Of a stretch of DNA of 64,000 nucleotides, positions 1 to 64,000 are shown piece after piece. Position numbers and translations under genes: made by a program. The notes under the pieces are model-generated. The model had not been told where the DNA came from. It saw only the letters and a list, made by a program, of their open reading frames with translations, and did not search any database. Source of the DNA: Erythrobacter cryptus DSM 12079. Lineage in GTDB: Bacteria; Pseudomonadota; Alphaproteobacteria; Sphingomonadales; Sphingomonadaceae. Each line of letters starts with the position of its first letter. Position 1 is the first letter of the stretch. The stretch covers positions 1 through 64,000 of the forward strand of contig NZ_AUHC01000010.1 of assembly GCF_000422985.1 (NCBI RefSeq), written 5' to 3'.

Positions 1-18
1 GTCAAAACGACGGCGCAT
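1..18 (-). CDS. start of an unidentified gene (partial)
   Basis: Only the first six codons (M-R-R-R-F-D) lie in the window; the gene continues beyond base 1. The call rests on an ATG at 18-16 (minus strand) preceded by AAAGGAG at 33-27, an ideal Shine-Dalgarno sequence with an 8-base spacer. It would be the next gene downstream of nrdB, about 150 bases after the nrdB stop, in the same direction. The product cannot be identified from six residues. The stretch 19-169 otherwise shows no gene; it contains one GANTC site (43-47). Confidence 0.4.
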
Positions 19-169
19 ATCCAAGGCTCCTTTCCCGAACCTTGAATCAATCACTTGCCGTCCACGCAAGCCAGTTTATGAGTTTACGGCCTAACTCCGA
101 TAGCAGGCGCAGCAATTCTTTGTCGAAAGATGTCAAAAACGGTTCGGGCGAGTAAATTGCCACTCAAAA

Positions 170-1219
170 CTACTCCGCCGCCTCGGCCCCGAACAAGCCC
201 GCCTCGGCCTCCTCGCCGGCGCCGCTCTCATTCGCCGCCTTGGCCTTCTGGCGCTTGTCGAAGCTTGCCCATACGTCGTTCCAGTTGCCGCGGGTGGCGC
301 CCTTGGAATATTCGGTTGCGCGGGTCTCGAAGAAGTTGGCGTGCTCCACCCCGTTGAGCAGCGGCTGGAGCCAGGGCAGCGGGTGTTCCTCGATCAGGTA
401 GATCGGCTGCAGCCCCAGCTGCTTCAACCGCCAGTCGGCGATGTAGCGGATATATTTCTTGATTTCCTTCGCGCTCATGCCGTCGACCGGGCCCATCTCG
501 AAGGCAAGGTCGATGAAGGCATCCTCGAGCCGCACGGTCTTCTGGCAGATGTCGACAAGGTCTTCCTTGACCGCCTTGGTCAGGCACTGGCGTTCCTCGC
601 AGAAGGTGTGGAACAGCTTGATGATGCCCTCGCAATGCAGGCTTTCATCGCGCACCGACCAGCTGACGATCTGGCCCATGCCCTTCATCTTGTTGAAGCG
701 CGGGAAGTTCATCAGCATGGCAAAGCTGGCGAACAGCTGCAGCCCCTCGGTAAAGCCGCCGAAGGCCGCGAGCGTGCGGGCGATGTCCTCGTCGGTCTCG
801 ACCCCGAACTGGCCGAGGAAATCGTGCTTGTCCTTCATCTCCTCATATTCGAGGAAGGCCGAATATTCGGTCTCGGGCATGCCGATCGTGTCGAGCAGGT
901 GTGAATAGGCGGCGATATGCACCGTCTCCATGTTGGAGAAGGCGGCGAGCATCATCTTCACCTCGGTGGGCTTGAACACCCGGCCATAGTGCTCGTGATA
1001 GCAGTTCTGCACCTCGACATCGGCCTGGGTGAAGAAGCGGAAGATCTGCGTGAGCAGGTTGCGCTCGTGATCGGTGATCTTCTGCGCCCAGTCGCGGCAA
1101 TCCTCACCCAGCGGCACTTCCTCGGGCATCCAGTGGATCTGCTGCTGGCGCTTCCAGAACTCGTAGGCCCAGGGATACTGGAAGGGCTTGTAGGTCGAGC
1201 GGGCTTCGAGCAGCGACAT
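170..1219 (-). CDS. nrdB: class Ia ribonucleoside-diphosphate reductase, beta (radical) subunit
   Basis: This 349-residue protein is the di-iron tyrosyl-radical subunit of aerobic ribonucleotide reductase, which makes dNTPs in the cytoplasm with NrdA. The metal and radical site is visible: E98-x-x-H101-x-x-x-Y105 matches the family pattern in which the tyrosine carries the radical. A second helix pair supplies TEGLQ and the R-D-E-S-L-H-C-E-G stretch with the other Glu/His ligands. The N-terminus begins directly with the fold and has no ATP-cone. The C-terminus is acidic and Ala/Glu-rich, as expected for the flexible tail that docks on NrdA. The gene follows nrdA and a microprotein gene in the same direction, so it is probably expressed from the nrdA promoter region. 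The ATG start at 1219 follows a GGAG-like ribosome-binding site. Confidence 0.96.
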   Translation of the reverse strand: MSLLEARSTYKPFQYPWAYEFWKRQQQIHWMPEEVPLGEDCRDWAQKITDHERNLLTQIFRFFTQADVEVQNCYHEHYGRVFKPTEVKMMLAAFSNMETVHIAAYSHLLDTIGMPETEYSAFLEYEEMKDKHDFLGQFGVETDEDIARTLAAFGGFTEGLQLFASFAMLMNFPRFNKMKGMGQIVSWSVRDESLHCEGIIKLFHTFCEERQCLTKAVKEDLVDICQKTVRLEDAFIDLAFEMGPVDGMSAKEIKKYIRYIADWRLKQLGLQPIYLIEEHPLPWLQPLLNGVEHANFFETRATEYSKGATRGNWNDVWASFDKRQKAKAANESGAGEEAEAGLFGAEAAE

Positions 1220-1290
1220 GGGCGGGTTCTCCTGAAGGCGGTCAGTCTAGCAGATACGCGGCGCGGCGGCGCGCGGATTCACAGGTGGCA

Positions 1291-1476
1291 TCACGGGGCG
1301 TAAGCGATGAGGATGTAGAGGCAGAAGGGCACGAACATCGACACCATGGCGATGTGGATCACCGCCGCGTTGCGGGCATGGCCGGGCTGGTTGCGCTTGA
1401 GTTCGCGCACCGCAGTGAAGGCAAAGACAAGGCAGACCACGAGGCCGAAGATGGCCGCTGCAATCGGCAGGTTCAT
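1291..1476 (-). CDS. small two-helix membrane protein between nrdA and nrdB
   Basis: This 61-residue protein has two hydrophobic segments (about residues 2-21 and 41-59) separated by a short basic loop (R-E-L-K-R-N). The likely topology is a helical hairpin in the inner membrane. A good ribosome-binding site (GGGAGAGG) lies just upstream of the ATG. It sits 53 bases after the nrdA stop and 71 bases before nrdB, same strand, so it is probably co-transcribed with the reductase. I do not recognise a family and see no catalytic motif. Its function is unknown; a link to the reductase is suggested only by position. Confidence 0.7.
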   Translation of the reverse strand: MNLPIAAAIFGLVVCLVFAFTAVRELKRNQPGHARNAAVIHIAMVSMFVPFCLYILIAYAP

Positions 1477-1529
1477 GTTGACCTCTCCCTTCCTTCACTC
1501 CGGCGCGCAGCGCCGTGGGCAGATCGCCC

Positions 1530-3635
1530 CTACTGGCAGCTCAGGCACTCCTCGTAATCGGTCTTCTCGCCGCTTGCCGAAAGCTCGATCCGCGGCGGCT
1601 CGGTGGTGTTGTCGGCCTCGACCCCGCCGACGAAGCCGGCGCGCTGCACGCTCTTGGAACGCAGGTAATAGAGCGACTTGATGCCCTTTTCCCACGCCTG
1701 GTAGTGCAGCATCATCAGATCCCACTTGTCGACATCGGCCGGGATGAACAGGTTCAGGGACTGGGCCTGGTCGATATAGGGGGTGCGGTCGGCGGCGAAT
1801 TCGAGCAGCCAGCGCTGGTCGATCTCGAAGCTGGTCTTGAACACCGCCTTTTCCTCCGGCGTCAGGAAATCGAGGTGCTGCACGCTGCCGCCGCGCTCGA
1901 GGATCGCGTTCCACACGTTGGTCGAGTTCTTGGCCTTCTTCTCGAGCAGCTTTTCAAGATAGGGGTTCTTGACGATGAAGCTGCCCGAAAGGGTCTTGTG
2001 GGTGTAGATATTGGCCGGGATCGGCTCGATGCAGGCGCTGGTGCCGCCGCAGATGATGCTGATCGAGGCGGTGGGCGCGATCGCCATCTTGCACGAGAAA
2101 CGCTCCATCGCCCCCATCTCGGCGGCATCGGGGCAAGGCCCGCGCTCCTGCGCCAGCAGCATCGAGGCTTCGGAGGCCTTGGCGCTGATGTGGCGGAACA
2201 TCTGCAGGTTGAGCGCCTTGGCCGCCGCGCTTTCAAAGGCGACGCCCTTGGATTGCAGGTAGGAGTGGAAGCCCATCACCCCGAGCCCGACCGAGCGTTC
2301 GCGGCTGGCCGAATACTTGGCCCGGGCCATTTCCGGCGGCGCGCGGTCGATATAGTCCTGCAGGACATTGTCGAGGAAGCGCATCACGTCCTCGATGAAC
2401 TGCCTGTCGCCCTTCCACTCGTCCCACTTTTCAAGGTTCAGCGAGGAGAGGCAGCACACCGCCGTGCGGTCATTGCCGAGGTGGTCGATGCCGGTGGGCA
2501 GGGTGATCTCGCTGCACAGGTTGGAGGTGGAAACCTTGAGCCCCAGGTCGCGGTGATGCTTGGGCATCATCCGGTTCACCGTGTCGGAAAAGACGATGTA
2601 GGGCTCGCCCGTGGCAAGGCGGGTCTCGACCAGCTTCTGGAACAGCGAGCGGGCATCGACCGTGCCGCGCACCGAGCCATCGCGCGGCGAGCGCAGGTGG
2701 AACTCCTTGCCATCGCGCACTGCAATCATGAACTCGTCGGTGACGAGCACGCCGTGATGGAGGTTGAGCGCCTTGCGGTTGAAATCGCCGCTGGGCTTGC
2801 GGATCTCGAGAAACTCCTCGATCTCGGGGTGCGAGATGTCGAGATAGCAGGCTGCCGAGCCGCGCCTGAGGCTGCCCTGGCTGATCGCGAGGGTAAGCGA
2901 ATCCATCACCCGCACGAAGGGGATGATCCCGCTGGTCTTGCCGTTGAGCCCGACCGGCTCGCCAATGCCGCGCACATTGCCCCAATAGGTGCCGATCCCG
3001 CCGCCCTTGGCCGCGAGCCAGACGTTCTCGTTCCAGGTGCCAACGATGCCCTCGAGGCTGTCCTCGACCGAATTGAGATAGCACGAGATCGGCAGGCCGC
3101 GGCTGGTGCCGCCGTTCGAGAGCACCGGGGTGGCGGGCATGAACCACAGGTTCGAGATGTAGTCATAGAGCCGCTGGGCATGGGCCTCGTCATCGGCATA
3201 GGCATCGGCGACGCGAGCGAAGAGATCCTGGAAGCTCTCGCCCGGGAGCAGATAGCGGTCCTTGAGCGTCTCCTTGCCGAAATCGGTCAGGTTGGCATCG
3301 CGCTGCGCATCGGTGCGGATGGCAAAGCGCCGGGCATTGACCTTCTTGCTGTCAGCCTGGGCGGAGGCCTTGGCCGCCTCGGCCAGCGCCCCGGCCAGCG
3401 CCTCGCCCGCCTTGGCCGCAATCAACGCCTGCGATCCGGCATCATCCCTTGTCATGCTCACTGCCTTTTCATCTCCGCGCGCAGCGCCGGCCGCTCCAGC
3501 GCCCTCGCCCGCAATCTCCGCCTCGCCCGGCACGTTCTCGCTCAGCCTGAATTCCATGTCCTGCCCCATATCCCCCCGAAATGTCCCCCCGAATCGAGCA
3601 TAGGCCAGTGGCCCCATGTTCTGATTCTGTTCCAT
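1530..3635 (-). CDS. nrdA: class Ia ribonucleoside-diphosphate reductase, alpha (catalytic) subunit
   Basis: This is the catalytic subunit of ribonucleotide reductase. Active-site signatures are present: C185 in I-S-C-Y-L-N, the N372-L-C374-S-E376 thiyl-radical motif, C394/C395 as redox partner, and a YYLRS stretch near the C-terminus that fits the radical-transfer tyrosines. The protein ends in C697-L-S-C700-Q, the swinging redox pair. The first ~115 residues are Ala/Glu/Gly-rich and show no ATP-cone fold. The reported start at 3635 gives 701 residues; ATGs at 3569 and 3557 (M-E-F-R-L-S-E) are credible alternatives, so the start is uncertain. It is the first gene of an nrdA-microprotein-nrdB run. 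A CtrA-like box and many GANTC sites upstream suggest S-phase control. Confidence 0.96.
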   Translation of the reverse strand: MEQNQNMGPLAYARFGGTFRGDMGQDMEFRLSENVPGEAEIAGEGAGAAGAARGDEKAVSMTRDDAGSQALIAAKAGEALAGALAEAAKASAQADSKKVNARRFAIRTDAQRDANLTDFGKETLKDRYLLPGESFQDLFARVADAYADDEAHAQRLYDYISNLWFMPATPVLSNGGTSRGLPISCYLNSVEDSLEGIVGTWNENVWLAAKGGGIGTYWGNVRGIGEPVGLNGKTSGIIPFVRVMDSLTLAISQGSLRRGSAACYLDISHPEIEEFLEIRKPSGDFNRKALNLHHGVLVTDEFMIAVRDGKEFHLRSPRDGSVRGTVDARSLFQKLVETRLATGEPYIVFSDTVNRMMPKHHRDLGLKVSTSNLCSEITLPTGIDHLGNDRTAVCCLSSLNLEKWDEWKGDRQFIEDVMRFLDNVLQDYIDRAPPEMARAKYSASRERSVGLGVMGFHSYLQSKGVAFESAAAKALNLQMFRHISAKASEASMLLAQERGPCPDAAEMGAMERFSCKMAIAPTASISIICGGTSACIEPIPANIYTHKTLSGSFIVKNPYLEKLLEKKAKNSTNVWNAILERGGSVQHLDFLTPEEKAVFKTSFEIDQRWLLEFAADRTPYIDQAQSLNLFIPADVDKWDLMMLHYQAWEKGIKSLYYLRSKSVQRAGFVGGVEADNTTEPPRIELSASGEKTDYEECLSCQ

Positions 3636-3823
3636 ACCCTTGCGTCCACAGGCTTGCCAACCGCCCTGTCCCGAGAGAGGCGCCTCGCTGGCCTGTCATG
3701 CCGCCTGGCCTCGGCCCACAGCGCGCCCCCTGCCGGCCGATCCTTCCCACCGTTGCCCCCCCGGGGGGGGCGGGACGATCACCAAGGCTTGGGGGTTCGA
3801 TGCGAGCCGAACCACTAGATGAT

Positions 3824-4030
3824 GAATCAGGGCGGGAATCGCGTCAACGCCCGATTAAGCCCGGATTAACCGCAAGGCCGGTGCCAGCTTGCCCCGCTTG
3901 CCCCGCGACGCATGGAACAAGCTTGAGTCGCGGCGCGCGCAAGCCCCAAATTGAATCTGTGAAGAAAAATATGGGGAGTGAATCTTTGGAATCCAGCCGT
4001 GAATCTTTTGCACGCGAGCGGGCATGAATC
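3824..4030 (-). promoter_or_regulatory. nrdA control region: GANTC cluster with TGAATCTTTG repeats
   Basis: The 434-base gap 3636-4069 lies upstream of nrdA only, because the neighbouring gene also reads leftward and ends at 4070. GANTC sites start at 3824, 3836, 3925, 3953, 3980, 3989, 4001 and 4026, with two more (3591 and 3623) at the first codons of nrdA. About two would be expected by chance in that span. Four of them belong to one direct repeat, TGAATCT followed by a short T/G run, at 3952, 3979, 4000 and 4025. GANTC is the CcrM methylation target, and methylated GANTC is read by GcrA in alphaproteobacteria (established). That this cluster acts on nrdA is inference. Confidence 0.6.
3855..3869. 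promoter_or_regulatory. CtrA-type box upstream of nrdA
   Basis: The sequence is TTAA, seven bases (GCCCGGA), then TTAA followed by CC. This exactly fits the TTAA-N7-TTAA CtrA consensus known from Caulobacter. It lies about 220 bases upstream of the longest nrdA start. TTAA is uncommon in such GC-rich DNA, so a correctly spaced pair in a promoter region is unlikely to be accidental, though it was found by eye and not scored. Confidence 0.55.
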
Positions 4031-4069
4031 TTGCGCTGAAGCGAAACGCGCGGATGGCGCGCGCCGCGT

Positions 4070-4459
4070 CTAGCCCGCCCGGGCGGCGACTTCGGCGGCG
4101 TCGAAATAGTGGATGTGCAGGCTCTTCAGCAGCCCGTCCGCAAAGGTACCAAGCTCGCAGATCGTCTGGGTGAAGGGGGCCGAGCCGTCCCTGGGGTGCA
4201 TGGTGAGGCGAATCACCATCACCGCGTGGCTATCACCCCCGGTGCAATCGAGGATCTCGAGCCGGGTGTCGGCCCAGGTGCCATACATCGCCGCGGCGCA
4301 GCGCTGCAGCGCGTCCCTGCCGCGCCATTCGCCGCCAAAGGGCAGCGAGGCGGCCTCGTAGAGCACGAAATCAGGGTGGATCAGCGCTTCCACCGCCGCC
4401 CAGTCGCGCGTGGCGGCGGCGCTATAGACCCGGGCGAGCATGTCCCTGGGGCTGGTCAT
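4070..4459 (-). CDS. NTF2-like (SnoaL-fold) protein
   Basis: This 129-residue protein has the layout of a single cone-shaped NTF2/SnoaL domain: an N-terminal helix with A-A-T-R-D-W-A-A-V-E, then H-P-D-F-V-L-Y-E, W-R-G-R-D-A and a C-terminal strand with H-I-H-Y-F-D. Such domains bind small ligands or act as isomerases, hydratases or cyclases, so the sequence alone does not fix a function. It is the last gene of a five-gene operon; its ATG overlaps the stop of the lipoyl-domain gene by four bases, so translation is probably coupled. A role with the E1/lipoyl/SDR proteins is inferred from that arrangement. Confidence 0.8.
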   Translation of the reverse strand: MTSPRDMLARVYSAAATRDWAAVEALIHPDFVLYEAASLPFGGEWRGRDALQRCAAAMYGTWADTRLEILDCTGGDSHAVMVIRLTMHPRDGSAPFTQTICELGTFADGLLKSLHIHYFDAAEVAARAG

Positions 4460-4695
4460 CCGTCCTCGTCGATGGTGCCGATGAGATCACCGACCTTGTA
4501 GGTCGCGCCCTCCTCGCCGGTGGGATGGATGATCCCGCTCGCCGGAGCCTCGATCTCGGTGGTGCTCTTGTCGGTCTCGACGGTGTAGATCACCTCGCCC
4601 TTCTCGACCCGCTCGCCGGGGCCGAACATCCATTCGACGAGGGTCATCTCGAGCGCGCTCATGCCGAGCTTGGGAATGCGGATTTCGACAGCCAT
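4456..4695 (-). CDS. free-standing lipoyl domain protein
   Basis: The 79 residues are one biotinyl/lipoyl domain and nothing else. The modified lysine is K43 in the E-T-D-K-S-T-T-E loop, which is the classic 2-oxoacid dehydrogenase lipoylation loop. A typical E2 subunit would continue with a subunit-binding domain and a 230-residue acyltransferase core; both are absent, and the next gene starts within the stop codon. The start abuts the E1 beta stop. It probably carries an acyl or aldehyde group made by the adjacent E1 subunits, but the enzyme that unloads it is not encoded nearby. Confidence 0.9.
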   Translation of the reverse strand: MAVEIRIPKLGMSALEMTLVEWMFGPGERVEKGEVIYTVETDKSTTEIEAPASGIIHPTGEEGATYKVGDLIGTIDEDG

Positions 4696-5682
4696 CTAGA
4701 GCCTACCCATGGCAAGTTTGATCTGTTCGACGATCTTGGGCTTGGTCGGGATCCACGCCTGTTCGAGGTGGCTGGCAAAGGGCACGGCCGAGAAGGTGCC
4801 GCCCACCCGCCGCACCGGACCCTTGAGGCTGTCCCAGCACTTTTCCTGGATATTGGCGGCGATCTCGGCCCCGGTGCCGAAGGGGCGCACCGCCTCGTGC
4901 AAGGTCAGCGCGCGCCCGGTCTTGCGCACGCTCGCCAGCACCGTCGCCTCGTCATAGGGGGCGATGGTTCTGAGATCGATCACCTCGACGCTGATGCCTT
5001 CCTTGGCGAGGTCGCTGGCGACATCGAGCGCATCGAGCACGGTGCGGCCATAGGTGATGAGCGAGATGTCGCTGCCCTCGCGCGCCACCGCCGCCTTGCC
5101 CAGCGGCACGCGGTAGCCCGGGCCGGGGTCTTCACCCTTGAGGCCATAGCACAGGATGTTCTCGATGAAGATCACCGGATCATTGGCATCGATGCTCGCC
5201 CGCAGCAGCCCGCGCGCATCAGCCGGGTTCGAAGGCGTGACGACGTGGATGCCCGCCACGTGGGCAAACCAGGCCTCGAGCATGTCCGAATGCTGCCCGC
5301 CAAAGCCCACGCCCACCCCGGTGGTGGTGCGGATCACGATCGGGCAGGGGGTCTGCCCGCCGCTCATGAACCTCAATTTGGCGGCATGGTTGACGATCTG
5401 GTCCATGCACACGGCGACGAAGTTCATCAGCATGATCTCGGCGATCGGGCGCTGCCCGGCAAGCGCCGCGCCCACCGCCGCGCCGACGATCGCGGTTTCC
5501 GAGATCGGGGTGGCCCGCACCCGGTGCGCGCCATATTTCTCGGTGAGGCCTTGCGTGACCTTGAACACCCCGCCGCCCTGCTTGGCCGAAACATCCTCGC
5601 CGAGGCAGAACACTCCCGGGTCTTCGGCCATGGCCTCGTCAATCGCGAGGTTGAGCGCCTGGGTCATGGTGATCTGCGCCAT
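4696..5682 (-). CDS. 2-oxoacid/acetoin dehydrogenase-type E1 component, beta subunit
   Basis: This 328-residue protein has the transketolase-like pyrimidine-binding domain (residues 1-180) and the C-terminal transketolase domain of E1 beta subunits. E63 in T-P-I-S-E-T-A is the glutamate that activates thiamine diphosphate. The ATG at 5682 overlaps the E1 alpha stop (TGATG); a GTG one codon earlier is possible. It should form an alpha2-beta2 heterotetramer with the preceding gene product. The pattern looks closer to acetoin or pyruvate dehydrogenase E1 beta than to branched-chain enzymes, but the substrate cannot be read from sequence. Confidence 0.9.
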   Translation of the reverse strand: MAQITMTQALNLAIDEAMAEDPGVFCLGEDVSAKQGGGVFKVTQGLTEKYGAHRVRATPISETAIVGAAVGAALAGQRPIAEIMLMNFVAVCMDQIVNHAAKLRFMSGGQTPCPIVIRTTTGVGVGFGGQHSDMLEAWFAHVAGIHVVTPSNPADARGLLRASIDANDPVIFIENILCYGLKGEDPGPGYRVPLGKAAVAREGSDISLITYGRTVLDALDVASDLAKEGISVEVIDLRTIAPYDEATVLASVRKTGRALTLHEAVRPFGTGAEIAANIQEKCWDSLKGPVRRVGGTFSAVPFASHLEQAWIPTKPKIVEQIKLAMGRL

Positions 5683-6650
5683 CACGCGGTCTCCTCGAGC
5701 ACGTCACGATAGATTTCATCGACATCGGGCAGTGGCGCGGCCAGCGCGTGCGCCACCGCGGCATCGATCTGGGCATCGATCTCGGCGACGATGGCGTCGA
5801 GCTCCTCCTCGGTGAACTGGTGTTCCAGCATCACCTTCCTGAGCTTGGGCAGCGGGTCCTCGCGCTTCATCTCCTCGAGATGCTCGGGCGGCATGTAGCT
5901 GAAGTCCGAGCCAAAGAAATGACCCATCATGCGGTAGCACATGGCCTCGATCAGTGTCGGCCCCTCGCCCGCCCGGGCGCGCTCGACCGCCTCCTTCACC
6001 GCCGGATAGATCTGGAAGACGTCATTGCCATCGACCCTCACGCCCTTCATGCCGTAGCCTTCGGCGCGCATCGCGATCGAGGGGCTGGCGGTGTGATCGG
6101 CATAGGCCGTGTGCTCGCCATAGCGGTTGTTCTGGCACAGGAAGATCACCGGGAGCTTGTAAAGCTGGGCCATGTTGAGCGCCTCGTGAAAGGCGCCGAT
6201 ATTGGCCGCCCCGTCGCCAAAGCTCACCAGCGTCACCCGCCCATCGCCATTGTTCTGGCTGGCCATGGCAAGGCCATTGGCGATCGGCAACCCGCTGCCC
6301 ACCACCCCGGTGGTGACCATGATCCCGGTGGCCGGATCGGTGATGTGCATGGTGCCGCCCTTGCCCTTGCAGGTGCCGGTGGCCTTGCCGAGGCATTCGC
6401 CCCACCACTTTTCCATCGGGATGCCCTTGGCGGTCTGTTCGCCCTGGCCGCGATAGGTGCACACCACATAGTCCTGCGGCTCGAGCGCGGCCATGGCCGC
6501 GGCCGAGACCAGCTCCTGGCCGCGCACGCAGTAATACATCACCGCCACCTTGCCCTGCATCAGCAGCGCGCGGAACTTCTCGTCGGTGCGGTTGACCTTC
6601 ATCGTGCGGGTGTAGATGTCGCGCAGCTTGTCGCGGTCGATGGCAGGCAT
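5682..6650 (-). CDS. 2-oxoacid/acetoin dehydrogenase-type E1 component, alpha subunit
   Basis: This 322-residue protein is a thiamine-diphosphate E1 alpha subunit. G145-D-G147 followed about 28 residues later by N174-N175 is the Mg/ThDP-binding motif; the upstream Y-R-G-Q-G and G-K-G-G-T-M-H stretches are also typical. I chose the ATG at 6650 because the protein then begins M-P-A-I-D-R and an AGGAAGG ribosome-binding site sits just upstream; an open frame extends further but overlaps the SDR gene. It follows the SDR by 31 bases and overlaps E1 beta, so the genes form one operon. Substrate unknown. Confidence 0.9.
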   Translation of the reverse strand: MPAIDRDKLRDIYTRTMKVNRTDEKFRALLMQGKVAVMYYCVRGQELVSAAAMAALEPQDYVVCTYRGQGEQTAKGIPMEKWWGECLGKATGTCKGKGGTMHITDPATGIMVTTGVVGSGLPIANGLAMASQNNGDGRVTLVSFGDGAANIGAFHEALNMAQLYKLPVIFLCQNNRYGEHTAYADHTASPSIAMRAEGYGMKGVRVDGNDVFQIYPAVKEAVERARAGEGPTLIEAMCYRMMGHFFGSDFSYMPPEHLEEMKREDPLPKLRKVMLEHQFTEEELDAIVAEIDAQIDAAVAHALAAPLPDVDEIYRDVLEETA

Positions 6651-6681
6651 GGAAAGAGGCCCTTCCTGTTTCGGGTGAAGC

Positions 6682-7446
6682 TCAGAACTGGACGCGCTGC
6701 GTGAAGCCGCCATCGACCACCACATTGGCCCCGGTCATGTAAGGCACCGCGGGGCTGGCGACGAAGACGATCGCCTTGGCGACCTCGACCGGCTCGCCGA
6801 AACGGCCCATCGGCATCTTGGCGAGCGTCGCATCGAAGAGCGGCTTCATGTGCTGCTCGATCACCTCCCAGTTGCCGCCCTTGTAATAGATCGCCCCGGG
6901 GCTGACGGTGTTGACGCGGATGCCCTTGGGCGCGAGCGCCTGGCTCAATTGCGAGGCATAGGTGATGAGCGCCGCCTTGATCGCGTTGAAGGGATTGGGG
7001 GCGATGAAGGTTTCGAGCGCGGCGGTGGAGGAGAGCATCACGATCGAACCCGAACCCGACTTCTCGAGATGCGGGGTGAGGGTTTCGACCGCGAGCGCGG
7101 CGCCCTTGATGTCCATGTCAAGGCAGGCCTGCCAGTCGCCCGTGCCCCCGGTGCCCGAGGCAGAGGCGGTGTGGACGAAGATGTCGCACCCGCCCAGCTC
7201 GCCCGCGGCCTTCTCGAGCCAGGCCTGATAGGCCTCGGCGCCGCTCGCCATGTCGAACACTTCGGCAAACACCTTGCCCGGCCCGGCGGCATCGATCGCG
7301 GCTTTGGCGGCCTCGATCTTGTCTTCCTTGCGCGAGAAGAAGGCGACATCGGCGCCCTCGGCGGCGAAGAGCTTCAACGATTCAAGGCCGAGGCCGTGCG
7401 CCCCGCCGTTCATGATCACCTTCTTGCCCTGAAGTCCCAGATCCAT
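6682..7446 (-). CDS. short-chain dehydrogenase/reductase-family protein with altered active site
   Basis: This 254-residue Rossmann-fold protein has the SDR glycine motif (N13-G-G-A-H-G-L-G20) and the C-terminal R-V-N-T-V-S-P-G-A block. The catalytic region is unusual: the serine pair S139-S140 and lysine K157 are kept, but the tyrosine of the Y-x-x-x-K motif is F153 (P-F-N-A-I-K). The usual N-N-A-G motif also reads H-T-A-S (92-95). Either the protein uses another acid/base or it does not perform ordinary hydride-transfer chemistry. It is the first gene of the E1/lipoyl operon, which suggests that its substrate is linked to the E1 reaction. Confidence 0.85.
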   Translation of the reverse strand: MDLGLQGKKVIMNGGAHGLGLESLKLFAAEGADVAFFSRKEDKIEAAKAAIDAAGPGKVFAEVFDMASGAEAYQAWLEKAAGELGGCDIFVHTASASGTGGTGDWQACLDMDIKGAALAVETLTPHLEKSGSGSIVMLSSTAALETFIAPNPFNAIKAALITYASQLSQALAPKGIRVNTVSPGAIYYKGGNWEVIEQHMKPLFDATLAKMPMGRFGEPVEVAKAIVFVASPAVPYMTGANVVVDGGFTQRVQF

Positions 7447-7574
7447 CGCGCCTCTCCCCGGCCATTGCGTGCTGGAAAAGGGGATAGCCGAGGGCGCCAG
7501 CCGGGCGGATTGGCACTTTTGGGGGGATGGGGGGATGGGCCGGCGGGCAAGGCCCGGGCCGGCGCTTCATCCAC

Positions 7575-8813
7575 CTATTCGCACAGGCCCGCGGCGCGCT
7601 CGGCCAGGCCCTTCAAGCCCTTGCACTTGGGCTTGCGCGGGCGCGCCTCGGGCACAGGCTCGTCATCCTCTGCCGCACCAAGGCCGCCCATCCCTGCCAT
7701 CCCGGGCAGCAGCATGGTCGAGGAGCGGAAGCGCACCCGCGCGATCCATTCGGGCTTCCAGGCTTTACGCGCATCGGCCGGGCGCGGCGGATAGGCAAAA
7801 TCGGCCTGCGGGCCATAGGCCTGAAGGTTGACCATCAGCGCCTCGCCCGCGGCCTTGATGACCTCGGCCGGGATGGTGCAATCGCGCTGCTCGGGCGGCA
7901 TCACCGTGCCCGCGGCGATGAGCTTTCTCACCCCGGCGGGCGAGATCCAGTCCCACAGCGGGCCGCCGAAGGCCTGCTGTTTGGACGAGGCCCACCACAC
8001 CATCTCGCTCGGCGCACCGCGGCGCCCGCCGTCCTTGGCGCCGATCGCCCAGGCATAATACCCGGTGGCCTTGTCCAGCCCCTTCCACGCCAGCATGCTC
8101 GCGCCGCTCGCCAGCGGGCTCGCCGTCGCCTCGAGCGGGGGCATGAAATCATCGGCGAGGGTGAAGTTGATCTCGCGCGCATAATTGGCGGCGATCCGGT
8201 GCGCACCCACGAGCGAGGCATTGGCGGGCAGCTGCTTCATGTCCTCGCGATTGGGCCAGGTGGTATAGGTGCGGCTGTTGGCGCTGGTCACCTGCCAGTC
8301 ATCGGGCAGATCGATCGGCGCGACAAACAGCCCGGGCGGCACCTCGCCCGCGGCAAGCCGCGAGAAATCGATCACCACCGGCTGGCCCGCAGGGGCGCGC
8401 GCGCCGCAGCCCCAGAACAGCAGCAGCCGCCCGCTCGGCCGCTCGAAGCGCGGCGGCGCCTCCGGCTCACGCGCCCCGCCCTTGCTGCGCTGCGGCGGGA
8501 GCAGGCGCACCGAGGTGCCCAGCCCCGCGGTGGCGGGCATGAAGTGATCGGCCTGGGGCGGCGGGGCGGTGGTGGGCGCCCCGTGGTGGAGGCTGAGCAT
8601 CCGCACCGCCTGCGGGCGCCCCCCGCGCATCATCCCCAGCACCGCGCCCAAGCCGCCGCCGCTGCCCATGGCGCCAAGCCCGCTCATGGTCGCCGCGTCC
8701 ATGGCATAGCGCACCGGCCCGGCGCTGCCCGCCTGCGACAGCGCGCTTGCCGAAACCAGCGCCGAGGCCGCCGCCAGACCCATCAGCGCCGCGCCAAGAA
8801 TCTTTCTTGCCAT
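7575..8813 (-). CDS. secreted protein of unknown function
   Basis: The ATG at 8813 gives 412 residues beginning with a clear signal peptide (M-A-R-K-I-L-G followed by an Ala/Leu core to about residue 27); the frame stays open upstream to 8999 but that extension has no signal-like features. After a Gly/Met/Ala-rich stretch (residues ~35-60) comes a mixed alpha/beta region with several W/Y-rich segments (M-V-W-W-A-S, L-W-D-W-I-S), then a Pro/Lys/Arg-rich tail. I do not recognise a family. It is probably periplasmic or surface-located. It stands alone, ending 128 bases after the start of the SDR gene. Confidence 0.75.
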   Translation of the reverse strand: MARKILGAALMGLAAASALVSASALSQAGSAGPVRYAMDAATMSGLGAMGSGGGLGAVLGMMRGGRPQAVRMLSLHHGAPTTAPPPQADHFMPATAGLGTSVRLLPPQRSKGGAREPEAPPRFERPSGRLLLFWGCGARAPAGQPVVIDFSRLAAGEVPPGLFVAPIDLPDDWQVTSANSRTYTTWPNREDMKQLPANASLVGAHRIAANYAREINFTLADDFMPPLEATASPLASGASMLAWKGLDKATGYYAWAIGAKDGGRRGAPSEMVWWASSKQQAFGGPLWDWISPAGVRKLIAAGTVMPPEQRDCTIPAEVIKAAGEALMVNLQAYGPQADFAYPPRPADARKAWKPEWIARVRFRSSTMLLPGMAGMGGLGAAEDDEPVPEARPRKPKCKGLKGLAERAAGLCE

Positions 8814-9151
8814 TGCGATTCTCCCCCCAACAACGCGGCAAAGCCATAGCACAGCCACCCCGCAAAGGCGAAAGGGCAGTCGCAAGGGGTTCCCATGACC
8901 GGGTTCGAACCAGTGGTGAGGCCATGGCGCATTATTCGTGTTTCTGATATGCCGCCGACCATTCAACAGCTTAGGATTAGGCAACCGACTTTGCGACATG
9001 TGCTGTGACCGCAGAGGAAATGCCAGCCAGCCTGATCCGTGTTAACGTAGGGATCAATCCACCGCTTTGGAGGCACTGCTCGTTGCCTTTTCGTTCTTTG
9101 CAGGCCAATTAATCGGCATTCCCGCTTCGGCATAGTCCGGTTGTCCGAATC
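8814..9151. other. 338-base gap: left edge of the low-GC insert
   Basis: No gene is supported here. The left part (to about 8930) has host-like GC content and contains, on the minus strand at 8914-8898, a tRNA T-arm look-alike (ACTGG / TTCGAAC / CCGGT) followed by CATGGGAA, but no matching 5' half. From about 8935 the base composition drops and stays low through the methyltransferase and the convergent gene to about 10,925, so the left boundary of the insert is probably near 8935. Confidence 0.5.
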
Positions 9152-10366
9152 ATGGCCACACTCGCTCAACCATCGCTTTTTGATGCGCCCTATATCCATG
9201 ACCTTGCGTCAGAGCTTGAGGCGTTCAGCTTCAACGGAGACAGAACTGTTGTCGAACATCGAAATGGCGTAGCATATTTCTTCAATGAGTTTTGGACCGC
9301 GCGCCAACGTCAGGCGCATTCGATCCACGAGATCAGCTATCGGGCGTGCTTCAAGCCGCAATTGCCCGATTTCTTCATTCAGCGGCTGACCAAGCCCGGT
9401 GACATCATCTACGACCCGTTCATGGGGCGCGGGACAACACCGATCCAGGCAGTCTTGACGGGACGCGTCGGGACGGGAAATGACATCAATCCACTCAGCA
9501 TACTGCTGACGCGTCCGAGAATTAATCCACCATCACTGTCTGCGATCAAGGATCGGCTGGATATGCTCGACCTTCGCTTCGGAAAGGTTCAGCATGAGGA
9601 GCTTGAGGTTTTCTTTCATCCCGAAACACTTGCAGAGATTGAAATGCTTCGCTCCTATTTCTTTAGACGCGAGGCCAGTGGGAAATTCGACCATGTTGAT
9701 GACTGGATACGCATGGTCGCAATCAATAGGTTGACCGGTCACAGCAGCGGATTCTTTTCAGTCTATAGCCTGCCGCCGAATCAAGCCGTCTCAGTTGAGG
9801 GGCAACGCAGGATCAATGAGAAGCGGGGGCAGGTTCCGCCGCGTCGATCGGTGAAGGACATCATCTTTAAGAAATCACGCACCCTGCTCCGTGATCGCGT
9901 TCCCCAGAGTGGCAAAGCGATATTACTAACGGGCGACGCAACAAACTGCGGGCTAGGCGACGCGACAGTTGACCTCGTCGTTACCTCTCCCCCGTTTCTC
10001 GACATTGTGCAGTATGCCGCTGACAATTGGCTTCGCTGCTGGTTTGCTGGCATCGAGGCTGCCGAGGTCGATATCGCCATGCATAAGAAGGTGGAGGACT
10101 GGACCTCGTTCACTCACCGGGTGCTTGCCGACCTCGCCCGTGTCACGCGACGCGGCGGTCACATCGCCTATGAGGTGGGCGAGGTCCGCAACGGCAAGGT
10201 CGAATTAGACAGTCTTGTTCTGGAGGCCGCAGTCGGCCTGCCGCTCGATCCAATTGGCGTCCTCGTTAATGTTCAGGAGTTTACGAAGACGGCAAACTGC
10301 TGGGGCGTGTCCAACAACTCGAAGGGCACTAACACCAACAGGATCGTCATATTCAGTCGTCGATAA
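9152..10366 (+). CDS. DNA (cytosine-N4)-type methyltransferase
   Basis: This 404-residue protein has the two hallmark motifs of amino-methyltransferases: the SAM-binding D88-P-F-M-G-R-G-T95 (FxGxG type) and the catalytic T278-S-P-P281-F. TSPP is typical of N4-cytosine methylation, whereas N6-adenine enzymes usually have DPPY. The motif order (SAM site first, ~180 residues, then catalytic site) suggests target recognition lies between them. Codon use is much more AT-rich than in neighbours (many AAT, ATA, CGA and TTT codons), which points to horizontal acquisition. The stop overlaps the 3' end of a convergent gene by 14 bases; that gene is a good candidate for the matching endonuclease. The recognition sequence cannot be predicted. 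Confidence 0.85.
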   Translation: MATLAQPSLFDAPYIHDLASELEAFSFNGDRTVVEHRNGVAYFFNEFWTARQRQAHSIHEISYRACFKPQLPDFFIQRLTKPGDIIYDPFMGRGTTPIQAVLTGRVGTGNDINPLSILLTRPRINPPSLSAIKDRLDMLDLRFGKVQHEELEVFFHPETLAEIEMLRSYFFRREASGKFDHVDDWIRMVAINRLTGHSSGFFSVYSLPPNQAVSVEGQRRINEKRGQVPPRRSVKDIIFKKSRTLLRDRVPQSGKAILLTGDATNCGLGDATVDLVVTSPPFLDIVQYAADNWLRCWFAGIEAAEVDIAMHKKVEDWTSFTHRVLADLARVTRRGGHIAYEVGEVRNGKVELDSLVLEAAVGLPLDPIGVLVNVQEFTKTANCWGVSNNSKGTNTNRIVIFSRR

Positions 10367-10847
10367 CGACAGACGACAAGAGCGGCACAATGGTCGAGTA
10401 GAACCGGGCGCTGCTGATACGCGTGCCCGCGCCAAGCTGCCCTTTGCGGTAGAGGTCAAATATCAGGTCAGATGGGACCACGAAGACCGGCACCTGCGGA
10501 AACTTCTTAATGTCGGAACAGACATAGCCCTCAATGTTCTCCAGCTTTTGCAAAAAGCCCTGTTCCTCAAAGACGCGCCCACTGCCGACCATGTAACTCG
10601 GGCAGAAGTAAATCCCGGAACTGATGGAACGCGCCTCCCAACGGCCACCTTTATCATCAATCAGGTCAAAGCCCGATCCTTCGGAGGGCGCTAGCTTCCA
10701 CGAGGGAAAAGCGTCACGAATGCGACGCTCAAGTATGAAAGAGATGCGCCGCCCGTCGCGGAAATACACAAGCACCTCGTCCTTCTCTAGGTGCATCGCA
10801 GCCGCGAGTTCGTCCAAGTCCCATTCGAGAATCAGTGAATTTGCCAT
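10353..10847 (-). CDS. candidate type II restriction endonuclease partner
   Basis: The ATG at 10847 gives 164 residues (M-A-N-S-L-I). Residues 12-45 look like a small helical DNA-binding region. A possible PD-(D/E)xK nuclease core follows: D61 in G-F-D-L, then W70-E71-A-R73-S-I after about ten residues. The spacing and the following S-I resemble, from memory, the PvuII active site; the usual lysine would be arginine here. The size (PvuII is 157 residues) and the convergent, 14-base overlap with an N4-cytosine-type methyltransferase fit a restriction-modification pair. Low GC content matches the methyltransferase gene. I did not recognise the family directly, so the call is inference. Confidence 0.55.
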   Translation of the reverse strand: MANSLILEWDLDELAAAMHLEKDEVLVYFRDGRRISFILERRIRDAFPSWKLAPSEGSGFDLIDDKGGRWEARSISSGIYFCPSYMVGSGRVFEEQGFLQKLENIEGYVCSDIKKFPQVPVFVVPSDLIFDLYRKGQLGAGTRISSARFYSTIVPLLSSVVIDD

Positions 10848-10935
10848 ACAAATGCCTTGTCTTTGCGCACTGTAGCGCCCAGCCGACCTGCATCGTATTG
10901 TGAGATGACTAACCACTGCCCCGTAAGAGCGAGAA

Positions 10936-11010
10936 TGGTGCTGCTGGGGAGGATTGAACTCCCGACCTCACCCTTACCAAGGGTGCGCTCTACCACTGAG
11001 CTACAGCAGC
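10936..11010 (-). tRNA. tRNA-Thr(GGT)
   Basis: The minus strand folds as a full cloverleaf: acceptor GCTGCTG pairs with CAGCAGC, a D-arm with A-G-T-G-G-T-A, an anticodon stem CACCC/GGGTG, and a T-arm with TTCAATC. The anticodon is GGT at 10978-10976, reading threonine ACC/ACT. The discriminator A is at 10939 and CCA is encoded at 10938-10936. The low-GC restriction-modification-like insert lies immediately beyond its 3' end, the usual side for integration next to a tRNA. Confidence 0.97.
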
Positions 11011-11132
11011 GCCGCGGGCAGGCGGGCGCTATTGTCGCGCGGCTGCGCAATGTCAACGCTCTTCTTGCCTGCCACCGGCACCAAGCACGCGCGGGCTTGA
11101 TGCCGCCGCGCCTTGGCGCCAAGGGATTTCAC

Positions 11133-11297
11133 ATGGAGACGAAAACCGGCAAGAATATGTCGCGCGAGCAGCGCCTCGCCGCCAAGCTGCGCGAAAACCT
11201 GCGGCGCCGCAAGGCCCAGGCCCGCGCGCTCGGCGATTCGGCGCGAGCCCATGAAGCCGCGCCGCAGGGGCTTTGCAAGCCGCCGCGCGAAGGCTAA
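11133..11297 (+). CDS. small basic protein, unknown
   Basis: This 54-residue protein is highly charged: the middle reads L-A-A-K-L-R-E-N-L-R-R-R-K-A-Q-A-R-A, one long amphipathic basic helix. I recall short proteins with this L-R-x-N-L-x-R-R-K-A-Q-A-R pattern as common conserved hypotheticals in sphingomonads. An alternative ATG at 11157 would give 46 residues. An AAGG element precedes the chosen start. It lies between tRNA-Thr and gpmA and could be the first gene of the gpmA operon. Function unknown. Confidence 0.6.
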   Translation: METKTGKNMSREQRLAAKLRENLRRRKAQARALGDSARAHEAAPQGLCKPPREG

Positions 11298-11354
11298 CCC
11301 GCCGCCCGCAACACAGCACGCACCGCACCCCACCATCCGGCAACCGGAGTCACG

Positions 11355-12041
11355 ATGCCCAAGCTCATCCTCTTGCGCCACGGCCAGAGCCAGTGGAACC
11401 TCGAAAACCGCTTCACCGGCTGGTGGGATGTCGATCTGACCGAAAAGGGCGTGGCCGAGGCGCGCGCCGCGGGCGGGCTGCTCAAGGACAAGGGGGTGCT
11501 GCCCACCTGTGCCTTCACCTCGCTCCAGACCCGGGCGATCAAGACCCTGCATCTCGCGCTCGAGGAGGCCGGGCGCCTGTGGATCCCCGAAGTCAAGGAC
11601 TGGCGCCTCAACGAGCGCCACTATGGCGGGCTTACCGGCCTCAACAAGGCCGAGACCGCCGCGCGCCACGGCGAGGAGCAGGTGAGGATCTGGCGCCGCT
11701 CCTTCGACGTGCCGCCCCCGCCGCTCGAGCCGGGCAGCGCCTATGATCTGTCCGCCGATCCGCGCTATGCCGGGATCGCGGTGCCCGCAACCGAGAGCCT
11801 CAAGCTCACCATCGCGCGGGTGCTGCCGTTCTGGGACAGCGCCATCCAGCCGGCGCTGGCGCGCGGCGAGACGGTGATCATCGCCGCCCACGGCAACAGC
11901 CTGCGCGCGCTGGTCAAGCACCTTTCGGGCATTTCCGATGCCGAGATCACCGCGCTCGAGATTCCCACCGGCGCGCCGATCATCTATGACTTTGCCGACG
12001 GGGCGCCACAGGGCGAGCGCTACTATCTGAAGGATGCGTGA
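11355..12041 (+). CDS. gpmA: 2,3-bisphosphoglycerate-dependent phosphoglycerate mutase
   Basis: This 228-residue protein interconverts 3- and 2-phosphoglycerate in glycolysis and gluconeogenesis. R8-H9-G10 carries the phosphohistidine; E87 (L-N-E-R-H-Y-G-G) and H179 (A-A-H-G-N-S) complete the histidine-phosphatase active site. The length and the [10 protein letters not shown] sequence fit the dPGM family rather than a general phosphatase. Its stop codon overlaps the purE start, so it heads the long purE-bamF run or belongs to it. Confidence 0.95.
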
Positions 12042-12544
12042 TGGACGAGGCCGGGGGCAAGGTCGCGATCGTGATGGGCAGCCAGTCCGACTGGCCTATC
12101 ATGCGCTGCGCTGCCGAGGTGCTCGACGAGCTTGAGGTGCCCTATGAGGCGCGCATCACCTCGGCCCATCGCACGCCTGACCGGATGGTGGCCTTTGCCA
12201 AGGGGGCCGAGGGCGAGGGCTTCTCGGTGATCATCGCCGGGGCCGGGGGCGCGGCGCACCTGCCGGGGATGGTCGCCAGCATGACCCATCTGCCGGTGCT
12301 CGGGGTGCCGGTGCCCAGCCGCGCGCTCGCCGGCATGGACAGCCTGTTGTCGATCGTGCAGATGCCCGCCGGGGTGCCGGTGGGCACGCTGGCGATCGGC
12401 GAGGCCGGGGCGCGCAACGCCGCGCTGCTCGCCGCGGCGATCCTTGCTCTGTCGGACGAGGCCCTGTCCGAGCGCCTGCAGGACTGGCGCGCCGCCAACA
12501 GCGCCGCAGTGGCCGAGGTGCCGCACGAGGATGCCGGCGCCTGA
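12041..12544 (+). CDS. purE: N5-carboxyaminoimidazole ribonucleotide mutase
   Basis: This 167-residue class I PurE moves the carboxylate from N5 to C4 of the imidazole in de novo purine synthesis. The G-S-Q-S-D-W motif (13-18) and S-A-H-R-T-P (41-46, with catalytic H43) are diagnostic, as is A-G-G-A-A-H-L-P further on. The ATG at 12041 shares its first base with the gpmA TGA; a GTG one codon earlier is less likely. The gene ends in a TGATG overlap with purK, the next enzyme of the same step. Confidence 0.96.
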
Positions 12545-13611
12545 TGCTGCCGCCCGGCTCCACCATCGGCATCCTCGGCGGCGGCCAGCTCGGGCGGATG
12601 CTCGCCATGGCGGCGCTGCAGCTCGGCTATCGCTGCATCGCCTATGCCCCGCCGGGCGACAATGTCGCGGCGGATGTCTGCGCCGATTTCTTCGCCAACC
12701 GCTGGGACGATGCCCGCGCGCTCGCTGCCTTTGCCGCCAAGTGCGATGTGATCACCTGGGAGTTCGAGAACGTCCCGCTCGCCACCGTGGCGGCGCTCCC
12801 GCCCGAACGGCTGGCCTGCCCGGCGCGCGCGCTCGAGGTGGCGCAGGACCGGCTCGCGGAAAAGCGCTTCATCACCGAGCTGGGCGGCACCCCTGCGCCC
12901 CATGCCCGGGTGGCAAGCGAGGAAGACCTCGCCCGCGCGCTCGATGCCATCGGCACGCCGGGCATCCTCAAGACGGTGCGCGAGGGCTATGACGGCAAGG
13001 GCCAGTGGCGGATCGGCTCGCGGCTCGAGGGTGCCGCCCTGCGCCTGCCGGGCGTCCATTGCGTCTATGAGGGCTTCGTCACCTACGAAACCGAGTTCTC
13101 AGTGATCCTGGTGCGCGCGGCGAGCGGTGAGGTGCGCTTCTGGGATTCGCCCGCCAACCACCACGAGGGCGGGATGCTCGCCCGCTCGATCCTGCCCGCC
13201 GGCGCGCTGGTCGAGGAACAGGTGGGCGCGGCCCGCGCGCTGGCCGAAAAGGTGGCGGCGGCGCTCGGCTATGTCGGGGTCCTGTGCCTCGAGTTCTTCG
13301 CCACCCGCGCCGGGCCGGTGTTCAACGAAATGGCGCCGCGGGTGCACAATTCGGGCCACTGGACGATCGAGGGGGCAGCCACCAGCCAGTTTGAAAACCA
13401 CATCCGCGCGATCTGCGGCCTGCCGCTCGGCGGCACCAAGACCCGCTTTGCTAGCATCGAGATGCGCAACATCATCGGCGAAGAAGCGCTCGCTGCCCAT
13501 CAGATCCTCGCCGAGCCGGGCGAGCCGCACCTGCACCTCTATGGCAAGCGCGAGGCGCGCGCCGGGCGCAAGATGGGCCATGTCACCCGGGTGGGGCATG
13601 GGCCGGCATGA
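12544..13611 (+). CDS. purK: N5-carboxyaminoimidazole ribonucleotide synthase
   Basis: This 355-residue ATP-grasp enzyme carboxylates aminoimidazole ribonucleotide using ATP and bicarbonate and supplies PurE. The N-terminal G12-G-G-Q-L-G-R motif, the central ATP-grasp lysine regions (I-L-K-T-V-R-E-G-Y-D-G-K-G-Q) and the C-terminal N-E-M-A-P-R-V-H-N-S-G-H-W-T block are typical. It overlaps purE by one base and folA by four, so the genes are translationally coupled. Confidence 0.96.
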   Translation: MLPPGSTIGILGGGQLGRMLAMAALQLGYRCIAYAPPGDNVAADVCADFFANRWDDARALAAFAAKCDVITWEFENVPLATVAALPPERLACPARALEVAQDRLAEKRFITELGGTPAPHARVASEEDLARALDAIGTPGILKTVREGYDGKGQWRIGSRLEGAALRLPGVHCVYEGFVTYETEFSVILVRAASGEVRFWDSPANHHEGGMLARSILPAGALVEEQVGAARALAEKVAAALGYVGVLCLEFFATRAGPVFNEMAPRVHNSGHWTIEGAATSQFENHIRAICGLPLGGTKTRFASIEMRNIIGEEALAAHQILAEPGEPHLHLYGKREARAGRKMGHVTRVGHGPA

Positions 13612-14111
13612 GCGGCGAGATCGTCATCATCTATGCCCGCGCCGCCAATGGCGCGATCGGCAACGAGGGCACCCTGCCCTGGCGCCTGCCGGCCGATCTC
13701 AGGCGCTTCAAGGCGCTGACCATGGGCAAGCCGATGATCATGGGGCGCAAGACCTTCGAGAGCCTGCCCGGCCTCTTGCCCGGGCGGCGCCACATCGTGC
13801 TCTCGCGCCGCGACGGCTTTGCCCCGCCGGGGGTGGAGCTTGCCGGCACCATCAGCGAGGCGCTGGCGCTGGCGCGGCGCGAGGATCCTGGCAGTGAGAT
13901 CGCGGTGATCGGCGGGGCGGCGATCTATGACGTGTTCCTGCCGCTCGCCCAGCGGATCGAACTGACGCAAATCCACGCGGATTATCCGGGCGATACCTTC
14001 ATGGCCGAGCCGGGCCGGGGCTGGGTGCTCGCGGCGCGCGAGGATCACGCCGCGCAAGGGGGGCATCCAGCCTTCTCCTTTCTCACCTACCGCCGCGCGG
14101 GGGCCGCCTGA
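13608..14111 (+). CDS. folA: dihydrofolate reductase
   Basis: This 167-residue protein reduces dihydrofolate to tetrahydrofolate with NADPH. The substrate and cofactor site is clear: N14-G-A-I-G-N-E, W25-R-L-P-A-D30-L (D30 is the catalytic acid), M45-G-R-K-T-F50, and the C-terminal V-I-G-G-A-A-I-Y. The start overlaps the purK stop (ATGA). Its place between purK and ribF puts three one-carbon and nucleotide cofactor genes in one transcript. No thymidylate synthase gene is in the window. Confidence 0.95.
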   Translation: MSGEIVIIYARAANGAIGNEGTLPWRLPADLRRFKALTMGKPMIMGRKTFESLPGLLPGRRHIVLSRRDGFAPPGVELAGTISEALALARREDPGSEIAVIGGAAIYDVFLPLAQRIELTQIHADYPGDTFMAEPGRGWVLAAREDHAAQGGHPAFSFLTYRRAGAA

Positions 14112-15049
14112 TGCGCTGGCTCGATCACCGCGATCCCATGCCCGAGGCGCTGCGCGGCGCGGTGATCGCACTGGGCAATTTCGATGGCTTTCACCGCGGG
14201 CACCAGGCCGTGGCGGGCGCGGCGATCGCCTGGGCCAAGGCCGAAGGGCGCCCCTCGATCATCGCCACCTTCGATCCCCATCCGGTGCGCTTCTTCAAGC
14301 CCGATGTTCCGCCCTTTCGCCTGACCACGCTCGAGCAGCGCCACGAGCTTTATCTTGCCGCCGGGGCCACGGCGATGCTGGTGTTCCACTTCGATGCCGA
14401 GCTTGCGGGCACCAGCGCCGAGGATTTCATCGCGCGCATCCTCATCCAGCGGCTCGGCGCGCACGGGGTGGTGACGGGCGCCGATTTCACCTTCGGTAGG
14501 CAAGCCAAGGGCAATGTCGCTCTGCTGCGCGGCTTCGGCGGCGAGCTGGGACTGCAATCGCGGGTGGTGGAGGCGGTGGCCGATGGGGACGAGGTGGTCT
14601 CCTCGAGCCGCATCCGCGAGGCCCTGCGCGCCGGCGATCCGCAGCTTGCCGCGCGGCTCCTCACCCGGCCCTTTGCCATCCGCGGGATCGTCGAGCACGG
14701 GGACAAGCGCGGGCGGACGATCGGCTATCCCACCGCCAATCTCAGCCTCGAGCACTATCTGCGCCCCAGATACGGCATCTATGCCGTGACCGGGCGCATC
14801 CTGGCGACGGGCGAGGTGCTCAAGGGCGCGGCCAATATCGGCATCCGCCCGCAATTCACTCCGCCGCGCGAATTGCTCGAGCCCCATTTCTTCGACTTTT
14901 CGGGCGATCTTTACGGGCAGGAGATCGAGGTCGCCTTCCATCACTACCTGCGCGGCGAGGCGCGGTTTGACAGCCTCGAGGCGCTGATCGCCCAGATGGA
15001 CAAGGATTGCGCCGAGGCGCGGCGGCTTCTAAGCGCGCAGCCGCTATGA
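14111..15049 (+). CDS. ribF: bifunctional riboflavin kinase / FAD synthetase
   Basis: This 312-residue protein makes FMN and FAD from riboflavin and ATP. The N-terminal half is a nucleotidyltransferase with G22-N-F-D-G-F-H-R-G-H31; the C-terminal half is a flavokinase with G-D-K-R-G-R-T-I-G-Y-P-T-A-N from about residue 197. The length fits bacterial RibF. It overlaps folA by one base and ileS by four. The ribF-ileS-lspA order is widely conserved in proteobacteria. Confidence 0.96.
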   Translation: MRWLDHRDPMPEALRGAVIALGNFDGFHRGHQAVAGAAIAWAKAEGRPSIIATFDPHPVRFFKPDVPPFRLTTLEQRHELYLAAGATAMLVFHFDAELAGTSAEDFIARILIQRLGAHGVVTGADFTFGRQAKGNVALLRGFGGELGLQSRVVEAVADGDEVVSSSRIREALRAGDPQLAARLLTRPFAIRGIVEHGDKRGRTIGYPTANLSLEHYLRPRYGIYAVTGRILATGEVLKGAANIGIRPQFTPPRELLEPHFFDFSGDLYGQEIEVAFHHYLRGEARFDSLEALIAQMDKDCAEARRLLSAQPL

Positions 15050-17919
15050 CCGAAGAACCCCAGCACGCCAAACAAGCCAAGGACTATCGCGGCACGGTTT
15101 TCCTGCCGAAGACCGATTTTCCGATGAAGGCCGGCCTCCCCCAGAAGGAGCCGGGCATTGCCGCGCGCTGGGAGGAGATCGGGCTTTACCGCAAGCTGCG
15201 CGAGGCCCGCCGCGGGCGCGAGAAGTTCATCTTCCACGATGGCCCGCCCTACGCCAATGGCGACATGCATATCGGCCATGCGCTCAACCACATCCTCAAG
15301 GACATGGTGTGCCGCACCCAGAACCTGCTGGGCCGCGATGCGCCTTACGTGCCGGGCTGGGATTGCCACGGCCTTCCCATCGAATGGAAGGTCGAGGAGC
15401 AATATCGCAAGGACAAGCGGCCCAAGCCCGTGCTTGCTGGCGCGGGGCGCGATGAGGCGGCGGTCAAGGCCTTCCGCGATGAATGCCGCGCCTACGCGCA
15501 GCACTGGGTGGACGTGCAGCGCAGGCAATTGAAGCGCCTTGGCATCATGGCCGATTGGGACAATCCCTATCTCACCATGCAGAAGGAAAGCGAGGCGGTG
15601 ATCGTCGCCGAGCTGTTGAAGCTGGCCGAGGCGGGGAACCTCTACCGCGGCGCCAAGCCGGTGATGTGGTCGCCGGTCGAACAGACCGCGCTGGCCGAGG
15701 CGGAGGTCGAATACGAGGACATTGTCTCCACGCAGATCGATGTCGCCTTCGAGATCGTGGAATCGCCGATCCCCGAACTGGTCGGCGCCCACGCGGTGAT
15801 CTGGACGACCACGCCCTGGACGATCCCGGTCAATCAGGCGATCGCCTATGGGCCGGACGTCGACTACTTAGCGTTTACTTGGAATGGCAAAACGCTGATC
15901 TTTGCAGAACGGTTATTGCAACAAGTCTGGCTTCGGATCGCCTACCAAAAGGTTGACGGTGTCATTCAGGATCAGAAGCAGCCCCCGAAGTGGGAACCGC
16001 ACGGCAAACGTATCAAAGGCAAGGACCTCGCCGGCACCTTCGTCCGCCACCCGATGCACCATCTGGGCGGCTTTTTCGCCACGAAGCGACCGCTGCTCCC
16101 CGGCGATTTCGTCACCACCGATTCGGGCACCGGCCTCGTCCACATGGCGCCCGATCATGGCGAGGACGACTTCGACCTGTGCAAGGCGAACGGGATCAAC
16201 CCCGTCTTCGCGGTGATGGACGACGGGCGCTATCGCGACGATTGGCCCTGGCTCGGCGCTGCCGACGCGCGGCGCATGAGCGTGATCAACCCGAAATTCA
16301 ACGCGCCCGATGGCCCGATCTGCACCGATCTCCGGGAAGCGGGCGCGCTGCTCGCCGCGAGCGCGGATTACCAGCACTCCTACCCGCATTCGTGGCGCTC
16401 CAAGGCCAAGGTGATCTTCCGCTGCACCCCCCAGTGGTTCGTGCCGATGGACCGCGATCTTGGCGATGGCACCACGCTGCGCAGCCGCGCGCTTGGCGAA
16501 ATCGCGCGCGTCCACTTCACCCCCGAAAAGGGCCGCAACCGCATCGGCAGCATGGTCGAAGGCCGGCCCGATTGGGTGCTCTCCCGCCAGCGCGCCTGGG
16601 GCGTGCCGATCACCCTGTTCGTGCGGCCTGACGGCACCTATCTCAACGATTCCGCCGTCAACGCCCGCATCATCGCCGCCGTGCGCGAAGGGGGCATGGA
16701 TGCGTGGAACAGCGCCAACAAGGCCGCCTTCCTCGGCCCGGACTACGACCCGGCAGAGTTCGAGATGGTCACCGACATTCTCGATGTCTGGTTCGATTCG
16801 GGCTGCACCCATGCCTTCGTGCTCGAAAGCGGGCGCTGGAGCGATCTGCGCTGGCCCGCCGATCTTTATCTCGAAGGCTCCGACCAGCACCGTGGCTGGT
16901 TCCAGTCCTCGCTGCTGCAATCCTGCGCCACCCGCGGCCGCGCGCCCTATGACCAGATCCTCACCCACGGCTTCACCATGGATGCCCAGGGCAAGAAGAT
17001 GTCGAAGTCGCTCGGCAACACGGTCGATCCGATCAAGGTGATGGAGACCTATGGCGCCGACATCATCCGCCTGTGGGCCTTGAGCGTCGATTTCACCGAG
17101 GATCACCGCATCGGCGAGGAAATCCTCAAGGGCGTGGCCGACCAGTATCGCAAGCTCAGGAACACCTTCCGCTATCTTCTGGGCGCGCTCGATGGCTTTG
17201 CCGAGGCCGAGCGCGTGGCGGTGGAGACCATGCCCGCGCTCGAGCGCTACATCCTCGCGCTGCTTGGGGAGCTTGACGGCAAGCTCAGGGCCGCGGCGAT
17301 CGCCTATGATTTCAACACCTACACCAGGCTTTTGATCGATTTCTGCAACGAGGATCTTTCGGCCTTCTTCTTCGATATCCGCAAGGATTGCCTCTATTGC
17401 GACGCGCCCGGCGATCCCAAGCGCCGGGCCTATCGCAGTGTGCTCGACATCCTGTTCCATGCCCTGGTGCGCTATGCCGCCCCGGTGCTGGTGTTCACCG
17501 CCGAGGAGGTCTGGCTGTCGCGCTATCCTGAAGGCGAGAGCGTCCACCTGCTCGAATGGCCCGAAGTGCCCGCGGTTGAGGCCCCGGCGGCGCGCTGGCA
17601 GGCGCTGCGGGCGCTGCGCGATGCGGTCAACGAGGCGATCGAGCCGCTGCGCCGCGACAAGGTGATCGGATCGAGCCTTGCCGCCGCGGTCGAGGTGCCC
17701 GCCGCCGCTGTGCCCGAGGGGGTGAGCGAGGCCGAACTCGCCGAGCTGTTCATCACCGCGACAGTCACCCGCGGCCATGGCGACGAGGTGAAGGTTAGGC
17801 CCACGAGCGACCACAAATGCGCGCGCTGCTGGCGCCACCTGCCCGAGGTGGCGGAAGACGGCGCGCTGTGCCGGCGCTGCACGGATGCACTCGCAGTGCT
17901 GGGCGAGACAGCGGCGTGA
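15046..17919 (+). CDS. ileS: isoleucyl-tRNA synthetase
   Basis: This 957-residue class I synthetase charges tRNA-Ile. HIGH is at 75-78 and KMSKS at about 651-655; the editing domain carries the T-T-D-S-G-T-G-L-V-H-M-A-P-D-H-G motif. A C-terminal zinc finger starts at about residue 925 (C-A-R-C ... C-R-R-C). The ATG at 15046 overlaps the ribF stop; the frame is open further upstream but only inside ribF. A stretch at about 15,862-16,017, inside the editing domain, is markedly AT-richer (TTA, ACT, CAA and AAA codons) than the rest of the gene while the reading frame stays intact, which suggests a recombinant segment. Confidence 0.96.
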   Translation: MTEEPQHAKQAKDYRGTVFLPKTDFPMKAGLPQKEPGIAARWEEIGLYRKLREARRGREKFIFHDGPPYANGDMHIGHALNHILKDMVCRTQNLLGRDAPYVPGWDCHGLPIEWKVEEQYRKDKRPKPVLAGAGRDEAAVKAFRDECRAYAQHWVDVQRRQLKRLGIMADWDNPYLTMQKESEAVIVAELLKLAEAGNLYRGAKPVMWSPVEQTALAEAEVEYEDIVSTQIDVAFEIVESPIPELVGAHAVIWTTTPWTIPVNQAIAYGPDVDYLAFTWNGKTLIFAERLLQQVWLRIAYQKVDGVIQDQKQPPKWEPHGKRIKGKDLAGTFVRHPMHHLGGFFATKRPLLPGDFVTTDSGTGLVHMAPDHGEDDFDLCKANGINPVFAVMDDGRYRDDWPWLGAADARRMSVINPKFNAPDGPICTDLREAGALLAASADYQHSYPHSWRSKAKVIFRCTPQWFVPMDRDLGDGTTLRSRALGEIARVHFTPEKGRNRIGSMVEGRPDWVLSRQRAWGVPITLFVRPDGTYLNDSAVNARIIAAVREGGMDAWNSANKAAFLGPDYDPAEFEMVTDILDVWFDSGCTHAFVLESGRWSDLRWPADLYLEGSDQHRGWFQSSLLQSCATRGRAPYDQILTHGFTMDAQGKKMSKSLGNTVDPIKVMETYGADIIRLWALSVDFTEDHRIGEEILKGVADQYRKLRNTFRYLLGALDGFAEAERVAVETMPALERYILALLGELDGKLRAAAIAYDFNTYTRLLIDFCNEDLSAFFFDIRKDCLYCDAPGDPKRRAYRSVLDILFHALVRYAAPVLVFTAEEVWLSRYPEGESVHLLEWPEVPAVEAPAARWQALRALRDAVNEAIEPLRRDKVIGSSLAAAVEVPAAAVPEGVSEAELAELFITATVTRGHGDEVKVRPTSDHKCARCWRHLPEVAEDGALCRRCTDALAVLGETAA

Positions 17920-18452
17920 GCGGGCTTGTCACCCGCGCCCGCCTCATGGGCCTCGCGCTGGCCGCGCTGGTCGCGCTGGTCGATCAGGCGGTCAAGTCCT
18001 ACATCACCGGCCCGCTGGCGCTGCACCAGGTGGGGCGGATCGACCTTCTGCCCTTCTTCGACCTCACCTATACCGAAAACCGCGGCATCTCGCTCGGGAT
18101 GCTCCAGGCCTCGAACATGGAGATGCGCTGGCTGCTGGTGCTGCTCACCGCGGCCATCGCGCTCGGGGTGCTGGTGTGGATGCTGCGCGAGACGCGGGGG
18201 TGGGACATTGCCGGGCTGGCGCTGATCCTCGGCGGGGCGCTCGGCAATATCCGCGATCGCTATGAGCTGGGCTATGTGATCGACTATGCCGATTTCCACA
18301 TCGGCAGCTTTCGCCCCTTTCTGGTCTTCAACATCGCCGATGCGGCGATTACCATCGGGGTGGTGATAATCCTTGCCCGCAGCCTGCTGCTGCGCGACAA
18401 GCCCGAGATCGAAGCCGGGGACGGCCGGCGTGGAGAGCCTGATGATGCGTAA
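17916..18452 (+). CDS. lspA: lipoprotein signal peptidase
   Basis: This 178-residue inner-membrane aspartic protease removes signal peptides from prolipoproteins. Four hydrophobic segments are visible, and the two catalytic aspartates are D123 (G-Y-V-I-D-Y) and D142 (F-N-I-A-D-A-A-I). The start is a GTG whose last two bases belong to the ileS TGA, which matches the usual ileS-lspA coupling. The next gene encodes a lipoprotein, a plausible substrate. Confidence 0.94.
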   Translation: MSGLVTRARLMGLALAALVALVDQAVKSYITGPLALHQVGRIDLLPFFDLTYTENRGISLGMLQASNMEMRWLLVLLTAAIALGVLVWMLRETRGWDIAGLALILGGALGNIRDRYELGYVIDYADFHIGSFRPFLVFNIADAAITIGVVIILARSLLLRDKPEIEAGDGRRGEPDDA

Positions 18453-18858
18453 GTTTGCCCCCCTGATCGTGCTCACCGGTGCTGCCAGCCTGCTGGCGGG
18501 CTGCGGCAGCAGCGGGATCTTCAACCGCGAGCGCCCGGATGAATTTGCGGTGCAGCGCCAGGCGCCGCTGGTGGTGCCGCCCGATTTCACCTTGCGTCCG
18601 CCCGCCCCCGGCACCGCGCGCCCGAACGAGGGCACCGCCGCCGAGCAGGCGCTCGATGCGCTGTTCGGCGGCCCGGCCCCGCGCAGCCGGGTGGAAGCCA
18701 GCGTGCTCGACCGCGCGGGCAGCGCCGCCCCGGGCATCCGCTCGCAGGTGGGCGATGCCAATACCCCCACCGTCGCCAAGGGCCGGGTGACGCGCGACAT
18801 CATCGCCGCGCCGGAAGGGGACGGTGCCTCGGCCTCGACGGTGATCCCGGGCGCCTGA
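18442..18858 (+). CDS. DUF3035 lipoprotein, BamF-type
   Basis: This 138-residue protein has a lipoprotein signal peptide ending L-L-A-G-C21, so it should be an outer-membrane or periplasmic lipoprotein. The rest is Pro/Ala-rich, with R-P-D-E-F-A-V near residue 35, typical of DUF3035 proteins, named BamF in alphaproteobacteria as a component of the outer-membrane protein assembly complex. The ATG lies inside the last codons of lspA (11-base overlap; a second ATG one codon later is equally possible). It is the last gene of the operon and faces a convergent gene 10 bases away. Confidence 0.8.
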   Translation: MMRKFAPLIVLTGAASLLAGCGSSGIFNRERPDEFAVQRQAPLVVPPDFTLRPPAPGTARPNEGTAAEQALDALFGGPAPRSRVEASVLDRAGSAAPGIRSQVGDANTPTVAKGRVTRDIIAAPEGDGASASTVIPGA

Positions 18859-18868
18859 GCGCGCCCGA

Positions 18869-20170
18869 TCAATCCTCGCGCACGCGGCTGACCAGCAGCT
18901 TGTCGATGCGGCGCCCGTCCATGTCCACGACCTCGAAGCGCCAGCCCTGATCGGTGAAGTGCTCGCCCTCGCTCGGCAGCTTGCGCAGCACCGAGAGGGC
19001 ATAGCCCGCCGCGGTGCCGAACTCGCGGTCCTCGCCATATTCGAGTCCCAGCCGGTCCGCCAGCGCATCGGCCGAAAGCGATCCTGAAACCAGAAGCGAG
19101 CCATCCTCGCGCTCGACCACGCTGGGCAGGTCGCCATCATCGCTGTCGCTGGCGAAATTGCCGACGATCGCGGTGAGCAGGTCAACCGGGGTGACGATGC
19201 CCTCGAAATGGCCGTATTCGTCGGTCACCGCCGCCATCGCCACCTCGGCGGCCTGGAGCACCCGCAGCGCGTCCATGGCATCGAGCTGGTCGGGCACCAC
19301 CTCGAGCCGGCGCATCATCTCCCGGATCGCCACCACCTCGCCCGCCACCAGCCGGGCAAGCACGTCGCGCACCTTGACCACGCCGAGGATCGTATCGGGC
19401 GAGCCTTCGGCCACCGGCAGCAGCGAATGCGAGCTTGCGGCGATGGTCTTGCGGATCTCGGCCAAGTCGGCATCGGCATCGATCCAGTCAACCTCGGTGC
19501 GCGGGGTCATCAGCTCGCGCACCGGGCGTTCGGCAAGCCGCACCACGCCCGTGAGGAGCTGGCGCTGCTCGGCCTCGATCACGCCCGAGCGCGTCGCCTC
19601 GGCAAAGATCATCTGCAATTCCTCGGCGGTGACCGAAGGCTCGTTGCGCCCGCGCACGCCGAGCAGCCGCAGCACCGCGGCCGAGCTGCGATCGAGCAGC
19701 CAGACGAGCGGCGCCGCCGCCCGGGCGAGAAAGGCCATCGGGCGCGCCATCACCAACGACACCGGCACCGCGGCGCGCAGCGCCAGCTGCTTGGGCACCA
19801 GCTCGCCGATGATGAGGCTGGCATAGGTGGTGAGCGTGATCACCAGGGCAAAGCCGAGGCTTTCGGCATAGGGCTGGGGCACGCCGAGAAGCGCCAGTCG
19901 CTCGCCCACCGGCGCGCCGAGGCTCGCACCCGAATAGGCCCCGGCAAGAATGCCGATGAGGGTGATGCCGATCTGCACGGTCGAGAGGAACTTGCCGGGG
20001 TCGGCGGCGAGGCCAAGCGCCACCCGCGCGCTTGCCGATCCGGCCTCGGCCCTGGCCTCGAGCGCGCTGGTCTTGGCCGAGACGATCGCCAGTTCGGACA
20101 TGGCGAAGACCCCGTTGAGCACCACCAGGGCAAGGATGAGGACAAGGTCGGACCACGGAAAGGATGTCAC
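18869..20170 (-). CDS. CorC/HlyC-family CBS-domain membrane protein
   Basis: The family layout is clear: an N-terminal DUF21 membrane domain with four hydrophobic segments (to about residue 190), a pair of CBS domains (~200-320; L-M-T-P-R-T-E-V-D-W opens the first), and a C-terminal CorC/HlyC domain. Such proteins are thought to function in magnesium or cobalt homeostasis. The GTG at 20170 (V-T-S-F-P-W) gives 433 residues and fits the first membrane helix; the longer frame to 20251 adds a poorly plausible N-terminus. It converges on the bamF-like gene. Confidence 0.88.
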   Translation of the reverse strand: MTSFPWSDLVLILALVVLNGVFAMSELAIVSAKTSALEARAEAGSASARVALGLAADPGKFLSTVQIGITLIGILAGAYSGASLGAPVGERLALLGVPQPYAESLGFALVITLTTYASLIIGELVPKQLALRAAVPVSLVMARPMAFLARAAAPLVWLLDRSSAAVLRLLGVRGRNEPSVTAEELQMIFAEATRSGVIEAEQRQLLTGVVRLAERPVRELMTPRTEVDWIDADADLAEIRKTIAASSHSLLPVAEGSPDTILGVVKVRDVLARLVAGEVVAIREMMRRLEVVPDQLDAMDALRVLQAAEVAMAAVTDEYGHFEGIVTPVDLLTAIVGNFASDSDDGDLPSVVEREDGSLLVSGSLSADALADRLGLEYGEDREFGTAAGYALSVLRKLPSEGEHFTDQGWRFEVVDMDGRRIDKLLVSRVRED

Positions 20171-20361
20171 TCCGCAAGCGCTAGCACAATCGCGCGCGCT
20201 TGCCAGCCGGGCATTCGCGGCGCCGGGCGGCGCGGCGCAGGCGCCGTTCAAGCCCGGTCAAGGTTAGCCGGGGCAGGACGAGGTCACCCCAGGGGCCTTG
20301 AAGCGATTGCCGCCGGCACGGCGCCATGGCATCGTGGCCCCGCGAGTGAGGGAGGAGAAAT

Positions 20362-21060
20362 ATGACAATTTCAAGGATTTTGCTCTCGGGCACGGCAGCG
20401 CTGGCGCTGCTCGGCACCAGCGCCTGCGTCACCGATCCCAACACCGGCGAGAAGAAGGTCTCGCGCACCGCGATCGGCGCCGGGCTGGGCGGCACGCTCG
20501 GCTATCTGCTCGGCGGGGCGATCGGCGGCGATACCGGGCGCATCATCGGTGCGGGGATCGGCGGCTCGGCCGGGGCAGTGATCGGCAAGCAGTATGACGA
20601 CCAGATCCGCGAACTGAAGGAACAGACCGCGGGCAGCGGGGTCGATGTCGAGGAGATCGGCAACCAGGATGCGATCCTCGTGCGCCTGCCCGATGGCGTC
20701 ACCTTCGCCACCGGCTCGGCCAGCATCAACCCGGGCTTTTACGACACGCTCAACGCGGTCGCCGAGACGCTGATCAAGTATCCCAACAGCCTGATCGACG
20801 TCTATGGCTTCACCGACACCACCGGCTCGCCCGATTTCAACCAGCGCCTGTCCGAACAGCGCGCCCAGGCGGTGGCCGATTACCTCGCCGCGCGCGGGGT
20901 GGCGCGGGCGCGGATGGCGACCCGCGGCTACGGCGAGCAGTATGAATATCTGCGCATCAAGACCGGCGACAATGTCAACGAACCGCTCAACCGCCGGGTC
21001 GAGATCAAGATCATTCCCGTCAGCCAGGACGACGTGAACCGCGCCCGGGCCGGGCGCTGA
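20362..21060 (+). CDS. OmpA-family outer-membrane protein with glycine-zipper segment
   Basis: This 232-residue protein has a signal sequence ending near C22, possibly a lipoprotein although the -3 residue is not ideal. A Gly-rich hydrophobic region follows (residues ~38-75, G-A-G-L-G-G-T-L-G ... G-A-G-I-G-G-S-A-G), then a C-terminal OmpA/Pal peptidoglycan-binding domain (~105-225) with the D-T-T-G-S and N-R-R-V-E-I motifs. It should anchor the outer envelope to peptidoglycan. The ribosome-binding site GGAGGAG lies six bases upstream of the ATG. The gene is monocistronic and the 190 bases before it probably contain its promoter. Confidence 0.9.
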   Translation: MTISRILLSGTAALALLGTSACVTDPNTGEKKVSRTAIGAGLGGTLGYLLGGAIGGDTGRIIGAGIGGSAGAVIGKQYDDQIRELKEQTAGSGVDVEEIGNQDAILVRLPDGVTFATGSASINPGFYDTLNAVAETLIKYPNSLIDVYGFTDTTGSPDFNQRLSEQRAQAVADYLAARGVARARMATRGYGEQYEYLRIKTGDNVNEPLNRRVEIKIIPVSQDDVNRARAGR

Positions 21061-21119
21061 GGACGCGAGGCGCGGGAGCGGGGCGGGAGCGGGGCGGGGG
21101 CCGGGCGCCCTCGCCCCGC

Positions 21120-21902
21120 TCAGCCGTGCCTGAGCGCCGCGGCCCTGGCGGCGAGGCGCGCGACCGCTGCGGCATGGATCGCGGGCGAGCACACCAGCAC
21201 CCCGAAATCGCGCGGATCGTGCTTGTTGTAGGCGAGCGGGCGGCCGAAGGCATCGGTCACCTCGGCCCCGGCCTCGCGCGCGATCAGCGCCGCCGCGGCG
21301 ATGTCCCACTCATAGCCCCAGCGCAGCGTGGCGACGAGATCGGCGCGGTCATCGGCGACCATGGCGATGCGCAGCGCGATCGAATTGGGCTGTTCGACCG
21401 CGACGAGATCGGCATCCTCGCGCGGCAGGCTGTGCGCCGGCACCCGCGCCCCGGCAAAGCATGTGCGCGTGCTCGCCCGGATCGGCAGGTTGTTGCGCCG
21501 CGCCCCCTGGCCTGCCACCGCCACCCATTCCTCGCCCCGCGCCGGGGCCACCAGCATCCCGATCAGCGGACGGCCCGCGCTCACCAGCGCCACCGACACC
21601 GCCCAGCCATCGCGCCCGCGCACATAATCGCGGGTGCCATCGATCGGATCGACCAGCCAGATGAGGCCGCTCTGGGTGCGGGTCTTGTCATCGGCGGTTT
21701 CTTCCGAAAGCCAGGCTGCCGAGGGCAGCAGCCGGCCAAGCTCGCGCTTCAAGAAGCGATCAACCTCAAGATCGGCCTCGCTCACCGGGTTGCCGGGGCT
21801 CTTGTCCCAGCTTGAAAGGGCATGGCCCGCGCCCGGCCAGCGCGCCGCGGCGATGCGGCCCGCCTCGCGGACAATGGAGTGAAAGCGCTCGCGGTCGATC
21901 AT
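21120..21902 (-). CDS. inositol-monophosphatase-family phosphatase (CysQ-like)
   Basis: This 260-residue protein has the metal-binding signatures of the family: E67-E68 (L-S-E-E-T), D85-P-I-D-G-T90 and the C-terminal Y-E-W-D-I-A-A-A block. Such enzymes hydrolyse 3'(2'),5'-bisphosphate nucleotides (CysQ), inositol phosphates or histidinol phosphate. The length and the V-D-P-I-D-G-T-R-D-Y variant suit CysQ or histidinol-phosphatase-like members; I cannot separate them. The ATG at 21902 is preferred over a TTG at 21911. Confidence 0.85.
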   Translation of the reverse strand: MIDRERFHSIVREAGRIAAARWPGAGHALSSWDKSPGNPVSEADLEVDRFLKRELGRLLPSAAWLSEETADDKTRTQSGLIWLVDPIDGTRDYVRGRDGWAVSVALVSAGRPLIGMLVAPARGEEWVAVAGQGARRNNLPIRASTRTCFAGARVPAHSLPREDADLVAVEQPNSIALRIAMVADDRADLVATLRWGYEWDIAAAALIAREAGAEVTDAFGRPLAYNKHDPRDFGVLVCSPAIHAAAVARLAARAAALRHG

Positions 21903-22031
21903 GGCTGGCAATCTTGAGAGGCCCTGCTGTTGGCCCTGCCAAGGGCACTTTTCAAGTGGGGCGATCCGTGCTTAGGCCGCGCCCGCAACCACCTCTCCCG
22001 CACAGCCACGCATGAAAGGGATCGACACGCC

Positions 22032-23234
<1,203 letters not shown>

Positions 23235-23329
23235 ACCGGAGCGGCCAGGGCCGCGCCCGCGCTCATACAAACGGGCGCGGCGTACGTATCGGTTTTGCGC
23301 GAGGGCGTCGCCGCCCCGCCGCGGCTTGA

Positions 23330-23343
23330 CGTTTACGTAAACG
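23330..23343. promoter_or_regulatory. palindromic operator upstream of etfBA
   Basis: CGTTTACGTAAACG is a perfect 14-base palindrome, flanked by TTGA on the left and CAAG on the right. It lies 66 bases before the etfB start in the sucC-etfB gap. The motif resembles, from memory, the TTGACGT-rich operators of the MerR-family regulator LiuR, which controls branched-chain amino-acid and acyl-CoA catabolism genes including etf in some alphaproteobacteria. No such regulator is encoded nearby, so the identity is inference. Confidence 0.5.
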
Positions 23344-23408
23344 CAAGCTAGGCGGGCGGCCGAGGCCCCTGCGCCGCCGTGATTCTGTTGAGAGGAAGGA
23401 CAAGCCCC

Positions 23409-24167
23409 ATGAAGATCCTCGTCCCCGTCAAGCGGGTGATCGATTACAACGTCAAGCCGCGGGTCAAGGCCGACGGCAGCGGCGTTGACCTTGCCAATGT
23501 CAAGATGAGCATGAACCCCTTCGACGAGATCGCGGTCGAGGAAGCCATCCGCCTCAAGGAAAAGGGCAAGGCGAGCGAGATCGTCGCCGTTTCCATCGGC
23601 CCGGCCAAGGCGCAGGAAACGCTGCGCACCGCGCTCGCCATGGGGGCGGACCGGGCGATCCTCGTCCAGACCCCCGATGAGGTCGGCGCCGAGGTCGAGC
23701 CGCTCGCCGTGGCCAAGATCCTCAAGGCGATCGCCGATGAGGAACAGCCCGGCCTCATCATCCTTGGCAAGCAGTCGATCAGCGACGATTCCAACCAGAC
23801 CGGGCAGATGCTCGCCGCGCTGATGGGCCGTCCGCAGGGCACCTTTGCCAACACCGTCGAGGTCGAGGGCGATCACGTGATCGTCAAGCGCGAGGTCGAT
23901 GGCGGCCTCCAGACCGTCAAGCTCGCCCTGCCCGCGATTGTCACCACCGACCTGCGTTTGAACGAGCCGCGCTATGCCTCGCTGCCCAACATCATGAAGG
24001 CCAAGCAGAAGCCGCTCGCCACCAAGACCCCGGCCGATTACGGCGTCGATATCACCCCGCGGCTGACCACCCTCAAAGTCAGCGAACCCCCGGTGCGCCA
24101 GGCCGGCATCAAGGTCGCCGACGTTGCCGAGCTGGTCGAGAAGGTCAAGGCGCTCGGCATCGCCTGA
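23409..24167 (+). CDS. etfB: electron transfer flavoprotein, beta subunit
   Basis: This 252-residue protein begins [14 protein letters not shown] and carries the family signature [17 protein letters not shown]. It binds AMP and pairs with EtfA to pass electrons from acyl-CoA dehydrogenases to ETF-ubiquinone oxidoreductase. A GAGAGGAA ribosome-binding site precedes the chosen ATG. A 14-base palindrome upstream may be an operator. etfA follows after 32 bases. Confidence 0.96.
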
Positions 24168-24199
24168 GCGGCCCCGCGCAAGTTGAGAGGACATTCCCC

Positions 24200-25129
24200 A
24201 TGAAGACTCTGGTTCTGGTCGAACATGACAATGCCAAGCTGAGCGACGCCACGCTGCCCGTGGTGACGGCGGCGGGCAAGCTGGGCGAGGTGCACCTGCT
24301 CGTGGCCGGGCACAATTGCGGTGCGGTGGCCGAGGCGGCGGCGAAGATCGCGGGCGTGGCCAAGGTGCTGGTGGCCGACGATGCGGCCTATGCCCACGGC
24401 CTTGCCGAGAACGTCGCCCCGCTGGTGGCCCAGCTGATGGGCGATTACGACGCCTTCCTTGCGCCCGCCACCACCAGCGGCAAGAACATCGCCCCGCGCG
24501 TTGCCGCGCAGCTTGACGTGATGCAGATTTCGGAAATCCTCTCGGTTGAAGGCCCCAAGACCTTCACCCGCCCGATTTATGCCGGCAATGCCATCGCCAC
24601 GGTCGAATCGTCCGATCCCAAGCTGGTGATCACCGTGCGCGGCACCGCCTTCGAGAAGGCCGCGGCCGAGGGTGGTTCGGCCCCGATCGAAGCCGTCACC
24701 GGCCCCGGCGATGCCGGCACCTCGAGCTTTGTCGGTTCGGAGATCGCCAAGAGTGAGCGGCCCGAGCTCACCAGCGCCAAGGTGATCGTTTCGGGCGGGC
24801 GCGCGCTCAAGGATGCCGAGACCTTCGCCGCGGTCATCACCCCGCTCGCCGACAAGCTCGGCGCCGCGATCGGCGCGAGCCGCGCGGCAGTGGATGCGGG
24901 CTATGTGCCCAATGACTACCAGGTCGGCCAGACCGGCAAGATCGTCGCCCCGGAAGTCTATTTCGCCATCGGCATCTCGGGCGCGATCCAGCACCTTGCG
25001 GGCATGAAGGATTCCAAGGTCATCATCGCCATCAACAAGGACGAGGACGCACCGATCTTCCAGGTGGCGGACATCGGCCTTGTGGCCGATCTCTACCAGG
25101 CCGTGCCCGAGCTGACGGCGGCGCTGTAA
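24200..25129 (+). CDS. etfA: electron transfer flavoprotein, alpha subunit
   Basis: This 309-residue protein binds the FAD of the electron transfer flavoprotein. The C-terminal FAD-binding domain shows [20 protein letters not shown] and [11 protein letters not shown], the diagnostic ETF alpha block, followed by [10 protein letters not shown]. The etfBA transcript appears to end at the strong hairpin at 25162-25200. Confidence 0.97.
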
Positions 25130-25161
25130 GCGCTTGAACGCAAAAGACTTTGAAATGCAAG

Positions 25162-25200
25162 AAACCTCCGGCAGTCTGGCCTGACTGTCGGAGGTTTTTT
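25162..25200 (+). terminator. intrinsic terminator of etfBA, overlapping the next gene's ribosome-binding site
   Basis: AACCTCCG-x-CAGTC pairs with GACTG-x-CGGAGGTT around a six-base loop and is followed by TTTTTT (25195-25200): a textbook rho-independent terminator 33 bases after etfA. The GGAGG of its 3' arm (25190-25194) lies exactly six bases before the GTG (25201) of the next gene, so the hairpin also hides the Shine-Dalgarno sequence of any read-through message. Confidence 0.85.
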
Positions 25201-26061
25201 GTGCGCCATTTCCTTGCTGCCTTTGCCGCTCTTGCCTGTGCGACGCCTCTGTGCGCCGCACCCGCCACTGTCGCGATGCCCACCGGCGGTTGGGTAAGTT
25301 CCTCCGAAGGCGGGCTGTGCCGGGTGCAGCGCGCCTTCGCGGCGGATGGGCGAGCGCACCTCCTGATCCTCGAGCAGAACGCGCCGGACCGGGCGGTTGG
25401 AATCGCGCTCGCCGGGCCATCGCTGGCGAGCTTTCGCCCCGAGACGCCGCTGCGGGTGCGCTTTGCCGCGGATCGCGCCGGGTTCGAGACAAGGGCGCGG
25501 ATCGAACCCAACAGCCAGTTCGGCCAGGTCGTTGTGATCGAGGGCGTATGGCTCGGCAACACCCTGCCGCAGCGCGACGGCAACCGCAGCCACATTGATG
25601 TGGCGCTGGCAGAGCACGTTGATCGGATCGCGGTGGCGCAGGGGAGCGGCGAGGTAGGCTTCGCCACCGGCGCGCTGGGCGATGCCGCCAGGGCCCTCAA
25701 TGCCTGCACCGCGCAGATCATGCGGGGCTGGGGCCTCGATCCCGAGGTGCAATACCGCCTGCAACGCTCTGCCGCCCCTGTCGACGCCGATCGGATGATG
25801 AAGCGGCTGCGCAAGGCCTATGCGCGCCCGGCGCTGCGCGCCTTGCAGCAGGGCACCATCGACTTGGTGGTGTTCACCGATGCGCTTGGCAAGGCCCGCG
25901 ATTGCCGGTTGCTGGTCGCGACCGGCTATGAAGCGCTCGACAAGGCGATGTGCGCCGCGGCGATGAACGAAGGCTTCACTCCGGCGCTCGGCGCCGACGG
26001 TCAGGCGACGGCTTCCTTTTGGCGGCTGCGCACGCGTCTGCGGGTGGCCTTCTCGGGATAG
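25201..26061 (+). CDS. secreted protein with a TonB-like C-terminal domain
   Basis: The GTG at 25201 gives 286 residues: a signal peptide (V-R-H-F-L-A-A-F-A-A-L-A-C, ending about residue 20), a central beta-rich domain, and a C-terminal segment (~200-286) of the pattern V-V-F-T-D-A-L-G-K-A-R-D-C-R ... Y-E-A-L-D-K-A-M-C-A-A-A-M ... F-T-P-A-L that resembles the TonB/TolA C-terminal fold. There is no membrane anchor beyond the signal peptide. Its ribosome-binding site lies inside the etfBA terminator hairpin, an unusual arrangement. Function unknown; the fold assignment is tentative. Confidence 0.75.
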   Translation: MRHFLAAFAALACATPLCAAPATVAMPTGGWVSSSEGGLCRVQRAFAADGRAHLLILEQNAPDRAVGIALAGPSLASFRPETPLRVRFAADRAGFETRARIEPNSQFGQVVVIEGVWLGNTLPQRDGNRSHIDVALAEHVDRIAVAQGSGEVGFATGALGDAARALNACTAQIMRGWGLDPEVQYRLQRSAAPVDADRMMKRLRKAYARPALRALQQGTIDLVVFTDALGKARDCRLLVATGYEALDKAMCAAAMNEGFTPALGADGQATASFWRLRTRLRVAFSG

Positions 26062-26079
26062 GGCCGCGGCGACAGGCGG

Positions 26080-27372
26080 CTACAACACCCCCGTCAGCGC
26101 GTGGAGCAGCATCCCGACGAGGCCGCCCACCAGCGTGCCGTTGATGCGGATGAATTGCAGGTCGCGGCCCACCGCGCCTTCCACCCGCGCGGTGATGGTG
26201 GTGGTGTCCCAGCGCTTGACCGTCTCTGACACCAGCCGCACGATCTGGTCGCCATAGCGGGTGGCCACGCCCACCACGGTGCGCCGGGCAAAGCGGTTGA
26301 TCTGCTCCTGCAGCCGCGCATCGGTGGCCAGCGCCTCGCCCAGTTCGGCGAGCATCTGGCGCATCTCCGCCCCCATCTGGCTTTCCGGATCGCGCGCGCG
26401 GCGGATCAGCGACTGGCGGATGCGTTCCCACACCCCCGTCCACCATTCGGCCACCGCCGGGTTGGCGATGAGATCGCGCTTCATCGCCTCCACCCGGGCG
26501 CGGGTCTCGGGATCGTGCTGGAGGTCGTGGCCGAGCTTGGCCAGCCCCTCCTCGATCTTGGCGCGCAAGGGATGGTCAGGGTGCACCAGCACCTCAGCGA
26601 GCAGCTTGTAGAGCCCGTCGAGCACGCTTGCGGAGATGGTCTTGTCCAGCCCCGCCCAGCGCAGCACCCCCGCGACGCGCTGGTGGATGATCTCGCGCAG
26701 CGTCTCCTCATTGTCCTCGATCGTGAGGCCCGCCCAGCGCACGAAGCCGTCGATCAGCGGCTGGTGGCGGCGATCGGCCATCGCCATCTCGATCATCCGC
26801 CCGGCGAGCGGGGCGATGTCGAGCCGGGCAAGCTGCCCCGCCAGCCCGGCGCGCACCTGCTGGCCGAGCCGGTCGGGATCGAGGCTCTCGAGCACCTCGG
26901 CGAGCAGTTCCGCCGCGCCGCTGGTGATGCGCGAACGCGCGTCCGCGCCGCCGCGTGCGGGTGAGGCGGCGAGAAACTCCCCCGCCGCCCGGGCAATGTT
27001 CATCCCCGCCATGCGCCGCGCCACCACCGCCGGGGTGAGGAAGTTCTCGCGCAGGAAGGCGGCCATGGTGTCGGCGATGCGGTTCTTGTTCTCCGGGATG
27101 ATCGCGGTGTGCGGGATCGGCAGGCCCAGCGGATGGCGGAACAGCGCGGTCACGGCGAACCAGTCGGCGAGCCCGCCCACCATCGCCGCCTCGGCAAAGG
27201 CGTTGACATAGCCCCAGGCCGGATGCCCGCTGGTCGCCAACCCATGGGTGGCGATGAACAGGGCGGCCATGGCGGCGAGCATTGCGGTCGCGGTCCAGCG
27301 CATCCGCCGCGCGCGGTCTTGGGAAATCGGCTGGCCGCGCAAGGTCAGCGGCGGCAGGGATCGGCGTGCCAT
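26080..27372 (-). CDS. DUF445 (YjiN-like) membrane-anchored protein
   Basis: This 430-residue protein has one or two hydrophobic segments near the N-terminus (~25-45) and then G-L-A-D-W-F-A-V-T-A-L-F-R-H-P-L-G-L-P-I-P-H-T, the hallmark of DUF445, followed by a long helical domain and a second hydrophobic stretch at the C-terminus (L-V-G-G-L-V-G-M-L-L-H-A). The family is conserved in bacteria but has no established function. It is transcribed in the same direction as the RND genes, 63 bases after them, and could be part of that transcript. Confidence 0.85.
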   Translation of the reverse strand: MARRSLPPLTLRGQPISQDRARRMRWTATAMLAAMAALFIATHGLATSGHPAWGYVNAFAEAAMVGGLADWFAVTALFRHPLGLPIPHTAIIPENKNRIADTMAAFLRENFLTPAVVARRMAGMNIARAAGEFLAASPARGGADARSRITSGAAELLAEVLESLDPDRLGQQVRAGLAGQLARLDIAPLAGRMIEMAMADRRHQPLIDGFVRWAGLTIEDNEETLREIIHQRVAGVLRWAGLDKTISASVLDGLYKLLAEVLVHPDHPLRAKIEEGLAKLGHDLQHDPETRARVEAMKRDLIANPAVAEWWTGVWERIRQSLIRRARDPESQMGAEMRQMLAELGEALATDARLQEQINRFARRTVVGVATRYGDQIVRLVSETVKRWDTTTITARVEGAVGRDLQFIRINGTLVGGLVGMLLHALTGVL

Positions 27373-27435
27373 GGGCCTTGCCTTAGAGACTTTTGCCGGC
27401 GGGGGGAATCACCCGCTCGCCCGCGCCAGCCGCGC

Positions 27436-30400
27436 CTATTCGGCCGGCTCGGCCCCGGCTTCGCCCGCAGCGCCCACCCCGGCAGTGCCGGCGGTCGGGG
27501 CGCGCGCCTCGTCACCCGGCCGGTAGGTGAGAAAGCGCGTGCGCAGCCACGGGCCGACGCGCTTCTCAAAGCCATCAGCAAGGCTGAAGCCCGCCGGCAC
27601 GATCAGCAGCGTCAGCAGGGTCGAAAGCGTCAGCCCGCCGATCACCACGATCCCCATGGGCTGGCGCCAGGCTCCGTCGCCCGAAAGCGACAGCGCCACC
27701 GGCACCATGCCTGCGGTCATCGCCACGGTGGTCATCACGATCGGCTGGGCGCGCTTGTGCCCGGCATCCATGATCGCCTCGAGCTTGGGAATGCCCTTGT
27801 TCATCTCCTCGATGGCAAAGTCGATCAGCAGGATCGAGTTCTTCGAGACGATCCCGAGCAGCAGCAGGATGCCGATATAGACGGGCATCGATTGCGGCTG
27901 GCCGAGCAGCCAGATCAGCAGCACCCCGCCCAGCGGCGCCAGCGCCAGCGAGGTCATGTTGACGAGCGGGCTCATCAACCGCTTGTAGAGCAGCACCAGC
28001 ACCGCAAACACCAGCAGCACGCCCGAGATGATGGCGATGAGGAGGCTGACGATCAGTTCCTGCTGCCACTTGTCCTCGCCCACCACGTCGCGGATCACGC
28101 CCACGGGCAGGTTCTTGAGGATCGGCAGGGCATCGATCTGGGCCTGGGCCTCGCCCTTGAGCACGCCCGCGGCAAGGTCGGCGCCCACCAGCACCCGGCG
28201 GTTCTGGTTGTAGCGCTGGATCGCGGTGGGGCCGGAGCCGAAGCGGATCTCCGCCACCCGGCTCAAGGGCACCGAGCCGCCGTTGATGGTCGGCACCGGC
28301 AGGTTCTCGATCGTGCTGAAGTCGCTGCGCGCCTCGGTCGAGAGGCGCACCTTGATCGGAATCTGCCGATCGGAGAGCGAGAAGCGCGCGGCGTTCTGCT
28401 CGATCTCGCCCAGGGTGGCGATGCGGATCGCCTGCGAGAGCGCCGCGGTGGTGACGCCGAGTTCGGCGGCGATCTCCTTGCGCGGGATGATGACGATCTC
28501 GGGCCGGTTGAGATCGGCGCTGATGCGCGGGGCGATGATGGTGTCGAGCCCTTTCATCTGCTCGACCAGTTCGGCCGCGGTCTTCTCGAGCAGCACCGGA
28601 TCGGAGCCGGCCAGCATCACCGTGATGTCACGGCCCGAGCCGAAGCCGGCGCTCTGCGACTGGAAGCGCACCCGGGCATCGGGGATACGCGCGAGTTCCG
28701 GCGCGAGTTCGCGCTCGAAATCATAGGATGTGCGGCTGCGGTCATCGCGCAGCTTGATGAAGATGGTCGAGCTTTCGCCCAGGCGGATGCGCTCGAGCAG
28801 GCGCTCGACATCCGGGTCCTGGCGCAGGCGCGCGGCCACCCCGTTGACCAGCCGCTTGGCCTCAGCCAGCGTGGTCCCGGGCACCATCTCGATCTCCACC
28901 CGGCTGTTCTCGTCATCGATGGTGGGCTGGAACTGCGGCGGCAGCTGGCCGAACAGCTTGATCGCCAGCAGCAGCGAGAACCAGCCAACGGCGAGCATCC
29001 ACACCCGGTGATCATAGAAGCGCGCGGCCAGATAGCGCATCGCCCCGGCCAGCCGCCCGGCCCCGCGCGCCGGCCATTCGATCAGCTTGAAGGTGGCAAG
29101 CCCCGCGCCAAAGGCGAGCACCGAGACCACCAGCAGCTGCACCACCTCGAACAGCTTGAGCACCACCTTGTGGGCAAGGCCATAGGAATCGTGCGAGACC
29201 GCCGCGGCGATCTGCTTGGGCAGATTGAGCGACCAGACCAGATCAAAGCCGATGAAGAACGCCGCCGCGGTGGCGCCGAGCAGCGCCAGCACGGCAAGGA
29301 GCAGCCCGATGACATAGGCCGCGCGCCGCCGCGGCGGGGCGATCCCGGCGCGCATCGCGCGCATCTTGCCGGTATCGAGCGTCCAGGCCAGCACCTTCAG
29401 GTAGCGGTCCATCCACTTGCCGCCGCCATGTTCAGCAGGGCCGTGCGCGGCGAGGAAATAGGCCGCCATCAGCGGGGTCACCATGCGCGCCACCGCAAGG
29501 CTCATCAGCACCGCGACCACCACGGTAAGCCCGAAGTTCTGGAAGAACTGCCCGGAAATCCCCGGCATCAGGCCCACCGGCAGGAACACCGCAACGATGC
29601 AGAAGCTGGTGGCCACCACCGGCAGGCCGATCTCGTCAGCCGCATCGATCGCGGCCTGATAGGCGGTCTTGCCCATGCGCATGTGGCGCACGATGTTCTC
29701 GATCTCGACGATCGCATCGTCGACCAGCACGCCCGCGACCAGCGCGAGCGCGAGCAGCGAGAGGAAGTTGAGGTTGAAGCCGAGCAGATCCATGAACCAG
29801 AAGGTCGGGATCGCCGAGAGCGGGATCGCCACCGCGCTGATGAAGGTCGCCCGCCAGTCGCGCAGGAACAGGAACACCACCACCACCGCCAGCACCGCGC
29901 CTTCGACCAGCGCCCAGATCGAGGACTTGTACTGCCCGCGGGTGTAGTTGGTGGAGGTGGACAGCTTGATGAACTTGACCCCCGGGGTCTCGGCCTCGAT
30001 CTTGTCCATCTCCGCCACCGCCGCATCATAGACGGCAAGGTCAGACGCGCCGCGAGCGCGGTTCATGTAGAAATTGACCACTTCCTGGCCATTCACCTCG
30101 CTGATCGAGGTGCGCTCGGAATAGCCATCGCGCACCTCGGCGACATCGCCGAGGCGCACCGCGCGTCCGCCGCCGAGCTGGATCTGCAATTGCGACAGCT
30201 CGTAGGCGCTCTTGCTGTTGCCGAGCACGCGCAGCGACTGGCGCGTGCCGCCGACTTCGGCAAGGCCGCCGGCGGCATCGAGATTGACCTGCCGCAGGAC
30301 ATTGTTGATCTGCGCCGCGGTCACCCCGAGCGCCTGCATCCGCGCCGGATCGAGGATCACCTCGATCTCGCGATCGACCCCGCCGAAGCGGCCGACCTCG

Positions 30401-30924
30401 GCGAGCCCCGGGATCTTGAGCAGGCGCTTGGCGACGGTGTCGTCGATGAACCAGCTCAATTGCTCGATCGTCATGTCCTTCGCTTCGACCGCGACATAGC
30501 CGATCGGCTCGCCCACCGCGTTTACCTTGTTGATCCGCGGCTCGAGGATGCCCTCGGGCAGGCTGCCGCGCACCGAGCCGATCGCGGTGGTCACCTCGCT
30601 CAGCGCATCGGTGACATCGGTGCCGATCTCGAATTCGACGAAGGTGATCGAATTGCCTTCGCGCGCGGTCGACTGGATCGAGACCACCCCGTTGATCGAG
30701 CGCACCGCGCTTTCCACCCGCTGGGTGATCTGGTTCTCGATCTCGGTCGGCGAGGCGCCGGGCTGCGAGATGTTGACGATCACCGCCGGGAACTCGACAT
30801 CCGGGTTGTTGGTCACGTCCATGCGCAGGAAGCTGACCACCCCGGCGAGCAGGAGCGCGGTGAAGAACACCAGCGGGATCACCGGGTTGCGAATCGACCA
30901 GGCGGAGATGTTGCGAAGGCTCAT
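27436..30924 (-). CDS. RND-family efflux transporter, inner-membrane permease
   Basis: This 1162-residue protein follows the AcrB pattern: an N-terminal helix, two large periplasmic loops, and the conserved helix-4 motif with D-D (L-V-D-D-A-I-V-E-I-E-N). It should form a homotrimer that uses the proton gradient to expel drugs or other compounds. It is about 110 residues longer than AcrB. The extra length lies between the two halves (~510-635), where two additional hydrophobic segments (Y-V-I-G-L-L-L-A-V-L-A-L-L and L-L-V-V-S-V-L-A-F-G-A-G) are present. The adaptor gene precedes it by 46 bases. No outer-membrane factor gene is present. Confidence 0.93.
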   Translation of the reverse strand: MSLRNISAWSIRNPVIPLVFFTALLLAGVVSFLRMDVTNNPDVEFPAVIVNISQPGASPTEIENQITQRVESAVRSINGVVSIQSTAREGNSITFVEFEIGTDVTDALSEVTTAIGSVRGSLPEGILEPRINKVNAVGEPIGYVAVEAKDMTIEQLSWFIDDTVAKRLLKIPGLAEVGRFGGVDREIEVILDPARMQALGVTAAQINNVLRQVNLDAAGGLAEVGGTRQSLRVLGNSKSAYELSQLQIQLGGGRAVRLGDVAEVRDGYSERTSISEVNGQEVVNFYMNRARGASDLAVYDAAVAEMDKIEAETPGVKFIKLSTSTNYTRGQYKSSIWALVEGAVLAVVVVFLFLRDWRATFISAVAIPLSAIPTFWFMDLLGFNLNFLSLLALALVAGVLVDDAIVEIENIVRHMRMGKTAYQAAIDAADEIGLPVVATSFCIVAVFLPVGLMPGISGQFFQNFGLTVVVAVLMSLAVARMVTPLMAAYFLAAHGPAEHGGGKWMDRYLKVLAWTLDTGKMRAMRAGIAPPRRRAAYVIGLLLAVLALLGATAAAFFIGFDLVWSLNLPKQIAAAVSHDSYGLAHKVVLKLFEVVQLLVVSVLAFGAGLATFKLIEWPARGAGRLAGAMRYLAARFYDHRVWMLAVGWFSLLLAIKLFGQLPPQFQPTIDDENSRVEIEMVPGTTLAEAKRLVNGVAARLRQDPDVERLLERIRLGESSTIFIKLRDDRSRTSYDFERELAPELARIPDARVRFQSQSAGFGSGRDITVMLAGSDPVLLEKTAAELVEQMKGLDTIIAPRISADLNRPEIVIIPRKEIAAELGVTTAALSQAIRIATLGEIEQNAARFSLSDRQIPIKVRLSTEARSDFSTIENLPVPTINGGSVPLSRVAEIRFGSGPTAIQRYNQNRRVLVGADLAAGVLKGEAQAQIDALPILKNLPVGVIRDVVGEDKWQQELIVSLLIAIISGVLLVFAVLVLLYKRLMSPLVNMTSLALAPLGGVLLIWLLGQPQSMPVYIGILLLLGIVSKNSILLIDFAIEEMNKGIPKLEAIMDAGHKRAQPIVMTTVAMTAGMVPVALSLSGDGAWRQPMGIVVIGGLTLSTLLTLLIVPAGFSLADGFEKRVGPWLRTRFLTYRPGDEARAPTAGTAGVGAAGEAGAEPAE

Positions 30925-30970
30925 GGCTGAACGCCCCGGTTGACGCGGGTGACAGGGTGACCCGGCAGGA

Positions 30971-32167
30971 TCATGACTTGGCCGGCTGCGGATTGACGCT
31001 TTCTCCCGGGGTGAGGAAGCCGCCGGCGCGCAGCACCACGCGCTCGCGCCCGGTCAGGCCCTCGGTCACCACCACCCCGCGCGGGGTGACCATCCCGGTC
31101 TTGACCGGCCGGCGCTCGGCCTTGTTGTCCTTGTCCACCACATAGACGAAGCTGCCCTGGGCATCGGCCAGCACCGCGCTTTCGGGCAGGATCGTGGCGG
31201 TCAGAGTGCCGCTGCTGATGCGCGCCGTGGCAAAGCCGCCGGGGCGCAGCTCGGGCGCCCAGGCAAGCGCGATGCGCGCGGTGCCCTGGCGCGTGGTCTG
31301 ATCGATCACCGGAGAAAGCTGCCAGATCTGCCCGGTGAACTGCTTGTCCGATCCGGTCGGGATCACGGTGACGCTGGCACCCTTGGGCAGGCGCGCGAGC
31401 TGATCTTCGCTGAGGCGCGCGAGCAGCTCCATCTCGCCGCCGCGGGCAATGGTGAACAGCGCCCCCGAGCCCGGCCCCACGGTCTGGCCCGGCTCGACAT
31501 TGCGGGTCAGCACATAGCCCGCTGCCGGGGCATAGATGTTGAGCCGCTGGTTGCGGGCGCGCAGCTCGCGCAGCTGCGCCTCGGCCACCTTGACCCGGGC
31601 CACCGCGGCATCGCGGGTCGCGGTCAGGCGATCGACATCGGCCTTGGAAACAAAGCCGCGCGCCACCAGCTGCAGGGCGCGGTCAAGATTGGCCTGGGCC
31701 AGATTGGCATCGGCGCGGGCCACCTCGATCTGCGCGGCCTGGGCCTCGGCCTGCTGGGTCTGCACCGAACGGTCGATCACCGCGAGCACCTCGCCGGCTT
31801 CGACCCACTCGCCTGCATCGACGGTGACGCGCACCACTTGCCCGCCCTCGCCCACGACGCCCACCGGCATCGGGCGGCGCGCGGCGAGCGTGCCGGGCGC
31901 CTCGATCTCGCCGGTGACGGTGGTGGTGCCGGGAATGATGACGGTGACCGAAGGGGCCTGCGAACGGTCATCCCCGGCGGGCACGGGCTCGCCCCCGGCG
32001 AGCGCGAACCACGCCGCGATCGCCAGCAACAGGCCGATGAGGCCGAGCCCGGCATAGATCAGCCAGCGCGGAAAGGCCGGGCCTTCGCGCAGGCGCGCCC
32101 CGGCAAGCTCGCTGCTCACCCCCTCGGCAAGATCGGCCGTGATGCTGGTCTCGTAATTCATCGCCAT
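30971..32167 (-). CDS. RND efflux periplasmic adaptor (membrane fusion protein)
   Basis: This 398-residue protein has one transmembrane anchor (about 35-52, Y-A-G-L-G-L-I-G-L-L-L-A), a lipoyl/barrel-sandwich region split by a coiled-coil hairpin (E-A-Q-A-A-Q-I-E-V-A-R-A-D-A-N-L-A-Q ... L-R-E-L-R-A-R-N), and a C-terminal beta-barrel and membrane-proximal domain. It connects the permease encoded next to an outer-membrane channel. The TM anchor, instead of a lipobox, is a HlyD/EmrA-like feature. First gene of the efflux operon. Confidence 0.93.
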   Translation of the reverse strand: MAMNYETSITADLAEGVSSELAGARLREGPAFPRWLIYAGLGLIGLLLAIAAWFALAGGEPVPAGDDRSQAPSVTVIIPGTTTVTGEIEAPGTLAARRPMPVGVVGEGGQVVRVTVDAGEWVEAGEVLAVIDRSVQTQQAEAQAAQIEVARADANLAQANLDRALQLVARGFVSKADVDRLTATRDAAVARVKVAEAQLRELRARNQRLNIYAPAAGYVLTRNVEPGQTVGPGSGALFTIARGGEMELLARLSEDQLARLPKGASVTVIPTGSDKQFTGQIWQLSPVIDQTTRQGTARIALAWAPELRPGGFATARISSGTLTATILPESAVLADAQGSFVYVVDKDNKAERRPVKTGMVTPRGVVVTEGLTGRERVVLRAGGFLTPGESVNPQPAKS

Positions 32168-32361
32168 TCCCTCACCCGGGCCGCCCGCCCACTGGCAGGA
32201 CGCAGCTTCCCAAGTGTATTACCCCTGTAAGTCACTATGCGCAACTGATAGGCGCCGCCGGCGCCTGCGGCAATGCGCGCATCGACCGGCGACTTCCCAT
32301 CTAGACGAAGGGCAAGCCGCCCCGGTTCCCGCAAGCGCGCGCAACCGGGGCGGCGCCGCGC

Positions 32362-32634
32362 TCAGCGCAGCTTGCCGCGCTGCATCAGGTTGAGGATGCC
32401 GAGCAGCACCACCGCGCCCACCAGCGCGCCGAGCACGCCCGACCAGTCCGGCGGCCAGGCGCCGATGGTGCCCCCTCCCAGCAGGAACGAGAGCAGGCTG
32501 TTGCCGATGAACGAGCCGACGATCCCCACGATCACGTTGAGCACCATGCCCATCGATTCGTCACGCTTCATGATCAGGCTGGCAAGCCAGCCGATCACCC
32601 CGCCCATGATGATGAACCAGATGAATCCCAGCAT
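32362..32634 (-). CDS. GlsB/YeaQ/YmgE-family small membrane protein
   Basis: This 90-residue protein has three hydrophobic segments. The first shows G-G-V-I-G-W-L-A-S-L-I-M, the second N-V-I-V-G-I-V-G-S-F-I-G-N, both typical of the family formerly called transglycosylase-associated. Members are often stress-induced; their biochemical role is not established. A GGGAGG-like element (minus strand) precedes the ATG. The flanking gaps (194 and 153 bases) show no further gene. Confidence 0.88.
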   Translation of the reverse strand: MLGFIWFIIMGGVIGWLASLIMKRDESMGMVLNVIVGIVGSFIGNSLLSFLLGGGTIGAWPPDWSGVLGALVGAVVLLGILNLMQRGKLR

Positions 32635-32787
32635 TGTGACAATCTCCCTCCTCGGCCCGCGACCGGGGTGGCCGGGGCCAGGGGGGGTATGCCCGGCAAA
32701 GCCAGCAAGGGCAATGGCTTGGCCCTTTCCGGAGCGGGGTTTGCGGGGATTGCGAGGCGGGGCGGGCGCGCCGCGGCGGCGGGCGCC

Positions 32788-33087
32788 TCAATATTTCTGC
32801 TGGCGCTGGTAGAGTTCGCGGTAGTGCTGAAGCTTGGTCACGCGCAGGCCGTGCATGCCCGAACGATCGACCGCGCGCTGCCACGAGGCGAATTCCTCGA
32901 GCGTCAGGCGATAGCGCGCCAAGGCCTCATCGAGGCTCAAAAGCCCGCCATTGACCGCGGCCACGACCTCGGCCTTGCGCCGCACCACCCAGCGCTTGGT
33001 GTCGGGCGGCGGCAGGTCGGCCAGGGTCAGCGGCTCACCGAGCGGGCCGATCACCTGGGCAGGGCGGATGTCCTGGTTCTCAATCAT
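32788..33087 (-). CDS. sciP: SciP, small CtrA-inhibitory protein
   Basis: This 99-residue protein matches the DUF1153/SciP pattern: V-I-G-P-L-G-E-P-L-T-L-A-D-L-P-P near the N-terminus, then R-W-V-V-R-R-K-A-E-V-V-A-A-V and L-S-L-D-E-A-L-A-R-Y-x-L-T-L-E-E-F, a helix-turn-helix. In Caulobacter SciP binds CtrA on DNA and blocks recruitment of RNA polymerase at CtrA promoters. Its ATG overlaps the stop of the preceding gene by four bases, so the two are coupled. The presence of SciP fits the CtrA-like box found upstream of nrdA. Confidence 0.92.
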   Translation of the reverse strand: MIENQDIRPAQVIGPLGEPLTLADLPPPDTKRWVVRRKAEVVAAVNGGLLSLDEALARYRLTLEEFASWQRAVDRSGMHGLRVTKLQHYRELYQRQQKY

Positions 33088-33464
33088 TGCACGTCTCTCG
33101 CATCGCCGCCGGCGGCGTCGGGCATGGCGCCTGCCTCCGGGCCGGGGCGGTTTGCATCACTGGCCGCGATCATGGCGTCCAAGATTTTAGATTGTCCTAA
33201 AGCATCAGGGTTAATTGCCCTTTCACCATCCGCGATGAGGGCGAAATAGCGCGCCGCGGCATCGGCGAAGCTGGCGGCGACCGGCTCGATCGGGGCCTGG
33301 CGCTCGCTGCGCAGCAGCAGGCGCAGATCGCGCGCGGCGTTGAGCCGGGCGGTGAGTTCGCTCCAGGCGAGCGCGCGCAGCGCCTCGCCCGCGCGCCGCG
33401 CCGGAGGCGGGCGGTGGCCTGGGCTGCGGGCAGCTGCAAGGGGACTCGCTTTCTCGAACATCAC
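33084..33464 (-). CDS. unknown protein coupled to sciP
   Basis: This 126-residue protein is mostly alpha-helical: an Arg/Pro-rich N-terminus, then a charged helical region (L-A-W-S-E-L-T-A-R-L-N-A-A-R-D-L-R-L-L-L-R), a segment with S-F-A-D-A-A-A-R-Y-F-A-L-I-A-D-G, and a Gly/Asp-rich tail. No catalytic motif or membrane segment is visible, and I do not recognise a family. Its last codon overlaps the sciP start (ATGA), so the two are expressed together. A role with SciP is suggested only by this coupling. The promoter region is shared, divergently, with mnmA. Confidence 0.7.
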   Translation of the reverse strand: MMFEKASPLAAARSPGHRPPPARRAGEALRALAWSELTARLNAARDLRLLLRSERQAPIEPVAASFADAAARYFALIADGERAINPDALGQSKILDAMIAASDANRPGPEAGAMPDAAGGDARDVQ

Positions 33465-33494
33465 CCCCCTGCCTAGAGCGCCAGAGTCAAGATC

Positions 33495-33515
33495 GGGTAA
33501 AGGCGCCGTTTACCC
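33495..33515. promoter_or_regulatory. inverted repeat in the mnmA/sciP-operon divergent promoter
   Basis: GGGTAAA (33495-33501), seven bases, TTTACCC (33509-33515): a perfect 7-7-7 inverted repeat in the 129-base gap between the divergent starts at 33464 and 33594. A GANTC site (GAGTC) lies at 33484-33488. The structure could be an operator for a dimeric regulator. It is not a CtrA box. Confidence 0.45.
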
Positions 33516-33593
33516 GGGCTTAGCAATCCGCCGCCCGCGCCGGCGTGCGGCGGCACTGGCGCGCGGCGCGGCCAAAAGCTATGGCGCTCGCGC

Positions 33594-34763
33594 ATGAGCG
33601 CCCCCCTTCGCCTTGAGCCTGACCTGATGCCCCGCGCCGAGGCCGCCGCGCTGTTCGATCTGCCGCGCCCCGCCGCCGATTGCCGGATCGTGGTGGCGAT
33701 GAGCGGCGGGGTCGATTCCTCGGTGGTCGCAGCCCTTGCCCAGGCGAGCGGCGCCGAGGTGATCGGGATCACGCTCCAGCTTTACGATTATGGCGCCGCC
33801 ACCGGGCGCAAGGGCGCCTGCTGCGCCGGCGATGACATCCGCGATGCCCGCGCCGTGGCCGATCGGCTGGGGATCGCGCATTATGTCTTCGATCACGAAA
33901 GCGCCTTTCGCGAGGAGGTGGTCGAGGCCTTCGCCGACGAATATCTCGCCGGGCGCACCCCTGTCCCCTGCATCCGCTGCAACATGGGGCCCAAGTTCAC
34001 CGATCTTTTCGCCATGGCGCGCGAGCTCAGGGCCGATTGCCTGGCCACCGGGCACTATGTGCGCCGGGTGATGGGCGGGCACGGCCCCGAGCTGCACCGC
34101 GCCTGCGATCCGGCGCGCGACCAGTCCTATTTCCTCTATGCCACCACCGAAGCGCAGCTGTCCTTCCTGCGCTTTCCGCTGGGCGGGATGGACAAGCGCG
34201 CGGTGCGCGCGCTGGCCGAGGCGGCGGGCCTCAGGAACGCCGCCAAGCCCGATTCGCAGGATATCTGCTTCGTGCCCGATGGCGATTATGCCCGGGTGGT
34301 GACACGCCTGCGCCCCGAGGCCGCCGCGCCGGGGCGGATCGTCCACGCCGCCACCGGCGAGACGCTGGGCACGCATCAGGGGATCATCCATTTCACCGTG
34401 GGCCAGAGGAAGGGCCTGGCCATCGGTGGGCAGGCCGAGCCGCTCTATGTCATCGGGATCGATGCCGAGACGCGCGAGGTGCGGGTGGGGCCGCGGCGGA
34501 TGCTGGGGGTGAGCGCCGCCCATCTGGTCGAGACCAACCGCATCGGGGCGCTGCCCGATGCGCCGCTCACCGCCAAGGTGAGGAGCCTGGCCAAGCCCGT
34601 GCCGGTCACGCTCGATGGCCCGCTGGGTGAGGGCAGGGCCACCACCATCCGCTTTGCCGCGCCCGAATATGGCGTCGCCCCAGGGCAGGCGGCGGTGCTC
34701 TATGCCGGCGAGCGGGTGGTGGGCGGCGGCTGGATCGCCGGAACCGATCCGGCGGAAGGCTGA
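33594..34763 (+). CDS. mnmA: tRNA-specific 2-thiouridylase
   Basis: This 389-residue PP-loop ATPase puts sulfur on U34 of tRNA-Lys, -Glu and -Gln. The ATP loop is S37-G-G-V-D-S-S43. The catalytic cysteine pair appears to be C126 (P-C-I-R-C) and about C224 (D-I-C-F-V-P). The C-terminal tRNA-binding and beta-barrel domains ([10 protein letters not shown]) are intact and the length fits the family. The ATG at 33594 is preferred; an internal ATG exists at residue 12. Confidence 0.95.
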
Positions 34764-34784
34764 GCCGCCGCTGCCGCGCGCGCC

Positions 34785-35135
34785 TCAATCCTCCCAGGGA
34801 TCGAGCACGCAGCCATAGCCCGGCTTGAGGCGCGCGGTTTCCTCGGCCACCAGCGGGAAGCGCGCGGTGACGCTTTTGTCCGCCGCATCCTCGCGCAGCG
34901 TCACCAGTTCCATGCCGGCGAGCTTGTCCTTGGCGCAGTCTTCAAGGCTGCGCCCGGCAACGAAGCGGCACGAGCAGGCGACCCGGGCGGAATAGGCCGC
35001 GGCAATCGTGCCATAGCCGGTGATCGGGGCGCGATAGACGAAGGCGGCAAGCGCGAGCGCGATCAGCCCGGCAGCCGCCAGCCACAGGCCCCAGCGCCGC
35101 GAGGGGCGCGCCGTTGCCGCAGGAAAATTCGCCAT
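34785..35135 (-). CDS. single-pass membrane protein, unknown
   Basis: This 116-residue protein has an Arg-flanked hydrophobic segment (about 15-37, L-W-L-A-A-A-G-L-I-A-L-A-L-A-A-F-V-Y) and a small periplasmic domain with four cysteines, C54-S-C56 in A-R-V-A-C-S-C-R-F, C67 in L-E-D-C and a last one near the C-terminus (Y-G-C-V-L). The cysteines suggest disulfides in the periplasm. It faces away from the adjacent serine hydrolase gene, 36 bases apart, with which it may share a promoter region. Function unknown. The longer open frame upstream to 35633 is antisense to that gene. Confidence 0.75.
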   Translation of the reverse strand: MANFPAATARPSRRWGLWLAAAGLIALALAAFVYRAPITGYGTIAAAYSARVACSCRFVAGRSLEDCAKDKLAGMELVTLREDAADKSVTARFPLVAEETARLKPGYGCVLDPWED

Positions 35136-35171
35136 TGCCAAGCCTTTCCGGTTGGGGAATGGGGGGGGGCG

Positions 35172-36314
35172 ATGCCCCGCCCAAGCCCCGTCCTTAACCG
35201 CGCCGCCGCGCTCGCGCCAGCCCTGCTCGTGATGGCGGGGTGCAGCGCTGGAACCCCGGCGGAAAGGCCCCCGCTCACCGAGGCCGCCCGCGCCGCGGTG
35301 AGCGCCAATGCCGGGGCCCCGCGCGAGCAATTGGCACGCGAGATCGACGATCTTTTCACCCTGCCTGGCCTTGGCGAAACCCGCGCGGTGGTGGTGATCG
35401 CCGATGGCAAGCTTGCCGCCGAACGCTATGCCCCCGGCTATGGTCCGCAGACGCGCTTTGTCAGCTGGTCGATGGCAAAGACGGTGACCGCGGTGCTCAT
35501 CGGCCTGCTCGTGGCCGATGGCAAGCTCAGCCTCGATGCCCCCGCCCCGGTGCCGCTGTGGCAGCGCCCCGGCGATCCGCGCGCCGAGATCACCCTGCGC
35601 CACCTGCTGCAGATGCGCAGCGGGCTGCGCCACACCGAAAGCGGCGATCCGCCCTATGAATCGAGCGAGGTGAGGATGCTGTTCCTCGACGGGCGCGATA
35701 ACATGGCCAAATGGGCCGAAGAACAGCCGCTCGAGGCCGAGCCGGGTGCCAAGTTCGAATATTCCTCGAACACCAGCGTGATCCTTGCCGATATCGCCGC
35801 GCGTGCGCTCACCCCCAGCACCAGCCCCGAGGCGCGGCGCAAGGCCGTGGCCGACTATCTCCAGCTGCGCCTGTTCGGCCCCTTGGGCATGACCAGCATG
35901 GTGCCCGAGTTCGATGCTTCAGGCACGCTGATCGGCGGCAGCCTGATGCACGCCAGCGCGCGCGATTGGGCGAAGTTCGGGGAGTTCCTGCGGCGCAAGG
36001 GCCGCGCCCCGAGCGGCGAGCAGCTGGTGCCACAGCGCTGGATCGAGGCGATGGTCACCCCCAGCCCGGTGCGCGCCAATTATGGGTTTCAGATCTGGCT
36101 CAACCGCCCGCTGCCCGAAGGCGAGGAGCAGCCGCTGTTCCCCGACCGCGCGCCCCGCAGCCTGTTTGCGATGATCGGCCACATGGGCCAATATGTGCTG
36201 GTCTCGCCCCAGCAGCGCGTCACGCTGGTGCGGCTCGGCCATTCGGATGACAAAGAGCGCCCACCGATGCTCCAGCAGGCCGCCGACGTGCTCGCGCTCT
36301 ATCCGGATTCCTGA
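35172..36314 (+). CDS. beta-lactamase-family serine hydrolase (lipoprotein)
   Basis: This 380-residue protein has a lipoprotein signal (L-L-V-M-A-G-C24) and the motifs of class C-type serine hydrolases: S-x-x-K as S-M-A-K in S-W-S-M-A-K-T (~97-103) and the Y-S-S-N tyrosine motif (Y-x-N type). A C-terminal H-M-G-Q-Y region lies where the third (KTG-like) motif is expected. Such proteins are carboxylesterases, peptidases or penicillin-binding relatives more often than true beta-lactamases. A GC-rich hairpin follows the stop. Confidence 0.88.
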   Translation: MPRPSPVLNRAAALAPALLVMAGCSAGTPAERPPLTEAARAAVSANAGAPREQLAREIDDLFTLPGLGETRAVVVIADGKLAAERYAPGYGPQTRFVSWSMAKTVTAVLIGLLVADGKLSLDAPAPVPLWQRPGDPRAEITLRHLLQMRSGLRHTESGDPPYESSEVRMLFLDGRDNMAKWAEEQPLEAEPGAKFEYSSNTSVILADIAARALTPSTSPEARRKAVADYLQLRLFGPLGMTSMVPEFDASGTLIGGSLMHASARDWAKFGEFLRRKGRAPSGEQLVPQRWIEAMVTPSPVRANYGFQIWLNRPLPEGEEQPLFPDRAPRSLFAMIGHMGQYVLVSPQQRVTLVRLGHSDDKERPPMLQQAADVLALYPDS

Positions 36315-36318
36315 GGTT

Positions 36319-36340
36319 CCGGGCGCCATCCGGCGCCCGG
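36319..36340. terminator. hairpin between convergent genes
   Basis: CCGGGCGCC, four loop bases (ATCC), GGCGCCCGG: a perfect nine-base-pair stem 5 bases after the stop of the serine hydrolase, in the gap before the convergent phzF-like gene. There is no T-run, so it is a terminator-like hairpin, not a proven intrinsic terminator. Confidence 0.5.
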
Positions 36341-36412
36341 TCCTCGCTAGGCGCGCAGCAAGCTGCGCCCGCTGCGGGCGGGCGGTTGCCCTTGCGGTCG
36401 CTGCGCGACCGA

Positions 36413-37207
36413 TCAGAGATAGAAGCTGCCCGCGACCACGGTGACGCAGGGCCCGCCAAGCCACACCCGCGCGCCATCGCGCCTGAGCGTGAGATCGCCG
36501 CCGCGCGCCGAGGCCTGGTGCGCGCTCATCCGATCACGCCCCAGCCGCTTGCCCCAGAAGGGCGCGAGCACGGCATGGGCCGAGCCGGTGACCGCATCCT
36601 CGTCCACCCCCGCGCCGGGCACGAACACCCGGCTGACGATATCGGTCTTCTCCCCAGGCGCGGTGCAGATGAACTGGTCTGGCCCCAGGGCACCGAGCGC
36701 GCGCAGATCGGGCGCGAGGGCGCGCACCGCCGCTTCGCTTTCGAACAGGAAGATGTTGTAGCGATCGGTATTGCGCCACACCTCCAGCGGCGCTGCACCG
36801 AGGAGCGCGATTGCCTCGGGGTATTCGCCCGGCGCGGTCGGGATCGCCGGGAGCGCCAGTTCATAAGCAGCGCCGGCGCGCACCACCTCGAGAATGCCCG
36901 CCTGGCGGGTGCGGAAGGTGACGCGCGCGCCCCCGCCTTGCGTGAGCAGGACATGCCCCGCGGCCAGCGTCGCATGGCCGCACAGCGCCACCTCGCAGGC
37001 CGGGGTGCACCAGCGCAGCTCCCAATCCGCCGCGCCGCTGCAATCGCGCACCACGAAGGCGGTTTCGGCAAAGAGGTTTTCTGCGGCGATGGCGATCAGC
37101 TCGGCATCGGGGAGCCATGCCTCGAGCACCATCACCGCCGCCTGATTGCCGCCAAAGGGCCGCGCGGCGAAGGCATCGACGTGCCAATAGGGGATGGTCT
37201 GCGCCAT
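36413..37207 (-). CDS. PhzF-family isomerase-like protein
   Basis: This 264-residue protein has two similar halves and begins Y-W-H-V-D-A-F-A-A-R-P-F-G-G-N-Q-A-A-V, diagnostic of the PhzF/DapF-like fold. E48 (L-F-A-E-T-A-F) matches the catalytic glutamate of PhzF. The family includes phenazine isomerase and many uncharacterised enzymes; no phenazine genes are nearby, so the substrate is unknown. The ATG at 37207 has a GAGG ribosome-binding site eight bases upstream; a GTG at 37219 that overlaps the pdxH stop is the alternative. Confidence 0.9.
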   Translation of the reverse strand: MAQTIPYWHVDAFAARPFGGNQAAVMVLEAWLPDAELIAIAAENLFAETAFVVRDCSGAADWELRWCTPACEVALCGHATLAAGHVLLTQGGGARVTFRTRQAGILEVVRAGAAYELALPAIPTAPGEYPEAIALLGAAPLEVWRNTDRYNIFLFESEAAVRALAPDLRALGALGPDQFICTAPGEKTDIVSRVFVPGAGVDEDAVTGSAHAVLAPFWGKRLGRDRMSAHQASARGGDLTLRRDGARVWLGGPCVTVVAGSFYL

Positions 37208-37215
37208 GATGGGCC

Positions 37216-37872
37216 TCACGGATAGAGCAGGGTGTCGTGCCAGGGCGCATCGGGGCCCTCGCGGGTGAAGAGCCGGCGATCATGCAGGCGGTTGGGCCGG
37301 TCGATCCAGAACTCGATCCGCCGCGGCGAGAGGGTAAAGCCGGTCCAGTGCGGCGGGCGCGGCACCTTGCCTTCGGCCTCGTGCGCGGCCCAGATCTCCT
37401 GCACCCGGGCAAGATAGGTGCCCCGATCGGCGAGCGGGCGCGACTGGTCGGACGCGGCGCTGCCGACCTGGCTCTTGTAGGGGCGCGAGTGGAAATAGGC
37501 ATCGGCGCGCTGCGGCGAGACCTCGCTCAAGGGGCCTTCGATGCGGATCTGGCGGCGCAGGCTCTTCCAGTGGAACAGCAAGGCGGCCTGCATGTTGGCG
37601 CGGATTTCCGCGCCCTTGCGGCTTTGGGCATTGGTGAAGAAGGTGAAGCCGCCCCCGGCGATCTCGCCCGCCCCGTGGCCTTTGAGAAGCACCATGCGCA
37701 CCGAGGGCGCGCCCGTGGGCGTGGCGGTGGCGAGCGCCATGGCGTTGGGATCGTTGGGTTCGCCCACGTGGGCTGCGGCGAACCATTCCTCGAACAGCGC
37801 GAAGGGATCGGCCCCTTCCGGGATCACGCTGTCGGCAAGCGCGGCATCGTCAAGCGGGACGGGATCAGTCAT
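37216..37872 (-). CDS. pdxH: pyridoxamine 5'-phosphate oxidase
   Basis: This 218-residue FMN enzyme makes pyridoxal phosphate. The FMN/substrate signatures are present: R-M-V-L-L-K-G, F-F-T-N-A-Q-S-R-K-G, Q-I-R-I-E-G-P, H-S-R-P-Y-K-S-Q-V-G-S-A-A-S-D-Q-S and the C-terminal R-L-H-D-R-R-L-F. I chose ATG 37872 (M-T-D-P-V) because the extension to 38010 is not family-like. It is divergent from the dnaJ-like gene and precedes the phzF-like gene in one transcript. Confidence 0.95.
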   Translation of the reverse strand: MTDPVPLDDAALADSVIPEGADPFALFEEWFAAAHVGEPNDPNAMALATATPTGAPSVRMVLLKGHGAGEIAGGGFTFFTNAQSRKGAEIRANMQAALLFHWKSLRRQIRIEGPLSEVSPQRADAYFHSRPYKSQVGSAASDQSRPLADRGTYLARVQEIWAAHEAEGKVPRPPHWTGFTLSPRRIEFWIDRPNRLHDRRLFTREGPDAPWHDTLLYP

Positions 37873-38057
37873 CGGCGCAAGTCTCCCTGGTGGCCGGCTG
37901 CGGCCATAGCGACGCCGCCAGGCAGGGGAAAGCCGCAAGCGCGCGCCTTTGGCGGAGCCGATCGGCGGCTCGTCGATTGGGGCGAACGACCCGACGTGCC
38001 CGATCACCATTCAGGGCCCGCTTGCACCCGGGCGCTGTATCACCTAGCTAACACGCC

Positions 38058-39050
38058 ATGCGCGATCCCTATACCATCCTCGGCGTTCCCCGCACCGCCT
38101 CCGAGGCGGACATCAAGAGCGCCTATCGCAAGCTCGCCAAGGAGCTGCACCCCGATCGCAACAAGGACAATCCCCAGGCGGCCGAAAAGTTTGCCGAGGC
38201 CACCCGCGCCTATGATCTGCTTTCGGACAAGAACAAGCGCGCTCAGTATGACCGCGGCGAGATCGATGCCGAGGGCAACCCCGCCAATCCCTTCGCCGGC
38301 ATGGGCGCGCGCGGCGCCTATGGCCGCGGCGGCACCTATGGCGCCGGGCCCGGCGGCGCGGGCGGCCCCGAGTTCGGCGGTTTTGGCGGGGAGGAGATTG
38401 ATCTGAGCGAGCTTTTCGAGGGCCTGTTCGGCACTCGCGCGCGCGCCCAGCCGGGGAGCAATGGCACCCGCCGCGGCTTTGGCCGCCAGCCCCCGCCGCC
38501 GCCGCCGAAGCGCGGCGCCGATATCCACTACCGCCTCGCCGTGCCCTTCGTCGAGGCCGCCGCCGGGCGTGACCAGCGCATCACCCTGGCTGATGGCAAG
38601 GCGATCAGCCTGAAACTGCCCGCCGGGGTGGAGGACGGCACGGTGATGCGGCTCAAGGGCAAGGGCCAGCCCGGCCCGGGCGGCAATGGCGATGGGCTGG
38701 TGATGGTCGAGATCGGCCCGCACCCGTTCTTCAAGCGCGATGGCGACAATATCCGCATGGACCTGCCGATCACGCTCGACGAGGCGGTGCGCGGGGCCAA
38801 GGTCAAGTGCCCCACGGTCGATGGCGCGGTGATGCTGACGATCAAGCCCGGCAGCTCGAGCGGCACGGTGCTGCGCCTGGCCGGCAAGGGCTGGACCAAG
38901 AAGAACGGCAAGCTCATTGATGGCAAGATGGAACGCGGCGATCAGCTGGTGACGCTCGAGATCCAGCTTCCTTCAGACCTCGCCGAGCTCGAGCGGCGGC
39001 TTGAAGGCTGGATCGATCCGGCCCGCCCGCGGGAGAAGTTCGGCCTTTAA
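38058..39050 (+). CDS. DnaJ/CbpA-type co-chaperone
   Basis: This 330-residue protein has an N-terminal J-domain with H31-P-D33, a Gly/Phe-rich linker (about 85-155) and a C-terminal substrate-binding domain ([14 protein letters not shown] ... [10 protein letters not shown]). There is no four-repeat CxxCxGxG zinc domain, so it is class B (CbpA-like) and not classic DnaJ. It should stimulate DnaK. It is the first gene of a run leading to fabI. Confidence 0.92.
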
Positions 39051-39078
39051 GGGGCCGGGCGCGCGGGGCCTTGCAGCC

Positions 39079-39954
39079 GTGGCCGGTGCCAACACCCCCA
39101 CCCGCGCGCTCGGGATCGTCCGCCGGGTGGCGGTGGGCACCTTCAACGATGGTTTCATCCACGCCGGCAACCTCGCCTATCTGGCGATGCTGGCGATCTT
39201 TCCCTTCTTCATCATCGGCGCGGCGCTGTTCGATCTCATCGGCGGGCGCGCCAATGCCCGGGCGATGGTCGAAGCCGTGGGCGCGGCGCTGCCGCAATCG
39301 GTGGCCGCGGTGATCGTGCCGGTGGCCGAGGACGTGATCTATGCCCGATCGGGCTGGCTCTTGTGGCTGGGCGCGGCGGTGGGGCTGTGGACGGTCTCGA
39401 GCCTGATCGAGACCATCCGGGATATCCTGCGCCGCGCCTATGGTGCCCCGCCGACCGGCCAGGCCTTCTGGAAGACCCGGCTCGGCGCTTTCGGGCTGAT
39501 CCTCGGCGCGGTGGTGGTGCTGATGCTCTCGCTCTTTGCCCAGGTGGCGATCGGCGCGGCGCAGGTGGTGATCGCCAGGGCCTTTCCCGAACTCGCCGAG
39601 GCGATCGCCACCCTGAGCCTCTCGCGCATCGTCCCGGCGCTGGGGCTGGCAGGCTCGCTCTACACCCTGTTCCTGGTGCTCACCCCCGCGCCCTACCGCC
39701 GGCGCGAGGTGCCGCGCTGGCCGGGCGCGCTGTTCACCATGGTCTGGTGGCTGGCGGTCGCCGCGGCCCTGCCAATCGTGCTCGGCACCTTCTTCACCTA
39801 TGATCTCACCTATGGCAGCCTTGCCGGGAGCATGGTGACGCTGCTGTTTTTCTGGCTTGTCGGGCTCGGTCTGGTTATCGGCGCGGAGTTGAACGCGGCG
39901 CTCGCACCGCCGCTTGGCAAGCCCGCCGGGGCGGGCGAGGAGACGCAGGAATGA
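39079..39954 (+). CDS. YihY/BrkB-family membrane protein
   Basis: About 291 residues with six hydrophobic segments; the conserved N-terminal part reads N-D-G-F-I-H-A-G-N-L-A-Y-L-A-M-L-A-I-F-P, and G-W-L-L-W-L-G-A-A-V-G-L-W lies in the middle. The family was once annotated as ribonuclease BN, but it is an inner-membrane protein of unknown function. The GTG at 39079 is my choice; the frame stays open into the dnaJ-like gene and no strong ribosome-binding site marks any start, so the N-terminus is uncertain. Its stop overlaps fabI. Confidence 0.85.
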   Translation: MAGANTPTRALGIVRRVAVGTFNDGFIHAGNLAYLAMLAIFPFFIIGAALFDLIGGRANARAMVEAVGAALPQSVAAVIVPVAEDVIYARSGWLLWLGAAVGLWTVSSLIETIRDILRRAYGAPPTGQAFWKTRLGAFGLILGAVVVLMLSLFAQVAIGAAQVVIARAFPELAEAIATLSLSRIVPALGLAGSLYTLFLVLTPAPYRRREVPRWPGALFTMVWWLAVAAALPIVLGTFFTYDLTYGSLAGSMVTLLFFWLVGLGLVIGAELNAALAPPLGKPAGAGEETQE

Positions 39955-40757
39955 GCGGATTGATGGCAGGAAAGCGCGGCCTCATCATGGGGCTGGCCAA
40001 TGACAAGTCGCTGGCCTGGGGGATTGCCCGCAAGCTTAAGGAACAGGGGGCCGAGCTTGCCTTTTCCTACCAGGGCGAGGCGCTGGCCAAGCGGGTGATC
40101 CCGCTGGCCGCGCAGCTGGGCAGCGATTTCACCTTTGAATGTGATGTTGCGCGGATGGAATCGCTCGATGCCGCCTTCGCCGCGCTCAAGGCGCGCTGGG
40201 AGACGATCGATTTCGTCGTCCATGCGATCGGCTTTTCCGACAAGAACGAGCTGCGCGGCAAGTTCATCGACACCAGCCTCGACAATTTCCTCCTCACCAT
40301 GAACGTCTCGGCCTATTCGCTGGTGGCGGTGGCCCAGCGCGCCGCGGCGATGATGCCCGAAAGCGGCGGGGCGATCCTCACCCTGTCCTATTACGGCGCG
40401 GAAAAGGTGGTGCCGCATTACAACGTGATGGGCGTGGCCAAGGCCGCGCTCGAGACCAGCGTGCGCTATCTGGCCAATGACCTTGGCCCGCGCGGCATCC
40501 GCGTCAACGCCATCAGCGCCGGGCCGATCAAGACCCTGGCCGCCAGCGGGATCGGCGATTTCCGCTATATCCTCAAGTGGAACGAGCTCAATGCGCCGCT
40601 GCGGCGCAATGTCACGATCGAGGATGTCGGCGGGGCCGGGCTCTATCTGCTCTCCGATCTCGCCTCCGGCGTCACCGGCGAGGTGCACCATGTCGATGCG
40701 GGCTATCACATCATCGGCATGAAGCAGGAAGACGCGCCCGACATCGCGCTTTCTTAA
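39951..40757 (+). CDS. fabI: enoyl-[acyl-carrier-protein] reductase (NADH)
   Basis: This 268-residue SDR-type enzyme performs the last step of fatty-acid elongation. It begins G-L-M-A-G-K-R-G-L-I-M-G-L-A-N-D-K-S, typical of FabI, and has Y157-x6-K164 (H-Y-N-V-M-G-V-A-K), which is the FabI spacing instead of the YxxxK of ordinary SDRs. The C-terminal V-D-A-G-Y-H-I-I-G-M is also diagnostic. The ATG overlaps the preceding stop (ATGA). Confidence 0.97.
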   Translation: MSGLMAGKRGLIMGLANDKSLAWGIARKLKEQGAELAFSYQGEALAKRVIPLAAQLGSDFTFECDVARMESLDAAFAALKARWETIDFVVHAIGFSDKNELRGKFIDTSLDNFLLTMNVSAYSLVAVAQRAAAMMPESGGAILTLSYYGAEKVVPHYNVMGVAKAALETSVRYLANDLGPRGIRVNAISAGPIKTLAASGIGDFRYILKWNELNAPLRRNVTIEDVGGAGLYLLSDLASGVTGEVHHVDAGYHIIGMKQEDAPDIALS

Positions 40758-40783
40758 CGCCCGGGCGGCTAAGGGGCGCGGTA

Positions 40784-41797
40784 ATGCAAACCGTTCTTGT
40801 CACCGGATCGGCCGGGTTCATCGGCTATCACCTCAGCGAATGCCTGCTCAGGCAAGGCTTTTCCGTGGTCGGCTATGACGGGATGACCGACTATTACGAC
40901 GTCGCGCTCAAGCAGCAGCGCCACGCCCTCCTCAGCGCCCATCCGCAGTTCACCGCCACCGAGGCGCTGCTCGAGGATTTTGCCCGCCTGCGCGAGGTGG
41001 TGCTGGCCGCACGGCCCGAGATCATCGTCCACCTCGCCGCCCAGGCCGGGGTGCGTTACAGCCTCGAAAACCCGCGCGCCTATGTCGATGCCAATCTGGT
41101 CGGCACCTTCAACCTCATCGAATGCGCGCGCGAGGTAGGCGCGCGCCACCTGCTGATCGCCTCGACCAGCTCGGTCTATGGCGCCAACACCGCCATGCCC
41201 TTTGCCGAGGGCGACAAGGCCGATACCCCGCTCACGCTCTACGCCGCGACCAAGAAGGCGGGCGAGGTGATGGCCCATGCCTATGCCCATCTCCACGGCC
41301 TTCCCACCACCTGCTTTCGCTTCTTCACCGTCTATGGCCCCTGGGGCCGGCCCGACATGGCGCTGTTCAAGTTCACCCGCGGGATTCTCGAGGGCACCCC
41401 GATCGAGATCTACAACGGCGGCGAGATGTACCGCGATTTCACCTATGTCGGCGATCTGGTGCGCGCCATTCGCCTGCTGATCGATGCGGTGCCGCCCCAC
41501 CCCTCCAACGCCGGGCCGGGCGTTCCGGGCGACACGCTCTCGCCGGTTGCGCCCTACCGGGTGGTCAATATCGGCAATGGCCAGAAGGTGCGCCTTGCCG
41601 ATTTCGTCGATGCGATCGAGGCCGAATGCGGGCGCAAGGCCGATCGGCGCCTGCTGCCGATGCAGCCGGGCGATGTGCCGGCAACCTGGGCCGATAATCG
41701 CCTGCTCAAGGCGCTCACCGGCTATGCGCCGCAAACCCCCTTGCGCGAAGGGGTGGCGCGCTTCGTCGCCTGGTATCGGGATTATTACGGGGTCTGA
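40784..41797 (+). CDS. NAD-dependent nucleotide-sugar epimerase (UDP-glucuronate 4-epimerase-like)
   Basis: This 337-residue extended SDR has G8-S-A-G-F-I-G14 and a Y-A-A-T-K-K motif near residue 153. The sequence Y-D-V-A-L-K-Q-Q-R near the N-terminus and Y-G-P-W-G-R-P-D-M-A-L-F-K-F are typical of UDP-glucuronate 4-epimerases that supply galacturonate for polysaccharides. The product specificity is inferred from these blocks. It starts 27 bases after fabI, same direction. Confidence 0.9.
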   Translation: MQTVLVTGSAGFIGYHLSECLLRQGFSVVGYDGMTDYYDVALKQQRHALLSAHPQFTATEALLEDFARLREVVLAARPEIIVHLAAQAGVRYSLENPRAYVDANLVGTFNLIECAREVGARHLLIASTSSVYGANTAMPFAEGDKADTPLTLYAATKKAGEVMAHAYAHLHGLPTTCFRFFTVYGPWGRPDMALFKFTRGILEGTPIEIYNGGEMYRDFTYVGDLVRAIRLLIDAVPPHPSNAGPGVPGDTLSPVAPYRVVNIGNGQKVRLADFVDAIEAECGRKADRRLLPMQPGDVPATWADNRLLKALTGYAPQTPLREGVARFVAWYRDYYGV

Positions 41798-41818
41798 TAA
41801 GGGATTGGCGCGGCTGGC

Positions 41819-42412
41819 TCAGTCACCTTGCGGCGGCGCCGGTTCTTCCTGCGGCACGGAATCGGCTGGCGGCGCGGTTTCGCCCGGCAGTTCGGCATCG
41901 CGCTCGCGCTCGAGCCGCTGCATATATTCGCGCTCGATCATCTCCACCCGCTCCTGCTCGGCGGCGGCTTCGGCATCGATGGTGGCGAGGCGCTCGGCCC
42001 GCGCCTTCTCGATCAACTGGCCGAAGCGCACCTTATCGGCCTCGGCGCGGTCCTTGTAGGCGGCCTCGATGAACTTCTGGGTGCAGCCGGTAAAGCCGCC
42101 AAGCCCGGCGGGCGAGCAGCTCATCGCCCCGAAATCGCCCACATATTTGATCTCTTCCACCTGGCGCGCCCAGGCCTTGTTGGCCGGATCGGTGCTGTAG
42201 CGCAGCGCCGAAGGGATGCGGTAACGCTCCTCCTCGACGAGGATCTCGCACACCACCAGCTCACCCGGCTGGGCCACCGGGCATTCCTCGGCGCTGAAGG
42301 CAATCACCATGTTGATCTTTTCATCGGCGCTCTGGGCCGCAGCGGGGGTGGCCATTGGCAGCGCCGCAGCAGCGCTGGCGGCAAGCAGGGCGGGGGCGAA
42401 GATGCGCGTCAT
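41819..42412 (-). CDS. secreted protein, unknown
   Basis: This 197-residue protein has a signal peptide (cleavage near A-A-A-Q, residue ~27), a domain with four cysteines (E-E-C-P ... V-V-C-E ... S-C-S-P ... G-C-T-Q), a charged helical region (A-E-A-D-K-V-R-F-G-Q-L-I-E-K-A-R), and a Pro/Glu-rich tail. The cysteines suggest periplasmic disulfides. I do not recognise a family. It is the last gene of the leftward run that starts with proA, although the gap to coq7 (126 bases) allows its own promoter. Confidence 0.75.
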   Translation of the reverse strand: MTRIFAPALLAASAAAALPMATPAAAQSADEKINMVIAFSAEECPVAQPGELVVCEILVEEERYRIPSALRYSTDPANKAWARQVEEIKYVGDFGAMSCSPAGLGGFTGCTQKFIEAAYKDRAEADKVRFGQLIEKARAERLATIDAEAAAEQERVEMIEREYMQRLERERDAELPGETAPPADSVPQEEPAPPQGD

Positions 42413-42538
42413 CGCTTGGGGTTCCTTGTCGAAGGAGCAGGCAGCACCAGCGCCCCATGCCCCTCATCCGGGGGGCTTGTCTAGCCTTGCCGGGCTGAAT
42501 GGCGGGTGAAGTGGCGCAAGGCGCGCAGCAAGCCTTGC

Positions 42539-43060
42539 TCAGACCCGCTCGCTCAGGCGAATGGCAAGGCGGCAGCCAAGCCTGATCGCCGCCGAAAGCA
42601 GCGGATAGGCGGGCGCGCGCTCGGCCCCGTGGGCAAGCGCGGCATCGCGGTGTTCGCGCTCATCCTCGCGGAAGGCGGCGATCATCTCAGCGAGTTCGGG
42701 ATCGGCCCCGCTCGCCTCGAGCGCCTCGAGCTGCTCGGAATAGTGGCGGTCGATCTCGGTCTCGATCGCCGCGGTGCAGGCCATCGCCGCCTCGGGCCCG
42801 ATCAGCGCCGTGCCCGCGCCAAGCGCATAGCCGGCGGCCGACCAGAAGGGCTGAAGCGCGGTGGGGCGCACCCCGCGCTGGGCGAGCAGGGCATCGAACT
42901 TTTTGCGGTGCTCGGCCTCCTGCGCGGCCATGTGGCGGATTTCCGCCGAATGGGGCCCGCGATCGCCCATCACCGCGAGCTGGCCCTCATAGATGCGGGT
43001 GGCGCCGAACTCCCCGGCCTGATCGACCCGGATCATGCGGTGCAGGGTCTTGGTGTCCAT
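42539..43060 (-). CDS. coq7: COQ7-type demethoxyubiquinone hydroxylase
   Basis: This 173-residue protein is a di-iron monooxygenase of ubiquinone synthesis. The metal ligands are visible: E17 (A-G-E-F-G-A), E48-x-x-H51 (Q-E-A-E-H-R), and the second half with E-T-E-I-D-R-H-Y and D-E-R-E-H-R. Length and fold fit COQ7/CAT5, the alphaproteobacterial version (E. coli uses UbiF instead). It lies 26 bases after dsbB in a long leftward run. Confidence 0.95.
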   Translation of the reverse strand: MDTKTLHRMIRVDQAGEFGATRIYEGQLAVMGDRGPHSAEIRHMAAQEAEHRKKFDALLAQRGVRPTALQPFWSAAGYALGAGTALIGPEAAMACTAAIETEIDRHYSEQLEALEASGADPELAEMIAAFREDEREHRDAALAHGAERAPAYPLLSAAIRLGCRLAIRLSERV

Positions 43061-43086
43061 GCCGTGCTCCTTTGCGCCTTGTGCGC

Positions 43087-43539
43087 CTATCTCTTATACG
43101 CGGCGAGCGCCAGAACGGCCGCACCGGCGGCGGTCGAGATCAGGAAATTGAACCCGGCGAGCGAAATGCCCCACAGGCTCCAGGGCGCGACATCGCAGCG
43201 CACCAGCGGGGCGGCGGAAGGGTTCATCACATCGATCTGCCCAGGCAGGGTGGTGCAGGCGGTGATCCCCTGCCACCAGCCATATTCGACCCCGGCATGA
43301 AAGCCGCCGATCACGCCCGAGGTGAGGATGGCAAGGCCGGCGAGCGCCGCCCACACCCGCGCCGGCTGAAGCCTGAACGCGGCAAGCCCCAGCCCGAGCG
43401 CGGCGAAATGGGGATAGCGCTGCCACCAGCACATCTCGCAGGGGTAAAGCCCAAAGCCATATTGCGCGACATAGGCCCCGCCGAGCAGCGCCGCCGGCAC
43501 CAGCACGGCAAGCGCGCGGGCCTTGCCCAGAGCATCCAT
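43087..43539 (-). CDS. DsbB-like disulfide bond formation protein
   Basis: This 150-residue protein has four hydrophobic segments and the two DsbB cysteine pairs: C34-E-M-C37 (followed by W-W-Q-R-Y) in the first periplasmic loop and C95/C115 in the second. It should re-oxidise a DsbA-type protein and pass electrons to quinone. The ATG at 43539 is chosen because the longer frame upstream runs through the ctpA C-terminus. Only 10 bases separate it from the S41 peptidase gene. Confidence 0.9.
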   Translation of the reverse strand: MDALGKARALAVLVPAALLGGAYVAQYGFGLYPCEMCWWQRYPHFAALGLGLAAFRLQPARVWAALAGLAILTSGVIGGFHAGVEYGWWQGITACTTLPGQIDVMNPSAAPLVRCDVAPWSLWGISLAGFNFLISTAAGAAVLALAAYKR

Positions 43540-43549
43540 CGGCAAGCTC

Positions 43550-44911
43550 CTATTGCTTGGCCGGCCGCGGATCGGGGCGCAGCGCGATGCTGCTGCGGGT
43601 GGTGCGGCGCAGGGTTTCAAGCGCATAGTGCAGCTGGAAATCCTTGATGCCTTCCGCCTCAAGCTCAGCGGCGGTGAGCTGGAAGCGCGGATCGGCGCGC
43701 TTGTCCTGCTCCATCTCCTCGTCCTTCAGCGCCGCCTCGTTGATGAGGTGGCCGCGCAGGTCGCTCTCGCGCATCTGGTATTTCATCCGCAGGGCATAAT
43801 CGGGATCGGAGATCTGCGGCACCGCGATATCAGGCTTGATCCCGCCCTCCTGCACCGATCTGCCCGAAGGTGTGTAATAGCGCGCAGTGGTGAGCTTGAG
43901 CGCGGCATCCTTGCCCAGCGGCAGCAGCGATTGCACCGAACCCTTGCCGAAGCTGCGCTCACCCATGATCAGCGCCCGGCGGTGATCCTGCAACGCCCCG
44001 GCGACGATTTCCGAGGCCGAGGCCGAACCGGCATTGATCAGCACAATGATCGGCACGCCTTCGGCCATATCGCCGCGATAGACCGTCTCGGCATCATAGA
44101 GCATGGTCTCGCCCCGGGCGCGGCCGCGCTGGCTGACGATCTGGCCTTCGCTGAGGAACAGGTCCGCCAGGGCCACCGATTCATCGAGGCTGCCGCCCGG
44201 GTTGTTGCGCAGATCGAGCACCAGGCCATTGACCCGCCCGCCGGCCGCGGCCTTGCGGATCGCCTGCCAGGCGGCAAAGACATCGGCGCCGACATCGGCG
44301 GAGAACTCGTTGACCGAAATCACCCCGATATTGCCCGGCTCGAGCTTCCAGGTCACCGGCTCGAGCTTGATCACCCCGCGGGTGACATCCACCTCGATGC
44401 GGTCATCGCGCCCGGGGCGATAGATCGTCAGCCGGATCTTGGTGCCCGCCGGCCCGCGCATCTGCGCCACCGCATCATCGAGCTTGGTATCGACGATCAG
44501 CCGCCCGTCGAGATGGGTGATATAGTCCCCGGCCTTGACCCCGGCCTGCTCGGCCGGGCTGCCGCGGAAGGGCGAGACCACCTTGACCGCGCCCTGCTCC
44601 ATCACCACCGACAGGCCAAGGCCGGAATATTTGCCGTTGATCATGGTCTCGAGCCGCTGGAGGTCGCCGCCATCGAGATAGGCCGAATGGGGATCGAGCG
44701 CGGCCAGCATCCCGTCGATCGCGCCGCGGATCAGCACCTCGTCCTCGACCGGCTCGACATAGCTTGCCTTGACCCGCTGGAACACCGCGAAGAACTTGGC
44801 AAATTCCGGCCCGGCGCGGCCATCGACCTGAGCCATGGTGGCGGTGGTGGCGGGGATCAGCGCGACGGCGGTGACCAGCGCGGCGCTGCGCAGGAGAGCG
44901 GCAAGGTTCAT
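43550..44911 (-). CDS. ctpA: S41-family carboxy-terminal processing protease
   Basis: This 453-residue periplasmic protease has a signal peptide, a PDZ domain (about 95-175, with G-L-G-L-S and P-F-R-G-S-P-A-E-Q-A-G-V) and the S41 catalytic core. The serine is in G-S-A-S-A-S-E-I-V-A-G-A (~295) and the lysine in R-S-F-G-K-G-S-V-Q (~320). CtpA enzymes cut C-termini of envelope proteins and often control peptidoglycan hydrolases. The EnvC-like gene next door is a functionally sensible neighbour. Confidence 0.94.
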   Translation of the reverse strand: MNLAALLRSAALVTAVALIPATTATMAQVDGRAGPEFAKFFAVFQRVKASYVEPVEDEVLIRGAIDGMLAALDPHSAYLDGGDLQRLETMINGKYSGLGLSVVMEQGAVKVVSPFRGSPAEQAGVKAGDYITHLDGRLIVDTKLDDAVAQMRGPAGTKIRLTIYRPGRDDRIEVDVTRGVIKLEPVTWKLEPGNIGVISVNEFSADVGADVFAAWQAIRKAAAGGRVNGLVLDLRNNPGGSLDESVALADLFLSEGQIVSQRGRARGETMLYDAETVYRGDMAEGVPIIVLINAGSASASEIVAGALQDHRRALIMGERSFGKGSVQSLLPLGKDAALKLTTARYYTPSGRSVQEGGIKPDIAVPQISDPDYALRMKYQMRESDLRGHLINEAALKDEEMEQDKRADPRFQLTAAELEAEGIKDFQLHYALETLRRTTRSSIALRPDPRPAKQ

Positions 44912-45043
44912 GGGCGATTGTGGCTCCTTTGCGCGCGAATGTATCGCCTGCAGTCGATGAACGCCAGATGACAGGCGCGGGCGGCCCGGCAGGCTTGCTC
45001 CAATGGCACAGGCGGTCTCGCGCCGCCGCGAATTCCGATGGAA

Positions 45044-46288
45044 TTATCCGAGGAATTGCAGTGGGTTGACCGGCGTGCCCTGGCGCCGCAGCTCGACCGT
45101 GAGCGGGGCAGAACCCCCGCCCGCCACCCCCAGCGGGCTGCCGCCGATCACCTGCGCGCCCACCGTCACATCGACCCGGGCCAGCCCGGTGACAAGGCTG
45201 GTCCAGCCGCCCGCATGCTCGATGATGACGATTCGCCCGAAGCCGCGATAGGGCCCGGCAAAGGCCACCCGTCCGCGCGCGGGGGCGACCACCTGCGCGC
45301 CTGGCGCGGGCGCGAGGGTGAGCCCGGTGCTGACAAGGCCGCTCGCGCGGCGGGCGCCAAAGCCGATGAGGGTGCGGCCCTGCACCGGCAGTTGGTAATC
45401 GCGCGGCGGGGCGGCGGCGGGGCTGGGGGGCGCGGGCGGCGCGGCGGCCTCGGGCGGCAGCGGCGCGGCAAGATCGGCCGGGCGCAGGATCGGGCCAGGC
45501 AGCGCCGCCAGTTCCGCCCTGAGCGCCGCCATCTGCCCGAGCCGATCGACGAGGCTATCAAGATCGCGGGCCTCCTCAGCGAGGGCAAGCGCGCGCTCGG
45601 CCTCGCGCAGCGCCGCCCCGCGCGCCGCGCGCGAGGCGAGCCGCTGGCGGTTTTCGAGCGCGGCAAGCTCGCTGCGGCGCTGGCGCAAGGTCGCCTCGCT
45701 GGCGCGGATTTCCGCGAGCGCGCGTGCGGCGCGGGACTCGAGCGCGCGGCCCTTGGCAAGCTCGGCGCGCAGCGCCGCGGTGCGCGCGCGGATCTGCGGC
45801 ACCACACTCGCCAGCACCGCGCGCACATGCACCACGTCACCGAGCGAGCCGGGTTGCAGCGCGGACAGCGCGAGCGGGCGGCGCGCCGCGGTCTGGAGCG
45901 CGGCGGCGAGCCGCGCGGTCGGGGCCTGCTGCGCGGCGAGGCGGGCGGCGAGCGCCGCACGCGCCGCGCGGGCGAGCGCGAGGCGGGCGCGGGCAGCCTC
46001 GGTCTCGGCCTCGGCCTGCTGGATGCGCGCGGCAAGCGCCGCGGCCTCGCGCGCGGTGCGCTCTGCCGCCTCGCCCGCGGCCTCGGCCTCGCGGGTGAGG
46101 CGCGCCGCCCGTGCCGCAGCCATGCGCCCCTCGCGGCTCGCCCGGGCGAGCGCGGCGCGCGCCTCCTCGGGCGCCATCAGCAGCGCTGCCGGGGTGGCAG
46201 TGGGGCTGGGCAGGGCCGGCCCCGCCAGCCCCAGCGCCGCAAGGGCGCCGAGCGTGGCAAGCGCAGCAAGCAGATGACGCCAGGACAT
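45044..46288 (-). CDS. EnvC-like murein hydrolase activator
   Basis: The ATG at 46288 gives 414 residues: a signal peptide, a long Ala/Arg/Glu-rich coiled coil (about 40-270) and a C-terminal LytM-like domain (~300-414). In the LytM part the zinc ligands of active peptidases (HxxxD and HxH) are missing: the first motif reads S-G-L-V-S-T-G-L. This degenerate state is typical of EnvC/NlpD-type activators of amidases. It should control cell separation at the septum. It starts just 7 bases after the rlmH stop. The extension of the open frame to 46447 is antisense noise inside rlmH. Confidence 0.87.
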   Translation of the reverse strand: MSWRHLLAALATLGALAALGLAGPALPSPTATPAALLMAPEEARAALARASREGRMAAARAARLTREAEAAGEAAERTAREAAALAARIQQAEAETEAARARLALARAARAALAARLAAQQAPTARLAAALQTAARRPLALSALQPGSLGDVVHVRAVLASVVPQIRARTAALRAELAKGRALESRAARALAEIRASEATLRQRRSELAALENRQRLASRAARGAALREAERALALAEEARDLDSLVDRLGQMAALRAELAALPGPILRPADLAAPLPPEAAAPPAPPSPAAAPPRDYQLPVQGRTLIGFGARRASGLVSTGLTLAPAPGAQVVAPARGRVAFAGPYRGFGRIVIIEHAGGWTSLVTGLARVDVTVGAQVIGGSPLGVAGGGSAPLTVELRRQGTPVNPLQFLG

Positions 46289-46295
46289 GCTGGCG

Positions 46296-46718
46296 TCATG
46301 CCCGATGATAGGGATGGCCGGCAAGGATGGTGGTGGCGCGGTAGAGCTGTTCCAGCAGCATCGCCCGGGCGAGGAGGTGCGGCCAGGTTGCCGGGCCGAA
46401 GGCGAGCAGCAGGTCGGCCCCGGCGCGCTCGGCATCGCTGTGGCCATCCGCAGCGCCGATCATGAAGCGCGCCTCGCGCACCCCGGCATCGCGCCAGCGG
46501 GCCAGAAGCGCGGCGAAGTCTTCGGAAGACAGCGCCGTGCCGCGTTCATCGAGCAGCACCAGGCGGCAGGGGCTGAGCGGTTCGGCCGCCTTGCCCGGCC
46601 CGCGCTCGGGCCATTCGCTGAGCCTTGTCGGCCAGGTGATGCGCTGCAGGTAGCGCGCCACCAGCTCGCCCTCGGGCGAGCGGCCGATCTTTCCGCGTGC
46701 TATGATATGAAGGAGAAT
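46296..46718 (-). CDS. rlmH: 23S rRNA (pseudouridine-1915-N3)-methyltransferase, probable ATT start
   Basis: This SPOUT methyltransferase modifies helix 69 of 23S rRNA. The C-terminal half shows L-L-L-A-F-G-P-A-T-W-P-H and R-A-M-L-L-E-Q-L-Y-R-A-T-T-I-L-A-G-H-P-Y-H-R, the RlmH signature. From the first standard start (GTG, 46661) only 121 residues result. The frame continues upstream as L-L-H-I-I-A-R-G-K-I-G-R-S-P-E-G-E-L, the conserved RlmH N-terminus, and begins exactly where the family starts with an ATT codon (46718-46716), giving 140 residues, the usual length. No ATG, GTG or TTG exists in frame between. The gene lies in the proA-ctpA run, 114 bases after rsfS. Confidence 0.85.
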   Translation of the reverse strand: MLLHIIARGKIGRSPEGELVARYLQRITWPTRLSEWPERGPGKAAEPLSPCRLVLLDERGTALSSEDFAALLARWRDAGVREARFMIGAADGHSDAERAGADLLLAFGPATWPHLLARAMLLEQLYRATTILAGHPYHRA

Positions 46719-46832
46719 GGCGTCAAACCCCGCAAGCCAAGCACAAGGTTCTCGGGCCGCCCGCAGGCGCCGCAGGCCCGCATCGACACGCGCAACCTGC
46801 CTGCGGCAACGCCCGGCAGGCCGCAGCGGCGA

Positions 46833-47267
46833 TCAGGCGCGCCCGCCGGCGGCCTCGGCGCCGTCGAACGACCACATGCGTTCAAGGTTGTAGAAGCTGC
46901 GCACCTCGGGGCGGAACAGGTGGATGACCACGTCCCCGGCGTCGAGCAGCACCCAATCGGCCGCCGGCAGCCCTTCGATCCGCACCGGGCCGAAGCCGGC
47001 CGCTTTGATCTTCTCGGCAAGCTTCTGCGCGATCGACGCGACCTGGCGGGTCGAGCGGCCGCTGGCGATCACCATGTAATCGGCCACCGAGCTCTTGCCC
47101 GCCAGCGGGATCGAGACGATCTCCTGCGCCTGATCCTCGTCGAGCTGGGCCAGCACCAGGCGGTGGAGCGCCTCGGCGCCCGCCCCGGTCTCAGTCAGCG
47201 ATTGCGCGATCCCGGCGGCGGCCTGCACCGGGCCGAGCGGGATGGACGCGATGGTTGCCTCACTCAT
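46833..47267 (-). CDS. rsfS: ribosome silencing factor RsfS
   Basis: This 144-residue protein has the RsfS/Iojap domain: D-Y-M-V-I-A-S-G-R-S-T-R-Q-V, then W-V-L-L-D-A-G-D-V-V-I-H-L-F and R-S-F-Y-N-L-E. It binds ribosomal protein L14 and blocks subunit joining in starvation. The ATG at 47267 (M-S-E-A) is preferred over a TTG two codons upstream. The nadD-rsfS-rlmH order is widely conserved. Confidence 0.95.
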   Translation of the reverse strand: MSEATIASIPLGPVQAAAGIAQSLTETGAGAEALHRLVLAQLDEDQAQEIVSIPLAGKSSVADYMVIASGRSTRQVASIAQKLAEKIKAAGFGPVRIEGLPAADWVLLDAGDVVIHLFRPEVRSFYNLERMWSFDGAEAAGGRA

Positions 47268-47364
47268 TGGCAAAGTCTGGTCTCCACAGTAAGGGGCAAG
47301 GGCGGGCGGCAGGCACAGCGCGCGGCAGCGGCAAGGAGCGGGGCCTTGCCGGCGCAGCGGCGCC

Positions 47365-48030
47365 TCATGCCTCCTCCCATTCGCGGATGCTGCGGAATGT
47401 CAGCCGATCGCGCAGCGGGCCGGTGCGATCCTTGCCGATAAGCTCCTCGGCCCACCCGGCATGGGCACGGCGGATCGCCGTGGCCGAGCGGTGATCGGGA
47501 TCGAAACGCAATAACACCAGGGCCGGTGCGGTCCATTGCCCCCGTTGGCGAAAGCTGGCGGCAGACACGCGGTAGCGCCTGAGCCAGGCCATGGCGGGGC
47601 TCGTCATGGCAGCGGCATCATAGCCCGGACGCGCGATCACCGCAATCGGCATTGTCCGGGCGATCTGGCGCCAGCCCTTCCAGCGGTGGAACTGGGCGAG
47701 ATTGTCGGCCCCCATCAGCCAGACAAAGCGCCGCCGCGGATAGCGCCGGGTGAGGCGCCGCAGCGTATCGACGGTGTAGCGCGTGCCCAGATCAAGCTCG
47801 ATCGCGCTCGGCACGATCGGGGCGCGCCGGCTCATGCGCATGGCCGCGCGCAGCCGCGCCTTGAGGGGGGCCATATCGTCCTTAGGCTTGAGCGGATTGC
47901 CGGGGGAAACCAGCCACCAGGTCTCGTCCAGCCCCAGCGCCGCGGCGGCAAACAGGGTGATGCGCCGGTGCCCGCCATGCGCGGGGTTGAAGCTGCCGCC
48001 GAGCAGCCCGGTGCGACAGGGACGGCTCAT
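47365..48030 (-). CDS. nadD: nicotinate-nucleotide adenylyltransferase
   Basis: This 221-residue nucleotidyltransferase makes deamido-NAD. The G11-G-S-F-N-P-A-H-G-G-H21 motif is the ATP-binding signature; W-L-M-G-A-D-N-L in the middle and S-A-T-A-I-R near the C-terminus (variant of the usual S-S-T-x-I-R) complete the site. The ATG at 48030 follows the proA stop region by 13 bases; the frame's extension to 48198 lies inside proA. Confidence 0.95.
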   Translation of the reverse strand: MSRPCRTGLLGGSFNPAHGGHRRITLFAAAALGLDETWWLVSPGNPLKPKDDMAPLKARLRAAMRMSRRAPIVPSAIELDLGTRYTVDTLRRLTRRYPRRRFVWLMGADNLAQFHRWKGWRQIARTMPIAVIARPGYDAAAMTSPAMAWLRRYRVSAASFRQRGQWTAPALVLLRFDPDHRSATAIRRAHAGWAEELIGKDRTGPLRDRLTFRSIREWEEA

Positions 48031-48043
48031 GCGCGCTGGAGGC

Positions 48044-49339
48044 TCAGGGCCGGGTCTGGCCGGCCCCGCGCACCTGCCACTTGTAGGTGGTAAGCCCCTC
48101 GAGCGCGACCGGCCCACGCGCGTGCAGCCGCCCGGTGGCAATGCCGATCTCCGCCCCCAGCCCGAACTCGCCGCCATCGGCGAATTGGCTCGAGGCATTG
48201 TGCATCACGATCGCGCTGTCGACCTCGGCAAGGAAGCGCTCGGCCGCGGCTTCGTCTTGCGTGACGATCGCATCGGTATGGGCCGAGGAGTGCCGCGCGA
48301 TATGCGCCAGCGCCGCCTCGAGCCCATCGACCATCGCCACCGAGAGGATGGCATCGAGATATTCGGTGTCCCAATCCTGCGCGCACGCGGGGATCACCCG
48401 CGGATCGAGCGCCATGATGCGCTCATCACCGCGCACCTCGCAGCCCTGGTCGATGAGCGCCGCCACCAGCGCCGCGGGCGCGGGAAAGGCGCTGTCGATC
48501 AGCAGGGTCTCCATCGCCCCGCAGATGCCGGTGCGGCGCAGCTTGGCGTTGAGCGCGATGGACCTTGCCATCTCGGGATCGGCGGCGGCGTGGACATAGG
48601 TGTGGCAGATGCCATCAAGGTGCGCGAGCACCGGCACCCGGGCATCGGCCTGCACCCGGGCAACGAGGCTCTTGCCCCCGCGCGGCACGATCATGTCGAT
48701 GAGGCCTGCCGCCGCCAGCATCGCGCCCACACAGGCGCGATCCTGCGAGGGGATGAGCTGCACCGCCTCGGCCGGCACTCCGCCCGCGACGAGGCCCTCG
48801 ATGAGCGCGGCGTGGATCGCGCGGTTGGAATGGACCGCCTCGCTCCCCCCGCGCAGCAGCGCGGCATTGCCGGCGCGCACGCACAGCGCCGCGGCATCGG
48901 CGGTCACATTGGGGCGGCTTTCATAGATGATCCCGATCACCCCGATCGGCACGCGGATGCGGCTGAGCTTCAGGCCATTGGGGCGCGTCGTGGTGTCGAT
49001 CACGCTGCCCACCGGATCGGGCAGATCAGCCACCGCCGCCACGGCATCGGCAATGGCGCCAAGGCGCTTGTCGTCGAGCGCCAGCCGGTCGAGCATGGCG
49101 GGGGCAAGGCCATTGGCCTTTCCCGCGGCGAGATCCGCGGCATTGGCGGCAAGGATCGCCGGGGCGGCGGCGCGCAGCGCCTCTGCGGCGCGGTGGAGCG
49201 CGGCGGCGCGCTTGTCGCTTGCCATGGCGGCAAGCTGGCGCTGGGCGCGGCGCGCGGCGCGGGCAAGATCGGTCACGAGCGCGGCAGGATCGGCGGCGCG
49301 CGTCTCAGGGGCGCTGGGGGCATCGGCAAGCTGATTCAT
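48044..49339 (-). CDS. proA: gamma-glutamyl phosphate reductase
   Basis: This 431-residue aldehyde-dehydrogenase-fold enzyme makes glutamate semialdehyde for proline synthesis. The conserved [20 protein letters not shown] and the catalytic-cysteine segment [10 protein letters not shown] are all present. Length is normal. proB is not adjacent. First gene of the leftward run that continues through nadD, rsfS, rlmH, envC and ctpA. The 229-base gap upstream, shared with the divergent M23 gene, should hold its promoter. Confidence 0.96.
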
Positions 49340-49568
49340 GCCCCCTTCCTAGCAGCGCGGTGCGGCGCTGTCAGGCGCTGCGAATCGTGCTCTGGTGGTG
49401 TCTGCGGCCCTCCGACAAAGCCCTTATGACGCCCCCGCGGCGCGGGGGCGCATTTCGCCGCGATTCCGCTTCGCTTCATCGGCTCGGATGCACGCGGGAT
49501 TCGACCCGGCGGGCGCGCCTTGGTAGCGCGCGCTTCCGGGGCGATCATAACCATAATCGGGGCCGCGC

Positions 49569-50747
49569 TTGTCTGACCAATCTTCCGCACGCACGTGGGG
49601 CGAACGGCTGCGCCGTTGGTTTCCCGATCGCGAGTTCTTCATGCGCGCCGATGGGCAGGTGCGCTTCATCCGCATTTCCGCGCAATTGCAGATGCGCTGT
49701 GCCGCGGGCGCGCTGGCGCTGGTGCTCATCTGGCTGGTGGCGCTCGGGGTGATGGCCTGGGGGCAATGGCGCGCCGAGGCCGATCTTGCCGCCTTTGCCG
49801 CCGAGAAGGCCCGGGTGGCGAGCGCGAGCGAGCGGCTCAAGGCCTATGGCGGCAATCTCGACAAGGTCGTCGATGAGCTCAGCGAACGCCAGGATTTCCT
49901 TGAGGAAATGGCACGGATGATCCCCGAGGACGTGGTTCCTGAGGGCAAGGCCGACACGGTGAGCGATTCGCGCGCCGCGGCAAGCGAGACGGTGAAGAAG
50001 GTGGGCGCGCTCATCCCCGAGGCGCGCGGCCTTGCCGAGATCGAGGCGCGCCAGCTCGCCTTTGCCGAAAGGCTCACCCGCTTTGCCGATGCTCGCGCCC
50101 GCCGCGCCGAGGCGGCGATGCGCAAGCTCAATCTCGATCCGCGCCTCATCAGCCGCGAGACGCAGGAGGCCATGGGTGGTCCGTTCGAGGCGGTGCTCGG
50201 CGCCCGCGGGGAGATCGACCCGCGCTTCGAGCGGCTCGGCCTCAGCCTTGCGCGCATGGCGGTGCTCGAGCGCGCCCTTCAGGGTATCCCCCAGGTGGTG
50301 CCGGCGAGCGCCGAGGCAATCACCTCGGGCTTCGGCTATCGCCGCGATCCCATCAACGGGCGTGCGGCGATGCATTCGGGGATCGACTTCAAGGGCCCCC
50401 TCGGCTCACCGATCTTTGCCGCGGCGGCTGGCCGGGTCAGCTTTGCCGGGTGGAAGGCGGGCTATGGCCAGGCGGTCGAGATTTCGCACGGCAATGGCAT
50501 CGTCACCCGCTATGCCCACCTCTCGCGCATCTATGTGAAGCCGGGCCAGCCGGTCGCCGCCGGGGCGACCATTGGCGGGCTGGGCAACACCGGCCGTTCC
50601 ACCGGCCCGCACCTGCATTTCGAAGTGCGCGTCAACGACCGCGCGATCAACCCCCGCCCGTTTCTGGAGGCCGCCCCCGATGTTCTCAAGGAAGTCCGCG
50701 ACACCGGATCAGCCCGCCCCCGCGCGCGCGGCGCGCAGCGTCCCTAG
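49569..50747 (+). CDS. M23-family peptidoglycan endopeptidase with membrane anchor
   Basis: This 392-residue protein has a short cytoplasmic N-terminus, one transmembrane segment (about 43-65), a coiled-coil region, and a C-terminal LytM domain with intact zinc ligands: H269-S-G-I-D273 and H348-L-H350. It should cut peptide cross-links. The start codon appears to be TTG (M-S-D-Q-S). The bactofilin gene begins inside its last codons. Such peptidase-bactofilin pairs (LmdC-type in Caulobacter relatives) act together in local cell-wall shaping. Confidence 0.92.
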   Translation: MSDQSSARTWGERLRRWFPDREFFMRADGQVRFIRISAQLQMRCAAGALALVLIWLVALGVMAWGQWRAEADLAAFAAEKARVASASERLKAYGGNLDKVVDELSERQDFLEEMARMIPEDVVPEGKADTVSDSRAAASETVKKVGALIPEARGLAEIEARQLAFAERLTRFADARARRAEAAMRKLNLDPRLISRETQEAMGGPFEAVLGARGEIDPRFERLGLSLARMAVLERALQGIPQVVPASAEAITSGFGYRRDPINGRAAMHSGIDFKGPLGSPIFAAAAGRVSFAGWKAGYGQAVEISHGNGIVTRYAHLSRIYVKPGQPVAAGATIGGLGNTGRSTGPHLHFEVRVNDRAINPRPFLEAAPDVLKEVRDTGSARPRARGAQRP

Positions 50748-51135
50748 CCGGAGCATGGGCATGGCTTCGGGTTCGACCTTCTCGGTGATCGGCGCCGATG
50801 TGACCATCACCGGCAACATCGCCGCCTCGGCCGATCTGCATGTCGATGGCACGATCGAGGGCGATATTGCCTGTGCTGCGCTGGTGCAGGGCGAGACCAG
50901 CACCATCCACGGCGCGATCACGGCGCAGAGCGCGCGGCTGGCTGGCAAGGTCACCGGCTCGATCACCGCGCGCGAGCTGGTGATCCTCAAGACCGCGCAG
51001 ATCGAGGGCGATGTGCATTATGATGCGCTGACGATCGAGCAGGGCGCCGCGGTCGAAGGGCGCTTTGCCCCCAACGCCCGCAGCGCCGCCCCGGCCGAGC
51101 CGGTGCGCGCGCTCAGTGCCGGGGAAGCGGCCTGA
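50680..51135 (+). CDS. bactofilin
   Basis: The ATG at 50680 (M-F-S-R-K-S) gives 151 residues. Residues ~30-130 are the bactofilin beta-helix: repeated short hydrophobic turns (F-S-V-I-G-A-D-V-T-I-T-G-N, V-D-G-T-I-E-G-D-I, H-G-A-I-T-A-Q-S-A-R-L-A-G-K-V-T-G), which polymerise into membrane-associated filaments. A GGAGG sits ten bases before the start, inside the peptidase gene; the two frames overlap by 68 bases. That overlap ties the scaffold protein to its cell-wall enzyme. Confidence 0.92.
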   Translation: MFSRKSATPDQPAPARAARSVPSRSMGMASGSTFSVIGADVTITGNIAASADLHVDGTIEGDIACAALVQGETSTIHGAITAQSARLAGKVTGSITARELVILKTAQIEGDVHYDALTIEQGAAVEGRFAPNARSAAPAEPVRALSAGEAA

Positions 51136-51139
51136 CAGG

Positions 51140-52843
51140 CTAGAGCACCTCGGCGCGCAGGGCCTTGCGATCGAGCTTGCCGATCATGGTCTTGGGCAGG
51201 CTGGCGCGCACCACCACCTGATCGACCCGCTCGTGCTTGCCCACCCGGGCGTTGAGCCAGCTTGCCAATTCCTCGCCGGTGGCTGACGCGCCTTCGTTGA
51301 GCGTGACATAGGCGCGCGGCGCCTCGCCGCGATAGGCATCGGGAACGCCGATCACCAGCGCTTCCTTGACCGCCGGGTGTTCGAGCAGCACGTCCTCGAC
51401 CACGCTGGGGAAGACCTTGAAGCCGCCCACCGCGATCATGTCCTTGATGCGGTCAACGATCTCGAGGAAGCCGTCGGCATCGATCCGCGCCACATCGCCG
51501 GTGCGCAGGTAGCGCTTGCCCTCGCGCACCACGAAGGTCTCGGCATCGGCCTCGGGCCGGTTCCAGTAGCCGCGCATCACCTGCGGGCCGTGGATGGCAA
51601 GCTCGCCCGGCTCGCCTTCCGGAGCAAGGCGCGAGGGGTCTTCCTTGTCGAGCAGGATCGCCTCGGTTCCCGGCACCAGCTGGCCGATGGTGCCGCGCTT
51701 GCGCAGGCCTTCATAGGGATTGGCCGCAACCACGCCTGAGCTTTCGGTGAGGCCATAGCCCTCGCACACGCGCACCCCCGTCACCTCCTCGAAGCGCACA
51801 TGCACCGGCGCGGGCATTGGCGCCCCGCCGGAGATGCAGACCTTGAGGCTCGACAGGTCGGTCCTCGCAAGATCGGGGTGATCGAGCAGCGCCTGGAACA
51901 TCGTCGGCACCCCGGGAAAGCCGGTGCAGCGATAGCGCGCGATGGTCTCGAGCACCTGCCCCGCCGCGAAGCGCGGCACCATCGCGATCGAAGCCCCCGT
52001 CACCATCGCGTGGTTGAGCAGCGCGGTGTTGGCAAAGACATGGAAGAAGGGCAGCGCCCCCATGAACACCTCGCCCGCCGGATCGCCAAACGGGTTCAAT
52101 GCGGCGACCTGCTGGGCGTTCACCGAAAGCTGGTCATGCCCCAGCATCGCCCCCTTGGGCCGCCCGGTGGTGCCGCCGGTATATTGGAGGAGGGCAAGGT
52201 CGGCCGCGGTCACCTCGGGCAGCGGCGGCACCTTGCCTGCCTGCCATTCCGCCCAGCTCCACGGCGCCTGCACCTCGGCCCAGGCCTTGACCGAGGGCCC
52301 ATGGGCAACCTCGGCGATCTGGCTGCGCTTCAAGAGCTTGAGCGCAAGGCCCTTGTACCACGGCAATTGCTCGGCGAGGCTCGCGACCACCAGCGTCTCG
52401 AGCGCCGAGCCATCGAGCACCTTGTGCGCGGTGGCATAGAGTTCGGGCACATCGAGCGTCACCAGCAGGCGGGTGCCGCTGTCGCCCACCTGCCAGGCCA
52501 GTTCCTCGACCGAGTAGAGCGGCGAGAAATTGACCACCACCGCGCCTGCCATCATCGCGCCGTAATAGGCGGCGGCATAGATCGGGACATTGGGGAGGAA
52601 CAGGCCCACCCTATCGCCCTTGGCAATGCCCATGTTGATGAGGCCGTGGGCAAAGGCATTGGCCGCGGCAAAGATCTGCCGGTAGCTGTAGCTGCGCCCG
52701 AGAAAATGCAGGAAGGGCGCATCGCCGCGGCGGGCAACCGTTTCGGCGAGCAGCGCCGGCAAGCTCGCCGGGGCAAAGCGCGTGTCGGCGGGAACCGGAT
52801 GGTGATAGGCCGCCGGGGCGGGCGCAAGGCTACTGACAGTCAT
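51140..52843 (-). CDS. fadD: long-chain acyl-CoA ligase
   Basis: This 567-residue AMP-forming enzyme activates fatty acids to acyl-CoA. The ATP loop is Y-T-G-G-T-T-G-R-P-K-G-A, with G-Y-G-L-T-E-S-S-G, Y-L-R-T-G-D-V and the C-terminal lysine region (L-P-K-T-M-I-G-K-L-D-R-K-A-L) all intact. The symbol is given by similarity; substrate chain length is not proven. The ATG at 52843 lies within a perfect 8-4-8 inverted repeat that looks like a TetR-type operator. Its 3' end faces the bactofilin gene, 4 bases away. Confidence 0.9.
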   Translation of the reverse strand: MTVSSLAPAPAAYHHPVPADTRFAPASLPALLAETVARRGDAPFLHFLGRSYSYRQIFAAANAFAHGLINMGIAKGDRVGLFLPNVPIYAAAYYGAMMAGAVVVNFSPLYSVEELAWQVGDSGTRLLVTLDVPELYATAHKVLDGSALETLVVASLAEQLPWYKGLALKLLKRSQIAEVAHGPSVKAWAEVQAPWSWAEWQAGKVPPLPEVTAADLALLQYTGGTTGRPKGAMLGHDQLSVNAQQVAALNPFGDPAGEVFMGALPFFHVFANTALLNHAMVTGASIAMVPRFAAGQVLETIARYRCTGFPGVPTMFQALLDHPDLARTDLSSLKVCISGGAPMPAPVHVRFEEVTGVRVCEGYGLTESSGVVAANPYEGLRKRGTIGQLVPGTEAILLDKEDPSRLAPEGEPGELAIHGPQVMRGYWNRPEADAETFVVREGKRYLRTGDVARIDADGFLEIVDRIKDMIAVGGFKVFPSVVEDVLLEHPAVKEALVIGVPDAYRGEAPRAYVTLNEGASATGEELASWLNARVGKHERVDQVVVRASLPKTMIGKLDRKALRAEVL

Positions 52844-52850
52844 GTCAGTA
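52831..52850. promoter_or_regulatory. operator-like palindrome over the fadD start codon
   Basis: TACTGACA, GTCA, TGTCAGTA: a perfect eight-base inverted repeat with a four-base spacer that covers the fadD start codon (CAT at 52841-52843 on the plus strand). The core CTGACA-N4-TGTCAG recurs at 62518-62533. Size and symmetry fit a TetR-family operator; binding here would block fadD expression. No TetR gene is within the window. Confidence 0.6.
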
Positions 52851-52967
52851 ATTGTGGCGCAAGCCGCCCCGGCCCGCAAGCCAAATGGCGGATTTTTCTT
52901 GGGGCCTTGGGCGGCCCCACGCCCGGCGCCCCCTCTGGGTGGTGGGGGGCAGGTGCGGTTCAGCCGA

Positions 52968-53702
52968 TCAGAGGAACCCGCCTTCCGGCTCGCTGCCTTC
53001 GCCGGCGGCCTCGGCCTCGCGCTTGCGGGCGAGCCAGGCCTCGGCCTCGGCCTCCTGCGCGGCCTGGGCGGCGGCCTTGGCCTGGGCCTCGCGCTCGGCG
53101 CGCAGCTCCTCGATCAGCTTCTCGCGATCATCGCGGCGCGAGGCGGCCTCGCCTTCACCCTCCGCGATCCCGGCGCGCTTGGCGGCCTTGGCCACCATCG
53201 CGTCAAGCTCGCGCTGCGAGCACAGGCCGAGCGTCACCGGATCCTTGGGGGTGATGTTCTGGATGTTCCAGTGGGTGCGCTCGCGGATCGCGGTGATGGT
53301 GTTGCGGGTGGTGCCGATCAGCTTGGAGATCTGCGCGTCGGAAAGTTCGGGATGGTTGCGCAGCAGCCAGGCAATGCCATCGGGCTTGTCCTGGCGCTTC
53401 GAGACGGGAGTGTAGCGCGGGCCCTTGGTGCGCGTCACCTCGAGCGGGGGCTTGTGCATCTTGAGCACATAATTGGGATCGGCCTGGCCGCGCTCGATCT
53501 CGGCCTGGGTAAGCTCGCCCGCGTGCACCGGATCGCGCCCGGTGTATTTGCTGCCCGCAAGGTCATCGGCCATGGCCTGCACCTCGAGAATGTGCAGCCC
53601 GCAGAAGGTGGCGATCTGCTCGAAGGAGAGCGACGTGTTGTCCACCAGCCAGGTGGCGGTGGCATGGGGCATCAGCGGCTTGGGCTGATCCTTGACGGCC
53701 AT
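52968..53702 (-). CDS. trcR: DUF1013 cell-cycle regulator TrcR
   Basis: This 244-residue protein has an N-terminal region with A-T-A-T-W-L-V-D-N-T-S-L-S-F-E-Q-I-A and L-H-I-L-E-V-Q, and a second helix-turn-helix (L-S-D-A-Q-I-S-K-L-I-G-T-T-R-N-T-I-T-A-I-R), then an Ala/Glu-rich coiled coil. This is the DUF1013 pattern, named TrcR in alphaproteobacteria and described as a cell-cycle-linked transcription factor. The ATG at 53702 (M-A-V-K-D-Q) is preferred; the extension to 53984 is unrelated low-complexity sequence. Confidence 0.88.
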   Translation of the reverse strand: MAVKDQPKPLMPHATATWLVDNTSLSFEQIATFCGLHILEVQAMADDLAGSKYTGRDPVHAGELTQAEIERGQADPNYVLKMHKPPLEVTRTKGPRYTPVSKRQDKPDGIAWLLRNHPELSDAQISKLIGTTRNTITAIRERTHWNIQNITPKDPVTLGLCSQRELDAMVAKAAKRAGIAEGEGEAASRRDDREKLIEELRAEREAQAKAAAQAAQEAEAEAWLARKREAEAAGEGSEPEGGFL

Positions 53703-53838
53703 GGGAAATCTCCGTGCAAATGATAAGGGCCGCCCCTTACCGGAGCGGCCGCCTTGGCGCCTCTTATAGGGTGAAGGGCGCCGATCGGCAAGCGCGCCCT
53801 TGCGCGCCGGGGCGCGGCGCCCGATCACGCCCGCGCGA

Positions 53839-54954
53839 TCAGAAGGCCGGGGCAGTCTGGAGCGAGACCGCCTGCTCCTCCTCGAGCGCCACCAGCCCGG
53901 CGAGGAACTGGCGCGTTGCCGCCTCCCAGCTGAAGCTCGCGCCATAGCGCGCGCAGGCGGCCCGGTCGCAATAGCGCGCCGCATCGATCGCGCGGGTGAG
54001 CTCCTCCGACAGCGCGCCGACCTCGCCGGTGACGATGTCGAGCGGCCCCGGCACCGGGAAGGCCGCGACCGGGGTGCCGCAGGCCAGCGCCTCGATCATG
54101 ACGAGGCCGAAGGTGTCGGTGCGGCTCGGGAAAACAAAGACATCCGCCCCGGCATAGCAGCCGGCCAGCTCCACCCCGGTCTTCTTGCCGAGGAAGCGCG
54201 CTTCGGGAAACCGCGCCGCCAGCGCCACGCGCGCCGGGCCATCGCCCACCACCACCTTGGAGCCGGGATAGTCGCAGGCAAGGAAGGCCTCGATGTTCTT
54301 CTCCACCGCCACGCGCCCGACATAGAGCAGGATCGGCCGCTTAAGCCCGGCATATTCGGGCGGTGGCGGGGCGGCGGGGGAAAAGCAGGAAAGATCGACC
54401 CCGCGGCTCCAGTGGGTGAGCTGGGTGAGACCCTCGGCGCGCAATTGCGCCCGGATCGTCTCGGTTGCCACCATGATTCGCCGGGCCGGGCGGTGGAACC
54501 AGCGGATATAGGGCCAGAAGGCGCGCGCCGGCAGGCCGGTGCGGCGCGCGAGGTAATCGGGAAACTGGGTGTGATAGGCGGTGGTGAAGGGCACCTTGCG
54601 GCTGAGGCAATAGCGCCGCGCGGCAAGGCCCAATGGCCCCTCGGTGGCGATATGCACCGCCTCGGGCGCGATCCGCGCCAGCCGTCGCCCGACCGCGCCC
54701 GGCAGGGTGAGCGCGAGGCGGATCTCGGGATAGGTGGGCGCGGGCAGCGAGGGATAGCCCTCGGGCGAGATCACGCTGACCGCGATCCCCCAGCGCTCGA
54801 GCAGGGCGCAGGTGGTCGACAGCGTGCGCACCACGCCATTGGTCTGCGGGTGCCAGGCATCGGTGATGATCGCGATCGAGGAGGGCGCCGCGCGCGAGGG
54901 GGCAAGCTGCACCCCGGGCACCGGATCGGGCGAGAGCCGCACCGGACGGTTCAC
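53839..54954 (-). CDS. GT4-family glycosyltransferase
   Basis: This 371-residue protein has the GT-B fold: an N-terminal domain opening S-I-A-I-I-T-D-A-W-H-P-Q-T-N-G-V-V-R-T, a linker, and a C-terminal nucleotide-sugar domain with L-Y-V-G-R-V-A-V-E-K-N, V-V-G-D-G-P and the E-x7-E-like region F-G-L-V-M-I-E-A-L-A-C-G-T-P-V-A. The first block resembles glycolipid-forming enzymes of the SqdX/mannosyltransferase type. The GTG start overlaps the stop of the phosphoesterase gene (GTGA), so the two act together, probably on a membrane glycolipid. Confidence 0.88.
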   Translation of the reverse strand: MNRPVRLSPDPVPGVQLAPSRAAPSSIAIITDAWHPQTNGVVRTLSTTCALLERWGIAVSVISPEGYPSLPAPTYPEIRLALTLPGAVGRRLARIAPEAVHIATEGPLGLAARRYCLSRKVPFTTAYHTQFPDYLARRTGLPARAFWPYIRWFHRPARRIMVATETIRAQLRAEGLTQLTHWSRGVDLSCFSPAAPPPPEYAGLKRPILLYVGRVAVEKNIEAFLACDYPGSKVVVGDGPARVALAARFPEARFLGKKTGVELAGCYAGADVFVFPSRTDTFGLVMIEALACGTPVAAFPVPGPLDIVTGEVGALSEELTRAIDAARYCDRAACARYGASFSWEAATRQFLAGLVALEEEQAVSLQTAPAF

Positions 54955-55871
54955 GCCGCCTCCCGATCTTTGCGCTCGGCCGATGCGGCGGGGGCGGGGG
55001 CAACGCCCGCGGACTCGGCGGTGCGGCGGCGGATCTCCTCGGGCCAGTGGAGGATTTCCATGCGCCCGTCGTGATGCTCGACCAGGGCGTTGCAGCCTTC
55101 CACCCAATCGCCATCGTTCCAATATTCGATCATCCGGCCATCATGCGCGAAGCGGCGGAACTCGGCGGTGTGGATATGGCCGCACACCACCCCGTCGACC
55201 CCGCGCTCGCCGGCGGCGCGGGCGACCACTTCCTCATACTTGCCGATGAACTCGACCGCGTTCTTGACCTTGTGCTTGGCCGCCTTGGAGAGCGACCAAT
55301 AGGGCTTGCCCATCCAGCGCCGCACGGTGTTGACCGCGATGTTGAGCCGCATCATCAGGTGATAGGCATGGTCGCCGACGAAGGCGAGCCAGCGGTGCGA
55401 GAGCATCACCACGTCGAACTCGTCGCCGTGCAGCACCATCAGCCGACGGCCATCGGCGGTGGTGTGGAAGGCGGCGCGGCGGATCTCGATCCCGCCGAAA
55501 TTGAGCCCGGTGAACTGGCGGAACATCTCGTCGTGGTTGCCGGGGATGTAGATGATGCGGGTGCCGCGCTTGGCGCGCTTGAGGATGCGCCAGACGATGT
55601 CGTTGTGCGCCGCCGGCCAGTAGAAGCGCTTCTTGAGCCGCCAGCCATCGATGATGTCGCCGACGAGATACATGGTCTCGCTGTCGACGCTGTCGAGAAA
55701 GTCGATCAGGAGGTCGGCATTGCAGCCCCGGGTGCCGAGGTGCACGTCGCTGATCCAGATGGTGCGGTATTGTCGGCGCGCTCGCCCCTCGGGCTCGGGG
55801 ATGCGCGGGGCGGAAAGCGGGAAACTGGCGATATTGTCGGCGATGAGGTCGGAAAGGTCGGCGCCGGTCAT
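54951..55871 (-). CDS. LpxH-like metallophosphoesterase
   Basis: This 306-residue calcineurin-fold protein has all five metal motifs: S-D-V-H-L-G, G-D-I-I-D-G-W, G-N-H-D-E, H-G-D-E-F-D and G-H-I-H-T-A. The G-D-I-I-D-G-W and H-D-E-M-F-R blocks are as in UDP-2,3-diacylglucosamine pyrophosphatase (LpxH), but it is longer than E. coli LpxH (240) and is coupled to a glycosyltransferase, so another lipid-linked pyrophosphate is equally possible. A 218-base gap upstream (55872-56089) has no gene and may contain the promoter. Confidence 0.88.
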   Translation of the reverse strand: MTGADLSDLIADNIASFPLSAPRIPEPEGRARRQYRTIWISDVHLGTRGCNADLLIDFLDSVDSETMYLVGDIIDGWRLKKRFYWPAAHNDIVWRILKRAKRGTRIIYIPGNHDEMFRQFTGLNFGGIEIRRAAFHTTADGRRLMVLHGDEFDVVMLSHRWLAFVGDHAYHLMMRLNIAVNTVRRWMGKPYWSLSKAAKHKVKNAVEFIGKYEEVVARAAGERGVDGVVCGHIHTAEFRRFAHDGRMIEYWNDGDWVEGCNALVEHHDGRMEILHWPEEIRRRTAESAGVAPAPAASAERKDREAA

Positions 55872-56089
55872 GCGAAATCCCTAGCGTGTCACGTCTCGCG
55901 TCGCCCTCCCATGACAGGCAAATGTTACAGCCGACTCACAGCCGCGTGACGGTTTCGCGTCATTCCCCAGGCTGGGGCCCGCAGCGAGGCGCCCGCGAGG
56001 CGCACGGGCGCGGGAGCGTTTATGACAGGATTGCGACTAATCAAGCGGGCGGGGCAGGCCCTGCGCCTGCCCGCGGGTCGCTCGGCCGG

Positions 56090-56719
56090 TCAGTCCATCG
56101 GGACGAAGCCTGGCAGTGCCTCGATCGCGGCGATCCAGCGGCCGATGTGGGCATGTTGGCCAAGGCCAAAGCCGCCCTCCTCGGCAAGGTGGGTGTAGGG
56201 ATAAAGGGCAATATCGGCGAGCGAGGCGGCCTTGCCGCAGAAGAAGGCGTGATCGGCAAGGTGCCGGTCCATGAGCTCGAGCGCCGCCGCGCCGGCCATG
56301 CGCTTGGGCATGATCTGGGCGCGCTGCTCGGCCGAAAGCCGTGCCTCGCCGACAAAGCGCAGCCAGAAGCGCAGCGTGGCGATATTGGGCTCGTGGCTGT
56401 ATTGCTCGAAGAACATCCAGCGCAGCATATCCGCCTGGGCAAAGCGATCGGTTGGCACCAGCGCGCTGCCATGCGCGAGATACCAGCAGGCGGCATTGCT
56501 TTCGGGCAGGAAGCGCGCCTCGGCGCCATGGCCGACCTGAAGCACAGGAATGCGCCCGTTGGCGTTCACCGTGGCGAGAAATTCCGGCGTGCGCGTCTCG
56601 CCCTTCATGATGTCATAGCTGCGGGTGGCGAGCGGCAGGCCGAGCAGCGCAGCCGTGAGCCTGATCTTGTAGCAATTCCCGCTGCGGGGGTCTTCGTGGA
56701 GGGTCAGGGCCTCAGCCAC
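56090..56719 (-). CDS. glutathione S-transferase
   Basis: This 209-residue protein has an N-terminal thioredoxin-like domain (L-T-L-H-E-D-P-R-S-G-N-C-Y-K-I-R; the serine/cysteine pair is the catalytic area) with the G-R-I-P-V-L-Q and L-P-E-S-N-A-A elements that bind glutathione, and a helical C-terminal domain (L-A-D-I-A-L-Y-P-Y-T-H). Soluble, cytoplasmic detoxification or isomerase role. Its start lies within the end of the quinone oxidoreductase gene (8-base overlap), so they are co-expressed. Confidence 0.9.
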   Translation of the reverse strand: MAEALTLHEDPRSGNCYKIRLTAALLGLPLATRSYDIMKGETRTPEFLATVNANGRIPVLQVGHGAEARFLPESNAACWYLAHGSALVPTDRFAQADMLRWMFFEQYSHEPNIATLRFWLRFVGEARLSAEQRAQIMPKRMAGAAALELMDRHLADHAFFCGKAASLADIALYPYTHLAEEGGFGLGQHAHIGRWIAAIEALPGFVPMD

Positions 56720-57734
56720 CTGCCACCTCCAGCACGATCTTGCCGATATGCGCGCCCGCCTCCATCCGCGCGTGGGCGGCGGCAGCCTCGGCGAGGGGGA
56801 AGGTCATGTCCATCACCGGGGCAAGCTCGCCCTCGGCAAAGAGCGGCCAGGCATTGTCGGCGATCTCGTCGGCGAGCGCGGCCTTGAAGGCATCCGAGCG
56901 CGGCCGCAGGGTCGATCCGGTGAGGGTCAGCCGCCGCATCATCACCTGCGCCATGTTGATCTCGGCCCTCGCCCCGCCGAGCACCGCAATGGTGACATGG
57001 CGGCCATCCTCGGCGAGGCACTTGAGATTGCGAGGCACATAGTCGCCCGAGACCATGTCGAGCACGATATCGACGCCCCGCCCGCCGCTGCGGGCCAGCA
57101 CCGCCGCGACAAAATCCTCTTCGCGATAGTTGATCGCAAGGTCCGCCCCGATGCGCTGCGCCGCGGCGCACTTGGCTGCATCGCCGCAGGTGACGATCAC
57201 CTCCAGCCCGAAGGCCTTGCCGAGCAGGATCGCCATGGTGCCGATGCCGCTGGTGCCGCCGTGCACCAGCACGCTCTCGCCATCGCGCGCCATGCCGCGC
57301 TCGAACAGGTTGTGCCACACGGTGAACAGGGTTTCGGGCAGGGCCGCGGCCTCGGAGAGCATCATGCCTTCGGGCACGGGCAGGCAGTGGCGCCAATGGG
57401 CGGCGCAATATTCGGCATAGCCCCCACCGGGGGTGAGCGCGGCGACATGCTGGCCGATCATTTCCGGCGGCACCGCGGCGCCCACCGCCACCACCTCGCC
57501 CGACACTTCAAGCCCGAGCAGCGGCGAAGCCCCCGGGGGCGGCGGATAGAGCCCGGCGCGTTGCAGGCAATCGGGGCGGTTGACCCCGGCATAGGCAACG
57601 CGGATGAGCACGTCCTCGTCGCCGAGGCGCGGCAGCGGCGCGCTGGCAAGGCGCAGCACCTCGGGCCCGCCGGGCGCGTCGAACCCGATCACCTGCATCA
57701 CCTCGGGCAAGCCTGATCCCGCGCCTGCGACCAT
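56712..57734 (-). CDS. NAD(P)H quinone oxidoreductase (PIG3/QOR-like)
   Basis: This zinc-independent MDR-family protein has the GroES-like N-terminal domain (V-A-Y-A-G-V-N-R-P-D-C-L-Q-R-A-G-L-Y) and a Rossmann domain with V-H-G-G-T-S-G-I-G-T. The P-P-P-P-G-A-S-P-L-L-G-L-E-V-S-G block is characteristic of PIG3-type quinone reductases. The ATG at 57734 gives 340 residues; an ATG at 57698 (M-Q-V-I-G-F-D) fits family starts better and gives 328, so the start is open. It is coupled to a glutathione S-transferase. Confidence 0.88.
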   Translation of the reverse strand: MVAGAGSGLPEVMQVIGFDAPGGPEVLRLASAPLPRLGDEDVLIRVAYAGVNRPDCLQRAGLYPPPPGASPLLGLEVSGEVVAVGAAVPPEMIGQHVAALTPGGGYAEYCAAHWRHCLPVPEGMMLSEAAALPETLFTVWHNLFERGMARDGESVLVHGGTSGIGTMAILLGKAFGLEVIVTCGDAAKCAAAQRIGADLAINYREEDFVAAVLARSGGRGVDIVLDMVSGDYVPRNLKCLAEDGRHVTIAVLGGARAEINMAQVMMRRLTLTGSTLRPRSDAFKAALADEIADNAWPLFAEGELAPVMDMTFPLAEAAAAHARMEAGAHIGKIVLEVAGG

Positions 57735-57838
57735 CGCCCCTTGTCCCCCGTCACCCGGTATTAACCACGTTCGCAAGCGCGCATAACCGTCTCGCCGATT
57801 GACAGCAAGGCGCTTGGCGGGCGATGCTGCGCCGCGTG

Positions 57839-58042
57839 ATGGAAGAACCTGATCGCCCTAGGCCGACCCAAGACGCGGTGAGTCGCCTCGCCAGCGAGGA
57901 TCTTGCGCCCTATTCGCAGGCTGAGCTGGCAGAGCGCATCGCCCTGCTCGAGGCCGAGATCGCGCGGGTCAAGGCCCATCGTGATCGCGCCGCCGCGCAC
58001 CGCGCCGCCGCCGAGGCGCTGTTTGCCAAGGGCAGCGGATGA
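57839..58042 (+). CDS. DUF1192 small coiled-coil protein
   Basis: About 67 residues: an N-terminal E-D-L-A-P-Y-S-Q-A-E-L-A-E-R-I-A-L-L-E-A block and then a charged coiled coil ending H-R-A-A-A-E-A-L-F. This is the alphaproteobacterial DUF1192 pattern. A start at 57824 (M-L-R-R-V) is possible, but the M-E-E-P start fits the family better. It is divergent from the quinone oxidoreductase gene. Function unknown; a second HRAAA helix may mediate oligomerisation. Confidence 0.82.
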   Translation: MEEPDRPRPTQDAVSRLASEDLAPYSQAELAERIALLEAEIARVKAHRDRAAAHRAAAEALFAKGSG

Positions 58043-58102
58043 GCCGCGGGGCGCCTCGAGCCGTGATGGCACTTGCGCTCTGGCAATCGGCGCCATCGCA
58101 CC

Positions 58103-58132
58103 CATATTCCAGGAAACCATATTCCAGGAAAC
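58103..58132. repeat. 15-base tandem repeat upstream of clpA
   Basis: CATATTCCAGGAAAC occurs twice, head to tail, at 58103-58117 and 58118-58132, 55 bases before the clpA start. Each copy contains the small palindrome TTCC-A-GGAA and is AT-rich compared with its surroundings. It could bind a regulator on one DNA face at 15-base intervals, or reflect a recent small duplication. Confidence 0.6.
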
Positions 58133-58186
58133 GGCGTCCCCCGCCCCTTCGCCAGGGGCACCCCAACCGCTGAAAAGGCCTCTCCC

Positions 58187-60547
58187 ATGCCCAGCTTTGC
58201 CCAGAACCTCGAACGCACGCTGCACAACGCGCTCGGCTATGCGGCCGAGCGGCGGCACGAATATGCCACGCTCGAGCACCTGCTGCTGGCGCTGATCGAT
58301 GACGAGGATGCGGCCCAGGTCATGGCCGCCTGCGGGGTGGACCTGGCCGAGCTGAGCGAGGTGGTGAAGCAATATCTCGACCAGGAATACCAGTCCTTGA
58401 AGACCGAGGAGGGCACCGATCCCCAGCCCACCGCGGGCTTCCAGCGGGTGATCCAGCGGGCGATCCTGCACGTGCAATCCTCGGGCAAGGACACGGTGAC
58501 CGGCGCCAATGTGCTGGTGGCGCTGTTTTCCGAGCGCGATTCCTACGCGGTCTATTTCCTCCAGCAGCAGGACATGAGCCGGCTTGATGCGGTGAGCTAC
58601 ATCAGCCACGGCATCGGCAAGGGCGGGCGCCAGATCGAAAGCCGCACCCCGCAGGGCGCTGACAAGGCGGAGGAGACCGCCCAGCAGGGCAAGGAACAGG
58701 GCGGGAGCAAGAAGGAAACCGCGCTCGACCAGTTCTGCGTCAACCTCAACGCCAAGGCCGAGGCCGGCAAGATCGATCCCCTGATCGGGCGCGGGCCGGA
58801 GGTGGATCGCACCATCCAGATCCTCTGCCGCCGCTCGAAGAACAACCCGCTCTATGTCGGCGATCCGGGCGTCGGCAAGACCGCGATCGCCGAAGGCCTC
58901 GCGCGCAAGATCGTCGAGGGCGATGTGCCCGAGGTGCTCGCCGATGCGGTGATCTATTCGCTCGACATGGGCGCGCTGCTCGCCGGCACGCGCTATCGCG
59001 GCGACTTTGAGGAGCGCTTGAAGCAGGTCGTCGCCGAGCTTGAACAGATGCCCCACGCGGTGCTGTTCATCGACGAGATCCACACCGTGATCGGCGCCGG
59101 GGCCACCAGCGGCGGGGCGATGGATGCCTCGAACCTGCTGAAGCCTGCGCTCTCCTCGGGCGCGATCCGCTGCATCGGCTCGACCACCTACAAGGAGTTC
59201 CGCAACCACTTCGAGAAGGACCGCGCGCTCTTGCGCCGGTTCCAGAAGATCGATGTCAACGAGCCGAGCATCGAGGACACGGTCAAGATATTGAAGGGCC
59301 TGCGCAGCGCCTTCGAGGAGCACCACAAGGTCAAATACACCCCCGATGCGATCCGCACCGCGGTGGAGCTTTCGGCGCGCTACATCAATGACCGCAAGCT
59401 GCCCGACAAGGCGATCGACGTGATCGACGAGGTCGGCGCGATGCAGATGCTGGTGCCCCCCAGCCGCCGCAAGAAGACCATCACCGCGCGCGAGATCGAG
59501 GCGGTGATCGCCACCATGGCGCGCATCCCGCCCAAGTCGGTGAGCAAGGACGACAAGAAGGCGCTCGAAAATCTCGAGCGCGATCTCAAGCAGGTGGTCT
59601 ATGGCCAGGACGAGGCGATCACGCGGCTTGCCACGGCGATGAAATTGAGCCGCGCAGGCCTGCGCGATCCCGACAAGCCGATCGGCAGCTTCCTGTTCTC
59701 CGGCCCCACCGGCGTCGGCAAGACCGAGGTCGCGCGCCAGCTCGCCCAGATCATGGGGATCGAGCTCAAGCGCTTCGACATGAGCGAATATATGGAGCGC
59801 CACTCGGTCAGCCGGTTGATCGGCGCGCCCCCGGGCTATGTCGGCTATGACCAGGGCGGCCTGCTCACCGATGCGATCGACCAGAACCCGCATTGCGTGC
59901 TGCTCTTGGACGAGATCGAGAAGGCCCATCCTGACCTGTTCAACATCCTCCTCCAGGTGATGGACAATGGGCGGCTCACCGATCACCACGGCAAGACGGT
60001 CGATTTCCGCAACGTGGTGCTCATCATGACCACCAATGCCGGCGCGGCCGACATGGCGCGCCAAGGCATCGGCTTTGGCGATGTCTCCAAGGAAGATGCG
60101 GGCGATGAGGCGGTGAAGAAGATGTTCACCCCCGAGTTTCGCAACCGCCTCGATGCGATCGTGCCCTTCACCTATCTCGGCAAGCAGACCGTGGCGCGGG
60201 TGGTGGACAAGTTCATCCTCCAGCTCGAGCTGCAACTGGCGGAACAGAACGTCCACATCCAGTTCGACAGCGATGCCCGCGGATGGCTCGCCGACAAGGG
60301 CTATGACAAGCTCTATGGCGCGCGGCCGATGGCGCGGCTCATTCAGGAGAAGATCAAGCAGCCGCTCGCCGATGAACTCCTGTTCGGCAAGCTTGCCGAT
60401 GGCGGCGAGGTGCATGTCAGCATCAAGGACGGCAAGCCCGCCTTCGAGATCACCCCGGCCCCGCCCAAGGTGAAGCCGGCAAAGAAGGCAGGCGCGAAGA
60501 AGAAGCCCGCCGCAAAGAACCCCGCGCCCGAGGCGGGCGAGGGGTGA
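58187..60547 (+). CDS. clpA: ATP-dependent Clp protease ATP-binding subunit ClpA
   Basis: This 786-residue AAA+ unfoldase has the Clp N-domain (~1-145), Walker A G-D-P-G-V-G-K-T (~226) and second Walker A G-P-T-G-V-G-K-T (~505), arginine-finger regions, and an A-R-Q-G-I-G-F-G-D loop consistent with the ClpP-docking IGF/L motif. There is no long middle domain, so it is ClpA and not ClpB. The tail is Lys/Ala-rich ([11 protein letters not shown]). clpS, usually adjacent, is not seen next to it. The start ATG at 58187 is preferred; the upstream extension is the repeat-containing leader. Confidence 0.95.
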
Positions 60548-61089
60548 GCAGCGTCGCGCGCGCGGCGCTGGCGCGCTTACCCGCAGCGCTCGCGCTGCTC
60601 GTCGCCCCGCTGGCCCCGGCAGCGGCGCAGCGCGATGCGGTGAGCGAAGGGATGACCGCCAAGACCGCGGCCCTGCGGCTGGTTGAGGTGGGCACCTGGC
60701 GCTTTGCCACCCGCGCGGCTGACCGTCGGGGCAGGCCGCTGTGCCGCGAGGTGTGGCGCTTTGCCGCCGATGGCGAGGCCCGGGTGGAAAGCGGGCGCGA
60801 GCGGCTCACCAAGCGCTGGCGCACCCTGCCCGGGCCGGGCGGGCTGGTGCGGCTCGCCTGGCAATCCATCGCCAGCAACGGCGCGCCCGATTGCACCGGC
60901 ACCGCCACCGATCCCGCGTCGCTACCCGGGCCGGAAGCCGATTTCGTGCTCCTGTTCCTCAATGATGGCAGCGCGCTCGCCTGCACGCCGCCGCCCGCCG
61001 CCGCCAATCCCGACAACACCTTGGAGAGCGCACAGGTGGTGCGCGCCGAGGCGTGCTGGGGCCGGATCGTGCCGGCGCCGCAGGGCTGA
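60544..61089 (+). CDS. secreted protein, unknown
   Basis: This 181-residue protein starts at a GTG that overlaps the clpA stop (GTGA) and has a signal peptide ending about A-P-A-A-A-Q (residue ~29). The mature part has C-R-E-V-W-R-F-A-A-D-G and three further cysteines (D-C-T-G, A-C-T-P, A-C-W-G), so disulfides are likely. No recognisable family. Coupling to clpA is positional only. Confidence 0.75.
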   Translation: MSSVARAALARLPAALALLVAPLAPAAAQRDAVSEGMTAKTAALRLVEVGTWRFATRAADRRGRPLCREVWRFAADGEARVESGRERLTKRWRTLPGPGGLVRLAWQSIASNGAPDCTGTATDPASLPGPEADFVLLFLNDGSALACTPPPAAANPDNTLESAQVVRAEACWGRIVPAPQG

Positions 61090-61112
61090 AGCCGCGGAAC
61101 CGGCCCGCACGC

Positions 61113-62138
61113 TTGCGGGTTGGCACGCTTGTGCGCGCGCCCTTTTCCTGGATCAGGCCCGAGCCCTGGGGCATCCACATCGTCCCCGCCGATGCCTGGG
61201 TCGATCCCTCGCGCCCGGTGCCGCGCGCGCTCGTCACCCACGGCCATGCCGATCACGCCCGCGCCGGGCACGGCGAGACCATCGCCACGCCCGCAACCCT
61301 TGCGATCATGGCGCTGCGCTATGGCACCGGCGAGGGGGCCGTGCCGGCGGCCTATGGCGAGACCATCGCGCTCGGCGGCGGGGTTGCCGCCACCTTCCTG
61401 CCCGCCGGCCACGTGCTCGGCAGCGCGCAAATCCTGCTCGAGCACGCGGGTGAGCGGGTGATCATCACCGGCGATTACAAGCGCAGCCCCGATCCCACCT
61501 GCGCGCCCTTCGCCCTCACCCCGTGCGATCTCCTGATAACCGAGGCGACCTTTGGCCTGCCGGTCTTCACCCATCCCCCCATCGCCGGGGAGATCGCCAA
61601 GCTGCTCGAAGCGCGCGCGGAAAACCCCGATTCCTGCATTCTCGTGGGCGCCTATGCGCTCGGCAAGGCGCAGCGGGTGATCGCCGAGCTGCGCGCCGCG
61701 GGCCACGCCGACACGATCTGGCTGCATGGCGCCATGGCGGCGATGTGCCGGCTCTACGAGGAGCACGGCGTGGCGCTCGGCGATCTCAGGCTGGTGAGCG
61801 ATGCGCCTTCCAAAGAGGCGCTGCGCGGCGCCATCGTCATCGCCCCGCCTGCCGCGCTCAACGACCGCTGGAGCCGCCGCCTGCCCGATCCCGTCACCGC
61901 CATGGCGAGCGGCTGGATGCGCGTGCGCCAGCGCGCCCGCCAGCGCGGGGTGGAACTGCCGCTGGTGATTTCCGATCATGCCGATTGGGGCGAGCTTACC
62001 GGCACCATCGCCGAGGTGAACCCGGCCGAGACCTGGATCACCCACGGGCGCGAGGAAGCGCTGCTGCGCTGGTGCGCGCTCACCCAGCGCCGCGCCCGGG
62101 CGCTGGCGCTCGTCGGCTACGAGGACGAGGATGACTAG
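61113..62138 (+). CDS. ligase-associated DNA exonuclease (metallo-beta-lactamase fold)
   Basis: About 341 residues with the metal motif H-G-H-A-D-H and a beta-CASP-like region; L-P-A-G-H-V-L-G-S-A-Q, I-T-G-D-Y-K-R-S-P-D and L-V-I-S-D-H-A-D-W follow. This is the Xnuc_lig_assoc pattern: an mRNA 3'-processing-factor-like nuclease encoded with an ATP-dependent DNA ligase in bacterial repair clusters. Start uncertain: TTG 61113 chosen; GTG 61053 (overlaps the previous gene) and GTG 61131 are also in frame. The ligase gene follows 450 bases downstream. Confidence 0.85.
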   Translation: MRVGTLVRAPFSWIRPEPWGIHIVPADAWVDPSRPVPRALVTHGHADHARAGHGETIATPATLAIMALRYGTGEGAVPAAYGETIALGGGVAATFLPAGHVLGSAQILLEHAGERVIITGDYKRSPDPTCAPFALTPCDLLITEATFGLPVFTHPPIAGEIAKLLEARAENPDSCILVGAYALGKAQRVIAELRAAGHADTIWLHGAMAAMCRLYEEHGVALGDLRLVSDAPSKEALRGAIVIAPPAALNDRWSRRLPDPVTAMASGWMRVRQRARQRGVELPLVISDHADWGELTGTIAEVNPAETWITHGREEALLRWCALTQRRARALALVGYEDEDD

Positions 62139-62160
62139 CATCCCCGCCCCCGTCATCGCC

Positions 62161-62490
62161 TCACTTGATCGCGGCGAGCTCGGCCGCGATTTTGGCGAGC
62201 ATTTCCTCGGTGATCAGCCCCTGCGAGAAGGGCGCCAGCGCCTTGAGGCTGAGCGCCTTGAAATCATTGTAGAGCGGGTGCTGGGTGAGATCCTGCCCGC
62301 CGAAATTGGCAGTCACCACCGCCTTGGCGCGTTCGTCGGCCATCAGCACCTCGATCGGGGTGTCGATGGTGAAGGTCCCCGTCTGGGTCGGGGCCGGCGC
62401 GGGGGTGGCAGCGTCCTGCGCCAGCGCAGCGGCGGGGGCGAAGGCAGCGGCAAACCCAAGCGCAAGGGCGGCAAGCGGGGCAAGGTGCAT
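62161..62490 (-). CDS. secreted protein, unknown, antiparallel inside the ligase cluster
   Basis: This 109-residue protein has a signal peptide (M-H-L-A-P-L-A-A-L-A-L-G-F ... A-L-A-Q, ~24) and a mature part with I-D-T-P-I-E-V-L-M-A-D-E-R-A-K-A-V-V-T and F-K-A-L-S-L-K-A-L-A-P-F. It reads opposite to the exonuclease and ligase genes on either side. A CTGACA-N4-TGTCAG palindrome lies 28 bases upstream of its start. No known family. Confidence 0.72.
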   Translation of the reverse strand: MHLAPLAALALGFAAAFAPAAALAQDAATPAPAPTQTGTFTIDTPIEVLMADERAKAVVTANFGGQDLTQHPLYNDFKALSLKALAPFSQGLITEEMLAKIAAELAAIK

Positions 62491-62517
62491 CGGCAAGGTT
62501 CCTGTCTGGCAAGGGGA

Positions 62518-62533
62518 CTGACACAAGTGTCAG
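62518..62533. promoter_or_regulatory. operator-like palindrome, same as at fadD
   Basis: CTGACAC, AA, GTGTCAG: a perfect 7-2-7 inverted repeat in the divergent gap between the secreted protein (start 62490, minus) and the DNA ligase (start 62589, plus). Its core CTGACA-N4-TGTCAG is identical to that over the fadD start codon at 52833-52848. Two matching sites 10 kb apart suggest one regulator with more than one target. Confidence 0.6.
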
Positions 62534-62588
62534 CAAGCCGCTTTAACGCCTCGCCCCGGCGGCGCAAGGCAGCAATGCAGGCGCGCTG

Positions 62589-64000
62589 ATGCAGCACTTT
62601 GCCGCGCTGCTCGATGCGCTCACCTACACCACCAGCCGCAAGCGCAAGCTGGCGCTGCTCGCTGATTACCTGCGCACCGCCCCTGATCCTGATCGCGGCT
62701 GGGCGCTCGGCGCGCTCACCGGCGCGCTCGATTTTCCCGCGGTCAAATCATCGACCATCCGCGCGCTGATGATGCCGCGCATCGATCCGGTGCTCTGGGC
62801 CCTGTCGCGCGACTTTGTCGGCGACACCGCCGAGACCGCGAGCCTGCTCTGGCCCGCCCCGCAAGACGGCGCGGGCGCCCCGCCGCCGAGCTTGCATGAA
62901 GTGGTGGAAACCCTCGCCACCCTCACCCGCGCCAGCGCCCCGGGGGTGATCGCGGGCCTCTTCGACCGGCTCGATGCGAGCGGGCGCTATGCCCTCATCA
63001 AGCTGGCGACAGGGGCGCTGCGGGCCGGGGTTTCGGCGCGCCTCGCCAAGACCGCCTTCGCCCAGGGCTTTGCCGTCCCGCTCGAGGAGGTGGAGGAATA
63101 TTGGCACGCGCTCGCGCCGCCCTATGCGCCGCTGTTTGCCTGGGCGGCGGGCGGGCCGGCCCCGGTGCTCGCCGATCTGCCGCGCTTTCGCCCCTTCATG
63201 CTCGCCCATCCGCTCGAGGACGAGCGGCTTGACCTCAAGGACTACGCCGCCGAATGGAAGTGGGACGGGATCCGCGTGCAGCTGGTGCGCGCAGGGGGCG
63301 CGGTGCGGGTCTATTCGCGCTCGGGCGATGACATCTCAGCCAGCTTTCCCGAATTGCTGGGGGCGCTGCCCTTCGATGCCGTGCTCGATGGCGAATTGCT
63401 GGTGCGCGGCAGCGCGCAAGGGGGCACGGCGGGGGGCGCGGCGAGTTTCAACGCGCTCCAGCAGCGGCTTGGGCGCAAGAGTGTCCCGGCGCGGATGCTG
63501 CGCGAATACCCGGCCTTCGTGCGGCTCTATGACGTGCTGCTGCTCGAGGGGCGCGACTGGCGCAGCGCGCCGTGGAAGTCGCGCCGCGCAACTCTCGAGG
63601 CGCTGATGCCGCGCCTGCCCGAAAGCCATTTCGATCTCTCGCCGCTGATCGAGGCGGCCGATTTTGCCGAGCTTGCCCGCCTGCGCGAAGGCGCGCGCGA
63701 CGCGGCGATCGAGGGGCTGATGCTCAAGCACCGGGCGAGCCCCTATGTCGCCGGGCGCAAGGCCGGGCTGTGGTTCAAGTGGAAGCGCGATCCGCTGCTT
63801 ATCGATTGCGTGGTGATGTATGCCCAGCGCGGCAGCGGCAAGCGCTCGAGCTTCTATTCGGATTACACCTTCGGCTGCTGGGACGGCGATCCCGAGGCGG
63901 GGGCCGAACTGCTCCCCGTGGGCAAGGCCTATTCGGGCTTCACCGATGCCGAGCTCAAGGCGCTCGACCGCTTCGTGCGCCAGCACACCATCGCACGCTT
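62589..64000 (+). CDS. ligase-associated ATP-dependent DNA ligase (partial)
   Basis: The gene begins M-Q-H-F-A-A-L-L-D-A-L-T-Y-T and runs off the window after 470 codons. The N-terminal domain (~1-205) is followed by the adenylation domain with the nucleophile K224 in W-K-W-D-G-I-R, then L-D-G-E-L-L and L-M-L-K-H (conserved motifs III-IV type). The order and length match the bacterial ATP-dependent ligase that is encoded with an exonuclease, a helicase and a phosphoesterase (TIGR04120-04123 cluster); the remaining genes would lie beyond 64000. No stop codon is seen in this frame before the end. Confidence 0.9.
   Translation, partial: MQHFAALLDALTYTTSRKRKLALLADYLRTAPDPDRGWALGALTGALDFPAVKSSTIRALMMPRIDPVLWALSRDFVGDTAETASLLWPAPQDGAGAPPPSLHEVVETLATLTRASAPGVIAGLFDRLDASGRYALIKLATGALRAGVSARLAKTAFAQGFAVPLEEVEEYWHALAPPYAPLFAWAAGGPAPVLADLPRFRPFMLAHPLEDERLDLKDYAAEWKWDGIRVQLVRAGGAVRVYSRSGDDISASFPELLGALPFDAVLDGELLVRGSAQGGTAGGAASFNALQQRLGRKSVPARMLREYPAFVRLYDVLLLEGRDWRSAPWKSRRATLEALMPRLPESHFDLSPLIEAADFAELARLREGARDAAIEGLMLKHRASPYVAGRKAGLWFKWKRDPLLIDCVVMYAQRGSGKRSSFYSDYTFGCWDGDPEAGAELLPVGKAYSGFTDAELKALDRFVRQHTIAR

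Follow-up and report, generated by a model that had tools for sequence, protein, structure and literature searches.

Ribonucleotide reductase is needed at raised levels while DNA is being copied or is damaged and at low levels when dNTPs are ample. In Caulobacter, nrdA (CCNA_03607) is essential, shows reduced expression when ccrM is deleted (log-ratio, -0.47 by array and -0.77 by qRT-PCR), has a GANTC conserved in five of five species, and belongs to the DnaA regulon and not to the GcrA or CtrA regulon (PMC3973325, including Table 1). For Caulobacterales, GANTC sites overlapping LexA boxes were suggested to be without regulatory effect, LexA sitting there (PMC7987155); the main text of that paper mentions no nrd genes, and for B. 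subvibrioides it reports no preference for YGAKTCK. The alphaproteobacterial LexA motif is cited as GTTC-N7-GTTC, the other strand of GAAC-N7-GAAC (PMC7987155, PMC9578287). NrdR boxes are reported to be bound well at spacers of 14 to 17 bp (PMC12051234), and the E. coli nrdAB promoter brings together several replication-linked inputs (DnaA, Fis, and IciA; PMC8203912). Each input is already known, and the CcrM link at nrdA has been published for Caulobacter. LexA control of nrdA in Alphaproteobacteria (searched by title and abstract) and an nrdA-specific GANTC-LexA composite did not turn up in searches of the open-access literature.

The region upstream of nrdA in the window (the whole stretch of DNA analyzed, 64,000 nucleotides) is packed with conserved candidate sites for a methylation switch, an SOS repressor, and a dNTP sensor, and it therefore probably couples supply to replication, damage, and demand. 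We assign a probability of about 0.6 to its being a composite, multi-input nrdAB control region, with CcrM/GcrA timing, NrdR feedback, and SOS induction. On the evidence of sequence and conservation, we regard three parts as shown, namely, a cluster of CcrM sites under selection, a LexA operator over the proximal promoter, and an NrdR pair over the -10 element of a distal promoter that has GANTC sites in its spacer. The features are as follows:

170 to 1219, minus strand: nrdB, encoding the beta subunit and following nrdA in the same orientation (NCBIfam NF007186, 592 bits; cut-off, 237)
1530 to 3557, minus strand: nrdA, class I ribonucleotide reductase alpha subunit, 675 amino acids (NCBIfam NF006577, 1042 bits; cut-off, 620)
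3591 to 3595, no strand: GANTC downstream of the proximal promoter and ahead of the start codon, fitting YGAKTCK
3618 to 3632, minus strand: LexA (SOS) operator, GAACAGAATCAGAAC in nrdA sense, of the form GAAC-N7-GAAC (8/8 match to the alphaproteobacterial motif)
3623 to 3627, no strand: GANTC inside the LexA spacer (from the sequence, with relatives compared)
3631 to 3660, minus strand: putative proximal promoter, TTGGCA (3660 to 3655), 18 bp, and TATGGA (3636 to 3631) (from sequence and alignment)
3780 to 3793, minus strand: NrdR-like box 2, CCCAAGCCTTGGTG (8 of 10 specified positions)
3813 to 3826, minus strand: NrdR-like box 1, TTCATCATCTAGTG, overlapping the distal -10 (7 of 10 specified positions)
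3819 to 3847, minus strand: putative distal promoter, TTGACG (3847 to 3842), 17 bp, and CATCAT (3824 to 3819) (from the consensus scan)
3824 to 3840, no strand: two GANTC sites (3824 to 3828 and 3836 to 3840) between the distal hexamers or touching the -10
3855 to 3869, plus strand: TTAA-N7-TTAA, a CtrA-type box, not conserved (motif scan, with relatives compared)
3925 to 4030, minus strand: six GANTC sites (3925, 3953, 3980, 3989, 4001, and 4026), four of them AGATTCA in nrdA sense

The Caulobacter CcrM/GcrA promoters (ctrA P1, ftsZ, mipZ, and nrdA) likewise drive cell-cycle genes and carry GANTC, whereas the window has far more sites, spread over 440 bp, together with LexA and NrdR sites. 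GcrA dependence is marked No for Caulobacter nrdA; for the window, it is predicted from sequence. The LexA box resembles other alphaproteobacterial operators in being perfect (8/8) and in covering a -10 element, here the proximal one, but differs from them in the GANTC abutting or inside the box, an arrangement found in Sphingomonadaceae nearly only at nrdA. The paired 16-bp boxes of NrdR-repressed nrd promoters have their counterpart in a pair over the -10, the boxes being separated by one to two helical turns, although those in the window are degenerate. Several replication-linked inputs on one nrd promoter also recall E. coli nrdAB (PMC8203912), but the regulators differ. No convincing or near-perfect DnaA box was seen in the window by eye; the sequence CTGTGGA recurs near -95 in close relatives.

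The start of nrdA was placed at the ATG at 3557, where a conserved M[DE]F[RK]... sequence begins in the 80 related loci compared; the start of the longest ORF, at 3635, was rejected on account of this conserved start. All ten GANTC sites consequently lie upstream of nrdA; an earlier note on this DNA had the cluster overlapping the start of the gene, which no site does. The gap between nrdA and the next co-directional gene, which ends at 4070, is ~510 bp, and the GANTC sites are spread through it. BLAST found no second copy of the nrdA upstream region elsewhere in the genome, and the nrdA leader, compared with Rfam at E values of 1 or less, matched two eukaryotic families and nothing else, both scoring far under the respective cut-offs.

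The ten GANTC sites that the same note had counted within 440 bp are all in place (starting at 3591, 3623, 3824, 3836, 3925, 3953, 3980, 3989, 4001, and 4026), compared with a mean of 1.75 and a maximum of 7 in 5,000 dinucleotide shuffles of this stretch. GANTC is avoided genome-wide: the whole window holds 66 sites versus 250 in shuffles, and in a 400-kb sample of the 2.95-Mb genome, consisting of 20 stretches, the density is 0.69 per kb, equivalent to 0.305 sites per 440 bp. Because GANTC is so rare in the genome, the excess upstream of nrdA is ~33-fold. The nrdA stretch also ranks above the next densest place in the 400-kb sample, which has eight sites around the ccrM start. When the whole genome was scanned for three chained GANTC sites, 4 of the 20 forward matches fell at nrdA. 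Near-identical short, repeat-rich copies with chained GANTC were seen at G000:C3:352641-352698 and C20:17655-17712 and probably represent a repeated element.

The enrichment is shared by relatives; the genome itself falls near Porphyrobacter/Erythrobacter. Over 80 loci with 500 bp of upstream sequence (window included), the mean was 7.2 GANTC sites, whereas elsewhere in the loci it was 0.73 per 500 bp; the total was 576 versus 163 in shuffles (3.5-fold; z, 35.6), and none of the other 15 palindromic NN-N-NN pentamers exceeded 1.15-fold in the same sequences. The numbers of sites and some of their positions differ among relatives, yet the pentamer persists, and most close relatives of the window have a GANTC near -26 to -28. 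By this comparison, the GANTC sites upstream of nrdA are under selection. The extended GcrA motif YGAKTCK fits 3 of the 10 sites in the window (3591, 3623, and 3925) and not the other 7. Upstream stretches were added for 20 of the 27 family genomes initially without a locus and for 20 genomes of other families. The 130 family loci include many close kin and some species twice; one (L080) has only 71 bp of upstream sequence, and the window's own copy (L122) was left out of counts.

The distal part of the cluster admits a second reading. Four of its GANTC sites do lie in a TGAATCT direct repeat, as had been reported, around 3953, 3980, 4001, and 4026, at spacings of 27, 21, and 25 bp. The array is part of a conserved block, CACAGATTCA...CTTGCG...GCGTCGC, whose most conserved portion (3925 to 3995) is found in genera from Porphyrobacter to Novosphingobium and has no match in Rfam. 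Inspection by eye revealed no consistent -10 in the block farthest from the gene (about -400 to -360), and we therefore claim no promoter there. Among 350 distal sites of 129 family loci, 265 read GATTC in nrdA sense and 25 read GAATC, most commonly in the contexts AGATTCA (71 sites) and TGATTCA (62 sites), and YGAKTCK fits 75. This strand bias, set against the near-even A and T middle bases of GANTC in the genome sample (A, 120; T, 96; G, 32; C, 29), and the conservation of the flanking block beyond GANTC itself are what would be expected if the TGAATCT/AGATTCA array were the operator of another, orientation-dependent protein, the overlap with GANTC being partly incidental and the proximal sites still being CcrM sites. 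We consider such a separate oriented DNA-binding protein a serious rival explanation for the distal array, although a tentative one: since GANTC is avoided throughout the genome, incidental sites in such numbers would be costly, the pentamer stays while the number and some positions of the sites shift, a candidate protein is lacking, and the bias is inflated by shared descent, since the family loci are close kin. This bias and the seven window sites that YGAKTCK does not fit make it uncertain whether the distal TGAATCT repeats are recognized as methylation sites.

The composite, multi-input reading draws further on the LexA operator and the NrdR boxes, which the earlier note had missed and which are the best-conserved recognizable parts of the region. 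A scan of the control region for sigma-70-like consensus promoters returned one (3847 to 3819; 0.1 expected), which is conserved in relatives, and a GANTC lies between its hexamers or touches its -10 in 81 of the 92 family loci with a recognized -35. The NrdR-like boxes were scored with letters that we take to be the NrdR-box consensus, with 10 specified positions per box. The pair in the window is degenerate, matching 15 of the 20 specified positions. Of 129 family loci, 119 reached a pair score of at least 15, compared with 4 of 129 after shuffling; under a strict criterion, 46 of the 129 loci had a single box, compared with 1 after shuffling. In Novosphingobium-like loci, the pair reads CACTATNNATAGTG. 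In the window, the box starts are 33 bp apart; with 16-bp boxes, this leaves 17 bp between them, the largest spacer in the range of 14 to 17 bp reported to bind well. Spacers are 17 to 18 bp in the Erythrobacter/Novosphingobium group (18 in several relatives) and 15 to 16 bp in Sphingomonas-like loci.

The proximal -10 overlaps the LexA box, and close relatives align as TTGGCA...GGTATA-GAAC; this promoter was not reported by the consensus scan of the window and is proposed from the alignment only. In 97 of the 130 family loci, the nrdA start has a perfect LexA box no more than 140 bp away. A GANTC abuts this box in 64 loci (61 distinct sequences) and falls within its spacer in 20; 13 loci have neither arrangement. 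The window has the in-spacer form without the abutting one. The in-spacer form is confined to the window's clade (20 of 28 loci), and because the other 8 lack it, mostly having GAATT in place of GAATC, it may be incidental in the window. At the abutting site, GA and TC were each conserved in at least 64 of 68 sequences, whereas the middle base varied (G, 22; T, 16; A, 13; C, 12; 63 scored). A free N between fixed GA and TC is the pattern expected of a methylase site and not of a fixed protein motif.

The composite GANTCGAACN7GAAC occurred 40 times in 34 of the 56 family genomes searched (the split-nrdA genome, G027, being left out), compared with 10 matches to the reversed pattern. Comparison of match positions with those of the nrdA matches placed 34 of the 40, in 34 genomes, on the nrdA strand within ~240 bp upstream of the nrdA match and 6 elsewhere, so that the composite is essentially an nrdA feature and not a general part of LexA sites. 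GAAC-N7-GAAC alone is not enriched genome-wide (63 versus 82 for the reversed pattern), and the lexA gene of the genome has its own box of this type ~150 bp upstream. Of 20 nrdA loci from the order's other families (start codon taken as the first possible one in 7 of them), 12 have a LexA-like box that no GANTC abuts. The same holds for 8 of 40 loci across the class, for which start codons are rough; these come from 40 of the 48 non-family genomes of the class in which NrdA gave a strong match. A LexA-like box in near-invariant form, GTTCGACTTTTGTTC, was also observed ~100 bp upstream of nrdA in other families of the order (L174 to L184 and others), suggesting that SOS control of nrdA is old.

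These counts bear on whether the GANTC beside or inside the operator does anything of its own. It might have no effect because LexA occupies the site, leaving only ordinary SOS and NrdR control; this is the explanation given for SOS genes of Caulobacterales (PMC7987155), and the in-spacer site is not strictly conserved in the window clade. We consider it rather unlikely, since the free N with fixed GA and TC at the abutting site and the near confinement of the composite to nrdA, rather than its presence at all SOS operators, both argue for selection on methylation. A bolder proposal, which we judge unlikely, is that the SOS operator of nrdA in Sphingomonadaceae is methylation gated, with CcrM methylation of the GANTC that touches the LexA box, or lies inside it in the window clade, altering the binding of LexA or RNA polymerase. 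Damage induction of ribonucleotide reductase would then depend on whether the locus had just been replicated, and the nrdA-confined composite would be a dedicated replication-aware SOS switch.

It is highly improbable that the CtrA box and GANTC sites form a CtrA/GcrA/CcrM on-switch at nrdA, as the earlier note had proposed: the TTAA-N7-TTAA is perfect, the only one in the 64 kb (0.01 expected in the window), and 8 bp upstream of the distal -35, but the window is alone among 28 close relatives in having it (1/28), only 2 of 129 family loci have it, and Sphingomonas melonis can grow without CtrA (PMC8116508). The box was thus rejected, on conservation, as a functional nrdA element, and the CtrA part of the earlier reading fails because the box is private to this genome, while the GANTC part stands with the selection on these sites.

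Under the composite, multi-input reading, CcrM would methylate the GANTC sites upstream of nrdA, and methylated or freshly hemimethylated sites, read by GcrA with sigma-70, would raise nrdA transcription around S phase; GcrA would read some of the sites, not necessarily all. dATP-loaded NrdR would close the distal promoter when dNTPs are ample, and LexA would hold the proximal promoter down until DNA is damaged. Since GANTC touches the LexA operator elsewhere in the family, methylation state and SOS repression would share a few bases there. Against this reading stand the degenerate NrdR boxes of the window, with a spacer at the edge of the well-bound range; the seven GANTC sites that do not fit YGAKTCK; the loss of the in-spacer site in 8 of 28 relatives; the absence of genome-wide enrichment of GAAC-N7-GAAC; the placing of Caulobacter nrdA outside the GcrA regulon; the suggestion for Caulobacterales that GANTC overlapping LexA boxes has no effect; and the close kinship of many loci. 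Signals for replication, damage, and dNTPs apparently converge on one set of nrdA promoters, and in related genera a cell-cycle methylation mark is set against the operator of the damage repressor. For Alphaproteobacteria, the nrdA region thereby allows a direct and inexpensive test for an influence of adenine methylation on SOS repression.

Family loci of the abutting type (e.g., L036, L054, and L129) have an extended -10-like TGNTAGG in the sequence immediately preceding the GANTC-LexA composite. An inverted repeat such as GGCGGG...CCCGCC comes next and runs up to the GANTC; in some species it includes G-T pairs. The mean stem score was 4.71 at abutting-type loci versus 3.16 in shuffles; the arrangement is absent from the window clade.

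Genes for the predicted regulators are present in the genome. The CcrM match to NF050803 scored 598 bits, below the Caulobacter-specific cut-off of that model (830), with the RAMA domain over its cut-off, and lies in the order rnhB-ccrM-folP. GcrA (PF07750, 122.8 bits) is over its cut-off, and lexA and nrdR are also present. The eight GANTC sites at ccrM are located within and just upstream of its start (G000:C4:130498-130756), suggesting that ccrM itself is under methylation control. In the window, the ORF at 9152 to 10366 is, by its motifs, DNA methyltransferase-like.

What the first reader, a model, noticed from the sequence alone, without database searches (positions are those of the whole stretch)
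8935..10925. Low-GC restriction-modification-like island beside tRNA-Thr
An N4-cytosine-type methyltransferase (TSPP motif) and a 164-residue convergent gene overlapping it by 14 bases form a compact low-GC insert directly beyond the 3' end of tRNA-Thr. The small protein carries D61 ... E71-A-R73-S-I in a layout recalling PvuII, with arginine in place of the usual catalytic lysine. The size and pairing fit a type II system, but I do not recognise either protein's specificity, so it may be an undescribed one. This is the best candidate for a new defence system in the window.
Basis: partly seen in the sequence, partly recalled or inferred. Interest (0 to 1): 0.75.

Follow-up and report, generated by a model that had tools for sequence, protein, structure and literature searches.

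The report
RsaI-like restriction-modification pair beside tRNA-Thr
A bacterium carries a horizontally acquired two-gene defence module, a DNA-cutting enzyme and its protecting methyltransferase, that belongs to an already catalogued type II restriction family related to the commercial enzyme RsaI; it is a sound new member but not a new kind of system.

Summary
A 404-aa DNA methyltransferase (9152-10366, +) and a 164-aa convergent gene (10353-10847, -) overlap by 14 bases, have GC of about 55% against 66-70% around them, and lie just beyond the 3' end of tRNA-Thr. The core interpretation is right: this is a type II restriction-modification pair with a PvuII-like nuclease. An AlphaFold2 model (pLDDT 92) has PvuII as best solved match; Asp61 and Glu71 are invariant in 17 homologues, and residue 73 is Arg in the bacterial branch and Lys in the cyanophage branch. 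What fails is 'undescribed': both proteins match existing PADLOC type II models nearly full length (MTase E=1e-178, nuclease E=1e-43), cyanophage homologues are annotated 'R.RsaI endonuclease', and the same pair occurs in two other genomes of the order and in several IMG/VR contigs. RsaI recognises GTAC and M.RsaI makes m4C there, so GT^AC cutting with m4C protection is predicted. New member of a known kind.

The parts
9152..10366 (+). DNA methyltransferase, 404 aa, probable m4C, RsaI-type modification enzyme (motif I DPFMGRGTT, motif IV TSPPF)
   Evidence: PADLOC PDLC03325 MTase_II E=1e-178 over 18-403; Pfam N6_N4_Mtase 55.8 bits against a cut-off of 26.7; 57-60% identity to MTases paired with the same nuclease elsewhere
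10353..10847 (-). Type II restriction endonuclease, 164 aa, PvuII-like PD-(D/E)XK fold, proposed active site D61/E71/R73; RsaI family
   Evidence: PADLOC PDLC03550 REase_II E=1e-43 over 4-154; AlphaFold2 model pLDDT 91.9, best PDB match PvuII; invariant D61 and E71 in 17 homologues
10936..11010 (-). tRNA-Thr(GGT), intact; its 3' end marks the edge of a variable region in the genus
   Evidence: ARAGORN, Rfam RF00005 73.2 bits; partial second copies of its 3' half in congeners

Best explanation
This is an intact, horizontally acquired type IIP restriction-modification system of the RsaI family. The 404-aa methyltransferase most likely puts N4-methylcytosine on the recognition site, predicted GTAC, in host DNA. 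The 164-aa nuclease, a small PvuII-like PD-(D/E)XK enzyme, presumably acts as a dimer and cuts unmethylated GT^AC in incoming phage or plasmid DNA with Asp61, Glu71 and Arg73. Shown: the two genes, their family membership, the conserved pairing, the fold of the model and conservation of the active-site residues. Inferred: expression, activity, m4C chemistry, dimerisation and the GTAC specificity.
For: Family models for both proteins over nearly full length, and all 17 nuclease homologues match the same model. Two genomes of the same order carry the same pair: G699 convergent with a 4-nt overlap (nuclease 70%, MTase 57% identity) next to pstS- and uvrA-like genes, and G690 in tandem. IMG/VR contigs carry nuclease plus the same MTase type (L053, L055-L059). 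Cyanophage homologues are annotated 'R.RsaI endonuclease' and sit beside an MTase gene. M.RsaI is assigned m4C at GTAC (PMC6256690) and RsaI cuts GT^AC to blunt ends (PMC4357717). PvuII fold match E=1.8e-3, probability 0.99. The nuclease was not found in the other congeners searched and the genes are of low GC, consistent with transfer.
Against: The specificity is transferred by name through divergent phage homologues (about 30% identity), and I could not compare with the R.RsaI or M.RsaI sequences themselves. GTAC is scarce in this genome (0.44 of expected) but just as scarce in a congener without the pair (0.31), so this gives no support. Arg at the catalytic Lys position is not among the substitutions (E, Q, N) listed in a review of type II enzymes (PMC4081073). 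TM-scores to PvuII are moderate (0.40-0.45) and VIA-align Z for PvuII is about 7.
Confidence: 0.8

Rival explanations
1. The pair is an active type II R-M system of the same fold family but with a recognition sequence other than GTAC.
For: Identity to any homologue annotated as RsaI is only about 30%; divergent REases of one fold can differ in specificity; the cyanophage nucleases are paired with a different (beta-class) MTase.
Against: The bacterial-type MTases paired with these nucleases are 57-60% identical to the window MTase, which suggests one shared target within that clade; the RsaI naming fits an N4-C type MTase.
Confidence: 0.15
2. The nuclease is catalytically dead because Arg replaces the PD-(D/E)XK lysine; the MTase persists as an orphan.
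For: R73 at the canonical Lys position; Arg is not among the replacements listed in a review.
Against: All 9 bacterial-type homologues in the alignment carry Arg here and keep D61 and E71, which is not expected of independent decay; this residue is known to be replaceable in type II enzymes.
Confidence: 0.04
3. The small protein is not a nuclease (for example an SH3-like barrel), and the family label is a mis-annotation.
For: Weak sequence matches to SH3 domains around residues 52-90 (E 0.2-1.7).
Against: The confident model has the alpha/beta arrangement of PvuII-like nucleases; the gene is repeatedly linked to a DNA MTase in unrelated surroundings.
Confidence: 0.01

Closest known systems
RsaI R-M system (Rhodobacter/Fuscovulum blasticum 28/5; GT^AC, m4C)
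   Same: Alphaproteobacterial type II pair; homologues of the nuclease in cyanophages are annotated R.RsaI; MTase of the N4-C/N6-A superfamily, consistent with m4C
   Different: Direct sequence identity could not be measured here; specificity of the window pair is untested
PADLOC type II models PDLC03550 (REase_II) and PDLC03325 (MTase_II)
   Same: Near full-length matches, E=1e-43 and 1e-178
   Different: The window nuclease is a divergent member (G690 scores higher, E=5e-69)
PvuII restriction endonuclease
   Same: Predicted fold, size (157 against 164 aa; PvuII length from own knowledge) and spacing of the catalytic residues (D-x9-E-x-K/R)
   Different: No detectable sequence similarity; Arg for Lys; predicted target GTAC rather than CAGCTG
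R.PabI/R.HpyAXII (GTAC, half-pipe restriction glycosylases)
   Same: Share the predicted target GTAC
   Different: Different fold and chemistry as published: PabI excises adenine and is blocked by m6A; the window model resembles PD-(D/E)XK enzymes

Membership tests
Type II restriction-modification system | Linked methyltransferase and endonuclease genes | tested here: met
   Convergent genes overlapping by 14 bp; the pair is conserved in G690, G699 and several IMG/VR contigs
Type II restriction-modification system | MTase with AdoMet-binding (motif I) and catalytic (motif IV) motifs intact | tested here: met
   DPFMGRGTT and TSPPF, invariant core across 9 homologues
Type II restriction-modification system | Sequence-specific cleavage blocked by the cognate methylation | not testable with these tools
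   Needs biochemistry or a methylome
PADLOC type II families PDLC03550 / PDLC03325 | Full-length match to the profile | tested here: met
   E=1e-43 over 4-155 of 160; E=1e-178 over 23-423 of 426
PvuII-like PD-(D/E)XK nuclease | PD-(D/E)XK alpha/beta fold | tested here: met
   AlphaFold2 pLDDT 91.9; top Foldseek matches PvuII, NhoI and Eco15I, probability up to 0.99; VIA Z 6.9-8.4
PvuII-like PD-(D/E)XK nuclease | Catalytic Asp, Glu/Asp and Lys | tested here: inconclusive
   D61 and E71 invariant in 17 homologues; position 73 is Arg in the 9 bacterial-type and Lys in the 8 cyanophage-type sequences
RsaI family (GTAC) | Homology to R.RsaI and M.RsaI | tested here: inconclusive
   Only through cyanophage proteins annotated R.RsaI (about 30% identity); the RsaI chromosome CP020470 is not in the collections
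RsaI family (GTAC) | m4C at GTAC in the host genome and cleavage GT^AC | not testable with these tools
   Needs SMRT data or an assay; GTAC counts were uninformative

The most novel reading that the evidence does not exclude
A clade of PvuII-like restriction enzymes that uses a conserved arginine in place of the PD-(D/E)XK catalytic lysine, while cyanophage relatives keep lysine, possibly with a target other than GTAC.
Probability: 0.25. Interest if true: 0.35.

Novelty: new member of a known kind. Interest (0 to 1): 0.2.

Why it matters
It adds well-aligned members to a sparsely sampled restriction family and gives it a predicted fold, PvuII-like, with a consistent Arg/Lys difference at the catalytic position that can be tested. 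It could also make this strain hard to transform with unmethylated plasmids. It does not change the picture of bacterial defence.

Tried and rejected
Two genome-contig scans with the nuclease found no confirmed relative; the degenerate patterns were probably too narrow, since whole-genome family searches did find relatives. GTAC avoidance as evidence of specificity was rejected because congener G409 without the pair shows it more strongly. An attachment-site duplication flanking the island was looked for: no direct repeat of the tRNA 3' end was found at the left edge. A T-arm-like 30-mer at 8892-8921 has no second copy in the genome. A hunt for the RsaI source genome through its plasmid pRsa failed. 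SH3-like hits were judged chance. The PabI half-pipe family, which shares the target GTAC, was considered; the model's matches are PD-(D/E)XK enzymes and PabI did not appear in the lists.

Full report
OBSERVATION. The two genes are as described. The MTase spans 9152-10366 (+, 404 aa) and the small gene 10353-10847 (-, 164 aa), overlapping by 14 bases at their 3' ends. GC is about 55% against 66-70% around them, and GC3 0.64/0.68 against about 0.9. ARAGORN places tRNA-Thr(GGT) at 10936-11010 on the - strand, so its 3' end faces the pair.

FAMILY. In PADLOC-DB the MTase matches PDLC03325 (type II methyltransferase) at E=1e-178 over residues 18-403, and the small protein matches PDLC03550 (type II restriction enzyme) at E=1e-43 over residues 4-154. 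Pfam gives N6_N4_Mtase for the MTase and nothing for the nuclease; NCBIfam gives no match above its cut-offs. tblastn against phage records finds Synechococcus phage Syn19, where the homologue is annotated 'R.RsaI endonuclease' and overlaps a methyltransferase gene. Phage ACG-2014j has the same arrangement. RsaI recognises GTAC; its methyltransferase is assigned m4C there (PMC6256690), and RsaI leaves blunt GT/AC ends (PMC4357717).

CONSERVED PAIRING AND MOBILITY. A search of 398 genomes of the order finds the nuclease in three: this one, G690 and G699. It was found only in this genome among 385 of the class and 398 of the phylum. In G699 nuclease and MTase are convergent with a 4-nt overlap, 70% and 57% identical to the window pair, and lie between pstS-like and uvrA-like genes; in G690 they are in tandem. 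IMG/VR contigs L053 and L055-L059 carry the same nuclease with the same MTase type, in one case with a serine-recombinase-like ORF nearby. L054 carries the nuclease with no MTase found on the fetched stretch. The cyanophage branch pairs the nuclease with a different, beta-class MTase. MTase relatives of about 40% identity also sit on alphaproteobacterial plasmids without a recognisable nuclease of this family beside them. So the two genes mostly travel together but are not tied to one place, as expected of R-M systems.

FOLD AND ACTIVE SITE. AlphaFold2 with 17 sequences gives pLDDT 91.9 and pTM 0.86. The best PDB matches are PvuII (Foldseek E=1.8e-3, probability 0.99), then the PvuII-like enzymes NhoI and Eco15I. 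VIA-align gives Z 8.4 for Eco15I and about 7 for PvuII; homing and Holliday-junction enzymes with a related core score 5.5-8.4. These Z values are middling, so the agreement of the two programs and the active-site pattern carry the argument. D61 and E71 are invariant in all 17; position 73 is Arg in the nine bacterial-type sequences and Lys in the eight cyanophage-type ones, and F81-x-P-S-x-x-V-G-x-G-R91 is a second conserved block. The D-x9-E-x-K/R spacing equals that of PvuII D58/E68/K70 (own knowledge). Lys is known to be replaced by E, Q or N in other type II enzymes (PMC4081073); Arg is not listed there.

SPECIFICITY. GTAC is the best prediction but is not shown. The RsaI source chromosome, CP020470, is not in the collections. 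GTAC is under-represented here (63 observed, 143 expected), but also in a congener without the pair (48 observed, 153 expected), so that test says nothing. There is no GTAC within the pair itself, which is also weak.

ISLAND. In congeners G400 and G409 the tRNA-Thr 3' end is followed after about 170-180 bp by the counterpart of window 7497-7535. This genome therefore has about 3.4 kb extra between 7535 and 10918, holding the R-M pair and an unrelated high-GC ORF. Other congeners have different sequence there, and in several a partial second copy of the tRNA 3' half lies elsewhere in the genome, in some 19-35 kb away on the same contig. This is what a tRNA integration hotspot would leave, but no flanking repeat of the tRNA end was found beside this pair, and the ORFs next to it do not include a recognisable integrase (judged by reading, not by a profile scan of every ORF).

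CONCLUSION. This is an ordinary, probably active type II R-M system, RsaI-like.

Noticed in passing
window 10936-11010; congeners G421 C12, G417 C30, G414 C1, G441 C31, G391 C206: tRNA-Thr(GGT) looks like an integration hotspot in the genus: several congeners have a second 48-56 nt near-identical copy of its 3' half, some 19-35 kb away, as left by islands.
   Followed up: partly
window 8892-8921: A 30-mer that reads on the - strand as a tRNA T-arm plus part of an acceptor stem; no second copy in the genome with up to 3 mismatches, possibly a relic of an earlier integration.
   Followed up: partly
cyanophage loci L018, L030, L060, L067, L070, L073: Marine cyanophages carry a divergent RsaI-like nuclease overlapping or adjoining a beta-class DNA methyltransferase; a phage-borne R-M pair that may act on host or competitor DNA.
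   Followed up: no
window 7575-8999 (-): High-GC ORF with a signal-peptide-like internal start and no convincing Pfam match; lies in the same interval that congeners lack.
   Followed up: partly
L004 (G391:C167:5488-5700): A congener contig ends inside an ORF 56% identical to MTase residues 12-79, so a related MTase may exist in one other member of the genus.
   Followed up: no
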